IMG/VR virus record: IMGVR_UViG_3300049433_000125
Location: 1-22,816 of that record
Source of the DNA: a virus
Length of the DNA: 22,816 bases
Direction: 5' to 3' (one strand)
Under the pieces are notes generated by a model. That model did not search any database, was not told where the DNA came from, and saw only the letters and a list, made by a program, of their open reading frames with translations. Shown piece after piece: positions 1-22,816 of the stretch; position 1 is the stretch's first letter; each line of letters starts with the position of its first letter. The translations under genes were made by a program, and so were the position numbers.

Positions 1-28
1 TCAAACCATTTGCTGCCAAATGGTTTGA
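1..28. repeat. Perfect 12-bp inverted repeat, 4-nt spacer
   Basis: The arms at 1-12 and 17-28 are exact reverse complements around the spacer ctgc. No T-run follows on the + strand, so it is a poor rho-independent terminator in that direction; the other side lies outside the window. It sits about 150 bp ahead of an HTH regulator gene and a TTGACG hexamer (25-30) overlaps its right arm, so a dimer operator is a reasonable guess. It could also be part of a terminator for a gene to the left. The repeat is certain; the role is inferred. Confidence 0.6.
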
Positions 29-180
29 CGTGCGCGAAGTTAGAATACTTGCGCTTTTTCGGGGTTGGGCATAACGGCAAAGATCAACAGCCCCGCGGCG
101 GATGCCGATGAGTTTCCGGTCATTGACCCTTTGCTGACATAGTGCTAGCGTCTGATTCCCTAAAACCATAAGGAACCCCC
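29..180 (+). promoter_or_regulatory. Non-coding leader of the early operon
   Basis: No convincing gene is seen here on either strand. A TTGACC hexamer at 123-128 resembles a -35 box, but the hexamer 17 bp downstream (TAGCGT, 146-151) is a weak -10, so a sigma70 promoter is possible, not proven. A good Shine-Dalgarno (aagga, 170-174) precedes the ATG at 181 with 6 nt between and supports that start. As the only sizeable gap before the + strand operon, this is the likeliest place for the early promoter. Confidence 0.35.
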
Positions 181-453
181 ATGGCTACCCCCAAGAATGC
201 GATTGCCAAATGGCTGCGCCTCGCGACCCCGGACAATGCCCGCGAGCTGGCGAAAGCAGCTGATACCTCGGTCCCCCATCTGCGCCATATCGCCGCCGGC
301 CGGCGCAGCGTATCGGCAGAACTTGCCCAGCGATTAGCGCATGCTAGCGAAACGCTAAAAGTCAAAGCGCTGCGCTTGGATCAGCGCTTGCTGTGCAAGG
401 CATGCGGGGCGTGTCCGATCGTGGATAAGCGCAAGTCGAAGATTGCCGCCTAG
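181..453 (+). CDS. Small HTH transcriptional regulator with C-terminal Cys cluster
   Basis: The 90-residue protein has a lambda-Cro/YdaS-like helix-turn-helix at about residues 18-56 (NARELAKAADTSVPHLRHIA followed by a Gly-Arg-Arg turn and a SAELAQRL helix). It ends in a basic tail carrying C72-x2-C75-x2-C78, which could bind metal. Proteins of this kind are early regulators that bind operators as dimers; a target close by, such as the inverted repeat at 1-28, is an inference. The ATG is chosen for its clear Shine-Dalgarno. It is first in the + strand operon and is followed after 9 bp by the PAPS-reductase-like gene. GC of its first line is about 62%, against 40% in a sampled line of the next gene. 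Activator versus repressor cannot be told. Confidence 0.75.
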   Translation: MATPKNAIAKWLRLATPDNARELAKAADTSVPHLRHIAAGRRSVSAELAQRLAHASETLKVKALRLDQRLLCKACGACPIVDKRKSKIAA

Positions 454-462
454 CTGCGATTC

Positions 463-1110
463 ATGGGCCGAAACACCGTTTGGTTTTCTTGTGGTGCCGC
501 ATCCGCCGTTACCGCTAAGTTAGCGCCAGCGGATGCAACTGGCAAGCCAATTGCTATTATAGGCTCTAAGAGATACGTAACTGTAGACGACGTATTTGAA
601 AGCACCCGCTATATGAGCGGAGTAAAAGGCGCCCGCTGCACTGTCGAAATGAAGAAAGTACCACGTTTTGCATTTCAACAGCCCGACGATACCCATTTGT
701 TTGGGTTAACAGCTGACGAAGGGAAACGCATTGAACGGTTTGAAGCAAACAATCCAGAGCTTAAGCTACGTTGGCTATTGCGTGATTCCGGCATCACTAA
801 AAACGATTGCTATGAAATCATTAAAGGGGCCGGAATCGCGCTACCTGTAATGTACAGTAAGGGATTTAAGAACAATAATTGCAAAGGCTGCGTAAAAGCA
901 ACTTCCCCCGCGTACTGGGGGTTGACCAGAAAACATTTTCCTGAAACCTTTACGCTTCGCGCTATTCAAAGCCGTACGCTAGGGGTCAGGCTGTGCCGCT
1001 ACAAAGGGGAACGTATTTACCTCGATGAGCTGCCGATGGCTATCGACGACCAAACCCCGCAAGAGGATATCGAATGCGGTCCAATCTGTATTAATGAAGC
1101 GGTAAGCTAG
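463..1110 (+). CDS. PAPS reductase-like (adenine nucleotide alpha-hydrolase superfamily) protein, apparently missing a core segment
   Basis: The 215-residue protein has the family's modified PP-loop near the N-terminus (VWFSCGAASAV, about residues 6-16), then GARCTVEMKK, FGLTADEGKR, RDSGI, the Cys pair NNNCKGCVKA, and LDELP...DIECG at the end. This is the order of phage proteins annotated as phosphoadenosine phosphosulfate reductase; such enzymes bind adenylated substrates, and relatives include DndC. From memory, homologues have some 30-35 residues between the PP-loop helix and the segment aligning with KPIAIIGSKRYVTVDDVF, holding the second beta strand and a D-N-x-R-F-L helix. Here only a few residues lie between them. 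The gene is AT-rich (40% GC in one counted line). No clear Shine-Dalgarno precedes the ATG, so translation may be coupled. Substrate unknown; activity uncertain. Confidence 0.8.
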   Translation: MGRNTVWFSCGAASAVTAKLAPADATGKPIAIIGSKRYVTVDDVFESTRYMSGVKGARCTVEMKKVPRFAFQQPDDTHLFGLTADEGKRIERFEANNPELKLRWLLRDSGITKNDCYEIIKGAGIALPVMYSKGFKNNNCKGCVKATSPAYWGLTRKHFPETFTLRAIQSRTLGVRLCRYKGERIYLDELPMAIDDQTPQEDIECGPICINEAVS

Positions 1111-1111
1111 G

Positions 1112-3328
1112 GTGGGACCATTCCAGGAATACGTTCAAGCCGGCTGGGCTCTGTGCATTATACCGCGAGGGTCGAAGAACCCCGGCTATGAACGCTGGAA
1201 CGAACGGCCGATCGACCTAGAGACAGCCGCCGGCATCGATGGCGCCGGCTTGCTTCATGTCCAGAGCCAAACCTGCGCGCTCGATATTGACAATCTACCG
1301 GCAGCCCGGCTGTGGCTAGCCGAGCGAAACGTCGATATCGATGCTTTGTTAGACGCTGAAGATGCTATTAGGATCACTTCAGGCCGTCCAGGACGGGCGA
1401 AGCTCTTATATCGCCTGAAGACTCCGCTCCAGACGTTTAAACCGCCAGGGAGCGGCCTGGAGCTGCGCTGCGCTAACCTGCAAGGCCGTTCCTTGCAAGA
1501 TGTCCTACCCCCGTCGATTCATCCTGACACCAAGAAGCCGTACGAATGGCTTTACGCCGAGCCCTTGTTGGGGGATTGGGGCCGGCTCCCTGCGATCCCC
1601 GCGACCTTAAAGGCAGCCTGGCGCGCGCTAATTGATGAAGCGCCGCCAGCAACCAACGGACACGCCACGGAGCCGGTCGATATCGCCTTGGAGAAACTCC
1701 ATAAATGGATTGTGGACCAAGATCCCAACATGGAGTACGACCGCTGGTATAAGGTTGGCGCCAAACTGCACCACGCCACAGGCGGCGCGGAGGAGGGGCT
1801 GGCAATCTGGGATAGCTGGAGCGCGAAAGCTAGCCGCAAGGATAAATACTCCCGCCCAGTCTACAAAGGAATCGAGGATTGCCGGCCCCATTGGCTATCG
1901 TTCTCCAGCCCGCCAGGTAAGGTAGTCGCAACCCTAGATAACGAACTGCCGGCCGAAGCGGACGAATTTGAAGTAGTCACGCCAACCCCAGCGGAAGCGG
2001 CTGCTAGCGCTGAAACCGAAAGCAATAAACGGGCGGAAGTCAAGCAACTAAAACAAGATGCAATTGCGCAGCTTGAAAAGCGTGTGGTGTATGTGCTGGC
2101 GTCCGAAAAATATTTCGACACCGCGCGCCATCAATTGATCGGCAGCGATTCAGCCTTGGAGCATCAATTCACCGCCATGATGCCGCGTGTCAAAGGCAAA
2201 CGTCTTAACCCAGTCGTGATACTCAAGCAAAGCACTACAAAGCGAATGATTGACGGCCTTGGGTTCCACCCAGGAGAAGGGCCGCTATTCACAGTAGGTG
2301 ATGACACGTTTGCGAATTTGTACCGTAATAGACTGCCGGAGCCGCTGGAGCCGACTAAAGAAGAACACGAAAAAATTGAATGGATATTTGCCCGTATCGA
2401 TGATGAAAATTATCGGACGTGGCTCAAGCAGTATTTTGCGCATGTAGTACAAAAGCCGGCTGTCAAAATTAAAACAGCACCTCTTATATGGTCGGAGACT
2501 GAACGTAACGGCAAAAGCACCCTACTCAAGAGCATTCCGGCGTTGTTGGTAGGGCGTGAATTCTCAAAAGATGTTGGCTATGACACTCTCAATAGTAGTT
2601 TTAACGACTACTTGCAAGGTGCCTGGCATATTAATTTGGTAGAGTTTAGAGCCGGTACGCGTGGGGAGCGCGCCATGATAAATCACAAACTCAAAGCTTA
2701 CATAGCGGATGATACGATTCAATTGCATCCAAAAGGAAGCCGCGCGTACGAAATGCCTAATCACTTTTTCGTAACCGCTTCAAGCAATGAAGAGGATGCA
2801 GCGGCAATCAATAATAATGACCAGCGATGGGGCATACATGAAATGAAAATGCCAGAATATACTGAAAGTGAACGCCAATGGATTTACCATAGTTTCCTAC
2901 TTAAGCCCCGCGCGGCTGCCGTATTGCGCCATTATTTTCTGCACATTGACTTGAAAGGATTTCACGCGGCGGGAATCCCGCCAATGACGGAAGCAAAACG
3001 TGAGATGGCAGCAGCATCGATGCCGATAGATGTAGAAATACTGTTAAGGCTGTTTGAGGAGCGATCCGAATTTTTTGCAAGGGATGTTGTGTTAACGAGC
3101 GATGTAGTCGCCTATGTGCAGCGAACTTTACGTTTTACTTCGGCTACGCGCATTGGCAGGGTACTAGCGAAGGCGCCATTTAATGGCGTCGCCAAAAAAT
3201 TACGCGTAAAAGACAGCTTTTACAGAGTGATAGTGATTCGCAACCACCAAAAATGGGACGCGCTCCCCCACACTAAAATAATGGAACATATTACAGGGGG
3301 TGATGATGATATTGACATCATGAGTTAG
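1112..3328 (+). CDS. Prim-pol primase fused to SF3 (D5-like) helicase
   Basis: This 738-residue protein would prime and unwind DNA at phage forks. Residues about 1-155 form an archaeo-eukaryotic prim-pol domain: catalytic D58-I-D60, S136-I-H137 and an LPPSIHP...PYEW signature. About 190-265 resemble the PriCT-2 primase C-terminal domain. An acidic linker holds the motif D284-E-F-E. The helicase, about 400-630, has a Walker A-like WSETERNGKST (K468; the first Gly of the usual motif is replaced, as I recall for relatives), Walker B LVE511F, and the sensor TASSN559. The C-terminus looks like a winged-helix tail. The start is GTG one base after the upstream stop; the prim-pol fold begins at once, so no earlier start is needed. 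GC falls from about 62% in the primase to about 40-42% in helicase lines. Confidence 0.9.
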   Translation: MGPFQEYVQAGWALCIIPRGSKNPGYERWNERPIDLETAAGIDGAGLLHVQSQTCALDIDNLPAARLWLAERNVDIDALLDAEDAIRITSGRPGRAKLLYRLKTPLQTFKPPGSGLELRCANLQGRSLQDVLPPSIHPDTKKPYEWLYAEPLLGDWGRLPAIPATLKAAWRALIDEAPPATNGHATEPVDIALEKLHKWIVDQDPNMEYDRWYKVGAKLHHATGGAEEGLAIWDSWSAKASRKDKYSRPVYKGIEDCRPHWLSFSSPPGKVVATLDNELPAEADEFEVVTPTPAEAAASAETESNKRAEVKQLKQDAIAQLEKRVVYVLASEKYFDTARHQLIGSDSALEHQFTAMMPRVKGKRLNPVVILKQSTTKRMIDGLGFHPGEGPLFTVGDDTFANLYRNRLPEPLEPTKEEHEKIEWIFARIDDENYRTWLKQYFAHVVQKPAVKIKTAPLIWSETERNGKSTLLKSIPALLVGREFSKDVGYDTLNSSFNDYLQGAWHINLVEFRAGTRGERAMINHKLKAYIADDTIQLHPKGSRAYEMPNHFFVTASSNEEDAAAINNNDQRWGIHEMKMPEYTESERQWIYHSFLLKPRAAAVLRHYFLHIDLKGFHAAGIPPMTEAKREMAAASMPIDVEILLRLFEERSEFFARDVVLTSDVVAYVQRTLRFTSATRIGRVLAKAPFNGVAKKLRVKDSFYRVIVIRNHQKWDALPHTKIMEHITGGDDDIDIMS

Positions 3329-3368
3329 CTAATGCTACTGTTCCCAACCCATTCAATTAGGAGTTACT

Positions 3369-3764
3369 ATGTCAGAAGCAAGCAGAGCAGCCGCGTTGCA
3401 GCACGCGGCAGCACTTTTCCACGGAAGCGCGAATCCGGAAGCGGTACTGGAAACGGCTGAAGCCTTTCATGCGTTCATTGTCGGCGGCGGCGAAGCGCCA
3501 GCCAAGGCAACTCCAGCAAAGGCAGCGGCCAAGGCAACTCCAGCAAAGGCAGCGGCCAAGGCGATTGCACAGCCGGAGTCCGATGAGGACGCGATAACCA
3601 AAGAGCAAGTCGGCGAATCGATCGAGGCGATGCTGAACGCTGACATGCGTAAGCAGGCGATTGCTTTGTTTGCCAAGTACGGCGCCAAGAGCCTTTCGGG
3701 CGTGAAGACCGAAGACTACGCGTCGATCAAGCAGGATGCGGATGACGCATTGCTGAACGCGTGA
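3369..3764 (+). CDS. Lys/Ala/Pro-repeat protein with small C-terminal helical domain
   Basis: This 131-residue protein has three parts. An N-terminal helical segment (1-38) leads into a histone-H1-like linker with two copies of the nonapeptide AKATPAKAA (about 45-65). A C-terminal domain (75-131) contains a MRKQAIALFAKYGAKSLSGV segment, of a kind I have seen in small phage proteins lying beside SSB and nuclease genes. The basic linker suggests nucleic-acid contact; this is inference only. A strong Shine-Dalgarno (aggag, 3360-3364) precedes the ATG and a terminator follows the stop directly, so the gene may be expressed at a higher or separately tuned level. No enzyme motif is visible. Confidence 0.75.
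   Translation: MSEASRAAALQHAAALFHGSANPEAVLETAEAFHAFIVGGGEAPAKATPAKAAAKATPAKAAAKAIAQPESDEDAITKEQVGESIEAMLNADMRKQAIALFAKYGAKSLSGVKTEDYASIKQDADDALLNA
3501..3563 (+). repeat. 27-bp in-frame tandem repeat, two full copies plus a 9-bp partial
   Basis: Copies at 3501-3527 and 3528-3554 are identical over 27 bp, and 3555-3563 begins a third that diverges at the last base. Because 27 is a multiple of three, the copies add nine residues each to the Lys/Ala linker of the surrounding gene. Exact identity at DNA level implies recent duplication and a possible length polymorphism among related phages. Confidence 0.9.
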
Positions 3765-3769
3765 ACCGG

Positions 3770-3800
3770 TAGCCGCTGCTAATGGGCGGCTATCTTTTTT
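3770..3800 (+). terminator. Rho-independent terminator
   Basis: The stem tagccgc (3770-3776) pairs perfectly with gcggcta (3786-3792) across a 9-nt loop and is followed by tcttttttt-type sequence at 3793-3800. It lies 6 bp after the stop of the Lys/Ala-rich gene and just ahead of a strong ribosome-binding site (gggagg, 3802-3807), so it would partly separate the primase group from the nuclease/SSB/polymerase group. Confidence 0.8.
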
Positions 3801-3812
3801 AGGGAGGCAAAC

Positions 3813-3953
3813 ATGGAATACGAAAAGGAACTAATAGCTATGCAAGCGGCGTACGATGCGCTTAAAACTCTAGCTCCTGATGAATTGCAACGCGCGTTTG
3901 AATGGCTGAAAGCAAAACTCAATGCCGATAACCGAAAGATTCCGCCCAAATGA
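3813..3953 (+). CDS. 46-aa hypothetical protein
   Basis: The ORF translates to an acidic-then-basic, mostly helical peptide beginning MEYEKELIAMQAAYDAL and ending KIPPK. It has an excellent Shine-Dalgarno (gggagg, 5 nt before the ATG), and its stop overlaps the next ATG in an ATGA junction, both strong signs of a real gene despite its size. No family is recognised. Two amphipathic helices suggest a small regulatory or partner protein; nothing more can be said. Confidence 0.7.
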   Translation: MEYEKELIAMQAAYDALKTLAPDELQRAFEWLKAKLNADNRKIPPK

Positions 3954-4204
3954 ATAAAAACTATCTCTACAAGATTTTGCTATTTCTCGATATCTTCGTC
4001 TGTGCGCTACTATTTAGAGACCCGGATGTCACTTTGTCAGCGGAGACCGGGCTCGCTATGCAACGTGCGAAACCGCCAACATGGGCTAGGCTTTTGAATG
4101 GTTTCCTCAATAGGATTCGCCAAGGCCATTGCGCTCAAGCGATCAATGACGACATTACGCGGGCGCAACTCGCCATCCGCTACCTGCAAACGAGACAGCC
4201 ATGA
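3950..4204 (+). CDS. 84-aa phage protein with N-terminal hydrophobic segment
   Basis: An N-terminal hydrophobic stretch (about residues 5-22, YLYKILLFLDIFVCALLF) could be a membrane helix. Next come the DPDVTLSAETGLA segment and a WARLLNGFLNRI...GHC stretch. This pattern (short hydrophobic start, D-E/V-T-L-S, then W-x-R-L-L and G-H-C) is one I recognise from small phage proteins near lysis or replication genes that are usually annotated as hypothetical. Both ends are ATGA overlaps, with the 46-aa gene before and the DUF2800 gene after, so it is translationally coupled. Function unknown; a membrane-associated role is an inference from the N-terminus. Confidence 0.7.
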   Translation: MNKNYLYKILLFLDIFVCALLFRDPDVTLSAETGLAMQRAKPPTWARLLNGFLNRIRQGHCAQAINDDITRAQLAIRYLQTRQP

Positions 4205-5505
4205 GCGAACATTCTGTTTTTGCATTCTCCGCAAGTCCCCGATGGATACCCTGCGGCGGCAGCATGGCCTATCCAGAGAATACTGCCGATGATGTCGACG
4301 GCGGGGTCTACGCCGATGAGGGCACCGCGGCACATACGCTAGCGGCCATCATCCTCAAGGATAAAACCGGCATGGTTGCCGAAGATTGGATCGGCAAAGT
4401 TATCAAAGGCGGCGAACGAGAGTTTGAAGTCACTGAAGAGTTTGCCATGCATGTGCAAACGTACGTCGATGACGTTCAACGGCGCGCGATAGGCGGCTTT
4501 TTGATGGTGGAACAACGCATCACGCTTGAGGGCGTGGAAGGATTCGACGAATCGAATTACGGTACCAGCGATGCTATCATTGCGTTGCCGGGATACGGCG
4601 TCGTGGAGGATTTAAAATTTGGCATGGGCGAGAAGGTCTATGCATGGGAGCGTGCGTATAAAGGCGCACCTTTCACGATGTTGGACGATGACGCGGAAGA
4701 AGTAATTCCGCACTATCAGCTTATGATGTACGCGTTGGCATGTCTTGCAGACATTCGGCTGCTGATCGATGATCCTTCGCATATCTTTATCGTCATCAAC
4801 CAGCCACGACTAGGGCATATCTCGGAGCTGCGCGTGCCGATTGCAGTCCTGGAACGCTTTGCGTTATTCGCGGCTGATGCCTTACGCGTGGCGACTAACG
4901 CTATGGGCTTCAACCCCAACGATCCAAAACTCGAAAATTGGCTGAACCCTGGCGAAAAGCAATGCCGTTGGTGCCGAGCGCTGGCGCGCTGTCCGGCGGC
5001 AGCTAAAAAAGTCCAGAAAGAGATATCAGCGGATTTCGACGTGATCGGCACGGAGCCGCCGGTAGCGCCTGTCAACGTCCCGCAAATCGCCCGCGCCATG
5101 TTGGCTGTGCCCTTCGTCTCCGATTGGTGCCGGGCGGTTATGGCGAGGGCTAACGAGATGGTAGCCGCCGGTACCGATATCATCGGTCCCGACAACAAAC
5201 CCTACAAATTCGTAGAGGGTAAGTTAGGCGATCGGAAATGGGCGGACGAGAAAAAAGCCGAAGATGCGCTAACAGGAGTGCTAGGCGATAAGGCGTACCA
5301 GCCGCAAAAGATCTTGACTGCCTCCGGCGCCTCCAAGGTATTGGACAAGAAGAGAACCCAGGCGACGTGGGATGATGTTTTCGTGCCGTTGATTAAACGC
5401 GCGCCGGGTAAACCTATGTTGGTGATGGGAAGCGATCCCCGGCCGGCATACATCCCGGCGTCCAGCAGCGATGAGTTCGATGAAGTAGCGGTCAATGACG
5501 CTTGA
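4201..5505 (+). CDS. DUF2800 family PD-(D/E)xK nuclease, Cas4/AddB-like with predicted Fe-S cluster
   Basis: The 434-residue protein carries the RecB/Cas4-type nuclease signature: E40 and H45 (ADEGTAAH), D124 (SDAII), E136-D137-L-K139, and the QLMMYAL helix. Cys18 at the N-terminus together with C255, C258 and C264 (QCRWCRALARC) match the split four-Cys arrangement that holds a 4Fe-4S cluster in Cas4 and AddB. Such enzymes trim DNA ends, usually with an SSB or recombinase. The DUF2800-DUF2815 gene pair with polymerase A, VRR-NUC and an SNF2-like helicase is a known phage replication neighbourhood. The C-terminal tail ends with S-S-D424-E-F-D-E, echoed in the SSB next door. The start is set by the ATGA overlap with the gene before. 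Confidence 0.88.
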   Translation: MSEHSVFAFSASPRWIPCGGSMAYPENTADDVDGGVYADEGTAAHTLAAIILKDKTGMVAEDWIGKVIKGGEREFEVTEEFAMHVQTYVDDVQRRAIGGFLMVEQRITLEGVEGFDESNYGTSDAIIALPGYGVVEDLKFGMGEKVYAWERAYKGAPFTMLDDDAEEVIPHYQLMMYALACLADIRLLIDDPSHIFIVINQPRLGHISELRVPIAVLERFALFAADALRVATNAMGFNPNDPKLENWLNPGEKQCRWCRALARCPAAAKKVQKEISADFDVIGTEPPVAPVNVPQIARAMLAVPFVSDWCRAVMARANEMVAAGTDIIGPDNKPYKFVEGKLGDRKWADEKKAEDALTGVLGDKAYQPQKILTASGASKVLDKKRTQATWDDVFVPLIKRAPGKPMLVMGSDPRPAYIPASSSDEFDEVAVNDA

Positions 5506-5537
5506 AGTCTGCACCCAGCGTGTGCTACCGTCCACTA

Positions 5538-5553
5538 TGCGCCAGCTGGCGCA
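5538..5553. repeat. Perfect 16-bp palindrome upstream of the SSB gene
   Basis: TGCGCCAGCTGGCGCA reads the same on both strands with no spacer. It sits in the only real gap between the nuclease and SSB genes, about 30 bp ahead of the SSB start, with an AT-rich stretch (cataaatac) just downstream that could be a poor -10 box. A protein-binding operator or an mRNA hairpin in the SSB leader are both possible; no T-run follows, so it is unlikely to terminate transcription. Confidence 0.6.
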
Positions 5554-5584
5554 CGCATAAATACAACTCGCAAAGGAACGAAAA

Positions 5585-6202
5585 ATGAGATTTAAGCTAC
5601 TCGATGTCAGGCAGTCGTTCATGTGCTATTGGACGGCAGAGCCTTTCCCTACCGGGAATGATCCGACCCCCTACTTCAGCGGTACCTATCTGCTGACCCC
5701 TGATTCCAAGCTGCAGTATTACTCGGATGACAACAAGTCGTTGCTGCCGAAGAAGCTGCCGGCGCTTGCCGAATTGGAAAAGATCGGCGCACTGCTCACC
5801 AATGAGAAATGGGGCAAGAAAGGCGCGGCGATCTTGAAGGCCATCAAAATGACCGGCAAGATCTTCTTTCGGGACGGCGACACCAAGCCGGACTACGACG
5901 GGTATCCAGGGACGTTCTTCGTCTCTACCCGCTCCAAGGTGCGACCCAACTACTTTGACCAACAGAAGCAGGAAATCACCGAAGCGCAGGGGTTGTTATA
6001 CAGCGGCTGCTACGTCAACGTGACAGTAGAGGCATACGCCTATACCAAAGGCAACAACGGCCTGGGCGCCCGTCTGCGCGGCGTGCAGCTGTTGCGCGAT
6101 GGTGAAGCCTTCGGCGGCGGCGGCCCGCCCGCGAGCGATGACGAGTTCGACGAAATTGATACCCCAGAAGAGGAGACGGAAACCGACGATTTGATGGGCT
6201 AA
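5585..6202 (+). CDS. DUF2815 family single-stranded DNA-binding protein
   Basis: The 205-residue protein matches the DUF2815 phage SSB family in order and length: an N-terminal strand (MRFKLLDVRQSFMCYW), the FSGTYLL core, the KWGKKGAAILKAI helix, FFRDGDTK...YDGYPG, and the SGCYVNVTVEAYAY strand before NGLGARLRGVQLLRDG. These form an OB fold. The C-terminal 25 residues are strongly acidic with one Phe (D186-E-F-D-E), as in SSB tails that recruit partner enzymes. It would coat ssDNA made by the SF3 helicase and the DUF2800 nuclease. A Shine-Dalgarno (aaagga, about 5 nt upstream) supports the ATG. A 16-bp palindrome precedes it, suggesting its dose is controlled separately. Confidence 0.9.
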   Translation: MRFKLLDVRQSFMCYWTAEPFPTGNDPTPYFSGTYLLTPDSKLQYYSDDNKSLLPKKLPALAELEKIGALLTNEKWGKKGAAILKAIKMTGKIFFRDGDTKPDYDGYPGTFFVSTRSKVRPNYFDQQKQEITEAQGLLYSGCYVNVTVEAYAYTKGNNGLGARLRGVQLLRDGEAFGGGGPPASDDEFDEIDTPEEETETDDLMG

Positions 6203-6212
6203 CCGAGTCCCG

Positions 6213-6267
6213 CCCGCGCGCCGTTAATTGGCTTGATCCGTCGGCATCCAAGATGGCGGCGCGCGGG
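6213..6267 (+). repeat. 11-bp inverted repeat, 33-nt loop, before the 84-aa gene
   Basis: cccgcgcgccg (6213-6223) and cggcgcgcggg (6257-6267) are perfect reverse complements. The very GC-rich stem would end 9 nt before the Shine-Dalgarno at 6277-6283 and would bury the ATG at 6253. This argues that the following gene starts at 6289. No T-run follows, so an mRNA stability or translation-control element fits better than a terminator. Confidence 0.65.
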
Positions 6268-6288
6268 AAATGGGCTAAAAGGAATTTT

Positions 6289-6543
6289 ATGTTTTCTAAC
6301 GACATCACAGAGAACTGCGAGACGCTGAAAGAACTGCTACGCGGGCTGCCGCCCTCCGCTCGCGGCCGCGCCAAGAAAGCAGCTGCTACGATCGAAAAAG
6401 TATTCATGGGGTTGCAGAAGAACAACCCCAAAGACGGCGCGACCGCCTTGGGCGCGGCGTTTGCTATCTACATGCTGGGGGCTCGAATTGTGGAGCAAAG
6501 CAAAGAAAGCCCCGGCAAGAATTTGATTCAGTTAATCAACTAG
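6289..6543 (+). CDS. 84-aa hypothetical protein, possible amphipathic membrane segment
   Basis: The start at 6289 is preferred over the longer ATG at 6253 because aaaagga lies 5 nt upstream of it, and the longer start falls inside a strong hairpin stem. The protein begins MFSNDITENCETLKELLRGL. It then has a basic helix (ARGRAKKAAATIEKVF) and a hydrophobic segment around ATALGAAFAIYMLGARIV that could be a weak membrane helix. I do not recognise the family. It sits between the SSB and a beta-sandwich protein and is probably co-transcribed with both. Confidence 0.65.
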   Translation: MFSNDITENCETLKELLRGLPPSARGRAKKAAATIEKVFMGLQKNNPKDGATALGAAFAIYMLGARIVEQSKESPGKNLIQLIN

Positions 6544-6553
6544 GAGATTGACC

Positions 6554-7150
6554 ATGTCTTTAATGCCCGTCCAGTGCGATGTTGCCAGCGCTATCGCCGC
6601 GCTGAAAACCTTAGGGTACACCGTTACCAGCGGCTCGATACCTCCCGTGGTCGTACCCCCCGTCGTTACGCCCCCGGTACCGGTCACCGGCAAAGGCGTC
6701 ATCTACGCCGATGGCAAGTTCCTTTGGCCGGGCGATTGGTCGGGAGTAGGCACCGCCATCAACTACGCCAATACGACTCTGGTGCCAGGCAAGACTGTGG
6801 CGTCCATGACCTCAAAATCACCATGGGCGTACTGGCTTCCCTACATCCTGCACATGTCCACCGCGGGTTTCACCAAGCTGATACTCAAGATCAAACCCGC
6901 GACGGTTGGCCAGAACTTCAGTGTGGCGGCGTATACCTCTACTAGCACGACGACGGATATCGTGGTAGGAGGCGTAAATCCGATTCCCGCCAGCATGACT
7001 AGCGCACCGGACGCGAACGGCGTCGTGACCTATACCGTTCCTTTAAGTGCGCTTAACGCAGCCAATATCGACTTGTACAAGATCCTGGTCCAAGACCAAT
7101 CGGGAGCGACCGGCGATACGTGGGGTGTGGAATACGCGGCTTTTATATGA
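6554..7150 (+). CDS. Beta-sandwich protein resembling carbohydrate-binding modules, with Pro-rich linker
   Basis: This 198-residue protein starts at an ATG with aggag 7 nt upstream; an in-frame TTG two codons earlier is less likely. A short helical start (1-27) is joined by a Pro/Val-rich linker (IPPVVVPPVVTPPVPV, about 28-43) to a Trp/Thr/Ser-rich domain. The domain has IYADGKFLWPGDWSG, a TAGFTKLILKIKP strand, YTVPLSALN and LVQDQSG. Together these look like the jelly-roll carbohydrate-binding domains found at the ends of glycoside hydrolases. No catalytic residues or signal peptide are seen. It is the only adhesin-like protein on the + strand, amid replication genes, while all other virion-type genes are on the - strand. 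Ligand and role are unknown; a moron or cell-surface decoy is speculation. Confidence 0.65.
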   Translation: MSLMPVQCDVASAIAALKTLGYTVTSGSIPPVVVPPVVTPPVPVTGKGVIYADGKFLWPGDWSGVGTAINYANTTLVPGKTVASMTSKSPWAYWLPYILHMSTAGFTKLILKIKPATVGQNFSVAAYTSTSTTTDIVVGGVNPIPASMTSAPDANGVVTYTVPLSALNAANIDLYKILVQDQSGATGDTWGVEYAAFI

Positions 7151-7272
7151 TGACACGGATAGCCGCCGGGTTTCTCCTGGCGGCTTGCCTAGTAACCTAC
7201 CTCGCACTGTTCATTTTCGTTATGGGAGCAGTAGCGATTCTCGAATGCTTTGCACGACCTGCAAAGTCGTAA
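7147..7272 (+). CDS. 41-aa single-helix membrane microprotein
   Basis: The ORF overlaps the previous stop as ATGA and its own stop abuts the polymerase ATG. It translates to MMTRIAAGFLLAACLV... and continues through LALFIFVMGAVAIL to a polar ECFARPAKS end. That is an N-terminal basic residue, a long hydrophobic helix (about residues 5-33) and a short charged tail. The tight coupling on both sides supports it. Early phage microproteins of this shape often target the host envelope or block superinfection, but no specific family is recognised. A second ATG one codon later could be used instead. Confidence 0.65.
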   Translation: MMTRIAAGFLLAACLVTYLALFIFVMGAVAILECFARPAKS

Positions 7273-9381
7273 ATGCGCCTGTGGCTTGATACAGAAACGC
7301 GGAGCCGGGTGCCGATTCGTTTAGGAAATGTGAAATACGCAACTGGCGTCGAGATGACGATGCTTCAGTACGCGGTTGATGACGGCCCTATCATCATCAT
7401 CGATATGCTGAGCCGTAAAAATGCGATCGGCCGCAAGGCCGAGCTGCTAACCCTTAAAGCCGCGATTCTTAAATCCGATGAAGTGTGGGCTCACCAAGCC
7501 GAATTCGACCGCACCGTAGTAGACGCCACCAAAGTGCTTGATATCCCAGAGCGTAAATGGCGCTGTACCGCAGCGCTCGCGCGCATGCATGGTTTGCCAG
7601 GGGGTCTCGATAAACTCTGCGCCATCTTCAAGGTGCCGGAACAATTTGCCAAACTCAAAGGCAAAGATATCGGCGAAGTGTTTTGGAAACCACGCAAAGA
7701 CGGTGAGTACAACACCCCAGAGACGCACCCCAAAGAGTGGGCCGAGTTCTTACGCTATGGCGGCCGGGATGTAGAAGCCATGCGCTATGTTTGGCGCAAG
7801 ACCCCGAAATGGAACGCAACCCCCCGCATGTGGTCGGTCTGGCGACTCGACTACCGGATGAATCATCGCGGGGTTGCGATGGACCTGAAGCTGGCGGCAT
7901 CTGCCCTAGAAGCTACCACGCGCGCCAAGAGCCGACTAGCGGCGCGCACTGCCAAGCTATCCAGGATTCAATCTAGCGGCTTGGAAGGTGATGACAGTGC
8001 CGTGGAGGCGACCACACAGCGCGATCGGCTGTTGGCCTACATGGCGGACTTTGGCGTAACGCTGCCGGATCTGACCGCTGACACCGTGGAAAGGAGGCTC
8101 GAAGATGAATCACTCCCGGAGCATATCAAGGAGCTGCTACGAATTCGTCAGAAGGCCAGCAAAGCTTCTACAGCTAAGTACAGTCGCGTGCTTAACCAAA
8201 ATGTTAGAGGCCGGCTTTTTAACCTGTTGGTGTTTTGCGGTGCTATGCGTACTGGCCGTTGGGCTGGCCGCACGTTGCAACCCCAGAACCTTCCACGACC
8301 GAAGCATACCCCGGCGGAAATAGAGCTCGCGATTAAGTTTTTCCATTCTGACGCCATCGAACTAATGGACCCCGAAGACATCATGGGGCTGGCCTCCAGC
8401 TGTCTGCGCGGCTTGATCGTAGCAGGGGAAGGGCGGCGGCTGGTCACATCCGATTTGGCCAACATCGAAGGCCGATTTATGGCCTGGATCGCTGGAGAAG
8501 ATTGGAAGATTGCCGCCTATGCGGCGTATGATCGAGGCGAAGGCCCTGATTTATACAAGGTGGCGTATGCACGACCCTTCGGAATCGACCCCAACGACAT
8601 TGCGGATGAAGGCGACTATCGCCGACAAGTCGGTAAAGTCATGGAGCTTGCCTTGCAGTACTACGGGGGGGTCGGCGCTTTCTGTTCGATGGCAGAGACA
8701 TATGGCCTGCGTCTCGATGAACTTGCAGTTACCGCCTGGACCACGATCCCGCTTGACGTTAAGCGAGAGGCTCAACGGCTATGGCTCAAGGCCATCAAAC
8801 GACGTCGCACCTACGGGCTCCCTGAACGAACTTGGGTTGTCTGCCAATCCCTTGTCCTCCTCTGGCGCGCAGCGCACCCCATGGTCGTCGCCTTCTGGGA
8901 AGCACTTGATAACGCTGTCAAGGATGCCATCCGCAGCCCCGGCAAAGTTTTCCGAGCCGGAGATCGTATCAGTGTTGATCGGATTGGCAACTGGCTCCGG
9001 ATCAAGCTCCCTAGCGGAAGATATCTCAACTATCCGGCTCCCAGAGTTAAAACAGACGGTTGGTTTACCTCTCGATCCTTTATCGGAGTAAACCCTTACA
9101 CCAAACAGTGGGGGCGCATCTCAACCTATTCCGGCAAGGATGCGGAGAATGTTTGCCAAGGCGGTTGCGCCGATATCCTGATGGATGGATTGCTAGCAGC
9201 TGATGAGGAGGGCTACAATCCAGTTCTTAGCGTTCATGACGAAGCGATTACGGAACCCCCCGATGAAGATCGATATAACGATAAACATTTGAGTCGATTG
9301 CTGGTTGAATCGAGTCTTTGGGCCGATGGGCTCCCAATGGCGGCTAAAGGCAGCACAAGCTACAGGTACAAACACAAATGA
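7273..9381 (+). CDS. Family A DNA polymerase with 3'-5' proofreading exonuclease
   Basis: The 702-residue replicative polymerase starts with a DnaQ-like exonuclease: D6-T-E8 (Exo I), the HQAEFDR Exo II motif near residue 75, and YGGRDVEA (Exo III). The polymerase has the thumb/palm segment GAMRTGRWAG...LQPQNLPRP, motif A D394-L-A-N-I-E-G-R, motif B R450-R-Q-V-G-K455...YYGG, and motif C H655-D-E. All catalytic positions are present. Length and motif spacing fit the phage family A polymerases found with DUF2800/DUF2815. Its ATG directly follows the stop of the 41-aa gene, and its stop overlaps the next ATG. It is expected to work with the SF3 primase-helicase and the SSB. Confidence 0.95.
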   Translation: MRLWLDTETRSRVPIRLGNVKYATGVEMTMLQYAVDDGPIIIIDMLSRKNAIGRKAELLTLKAAILKSDEVWAHQAEFDRTVVDATKVLDIPERKWRCTAALARMHGLPGGLDKLCAIFKVPEQFAKLKGKDIGEVFWKPRKDGEYNTPETHPKEWAEFLRYGGRDVEAMRYVWRKTPKWNATPRMWSVWRLDYRMNHRGVAMDLKLAASALEATTRAKSRLAARTAKLSRIQSSGLEGDDSAVEATTQRDRLLAYMADFGVTLPDLTADTVERRLEDESLPEHIKELLRIRQKASKASTAKYSRVLNQNVRGRLFNLLVFCGAMRTGRWAGRTLQPQNLPRPKHTPAEIELAIKFFHSDAIELMDPEDIMGLASSCLRGLIVAGEGRRLVTSDLANIEGRFMAWIAGEDWKIAAYAAYDRGEGPDLYKVAYARPFGIDPNDIADEGDYRRQVGKVMELALQYYGGVGAFCSMAETYGLRLDELAVTAWTTIPLDVKREAQRLWLKAIKRRRTYGLPERTWVVCQSLVLLWRAAHPMVVAFWEALDNAVKDAIRSPGKVFRAGDRISVDRIGNWLRIKLPSGRYLNYPAPRVKTDGWFTSRSFIGVNPYTKQWGRISTYSGKDAENVCQGGCADILMDGLLAADEEGYNPVLSVHDEAITEPPDEDRYNDKHLSRLLVESSLWADGLPMAAKGSTSYRYKHK

Positions 9382-9548
9382 CGCCATTAGAAACCCTACT
9401 ATGCGCGTCTCTTCAAGCATATCCCTGCCGCTGCACCTACGCACGAACCCCTAACGGCCAGCCCGTGTTTAAGGAAGGTGAACGGGTACTCGAAAAGCAA
9501 TGTTCGCGTTGCGTAGCAGTTGCTTCGTATGATAGTCTCAATGCATGA
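9378..9548 (+). CDS. 56-aa Cys-rich zinc-ribbon-like protein
   Basis: The ORF begins MTPLETLLCASLQAY and carries two Cys pairs, C17-x-C19 and C42-x2-C45 (QCSRCVAVASY), spaced like a small zinc ribbon. It is joined to the polymerase stop and to the VRR-NUC start by ATGA overlaps. This layout, and the P-C-x-C...C-S-R-C pattern, resembles small phage proteins I have seen in the same place. It probably binds zinc and perhaps nucleic acid or a partner; no activity can be assigned. Confidence 0.75.
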   Translation: MTPLETLLCASLQAYPCRCTYARTPNGQPVFKEGERVLEKQCSRCVAVASYDSLNA

Positions 9549-9940
9549 GTAAGCCCGAAGACGCGGTAGAGAACTATTTGGTGCAATGCACAGAAGCGCG
9601 CGGCGGATGGGCTGCCAAGATGGTAGATAAAGGCCGGCGCGGCGCTCCCGATCGCGAGTTGCGATTTCCGAACGCCAGGACTATATACGTCGAGACCAAG
9701 GCAAAGGACGGCAGGGTGAAGCGCTGGCAAGCGGAGTATCACAATGATTTGCGAGCCCTTGGGTATACGGTTGTGGTGCTTTGGACTAAAGAGTACGTAA
9801 CCCAGTTTTTCGCAGACTACGATAAGAGGTTCTATATGAGCACGATTATCATGTTAATGGTGTTGATAGGAGTTACCCCCGCCGCTCCCCAACCCGATAG
9901 CGGCTATCATCCGATCGGGCCGCACGCGATCGTCCGATGA
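9545..9940 (+). CDS. VRR-NUC domain nuclease with hydrophobic C-terminal extension
   Basis: Residues about 1-95 are a VRR-NUC fold of the PD-(D/E)xK superfamily: E9 in the first helix, GRRGAPD36, E50-T-K52 and R60-W-Q62, followed by NDLRALGYTVVVLWTKE. Such nucleases cleave branched or flap DNA and are often next to an SNF2-like helicase, as here. Residues 98-131 are unusual: MSTIIMLMVLIGVTPAAP reads like a signal or membrane segment followed by a polar tail. An in-frame ATG at 9836 has aagagg 6 nt upstream, so this part could also be made alone as a 34-residue peptide. Both ends overlap neighbours (ATGA). Confidence 0.85.
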   Translation: MSKPEDAVENYLVQCTEARGGWAAKMVDKGRRGAPDRELRFPNARTIYVETKAKDGRVKRWQAEYHNDLRALGYTVVVLWTKEYVTQFFADYDKRFYMSTIIMLMVLIGVTPAAPQPDSGYHPIGPHAIVR

Positions 9941-10134
9941 TTTCATTTTTTGTAAGGGATGCAGTCGACCCCACGTTAGAAGTAGTGCCGGCAGCGGAGT
10001 ACCAAGCGCTTAAAGAGGAGCGCGACCAATTGAGGCGCCTGCTGTATCGAGTCGTAAGACGGCGCGGAGGATGGGGCCAGGTGGCAGAGTTTCTTACGCG
10101 CACTACTTCGGGAAAACGAGATGATGCATCCTAA
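9937..10134 (+). CDS. 65-aa hypothetical protein with basic coiled-coil segment
   Basis: It overlaps the VRR-NUC stop by ATGA and overlaps the next small gene by 14 bp. The sequence has a short hydrophobic start, then a heptad-like helix (AAEYQALKEERDQLRRLLYR) and a basic RRRGGWGQVAEFL tail. A small coiled-coil partner or DNA-binding protein is possible. No family is recognised. Confidence 0.6.
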   Translation: MISFFVRDAVDPTLEVVPAAEYQALKEERDQLRRLLYRVVRRRGGWGQVAEFLTRTTSGKRDDAS

Positions 10135-10264
10135 AACCGCGCCACCAGAAATCAAAGCCGCGCTTCGGGGGTGGCTGCAATATGAAATCGAGATGACGAT
10201 GTTCATCTATCGCGCGATGTTCGACCCGAACTTCTGTAAGCCTGCCGATTCACAGCATGGCTGA
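10121..10264 (+). CDS. 47-aa hypothetical protein
   Basis: The ORF reads MMHPKTAPPEIKAALRGWLQ and ends NFCKPADSQHG. It is amphipathic and helical with a Met-rich middle (YEIEMTMFIYRAMF). It fills the otherwise unexplained space between two real genes and overlaps both, in keeping with the operon's style. The Shine-Dalgarno is weak and a second ATG follows immediately, so the exact start is uncertain. Function unknown. Confidence 0.5.
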   Translation: MMHPKTAPPEIKAALRGWLQYEIEMTMFIYRAMFDPNFCKPADSQHG

Positions 10265-11678
10265 ATCGTTGATTCTACGTGCCCCGCAGCCGCCTATGAT
10301 TAAGTTCATTCGTGATGTTAAGCGCTGCGGGTTGTGGGCCGGCATGGGGATTGGAAAAACGCCGGCCGTGCTCATGGCGTTGGATATTATGGCGCTAATG
10401 GGAGAAATCGATGACCGTTACCCCACGCTAGTAGCCGGCCCCGCACGGGTAGCACGCGATACCTGGTCAGATGAAGTCGCCAAATGGGCGCAATTCTCCC
10501 ATTTCGTCATCGTCTCGCTATCCGGTACGCCAGCGGAACGCCTTCAGAAGCTCAAGCAAAAAGCGCATATTTACACCATCAGCTACGAGCTGTTGCCGTG
10601 GCTTGTCGAATACTGGCTAGGTAAATGGCCCTATCGGATCGTTATCGCTGACGAATTGGAACGGCTTAAAGGATTTCGGGAGAAAGCGCATGGCACAAGG
10701 TTGGAATCAGCCAAATCTGGCGCTAGCGGAAAGAGAGCACATGCTATCGGGCGCATTGCGCATAACCTCACGGATCGATGGATCAATCTTGGAGGGACCC
10801 CGGCCCCTGCAGGACTTAAAGATCTTTGGGGATCAACCTGGTTCCTTGACCGTGGCGAACGTCTCGGCCGCACGTTTACGGCCTTTAAAGACCGTTGGTT
10901 TCGTCTCCGTTGGTCTGGAGTGGGAATTGAACCTCTTCCTTTTGCGGACAAAGAAATTCACGCGGCTCTAGCAGATATCTGTCTCACCGTGGACCCCAAA
11001 GACTACTTCGACCTTAAAGACCCGATCATCAACCCTATCAAGGTAAAGCTACCGCCCAAAGCTCGCGCACTCTACGACAAACTAGAAAAGGAAATGTTTA
11101 TCAAGCTTGATAGTGGCGTCGATATCAATGCCCTCACCGCCGCCGGCCTTACCAACAAATGCTTACAAATGGCCAACGGCGCCATGTATACCCAACACCC
11201 GCAATGGGAAGAAGTTCACCGTGCAAAAATCGAAGCGCTCGAATCGGTTGTTTCAGAATCAGGCGGCATGCCTCTCTTGGTCCAGTATTCTTTCCAAAGC
11301 GACAAGGCCCGTATACTTAACACTTTTAAAGGTGCTGTCGATCTTTCTACAAGTAAGGGTCTTGCTGCTTTTAAGCGCGGGTGTAGTCCTATGGGCGTTG
11401 CTCACCCTGATTCGATGGGGCACGGCATTGATGGCCTACAGTACGTAACCAACCAACTCGTACGCTTTGGCCACATCTGGAAATATGGATCGACCACGCA
11501 AATGTTCGAACGCATCGGTCCTATGCGTCAATTGCAAGCCGGGCTGGATCGCGCAGTATTCATCCACAATCTGATAGCGGAAGATACGCTCGATGAAGGA
11601 GTGCTTGAAGCTCATGTTGGACACCAGGGGGTGCAGGACGCCTTACTAAATTATATGAATCGCAAACGGAAATCATGA
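10257..11678 (+). CDS. SNF2-like superfamily 2 helicase/translocase
   Basis: The 473-residue protein has the two-RecA-domain layout of phage SNF2-type ATPases. Walker A is G29-M-G-I-G-K34-T. Motif Ia is near VAGPARV, motif II is D132-E-L-E rather than the more usual DExS/DExH, motif III is G180-T-P-A-P, and motif V is around SMGHGIDGLQ. The motif VI region ERIGPMRQLQAG holds R419 and R424 as possible arginine fingers, followed by FIHNLIAEDTLDEGV. It lacks any obvious accessory domain, so it is a minimal motor. Beside a VRR-NUC gene it may remodel branched DNA or forks. The ATG overlaps the preceding short gene by 8 bp and the stop overlaps the next ATG. Confidence 0.88.
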   Translation: MAESLILRAPQPPMIKFIRDVKRCGLWAGMGIGKTPAVLMALDIMALMGEIDDRYPTLVAGPARVARDTWSDEVAKWAQFSHFVIVSLSGTPAERLQKLKQKAHIYTISYELLPWLVEYWLGKWPYRIVIADELERLKGFREKAHGTRLESAKSGASGKRAHAIGRIAHNLTDRWINLGGTPAPAGLKDLWGSTWFLDRGERLGRTFTAFKDRWFRLRWSGVGIEPLPFADKEIHAALADICLTVDPKDYFDLKDPIINPIKVKLPPKARALYDKLEKEMFIKLDSGVDINALTAAGLTNKCLQMANGAMYTQHPQWEEVHRAKIEALESVVSESGGMPLLVQYSFQSDKARILNTFKGAVDLSTSKGLAAFKRGCSPMGVAHPDSMGHGIDGLQYVTNQLVRFGHIWKYGSTTQMFERIGPMRQLQAGLDRAVFIHNLIAEDTLDEGVLEAHVGHQGVQDALLNYMNRKRKS

Positions 11679-11866
11679 TAGTACACAACCTCATAATTAC
11701 AACCCCGCTTCAGCCAGATACGCTTGATGTTCACCCCAGAGGCGATGGCTGCAATCAAATAATAGGCTACGATCACATCTTTTTTCTGACCACTGAAGCG
11801 GCGGGGTTTACTTATAGAATTTGCGGACGCTGCGGTACTGTGCGAATTAGCGAGAAGCATGGATGA
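11675..11866 (+). CDS. 63-aa hypothetical protein with C-terminal Cys pair
   Basis: Linked by ATGA overlaps on both sides, which supports a real gene. The C-terminal C50-G-R-C53 with C26 and His residues (H20, H34) could form a zinc site; the fragment YRICGRCGTVRISEKHG looks like half of a zinc ribbon. It may act with the other Cys-rich small proteins of this operon. No family recognised. Confidence 0.6.
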   Translation: MIVHNLIITTPLQPDTLDVHPRGDGCNQIIGYDHIFFLTTEAAGFTYRICGRCGTVRISEKHG

Positions 11867-12138
11867 AGGTGCCTATCGTTTCTTTGGCTCCTATATGCGA
11901 TCCTCAACCTCTCCCTGGATGCTCCCGCTGCCATCAAGTCCACAATCGTTTTCGCGACTGCCAAGGGCGTCGACTACGCCAAGCAACGCATTGTTTGAGA
12001 GGGCATCCGCTGGAGGGTAAAAACCTCTATGCACTCCCCAACGGAGAGCGGAGGTGTCGCGCTTGCCGAAAGGTGCATGATGCCTCAAGATGGGATCGTA
12101 GACCTACCGGGAAGGCGCATCCATGGCAGACCAAGTGA
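11863..12138 (+). CDS. 91-aa zinc-finger protein (HNH-associated CxxxH...CxxC type)
   Basis: The strongest signal is C44-x3-H48...C65-x2-C68 in HCLRGHPLEGKNLY...RRCRACRK. This is the small zinc-binding module often seen at the N-terminus of phage HNH endonucleases, but here no HNH catalytic part follows. Upstream, C20-x2-C23 and C33 could make a second site. The protein is basic, so nucleic-acid binding is plausible. It overlaps the SNF2-linked 63-aa gene before it and the 69-aa gene after it. It may be a stand-alone zinc finger or the remnant of a homing-type nuclease; the sequence does not decide. Confidence 0.7.
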   Translation: MKVPIVSLAPICDPQPLPGCSRCHQVHNRFRDCQGRRLRQATHCLRGHPLEGKNLYALPNGERRCRACRKVHDASRWDRRPTGKAHPWQTK

Positions 12139-12332
12139 CGACTGACGAGCAAGGCCGTACCTATAAAAACGGCATGCTTCAAACCAGTACTGCCGGCTCT
12201 CCAGGAGTCAGCGGAGCGATCAAAGACGCTATCGCGGCGCTATCGAAGTCCTTTGCACCTCGGTCGATCGTACAGCGTCCCCAGCGCCTTCAAGGGCAGA
12301 TTGATGCCAACAGCTTAGGGGATCAGTTCTAA
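12123..12332 (+). CDS. 69-aa hypothetical protein
   Basis: The ATG lies inside the end of the zinc-finger gene with gggaagg about 9 nt upstream. The protein begins with a Q-V-T-T-D-E-Q-G-R-T-Y-K-N-G-M strand-turn pattern, has a Ser/Ala helix (GAIKDAIAALSKSF), and ends SLGDQF. A near-identical ending, PLGDHF, occurs in the small protein two genes on. The stop shares one base with the methyltransferase ATG (TAATG). Function unknown. Confidence 0.6.
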   Translation: MADQVTTDEQGRTYKNGMLQTSTAGSPGVSGAIKDAIAALSKSFAPRSIVQRPQRLQGQIDANSLGDQF

Positions 12333-12334
12333 TG
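12318..12334 (+). repeat. Left copy of short direct repeat around the methyltransferase region
   Basis: ggggatcagttctaatg here and ggggatcacttctgaatg at 13036-13053 differ by one substitution and one inserted base. Both span the last codons and stop of a small gene and run into an ATG. The copies bracket the methyltransferase and the DUF3008-like gene. Confidence 0.6.
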
Positions 12335-12883
12335 GATTTCGAATGGCACTTTCGCCATCATACCGGCCGACGCGTTGACAAATGGCGGCACTATTTCGAG
12401 ATTTACGATCGGCACTTTGAACGCTTCCGCGGCAAGCGAATCCGCGTACTTGAGATAGGAATAGATCACGGCGGCTCCATTCAGTTGTGGAAGACGTATT
12501 TCGGTATGGACGCGCACATTGTTGGTTTGGACATTGATCCGCGCTGCGCTGCCTTCGCCGAAGAGCAAATCGAAGTTCGGATCGGCAATCAGGCGGATGT
12601 TGCGCTGCTCAAATCCTTAGGGACGTTCGATATCGTGATTGATGACGGATCGCACCGGCTGCAGGACCAACTAGCCAGCTATGAGGCGCTGTGGCCGGTA
12701 ACCAAGGGGGTCTACTTGATCGAGGACTGCCATTATGAAATCCCCGACCTGCGCCTCTCTGAGCTGACCTATACCTATCCGTGGGTGGTGGTCGCCGAGA
12801 AGCCGCAACGGTTGATTCGTGGCCTAGATTCGCGCGAGTTGCGGCCGGATGAGATTCAAGCAGAGGTGTACCGATGCCTATAG
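12332..12883 (+). CDS. Class I SAM-dependent methyltransferase, MycE/TylF-like
   Basis: The 183-residue protein is a compact Rossmann methyltransferase. Motif I is LE41IGIDHGGS, the acidic ribose contact is GLDIDP, then GNQAD, I-D104-D-G-S-H-x-x-x-D-Q, and YLIE131-D132-C-H. The D-D-G-S-H and E-D pairs match the metal-binding acidic residues of MycE-type sugar O-methyltransferases, which act on hydroxyls of macrolide sugars. In a phage the target could be a sugar on lipopolysaccharide, capsule or a modified base; this is not shown by the sequence. The N-terminal [14 protein letters not shown] segment is also typical. The gene is tightly coupled to both neighbours but is the only metabolic-type gene at this end of the operon. 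Confidence 0.82.
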
Positions 12884-13050
12884 TCAGTCAGCAACAAAGA
12901 AAGGCTATGTATGCCGCCGCTGCTGGCAAAAGCACGTTGGGTATTCCCAAATCAGTCGGCAAAGACTTCGTAGCAGCCGGCCCTGCCAGCGCCAAATTGC
13001 CCGCAAGAAAGACCCCCAAGAAGGATAAACCTCTTGGGGATCACTTCTGA
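12874..13050 (+). CDS. 58-aa DUF3008-like small basic protein
   Basis: The ORF begins [20 protein letters not shown] and continues [15 protein letters not shown], then a Lys/Pro-rich tail ending PLGDHF. The opening (Ser, Gln-rich, R-x-A-M-x-A-A-A-x-G-K-S, G-I-P-K-x-V-G-K-x-F) matches small phage proteins grouped with DUF3008, of unknown function. It overlaps the methyltransferase end by 10 bp. Its own 3' end overlaps the end of the - strand operon by 10 bp and holds a hairpin that may stop - strand transcription. Confidence 0.75.
13014..13039 (-). terminator. Possible terminator of the late (- strand) operon, inside the DUF3008-like gene
   Basis: ccccaag (13014-13020) pairs with cttgggg (13033-13039), with three further pairs (agg/cct) after one bulged a and a 5-nt loop. 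Read on the - strand the hairpin is followed by GTCTTTCTTG, a T-rich but imperfect run, so termination of leftward transcripts is plausible. On the + strand no T-run follows. Confidence 0.4.
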
Positions 13051-13053
13051 ATG
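13036..13053 (+). repeat. Right copy of short direct repeat
   Basis: See the copy at 12318-12334. Here it covers the end and stop of the DUF3008-like gene and leads into an ATG that opens only a 17-codon frame (13051-13104). Confidence 0.6.
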
Positions 13054-13211
13054 ACGACGATCCCTACGGTCGGCCGATACGCAGGGGGCGGCGGCAAGCG
13101 ATGAAGAATCTGCCGGAGTAGGACAAGCTCCAACTCCAGCAGTTTCAGAATGCGCTCTTCGCGTTCCTCTTCCCGCTTCTCAGACGATCGACCTGGCGTA
13201 TGCCGCCACAT
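13041..13211 (-). CDS. 56-aa hypothetical protein, charged coiled coil and Pro-rich tail
   Basis: The start at 13211 comes 2 nt after the stop of the previous gene; the longer frame reaching 13379 is a shadow of that gene. The protein has a charged helix ([20 protein letters not shown]) running into a Leu-rich stretch, then [14 protein letters not shown]. Similar short late proteins with a leucine-rich coiled coil plus a proline run occur in phages, but I cannot name one with certainty. It is the last gene of the leftward operon. No Shine-Dalgarno is obvious, so expression would depend on coupling. Confidence 0.5.
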
Positions 13212-13213
13212 GC

Positions 13214-13540
13214 TTAGACCGGAGTTACGGTGATACCCGTTGTCGGGAAGAACGACGGCGGAGAGCCTACTTCGGTAAAGGCTTGCGTGACCGGAACACC
13301 CAACGTGGCGCCATTGGCATCCAAATCCGTTGCGACGACCGAGCCTGCGCCTACGGCGACGCTGGTAGAAAACGCCCACGGAGTGGGAGTTTCAATGCCG
13401 GTCAGCAAAACAGCCGGCTGCGGCGTGCCGCTTGAGTCGGTCACAACAACGCTGGTGGAGGCAAAGGCGACACCATTCGGCGTCGGGATGCTGGCGCCCT
13501 TGGCAAGGGCGACAACGACGGCAATCAGGGTAGTGCTCAT
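13214..13540 (-). CDS. 108-aa predicted virion-type beta-sandwich protein
   Basis: The protein is rich in Ser, Thr, Val and Gly with an immunoglobulin-like strand pattern: SVVVTDSSGTPQPAVLLTG, then TPTPWAFSTSVAVGAGSVV, then ATDLDANGATLGVPVT. This repeating 'property of the added substance' pattern is common in small phage accessory proteins. A good Shine-Dalgarno (aaggag, about 8 nt upstream) supports the ATG. It lies downstream of the endolysin behind a candidate promoter, so it may be expressed apart from the lysis genes. Exact function unknown. Confidence 0.7.
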   Translation of the reverse strand: MSTTLIAVVVALAKGASIPTPNGVAFASTSVVVTDSSGTPQPAVLLTGIETPTPWAFSTSVAVGAGSVVATDLDANGATLGVPVTQAFTEVGSPPSFFPTTGITVTPV

Positions 13541-13581
13541 AGGGAAAACTCCTTGGAAGATGAAAACTATGATCCGCGAAA

Positions 13582-13587
13582 ATTATA
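13582..13587 (-). promoter_or_regulatory. Candidate -10 box (TATAAT) in the gap after the endolysin
   Basis: On the - strand the 56-bp gap between endolysin and the 108-aa gene holds a perfect TATAAT. The matching -35 region (T-rich, inside the endolysin's last codons) is weak: TTGTCA is present but only 12 bp away, too close. It could drive the last two leftward genes. Confidence 0.35.
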
Positions 13588-13596
13588 CGCCTTAGG

Positions 13597-14028
13597 TTAT
13601 GACAAAAATAGCGCCTGCTCCGCTTCTCGACGGCGCGATAGCCCCGCACTGGGCGCCCCGTCAATATGGTTCCACTTCGGGAACTCCGCGGCGGCACCGG
13701 CAAAGTTTCGAGCATTGACCAATCGAGCCAATGTGGAATGTCCCTCAGCACCTACGCCCACGTTGAACGTAAAGCTCACCAGCGCGTCGAACTGGGCTTG
13801 ACTGACATTGGTCTGAATGGAAGTGTCGACTGCGGTAACGGCCTCCTGTGTGTCATGCTGGAACCAGGTTTCCGCTTGCTCTGGAGTACAGGTAGTACCC
13901 TCTACGACGTCGGGCCCGGTATGGCCCCAGCCGCAAGTCCAAATTCCGCCAGGGTCCTGGTAGGCAGTAAGCCGTAACGTTTCGAAACTCTTGATAAGCT
14001 CTTCGCCCGCGGAACCTAGGGTATTCAT
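13597..14028 (-). CDS. Endolysin, GH24 lysozyme (T4 lysozyme/P22 gp19 type)
   Basis: The 143-residue muramidase carries the GH24 catalytic triad with exact spacing: E16-x8-D25-x5-T31 (SFETLRLTAYQDPGGIWTCG), then WGHTG. The C-terminal lobe has QFDALVSFTFNVG and W-N-H...GLSRRREAEQALF, both family hallmarks. It hydrolyses the glycan strands of peptidoglycan. No signal peptide is present, so release needs a holin. It starts in an ATGA overlap with the preceding membrane protein gene. Confidence 0.93.
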   Translation of the reverse strand: MNTLGSAGEELIKSFETLRLTAYQDPGGIWTCGWGHTGPDVVEGTTCTPEQAETWFQHDTQEAVTAVDTSIQTNVSQAQFDALVSFTFNVGVGAEGHSTLARLVNARNFAGAAAEFPKWNHIDGAPSAGLSRRREAEQALFLS

Positions 14029-14231
14029 GAGGGATGGTCCTTTTCGCTTTTAACGCCTTTGGCAAAACTCGCCTCTTTCACAACGTCGATCAACTGCTCC
14101 ATTTTGCCATTAGTGGTTGCATGAACTTCATCTAGCTTGCGCGAGTTACGTAAAGAGACAAGCACTCCGCCGATCGCCACCAACGAATTGGTAATGCAGG
14201 TTATCAAAATGATCCCTTGGGTGAACGTCAT
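14025..14231 (-). CDS. 68-aa single-helix membrane protein, holin-type candidate
   Basis: The start is the ATG that overlaps the previous stop (TGATG); a TTG one codon earlier is less likely. An N-terminal membrane helix (FTQGIILITCITNSLVAIGGVLVSL, about residues 3-27, given here in part: IILITCITNSLVAIGGVLV) is followed by RNSRKLDEVHATTN and an amphipathic helix. R-N-x-R-K...H-x-x-T-N is common in small phage proteins next to endolysins. It may be a holin, an antiholin or a pinholin-like partner of the endolysin directly after it. Confidence 0.65.
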   Translation of the reverse strand: MTFTQGIILITCITNSLVAIGGVLVSLRNSRKLDEVHATTNGKMEQLIDVVKEASFAKGVKSEKDHPS

Positions 14232-14500
14232 CAATCTTGACCTCTGTGTATGCGACGTCGCGCGCTTATCTCCATCAAAATTTGATCCAGTCGTTGAACA
14301 TTACTTTCATGGTGGCGATCCTGCCGCGCTAGTAGCTCCTTGAAATCTGCTTTAAGGGCATCGACTTCCGACCGGTTTGCTTTTTGGTCTACGGCGTCAA
14401 CCAGCCGCTTGGTAAAGAATGCCACGATTCCTCCTGCAACGGTGATAGCTCCCGTCCAAATCGCTTGCACCACTTGAAACTCGTTTTGGGGGTCATTCAT
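14231..14500 (-). CDS. 89-aa membrane protein with C-terminal coiled coil
   Basis: I prefer the ATG at 14500 (just after the Rz stop) to the GTG at 14524, which lies inside Rz without a ribosome-binding site. One membrane helix (AIWTGAITVAGGIVAFF, about residues 13-29) is followed by a long charged coiled coil (RSEVDALKADFKELLARQD onward). The layout suits a holin-like or lysis-timing protein, or a small membrane anchor. It overlaps the 68-aa gene by TGATG. Which of the three small membrane proteins here is the holin cannot be told. Confidence 0.65.
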   Translation of the reverse strand: MNDPQNEFQVVQAIWTGAITVAGGIVAFFTKRLVDAVDQKANRSEVDALKADFKELLARQDRHHESNVQRLDQILMEISARRRIHRGQD

Positions 14501-14504
14501 TAAG

Positions 14505-15002
14505 CTACCTAGATTGAAATTCACGCAGCGCGGCGCTTACGCTGTCGGCGGCAGCCCCAAAAGCACTGAGCAAGGGTTCGATATCTGGGCCAATTGCCCT
14601 TTCCCCACTGCCAGAATTTCCGCCAGGCACGTTTGAAACAGCAGCGGCGGAGGCGCCGGAACTTGCATTTCCTGACTTAAGGGCGCCGGCTTGGGGCAGG
14701 ACGGTACCGCCAGCGTGTGGATCGCGGCACAGCCGCACAGGCTCAGAAGGGTGACTGTCCCGATAGTTTTGATTGTCAGTGTGCTCTTTGTCATAAGCTT
14801 GCTTTGCCATGGCGGCTTTGGCTTGTAACTCGGCTGTCTGCTTTGCGGTATCCGCCACCAGTATAGCTGATGCGCTATCATCCGCTGCTTTCTGTTTAGC
14901 GATCCCTTCGCCAATAAGTGCATGGTGATACCATAATCCCGCCGCGATCAGCACCACAATCAGCGCGCCGTAGAGAAGATCCTTAATTGGGATAGTCGGC
15001 AT
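14505..15002 (-). CDS. Rz: Rz-like i-spanin
   Basis: The 165-residue protein has an N-terminal signal-anchor helix (about residues 8-25, LLYGALIVVLIAAGLWYH) and an alpha-helical, Ala/Gln/Lys-rich periplasmic region (30-80) typical of inner-membrane spanin subunits. The C-terminal half is low-complexity Gly/Ser/Ala and then a helix. The Rz1-like lipoprotein frame nested inside supports the assignment strongly. Spanins join inner and outer membranes in the last step of lysis, which implies a Gram-negative host. The ATG overlaps the end of the previous gene by 20 bp. Confidence 0.82.
   Translation of the reverse strand: MPTIPIKDLLYGALIVVLIAAGLWYHHALIGEGIAKQKAADDSASAILVADTAKQTAELQAKAAMAKQAYDKEHTDNQNYRDSHPSEPVRLCRDPHAGGTVLPQAGALKSGNASSGASAAAVSNVPGGNSGSGERAIGPDIEPLLSAFGAAADSVSAALREFQSR
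14537..14794 (-). CDS. Rz1: Rz1-like o-spanin lipoprotein nested in Rz
   Basis: Starting from the ATG at 14794, inside a longer frame open to 14923, the 85-residue product begins MTKSTLTIKTIGTVTLLSLC and has the lipobox L19-C-G-C22. After cleavage at C22 the mature part is Pro-rich (PSCPKPAPLSQ...VPAPPPLLF), as in Rz1 outer-membrane lipoproteins. It lies entirely within Rz in another frame, the lambda arrangement. It would complex with Rz through the periplasm to fuse the membranes. Confidence 0.8.
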   Translation of the reverse strand: MTKSTLTIKTIGTVTLLSLCGCAAIHTLAVPSCPKPAPLSQEMQVPAPPPLLFQTCLAEILAVGKGQLAQISNPCSVLLGLPPTA

Positions 15003-15309
15003 TGCGCTTCGTCTCTTTCGTGGAGGTAGTTATCCGCTCGGTGCTGCCGGCGGGAGGCGTCCAGTCAGTAGCGGTATTGGCGTATATTTTGTAAACCCAA
15101 GGAAATAGCCCGGTGACTGCGGTAATGATGGCGCCCGCGAGCCCCGATGCCTCTAGCGTCCGTTCCGCCGAAGGTAGTTGCATGTACCAGGTTAACGTCG
15201 AGTTGGTCACGTGCGCCACCCAGATGCCGTAGCCAAAAAGAACGAATCGCGGTACGACCCGAAGATGATCGAATACTTGGGCGAAATCTAGATATCGTTG
15301 TTTGTTCAC
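14983..15309 (-). CDS. 108-aa membrane protein, putative holin
   Basis: Two likely membrane helices (around VPRFVLFGYGIWVAHVT, residues 19-35, and LAGAIITAVTGLFPWVYKIY, 57-76) are joined by a short loop with LTWYMQLP. The hydrophilic C-terminus is about 30 residues. The pattern R-V-V-P-R...W...GLAGAIITAVTGLF, placed just before Rz, is typical of phage proteins called holin-like or hypothetical membrane proteins. The start is GTG, 1 nt after the upstream stop; the Shine-Dalgarno is weak, so coupling is likely. It is the only two-helix protein of the cassette. Confidence 0.65.
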   Translation of the reverse strand: MNKQRYLDFAQVFDHLRVVPRFVLFGYGIWVAHVTNSTLTWYMQLPSAERTLEASGLAGAIITAVTGLFPWVYKIYANTATDWTPPAGSTERITTSTKETKRNADYPN

Positions 15310-15310
15310 C

Positions 15311-15676
15311 CTACACGTTGGCCGTGGTGAATACGCAATATGCGGTCGTAGCTACGCTAGCTCCGGCGGTAACCGATTGCGGCTGAAAGGGAACACGACG
15401 GATCACCCGCTCGTTAGCGTTCAAGCGTTGATTCGTTAATCCAGCGGAGCCCGTGCCGATAGTCCCCGGAAATTGACCGACCGCAATAGAACAAGTAGTG
15501 TCGCAACTGATTTCTACGAACTTGGTGCTTGGCTGAAACGGCTTCGCCGCGCCGCTCGATCCGGCCGACACGATGATGGAGTATTCAATGGTTGGGGGCA
15601 GCGCCAAGATCGGAACTGAATCACTCTGATCTGTATTGGCCAATCCGGGGTATTCTGCAACGTATACGAGTGCCAT
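15311..15676 (-). CDS. 121-aa small virion-type protein
   Basis: The protein is beta-rich and Ser/Thr/Val/Ala-rich. It opens with MALVYVAEYPGL, has KPFQPSTKFVEISCDTTCSI and ends with an Arg-Val-Pro-Phe-Gln-Pro strand and CVFTTANV. The order (V-Y-x-x-E-Y-P, then F-Q-P-x-T-K-F-V, then C-S-I-A) matches a small protein that I recognise in many podovirus and siphovirus genomes next to tail-fibre genes and usually left unnamed. It shares a TAATG junction with the 129-aa gene before it, so the two are probably made together. Confidence 0.72.
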   Translation of the reverse strand: MALVYVAEYPGLANTDQSDSVPILALPPTIEYSIIVSAGSSGAAKPFQPSTKFVEISCDTTCSIAVGQFPGTIGTGSAGLTNQRLNANERVIRRVPFQPQSVTAGASVATTAYCVFTTANV

Positions 15677-16065
15677 TATGCAATTCCTATTTCGCCGTCC
15701 ATGTTGATAATGGCTGCCAGAGGCAGGCTTGCTAATCCGGTTAAATAATCCGTTGCATCGAAGCGTGCTTGACCGTACCAGTCGACATACGATTGTGCAG
15801 CAATCGATACGCTGGTTAATGCAAAAGAAGAACCGGCCGCTGTCGTCAGCGTAGTGCCCTTATAAAGCGTCACGTTAATAGCGGAAGTCGTGAGCTGATT
15901 CATGACGCGTATGTGCTTCTGGATTGCATACGGTTGCGCCGCCGCGAATCCGACCCCCTGCGGGGTAAGAGTCGTGATGCTGCAATTAAATAAATTGCAT
16001 GCAGTCGTCATCCCGGCGGTTGCTATATACGCCGGTTGACTGTTGAAGATTTTATTAGAAGCCAT
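15676..16065 (-). CDS. 129-aa small virion-type protein
   Basis: It begins MASNKIFNSQPAYIATAGM and ends SYVDWYGQARFDATDYLTGL followed by a short strand and GEIGIA. The A-S-N-K-I...QPAYIAT start, central HIRVMNQ strand, and YVDWYG are a signature I know from small phage proteins beside the 121-aa type. The first half holds C23 and C28. Strong Shine-Dalgarno (ggagg) before the ATG. Such pairs are probably decoration or fibre-associated proteins; biochemical role not known. Confidence 0.72.
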   Translation of the reverse strand: MASNKIFNSQPAYIATAGMTTACNLFNCSITTLTPQGVGFAAAQPYAIQKHIRVMNQLTTSAINVTLYKGTTLTTAAGSSFALTSVSIAAQSYVDWYGQARFDATDYLTGLASLPLAAIINMDGEIGIA

Positions 16066-16094
16066 TGCAATCCTCCAAGAGTTGTGATTCTACG

Positions 16095-17891
16095 CTAAAC
16101 GCTCCATTTTGCATTCAAATAATTCTCGACAGAAGTTATCTCTCCGGCGGTAAGTACACGGTTATAAATGATTATTTCCGCTAGTGCACCGTTTAGAAAT
16201 TCTGTATTGCCTTGAGGGCTGAAGCAAATACCCGGTGTTCCCCCGCTAATAGTCTGTACATTCGATCCGCTACCCGCGGCGGCCTGCCCCATACGAAAAG
16301 CAAAAGCGCCCGTACTGGCGTTGTAAGTTACGTTACCTTGAAACCAGGTGCTTAAAGAAACAGTCGTAGTACTGTTTCCGATAGCTGCTATTCCCGAACG
16401 AACTAGCTCCAATTGGTTCGATGAATTAATACGTAATTGCAATGCGTTTGCTGCGGTCCCGCCTAGAAAGTCTTGAAAAATTCCTACCGATGCCGGTTTG
16501 AATACAACGAAACAAGTAACTGTCGAAAGTATTGGCCCGCTACCTGATAGTTGATAACTACTAGCCGCAGTACCTAAAAAATCATATGTCGTCTTTGCAT
16601 TTAAGTTGGAACTCGATCGCGTTGCGCCGCTTCCTTGGTTGCCAGCGATATACCCAAGCAACCAAGGGCAGGAATTTTGCAGTGCCATAAGTGCACTGCC
16701 GCTACTGCTTAAAATGATATCTGCTTGCCACCAATAAACAAGGTCCGAAATCGTTGCTGGAATAGGCGTAGTAATAACGCCTCCTATCATACCCGCCATT
16801 CCAGGGGGCCCCATACTTCCCTCTTCTCCGTCATCACCAAAAAACATATGAAATGCGGGGGCAGCGGGAATTAAAGGAATCCCTGCAACAGACATCACCT
16901 CTACCGTCATCTCGCGTAACGTAATGGTATCGCTAGCATTGACGGTGCCTCCCCATTGAACGGAAGCGCGAATGATTTCGGCAATAGTGGTATCTACCGT
17001 AACCGGCACCGTGTTGTCCATGTTGACAAACAATACCGCGGTCGACGCCGTTGAAAACTCAGATAGTCCCTGCGCTTCTATCGTGCCGGATGAGCCAATC
17101 GTCTGGACGGTGAACAGCCCCTCCGCCGACCAGCCATCGTTGGTGACCGCGGCAACCGTCGTCAGCGTGCCGGATGCAATCAACACGGTTGCGCCAAAAT
17201 AGACTTTCAGGATCAATGAGGGGGCGACGACTCCGGTACTATAGACACCGAAAAACTTTACCCTAAGCACCGTACCAATCGCTAGCGAATTAGCCGGTAC
17301 GGCGTAAGCTGATGTAAAGAACGTCTCCGAACTCGTATTGGCGACCGTATTGCCTGCAGGGACTGTCGTATTTACGTAGACTAAGGTAGTTCCGGCGGGC
17401 CCTGTTGGCCCCGCAACACCGGGTGCCCCCGCCGCGCCTGCAGGGCCCGTACCGCCGGGTACAAAATCACCGTCCTGACCCTCATCCGCGGACATGAATA
17501 CCGCCGGCCCTGTCGGACCTATTCCGCCCGTGGCGCCATTCAAACCGTTGACGCCTCGCTGCCCAGGGGGTCCTGGATCGCCATCGCCTCCGCCCCCGGC
17601 ATCGTCAAACCAAGGTATTGGCGCAATCAGCCGAATGGGTACATTACCCACCAGCACTCCGCCGCCCGCGAGGCCGGGGCCGGGGATCAGCGTTCCCTCA
17701 TCCCCCTTACCGATATTGCCACCGCCCGTATTCGTCTGCTGCGCTTGGATTTGAGAAATAATTTGCGTGAGCTGCGCAAGGCTTATGGTGCCTGAACCAA
17801 CCTCAGCAATGGTCGTACCCACCGGTGTGTTGCTGCCCGGCGTGATGACCTTGCGGATACCGCCAATGACAGGAAGCTGGATCTTTTTCAG
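16095..17891 (-). CDS. Collagen-like, lectin-like tail fibre with probable CTG start
   Basis: The best start is CTG at 17891, overlapping the previous stop as CTGA with ggagg 4 nt upstream. It adds 23 residues (LKKIQLPVIGGIRKVITP...) before the GTG at 17822, giving about 598 aa. The N-terminal VGTTIAEVGSGTISLAQL part is a likely virion anchor. Two Gly-x-y blocks follow (DGDPGPPGQRGVNG; GPAGAAGAPGVAGPTGPAG), then a beta domain and a third short block (GSMGPPGMAG). The C-terminal about 230 residues look like a concanavalin/LamG lectin fold (LVYWWQAD...IIIYNRVLTAGEITSVE). It should bind the host surface. GC falls from about 62% to about 40-42% in the lectin part, which suggests a swapped tip. 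Confidence 0.82.
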   Translation of the reverse strand: MKKIQLPVIGGIRKVITPGSNTPVGTTIAEVGSGTISLAQLTQIISQIQAQQTNTGGGNIGKGDEGTLIPGPGLAGGGVLVGNVPIRLIAPIPWFDDAGGGGDGDPGPPGQRGVNGLNGATGGIGPTGPAVFMSADEGQDGDFVPGGTGPAGAAGAPGVAGPTGPAGTTLVYVNTTVPAGNTVANTSSETFFTSAYAVPANSLAIGTVLRVKFFGVYSTGVVAPSLILKVYFGATVLIASGTLTTVAAVTNDGWSAEGLFTVQTIGSSGTIEAQGLSEFSTASTAVLFVNMDNTVPVTVDTTIAEIIRASVQWGGTVNASDTITLREMTVEVMSVAGIPLIPAAPAFHMFFGDDGEEGSMGPPGMAGMIGGVITTPIPATISDLVYWWQADIILSSSGSALMALQNSCPWLLGYIAGNQGSGATRSSSNLNAKTTYDFLGTAASSYQLSGSGPILSTVTCFVVFKPASVGIFQDFLGGTAANALQLRINSSNQLELVRSGIAAIGNSTTTVSLSTWFQGNVTYNASTGAFAFRMGQAAAGSGSNVQTISGGTPGICFSPQGNTEFLNGALAEIIIYNRVLTAGEITSVENYLNAKWSV

Positions 17892-20380
17892 AACGCCTCC
17901 CCCAGTTTTGAAGCGTTCCAGCGATTGAGGAGCGCTTGTACCGCACTCGGTTTCAATCCGCCGCCATTGATGACTTTGCCGCTGTTGGCATCCAAAATGA
18001 TATGACCCTTGGGGGGTGTGCGATCGACCGCAGTCACGTCATGCAGTAGCGGAGTGGTGCCGCTGTCCCCAAAGATGACCGGCTGTACGCCGGCCGCCTG
18101 CTCCGCCGCCAAACGTCGTTGCGCTTCTAGACTTGCTGGGTTGGCGCCGCCTTCTGATTCCACGTTGGAGGCATTCTCCGCTAGCCTAGTAATGGTAGCT
18201 TTAGGCTGATCGTTTGCCGCACCTAGGTCCCTTTCGTATCCGCGAAGCCCATGCGCATCTTGATCCATCTTATCACGCTGTTGTACCGCAGCCTCTTCCT
18301 CTGGTGTATTGCGACGCAATTCCTCGGGGGTGTACGGAGTACCATGTGCTTCTAAAATATCTTTCTGCTTTGCAAGGGGTAGAGTTTTAAAAGATTTAGA
18401 ATTTATCAATGCAGAGTAGTCCCGCTTAGGCGTCTCGTCCGCTAACGCATCGTCAAGCGGCACGCCAAGATCCTTAAAGTCTGGCGCGCTGCTGCGCCGG
18501 CTACGCGCAAGGATGTCCTCCGGCACCCCCTGGCTCTTGACGCCGGCAAAGTCCGCCATGCTCATCGGTTGGCCCTTGAACGGGCCGTTCAGCCCTTCGT
18601 CCAAGGAAAGATCCCCCGCCATATGGGCGGCGTCAAGCTTGAACGGCACTCCAGTCTGTGCCGGAGCCCCCATAGGTCCCAAGGAGAGCCCTGCAGCCGG
18701 GCCTTGTTCGACGCCATGCGCGAGTACGTCTGCCAAGGGTATTTGCCCTGGCGGTCCCGCGGCGGCTGGCGGAGGAGCCGTTGGCGGCGATGCCGTCAAA
18801 CCGCCCGTAGGGTTTACCACCTGTCCGGAGCCTTGAGGGCCAAGCGGCAACGACGCCTGACGAGGCGGAGGCGGCCCGACAGCTCCTGGAGGCGGCTCCA
18901 AAGGCACTTCCCCCGGCTCCAAGGGTGCGAATTCGCCTGCAAGTCCTGATACCGGGGTTTGCCGCGCGGCAGCGGTTGCAGCGCCAGGACTGCCCGTCAG
19001 CACCCTGCGCGCGACTGCCTGAACTCCAGAAGCGCCAAACAGACGATCGACAATCCCTTGATGGCTGCCGGCACCCAGCGCCTTGCCTAAATCATTGGCG
19101 AAGCTGGGAGGCGTTTCGATCCGATTGGTGAGCCCCGTTACCGCCGGATGCTGATTGGCGAAATCCGCGATGTCTCGCATTGGCCCGGTTAAAAGATCGG
19201 GATCGTGTTGCTGCATGCGGGCAATCGCTTGCATATCCACGTTGCCGCCCTTAACCGCCCCCTGTACGGCATAGTTCTTTGCAAGCGCGGTACGCGCCGC
19301 TTGAAACTGCTCAAGCGAAACCGGGGAGCCTTGGGGTAACGTATCCGCAGCATGTTGTTCTAGCGCACGGGCGATACCAAGCTGCGCACTTCCAAGATTC
19401 TGCTGCTCAACGTCATCCGAAGCCAACCGAGCGCCTCCTTCCTGGCGTAGTGCGCGCGAAGTTTGAATTACTTCCGGCCCGCTTAAGGGGCGCCCGGTAA
19501 GTTTGGCCTTTTGGGTATTGATCGCCGCTTGGGTCGCTTCAGAAGGTTGCGTGAGCACATTTTCATTAGTGCCAGCGCTATTTAACAGCTTAGTAGCTGC
19601 GGGGCTCAATGGCGCCGTAGGGAGCGAGGACTCCATACGATCGTAAACGGAACCCGGAGCGCGGCGAGCCCCCGCTAAACTTCCATTCTCGCCGGGCACC
19701 AACGGCATGCCATGCGGTACTCCCGCTTCCGCACCGAGGACGGTATTGCCCAAAGGCTGGTTATGGAGGGAGACGGCTTGCGCTCCCGAAGGCCCGGCAG
19801 CGCCCGCCGCCACCGGATGATCGGCTAACGTGCGCATTCCAAACTTCGTCACGGCGGCCGGCGCATTTTGTGCTGCGAGCGTTGCCGCTTCAGTTGACGC
19901 CCGCGCTCCTGCTGCGATAGGCGAAGCGGCGCCAACAGTACCTGCGATATCCCCCAACTCGCTCAAAGCGCCGTGCGTCTCGCCGCGCGGAATACCAATC
20001 GCTTCGCCGCCGCGTTGCAGAAGTTCGCTCCCGGCTTGCGCCGATTCGCCAAGCGGTGCTAATACACTATGCACCGCTGACCCAATATGCTTCCCGACTG
20101 GAGTTTGGGTATCGTAACCGAAATGGCGATTGACGAATTCATGCGTTGCATCCGCCGCCATTTGCGGATCCCCGCCGGAAAGCGCTGCGATCAATCGGTT
20201 AGCAAGCGCTATGGGTGCGCCAACAACACCGGTTGCGACTTTGGACGCACCAGAAAGTGCGGCGTCCCCTACCCCCTTGACCACATCGCCCGCAGTCGTA
20301 GGCGCAGGCGCCATCTGACGCACGGCCCAAGGATTTTGGATTTGTGCCGGAGCGGTTCCTATGACATCCCAGTCAGCCAC
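17888..20380 (-). CDS. Large internal virion/DNA ejection protein
   Basis: This 830-residue Ala/Gly/Pro-rich protein opens with MADWDVIGTAPAQIQNPWAV, a start typical of large podovirus ejection proteins. It has long hydrophobic, weakly helical stretches at about 35-75 and 140-190, a Pro-rich low-complexity centre (about 490-560), and charged helices near the end. No lysozyme or transglycosylase motif was found. It is the third and largest of three adjacent proteins (234, 473, 830 aa), like T7 gp14-15-16 and P22 gp7-20-16, which leave the virion to build a DNA conduit. The start is GTG, sharing one base with the upstream TAG (TAGTG). The homology to T7 or P22 is by position and composition only. 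Confidence 0.7.
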   Translation of the reverse strand: MADWDVIGTAPAQIQNPWAVRQMAPAPTTAGDVVKGVGDAALSGASKVATGVVGAPIALANRLIAALSGGDPQMAADATHEFVNRHFGYDTQTPVGKHIGSAVHSVLAPLGESAQAGSELLQRGGEAIGIPRGETHGALSELGDIAGTVGAASPIAAGARASTEAATLAAQNAPAAVTKFGMRTLADHPVAAGAAGPSGAQAVSLHNQPLGNTVLGAEAGVPHGMPLVPGENGSLAGARRAPGSVYDRMESSLPTAPLSPAATKLLNSAGTNENVLTQPSEATQAAINTQKAKLTGRPLSGPEVIQTSRALRQEGGARLASDDVEQQNLGSAQLGIARALEQHAADTLPQGSPVSLEQFQAARTALAKNYAVQGAVKGGNVDMQAIARMQQHDPDLLTGPMRDIADFANQHPAVTGLTNRIETPPSFANDLGKALGAGSHQGIVDRLFGASGVQAVARRVLTGSPGAATAAARQTPVSGLAGEFAPLEPGEVPLEPPPGAVGPPPPRQASLPLGPQGSGQVVNPTGGLTASPPTAPPPAAAGPPGQIPLADVLAHGVEQGPAAGLSLGPMGAPAQTGVPFKLDAAHMAGDLSLDEGLNGPFKGQPMSMADFAGVKSQGVPEDILARSRRSSAPDFKDLGVPLDDALADETPKRDYSALINSKSFKTLPLAKQKDILEAHGTPYTPEELRRNTPEEEAAVQQRDKMDQDAHGLRGYERDLGAANDQPKATITRLAENASNVESEGGANPASLEAQRRLAAEQAAGVQPVIFGDSGTTPLLHDVTAVDRTPPKGHIILDANSGKVINGGGLKPSAVQALLNRWNASKLGEAF

Positions 20381-21801
20381 TATTGCACCTTGATCGGCTT
20401 ACCGTTCTGGAGGGTCCAAACTTGGCCGTTTCCGAAGGTTGTATGAAACCCTTCCTTGAGCTGCGAGAGCGCTTGCGGCGGAAGAATCGTTACCGCACCG
20501 CCGGCAGGCGCTACCGATGCGGTCGGGCTAGTGCCGGGCGGCATTACGCTTCCGGCAGTAGAACTTACATCCGGATTAAGCTCCAAATATTGTGCTACGT
20601 CAGGTGCTACATAACGTCGTGCGAAATCACTACGCCCCGTGGCGCCATGATACTGAAGCGCCATATCCGTCATCTGCCGACCCAGCATGTTTTTAAGCGT
20701 ACTTATCGCCCCGCTCGTCTGCTCCGGCGCATTCGATAAACTTGCTGCGGTGTTAGAAAACTCTTGCCGTTCCGGCGCAGTGCCGGTGCTGCCGTTATTG
20801 GAGAGAATTTTAATAAGTTCCGGCCCGATGAAGCTCGCGGCAGTTTGAATATTCGTCGGCGCGGGTTCCCCGAACGCCTTACTCCATGCATTGCCTAGCT
20901 TGTTGACGGCTTGCATATCGCCATTTTGCAAGCTGTTGAATAGCTGTTCCATCAACTGCACATGGCCCACCACGTTGTTGATGGCTCTGGTTTGGTTGCC
21001 GAGCGGCCCGCCTGCCTGACTGTTAATATTGCGCTGCGCCCCGGTAAAGTCTTGGCCGTTCGCAATGGCCGTATCAAATCCCGGATTCGTAATTTGCTGG
21101 CCTTGTGACTCTTGATTAGCCAGCTGCGCGGCACCAGATATGATCGCCATACGCGCGGGGCCGCCGCCCATACCCATCGCAGGCATCTTGCCGGTTTTGT
21201 ACAGCATGTAAGATCCGAAGGCGACCGCGTTAGGATCTATCGGTCCTCCGCCCCCGCCGCCCGTATGCGGATTGAACCCGCCGGCCGCTGCCTGCGCATT
21301 GCGAAGCGCGGTTTGCGATTCGGTATCCGCTTGCTGCGCAACCCCCTGCGGCGACTGCTGTATGTGCGGCGTGACGCCCGCCGGCACGATCATATCGTTG
21401 GGTGCGGCAACCGGCTCCGCGAGCTTACCGCTGATCGCTTGACTTGCGGCTGTTTGATCTGGGGTGTTAAGTTTCGACGGGTCGCCCAGAATCGTGGCGT
21501 TATACGCCTTGAACATGTCCATGGCATTGATAGCACTGCCGGCATGCATGCGTGCGGAGACCGCCATGAGATGCGCATCTGCCGCCCTCGCGCCAGCTTT
21601 TACAAACGCATCTTCAAGCTGCCCTGCAGCTGTCTGTTCATCCTGCGCACGTTGCGCGTTCAAAAGCGCTTCATCTGTTTGTGCGGAGCGCAAGCTATTG
21701 GTCGCCTGACTATTCGCCACAAATGCGTTCATCTGCGGACGATTAACCGGAGCGCCCGCAGCGCCGGAGAGTAAATCCGCTAATCCTTGTCCTGTGGGCA
21801 T
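20380..21801 (-). CDS. Middle internal virion/DNA ejection protein
   Basis: The 473-residue protein is Ala/Gln/Asn-rich and mostly helical. It has a Gly-run linker (GGGGGGPIDPN, about residues 183-193), followed by FGSYMLYKTGKMPAMGMGGG. The T-G-x-M-P-x-x-G-M-G motif is one I recognise in phage ejection-type proteins. Further on is a helical domain (VVGHVQLMEQLFNSL, then PELIKILSNNGSTGTAPERQ). The C-terminal 60 residues are Pro/Ser/Thr-rich, ending in a GNGQVWTLQNGKPIKV strand pair. It overlaps both neighbours by one base (TAATG before, TAGTG after). Confidence 0.7.
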   Translation of the reverse strand: MPTGQGLADLLSGAAGAPVNRPQMNAFVANSQATNSLRSAQTDEALLNAQRAQDEQTAAGQLEDAFVKAGARAADAHLMAVSARMHAGSAINAMDMFKAYNATILGDPSKLNTPDQTAASQAISGKLAEPVAAPNDMIVPAGVTPHIQQSPQGVAQQADTESQTALRNAQAAAGGFNPHTGGGGGGPIDPNAVAFGSYMLYKTGKMPAMGMGGGPARMAIISGAAQLANQESQGQQITNPGFDTAIANGQDFTGAQRNINSQAGGPLGNQTRAINNVVGHVQLMEQLFNSLQNGDMQAVNKLGNAWSKAFGEPAPTNIQTAASFIGPELIKILSNNGSTGTAPERQEFSNTAASLSNAPEQTSGAISTLKNMLGRQMTDMALQYHGATGRSDFARRYVAPDVAQYLELNPDVSSTAGSVMPPGTSPTASVAPAGGAVTILPPQALSQLKEGFHTTFGNGQVWTLQNGKPIKVQ

Positions 21802-22505
21802 TACGGTCCTGTCCCCGGTCCTACACTCGCGTCATAATAATTCGAGCCGCGCGCTGCCGGCGGCGGCCCGCCGGCATTCATCGCATAAGCGCTCGCGCCT
21901 TTCTGGAGCATATTTGAAAACAAGCCAACCCATGGGTTCGCCTGTCCCGCCGCTTGTGAGCGCAGTTGATCAACAAAATTCTTGGTGTACGATTCCGCAC
22001 CTAGCGTGTTCAAATTCGTACCCAACGTATTCAACGCAAGGCCCTCATTTTGCCGTTGGCGTACCGCGGCGTCGATATTACCCATCTCGGTCGCATAGGT
22101 GTTGCCGTACTGCTGTACCTGTTTCTGGGAGGCCGCCGTATCAGATTTATAGCGCGAACTAGCCCCTGCAGCCGGCGGCATCGCGGATACTGGCGCGCCA
22201 AAGTTCGTATCGTTGGCGCTTGACGACGTAGCCCCCGGCGCGGCGCTGCCCGCGGCATTCTTGCGCAAAGTGTTAACGAAATCCCCCGTCTCTTTGCTGG
22301 CGATCTGCTGCGGAGAATTGGTCGCAACCTGCTGTGTCAAATTCTTAACCTGATCGTTCGCCTGCTGGCGATACTGCTGCTGGTCGATAATCGATTGCAC
22401 TTCCGAATTGCTGGCGCGTTTATTCGCCTGCATTTGGTTAACGCCTTGCGCGCCAGCGCCGACCGCAGCTATAGCCGCAGGGACCCAAAATGCCTCCGTT
22501 CCCAT
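21801..22505 (-). CDS. Small internal virion/DNA ejection protein
   Basis: The 234-residue protein begins MGTEAFWVPAAIAAVGAGAQ with a hydrophobic N-terminal helix, followed by a Gln/Asn/Arg-rich coiled-coil region (QMQANKRASNSEVQSIIDQQ and onward) and Ala/Gln-rich helices. This shape, a short glycine-rich hydrophobic start then long Gln-rich coiled coil, is typical of T7 gp14-like and P22 gp7-like proteins. It starts 3 nt after the stop of the 73-aa gene and ends in a TAATG junction with the 473-aa gene. It is probably the outer-membrane part of the ejection channel, by analogy only. Confidence 0.68.
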   Translation of the reverse strand: MGTEAFWVPAAIAAVGAGAQGVNQMQANKRASNSEVQSIIDQQQYRQQANDQVKNLTQQVATNSPQQIASKETGDFVNTLRKNAAGSAAPGATSSSANDTNFGAPVSAMPPAAGASSRYKSDTAASQKQVQQYGNTYATEMGNIDAAVRQRQNEGLALNTLGTNLNTLGAESYTKNFVDQLRSQAAGQANPWVGLFSNMLQKGASAYAMNAGGPPPAARGSNYYDASVGPGTGP

Positions 22506-22508
22506 GCG

Positions 22509-22730
22509 CTACACCTTTGGTCCTTTCGGATACGCTGCGCTCCGACTCATCGGTTTAAACTTCCCCGCTTTATTGATCGCTAGCGCTTGGTTGATTCCCT
22601 TCTGCGCAGCCGCGCCTGCGCCGCGTGCCGCGTATCCGGATTGGCCGATAGCGCGCGCCGTTTGCCCGGTATTGCCGCCTCCAGTTAGCCCCTTAGGTTT
22701 GCCTGCACCGCTGAAAAAGCTAGTGCCCAT
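22509..22730 (-). CDS. 73-aa Gly/Ala-rich basic hypothetical protein
   Basis: The start is set by the TGATG overlap with the upstream stop; a longer frame reaching 22814 from a TTG is a shadow of that upstream gene. The protein opens MGTSFFSGAGKPKGLTGGG, is rich in Gly, Ala and Lys with almost no hydrophobic core, and ends SAAYPKGPKV. It is likely disordered, and its place before the ejection-protein genes suggests a virion or assembly role. No family recognised. Confidence 0.6.
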   Translation of the reverse strand: MGTSFFSGAGKPKGLTGGGNTGQTARAIGQSGYAARGAGAAAQKGINQALAINKAGKFKPMSRSAAYPKGPKV

Positions 22731-22816
22731 CACTGCGTACCTGTTTGTGGATTCTGCTGTGTACCCCACCATTGCTGCGGCTGTTGCCCTGCACCCTTCG
22801 CCGCCAACATCCAAGG
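22730..22816 (-). CDS. C-terminal end of an unidentified late gene (cut by the window edge)
   Basis: Only the last 28 codons are present, in the frame that closes with TGA in the TGATG overlap to the next gene. The visible end is Gln/Trp/Gly-rich (AKGAGQQPQQWWGTQQNPQT). Its 5' part and identity lie outside the window; by gene order it should be a structural protein upstream of the ejection genes. Confidence 0.55.
   Translation of the reverse strand, partial: PWMLAAKGAGQQPQQWWGTQQNPQTGTQ

Follow-up and report, generated by a model that had tools for sequence, protein, structure and literature searches.

A PAPS-reductase-like cargo gene in the replication module of a phage that lacks a core strand-loop-helix unit: a probable recent deletion

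The ORF at positions 463 to 1110 of the window, the whole stretch of 22,816 nucleotides analyzed here, codes for a PAPS-reductase-like PP-loop protein that lacks about 28 residues of its core. Most likely this is no new type of protein, only one disabled copy of a cargo gene that the phage can do without. We assign a probability of about 0.6 to the reading that this dispensable, horizontally acquired gene underwent a recent in-frame deletion that destroyed its usual chemistry. The features discussed are compiled in Table 1.

Table 1. Features of ORF 463-1110 and its surroundings (window positions).
Feature	Position	Strand	Basis
HTH (Cro/CI-like) gene, left border of cargo slot	181..453	+	PF01381
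PAPS-reductase-like PP-loop ORF, 215 aa, internal loss of ~28 residues	463..1110	+	phrog_424 E 7.7e-23; PDB 21fy_C E 2.3e-41
Kept: strand 1, PP-loop SCGAAS, shortened first helix	478..522	+	invariant W7 F8 S9 C10 G11 S14 A15; model
Imperfect palindrome / hairpin across junction; 8-bp arms 499-506 and 529-536, inner palindrome 513-525	499..536	.	
Deletion junction, codons A-P-A-D-A-T in place of about 84 nt that encode strand 2, the EH.DN.RF motif and helix 2 in relatives	523..540	+	alignments
Kept: strand-3 sequence KPIAIIGSKRY, motifs CTVEMKK, NNNCKGCVK, DELP, ECGPIC	541..1107	+	conservation count
Primase/helicase gene (Prim-Pol, PriCT_2, DUF5906), right border of cargo slot	1112..3328	+	domain matches

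Results

Family assignment and conserved residues

The PP-loop SCGAAS occupies residues 9-14 of the protein. The profile phrog_424, annotated as phosphoadenosine phosphosulfate reductase, matches only from residue 34 onwards (profile positions 198-414, E 7.7e-23). The closest solved relative is chain C of PDB 21fy, named PptA, with an E-value of 2.3e-41 that becomes 5.6e-93 with the family profile. The PP-loop pattern F-S-C-G-x-x-S is complete, its residues F8, S9, C10, G11 and S14 being invariant in 50 sequences, and the family cysteines C59, C116, C140, C143, C205 and C209 are all present. The idea that S-C-G in place of S-G-G marks a decayed PP-loop was discarded, as S-C-G is invariant and normal in this family.

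The preliminary description had stated that the PP-loop and all later family motifs are present, and this is borne out by 44 of the 45 positions outside the gap that are conserved in at least 90% of the family. The one exception is A17T, immediately ahead of the junction. A tree built on the shared columns groups the window protein with L009 and L010 (support 0.69). Its evolutionary rate is not raised: the root-to-tip distance ranks 36 of 87, and the branch measures 0.41, compared with 0.295 and 0.354 for its closest relatives. It deviates at 3 of 87 clade-conserved positions, at the low end of a clade whose other members deviate at 0 to 12. Such conservation, together with an ordinary rate outside the gap, means that the deletion is young, that the remainder is still selected, or that the deletion is not real.

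Extent and rarity of the internal gap

Sequence alignment confirms the loss of core elements that had been noticed beforehand: about 28 residues are gone, comprising the second strand, the YC-D..EH-DN-RF motif and the second helix. One clean gap parts the end of helix 1 from KPIAIIGSKRY, and the family consensus veVvYCdvgeEHPDNlRFlkDCEkW is absent from the window protein. The gap takes 9 of the 54 near-invariant positions (at least 90% conserved), namely Y, C, E, H, D, N, R, F and W; the E and the F are invariant in 100 of 100 relatives. In an alignment of 101 sequences the window protein has a single internal gap of 28 columns within the core, the next largest in any member being 5. The spacing between FSCG of the PP-loop and CT..K is 51 residues in the window protein versus 74-83 in 156 distinct relatives, which were gathered from viral contigs, genome contigs and phage records. 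No diverged form of the strand was seen there, nor did homologues of the short length prove to be the norm of the family.

The preliminary description had reasoned that one clean gap recurring across many related phages would speak for a stable variant subfamily. The gap occurs in none of the 156 distinct relatives, so the searched data hold no such subfamily, and by sequence comparison the short form is a singleton among them. When DNA was scanned for the two motifs as a pattern, short spacing yielded one match, a false one, and normal spacing at least 120 contigs; the exact 35-mer spanning the junction is absent from the other viral contigs searched. L103, a candidate second member with short spacing, was rejected as a glycine-rich ORF read in another frame. 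Relocation of the missing segment elsewhere in the window was also rejected, the best profile E-value being 0.9. An antisense resemblance to that segment at 591-526 (E 0.07, uncorrected) is attributed to chance, given the firm alignment of the sense strand at this place with strand 3.

Near the match at 5001-5195 of L102, a genome contig of an Emcibacteraceae MAG, lies a 104-aa PAPS-like ORF that joins the PP-loop to the C-terminal part. This loss is much larger than, and different from, the gap in the window.

Predicted structure

The alignment used for structure prediction contained no row from annotated phage records. In the predicted structure of L009, a full-length protein, a strand (29-34) and a helix (43-55) stand between helix 1 and the strand at 59-62, at the site of the gap. 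The AlphaFold2 model of the window protein (pLDDT 90) has no equivalent of either one, begins with a strand at 4-6 and a shortened first helix at 12-20, and no longer assigns the KPIAIIG stretch (strand 3) as a strand. The pLDDT of 90 is no proof of folding because AlphaFold2 leans on the family alignment. Fold comparison with PP-loop enzymes gives a best Z of 12.6 for L009 (to 7rge), falling to 7.5 for the window protein (to 2goy). PDB 21fy is not among the fold-search matches, from a structure library that ends in April 2026.

The nucleotide pocket of PAPS reductases is lined by the end of strand 2, which in CysH is the "DTG..PET" stretch. In the family of ORF 463-1110, part of the usual pocket would likewise be contributed by strand 2 with its loop, and we infer that the protein has therefore lost its normal activity, be it ATP pyrophosphatase, sulfonucleotide reduction or sulfur transfer.

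The junction

The junction is spanned by a hairpin, GCATCCGC...GCGGATGC around an inner palindrome, whose right arm encodes A-D-A, three residues that correspond to nothing clear in the relatives. Of all 42-base folds in the gene, this hairpin is the most stable (z -3.1 versus shuffled sequences), but folding of equal strength is seen here in several relatives. Since the window has a perfect 8-bp inverted repeat about every kilobase, the hairpin is weak evidence; it gives a hint, no more, of replication slippage, template switching or a fault of assembly. No direct repeats of at least 5 nt were found around the junction.

Another inverted repeat, perfect and with 12-bp arms (TCAAACCATTTG-CTGC-CAAATGGTTTGA), occupies positions 1-28 at the contig start. 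It is absent from all other loci fetched, and the assembly may have stopped inside it.

An exchangeable slot in the replication module

The genes around ORF 463-1110 encode an HTH protein, a Prim-Pol/DUF5906 primase, a DUF2800 protein, an Enc34-type ssDNA-binding protein, PolA and an SNF2 helicase, and are all open and normal. The gene had been placed at the head of the operon, which is wrong because the HTH gene precedes it in the run. Nor is its base composition, described earlier as AT-rich, distinctive: its G+C content is about 48%, and part of the neighboring primase gene is similar.

The primase, which is 67% identical to its counterpart in the contig of L010, retrieved no close relatives when used as a probe of viral contigs. 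A polA search succeeded and led to related phages that are 76-89% identical in polA and have the same gene order as the window. Four of them (L226, L229, L232 and L235) have an empty slot, the HTH gene being followed by the primase gene within a few dozen bases, and in L227 the slot (about 1809-2220) holds an endonuclease VII gene (PF02945, E 5.9e-16). In the window the PAPS-like gene fills the junction between HTH and primase genes, with borders at 453-463 and 1110-1112. A homologue is found in only one of 20 related records, the syntenic relative G002, where it is full length, 64% identical and located beside the SNF2 gene, about 10 kb away. As the slot is variously empty or occupied by endonuclease VII or by the PAPS-like gene, the latter is horizontally exchanged, optional cargo of the replication module and not a core replication gene of the phage. 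The slot thus shows a PAPS-reductase-like gene being swapped in and out of the module, one that can be lost; and since phages of this group can do without it, a simple loss of function would be easy to tolerate.

Discussion

Origin of the short form

We give preference to a scenario in which a PAPS-reductase-like / SspD-like PP-loop gene, carried as optional cargo of the replication module, has lost in frame about 28 codons for the second strand, the YC-D..EH-DN-RF loop and the second helix. A replication slip at the hairpin 499-536 is a possible cause, and the phage would tolerate the deletion because the gene is dispensable. The lesion is probably recent, as nothing else in the gene has decayed. 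Several observations oppose a recent lesion. The in-frame loss, with ends that coincide with the end of helix 1 and the start of strand 3, is what a viable trimmed protein would show; the intact residues elsewhere also fit continued use; the protein is still modeled by AlphaFold2 at pLDDT 90, with strand 3 unassigned; and the deletion is known from one contig only. That last point speaks also for an error of assembly or amplification, by which ~84 nt would have been dropped at a hairpin or through the joining of reads from two strains. Such an error, which we regard as unlikely, is further suggested by the start of the record just 462 bases upstream of the gene, by the perfect 12-bp inverted repeat in the first 28 bases where the assembly stops, followed by a second hairpin across the junction, by the junction 35-mer unmatched in other viral contigs and by the intact state of the remaining family residues. 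The preserved frame (a one in three chance), the match of the break to structural boundaries and the open, normal flanking genes argue against it, and inverted repeats as frequent as those of 8 bp in the window make the junction hairpin weak evidence for an artefact.

The removal of one whole strand-loop-helix unit from a protein that evolves at no great speed and keeps all its other motifs could also reflect repurposing. Strand 3 would then take the place of strand 2 beside strand 1 in a smaller sheet, and the mini-protein would still bind a nucleotide or, through C140, C143, C205 and C209, a metal cluster, acting as a regulator, decoy or dominant-negative partner. We consider this improbable, given that the short form is seen in none of 156 relatives, that two family-invariant residues sat in the removed loop, that strand 3 is not placed as a strand in the model and that the gene is optional in the phage group. 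The part of the preliminary description that saw a loss-of-core variant kept in frame holds, and its proposal of a neofunctionalised nucleotide-binding protein or a decoy finds no support, no relative sharing the gap. Slightly less probable still is a protein that remains folded and useful without the core unit and without nucleotide chemistry, be it a metal-cluster or DNA-binding regulator, or a dominant-negative partner of a host sulfur-modification enzyme. An old pseudogene long free of selection would account for the loss of a core unit from dispensable cargo; 215 open codons, 44 of 45 near-invariant positions kept and only 3 of 87 clade-conserved positions changed show too little decay for it, so that an old relic is mostly refuted and very improbable. 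The evidence taken together favors a recent loss-of-function deletion over an assembly artefact, and the latter over a repurposed mini-protein. As a single deletion copy the short gene would be of little consequence. Should the short form be stable and used, it would represent a rare removal of a core strand from an ancient nucleotide-binding fold with function kept.

Comparison with related PP-loop proteins

CysH PAPS/APS reductases (PF01507; PDB 7rge, 2goy and 1sur) share the PP-loop enzyme fold with the full-length L009 protein at Z 11-12.6, whereas the window protein reaches only Z 7.5. PF01507 does not match the window protein even at an E-value of 10, and scores 22.1 bits against full-length L009, just under its curated cut-off of 22.5.

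SspD and DndC are PP-loop proteins of DNA phosphorothioation. The PADLOC model of SspD matches L009 with an E-value of 5.2e-10 over residues 6-195. Its match to the window protein (3.6e-6) covers only residues 55-164 and leaves the PP-loop outside. No Ssp or Dnd partners were found among ten other window proteins scanned; the record is about half as long as the related contigs, and partners may lie elsewhere. The phrog_424 family, including L009 (2992-3741), combines a match to the SspD model with a solved structure, 21fy "PptA". Elsewhere in the window, at 12332-12883, a class I methyltransferase-like ORF matches the defence-system model mad2 (E 3.5e-8).

The nearest likeness is to phrog_424 (L009, L010, Tunturi_2 gp58 and the PptA of PDB 21fy). 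Over aligned positions the window protein is 66% identical to L009, 64% to L010 and 55% to Tunturi_2, and every motif on either side of the gap is common to both. The genomic surroundings are similar as well, some members adjoining DUF2800, polA, VRR-type and SNF2 genes, whose order varies. Family members have about 240-250 residues, compared with 215 in the window protein, which is devoid of strand 2, the EH.DN.RF motif and helix 2. As strand 2, the EH.DN.RF...W signature and the 74-83 spacing are those of the full-length proteins alone, ORF 463-1110 is classified as a deletion variant of phrog_424 and not as a regular member.
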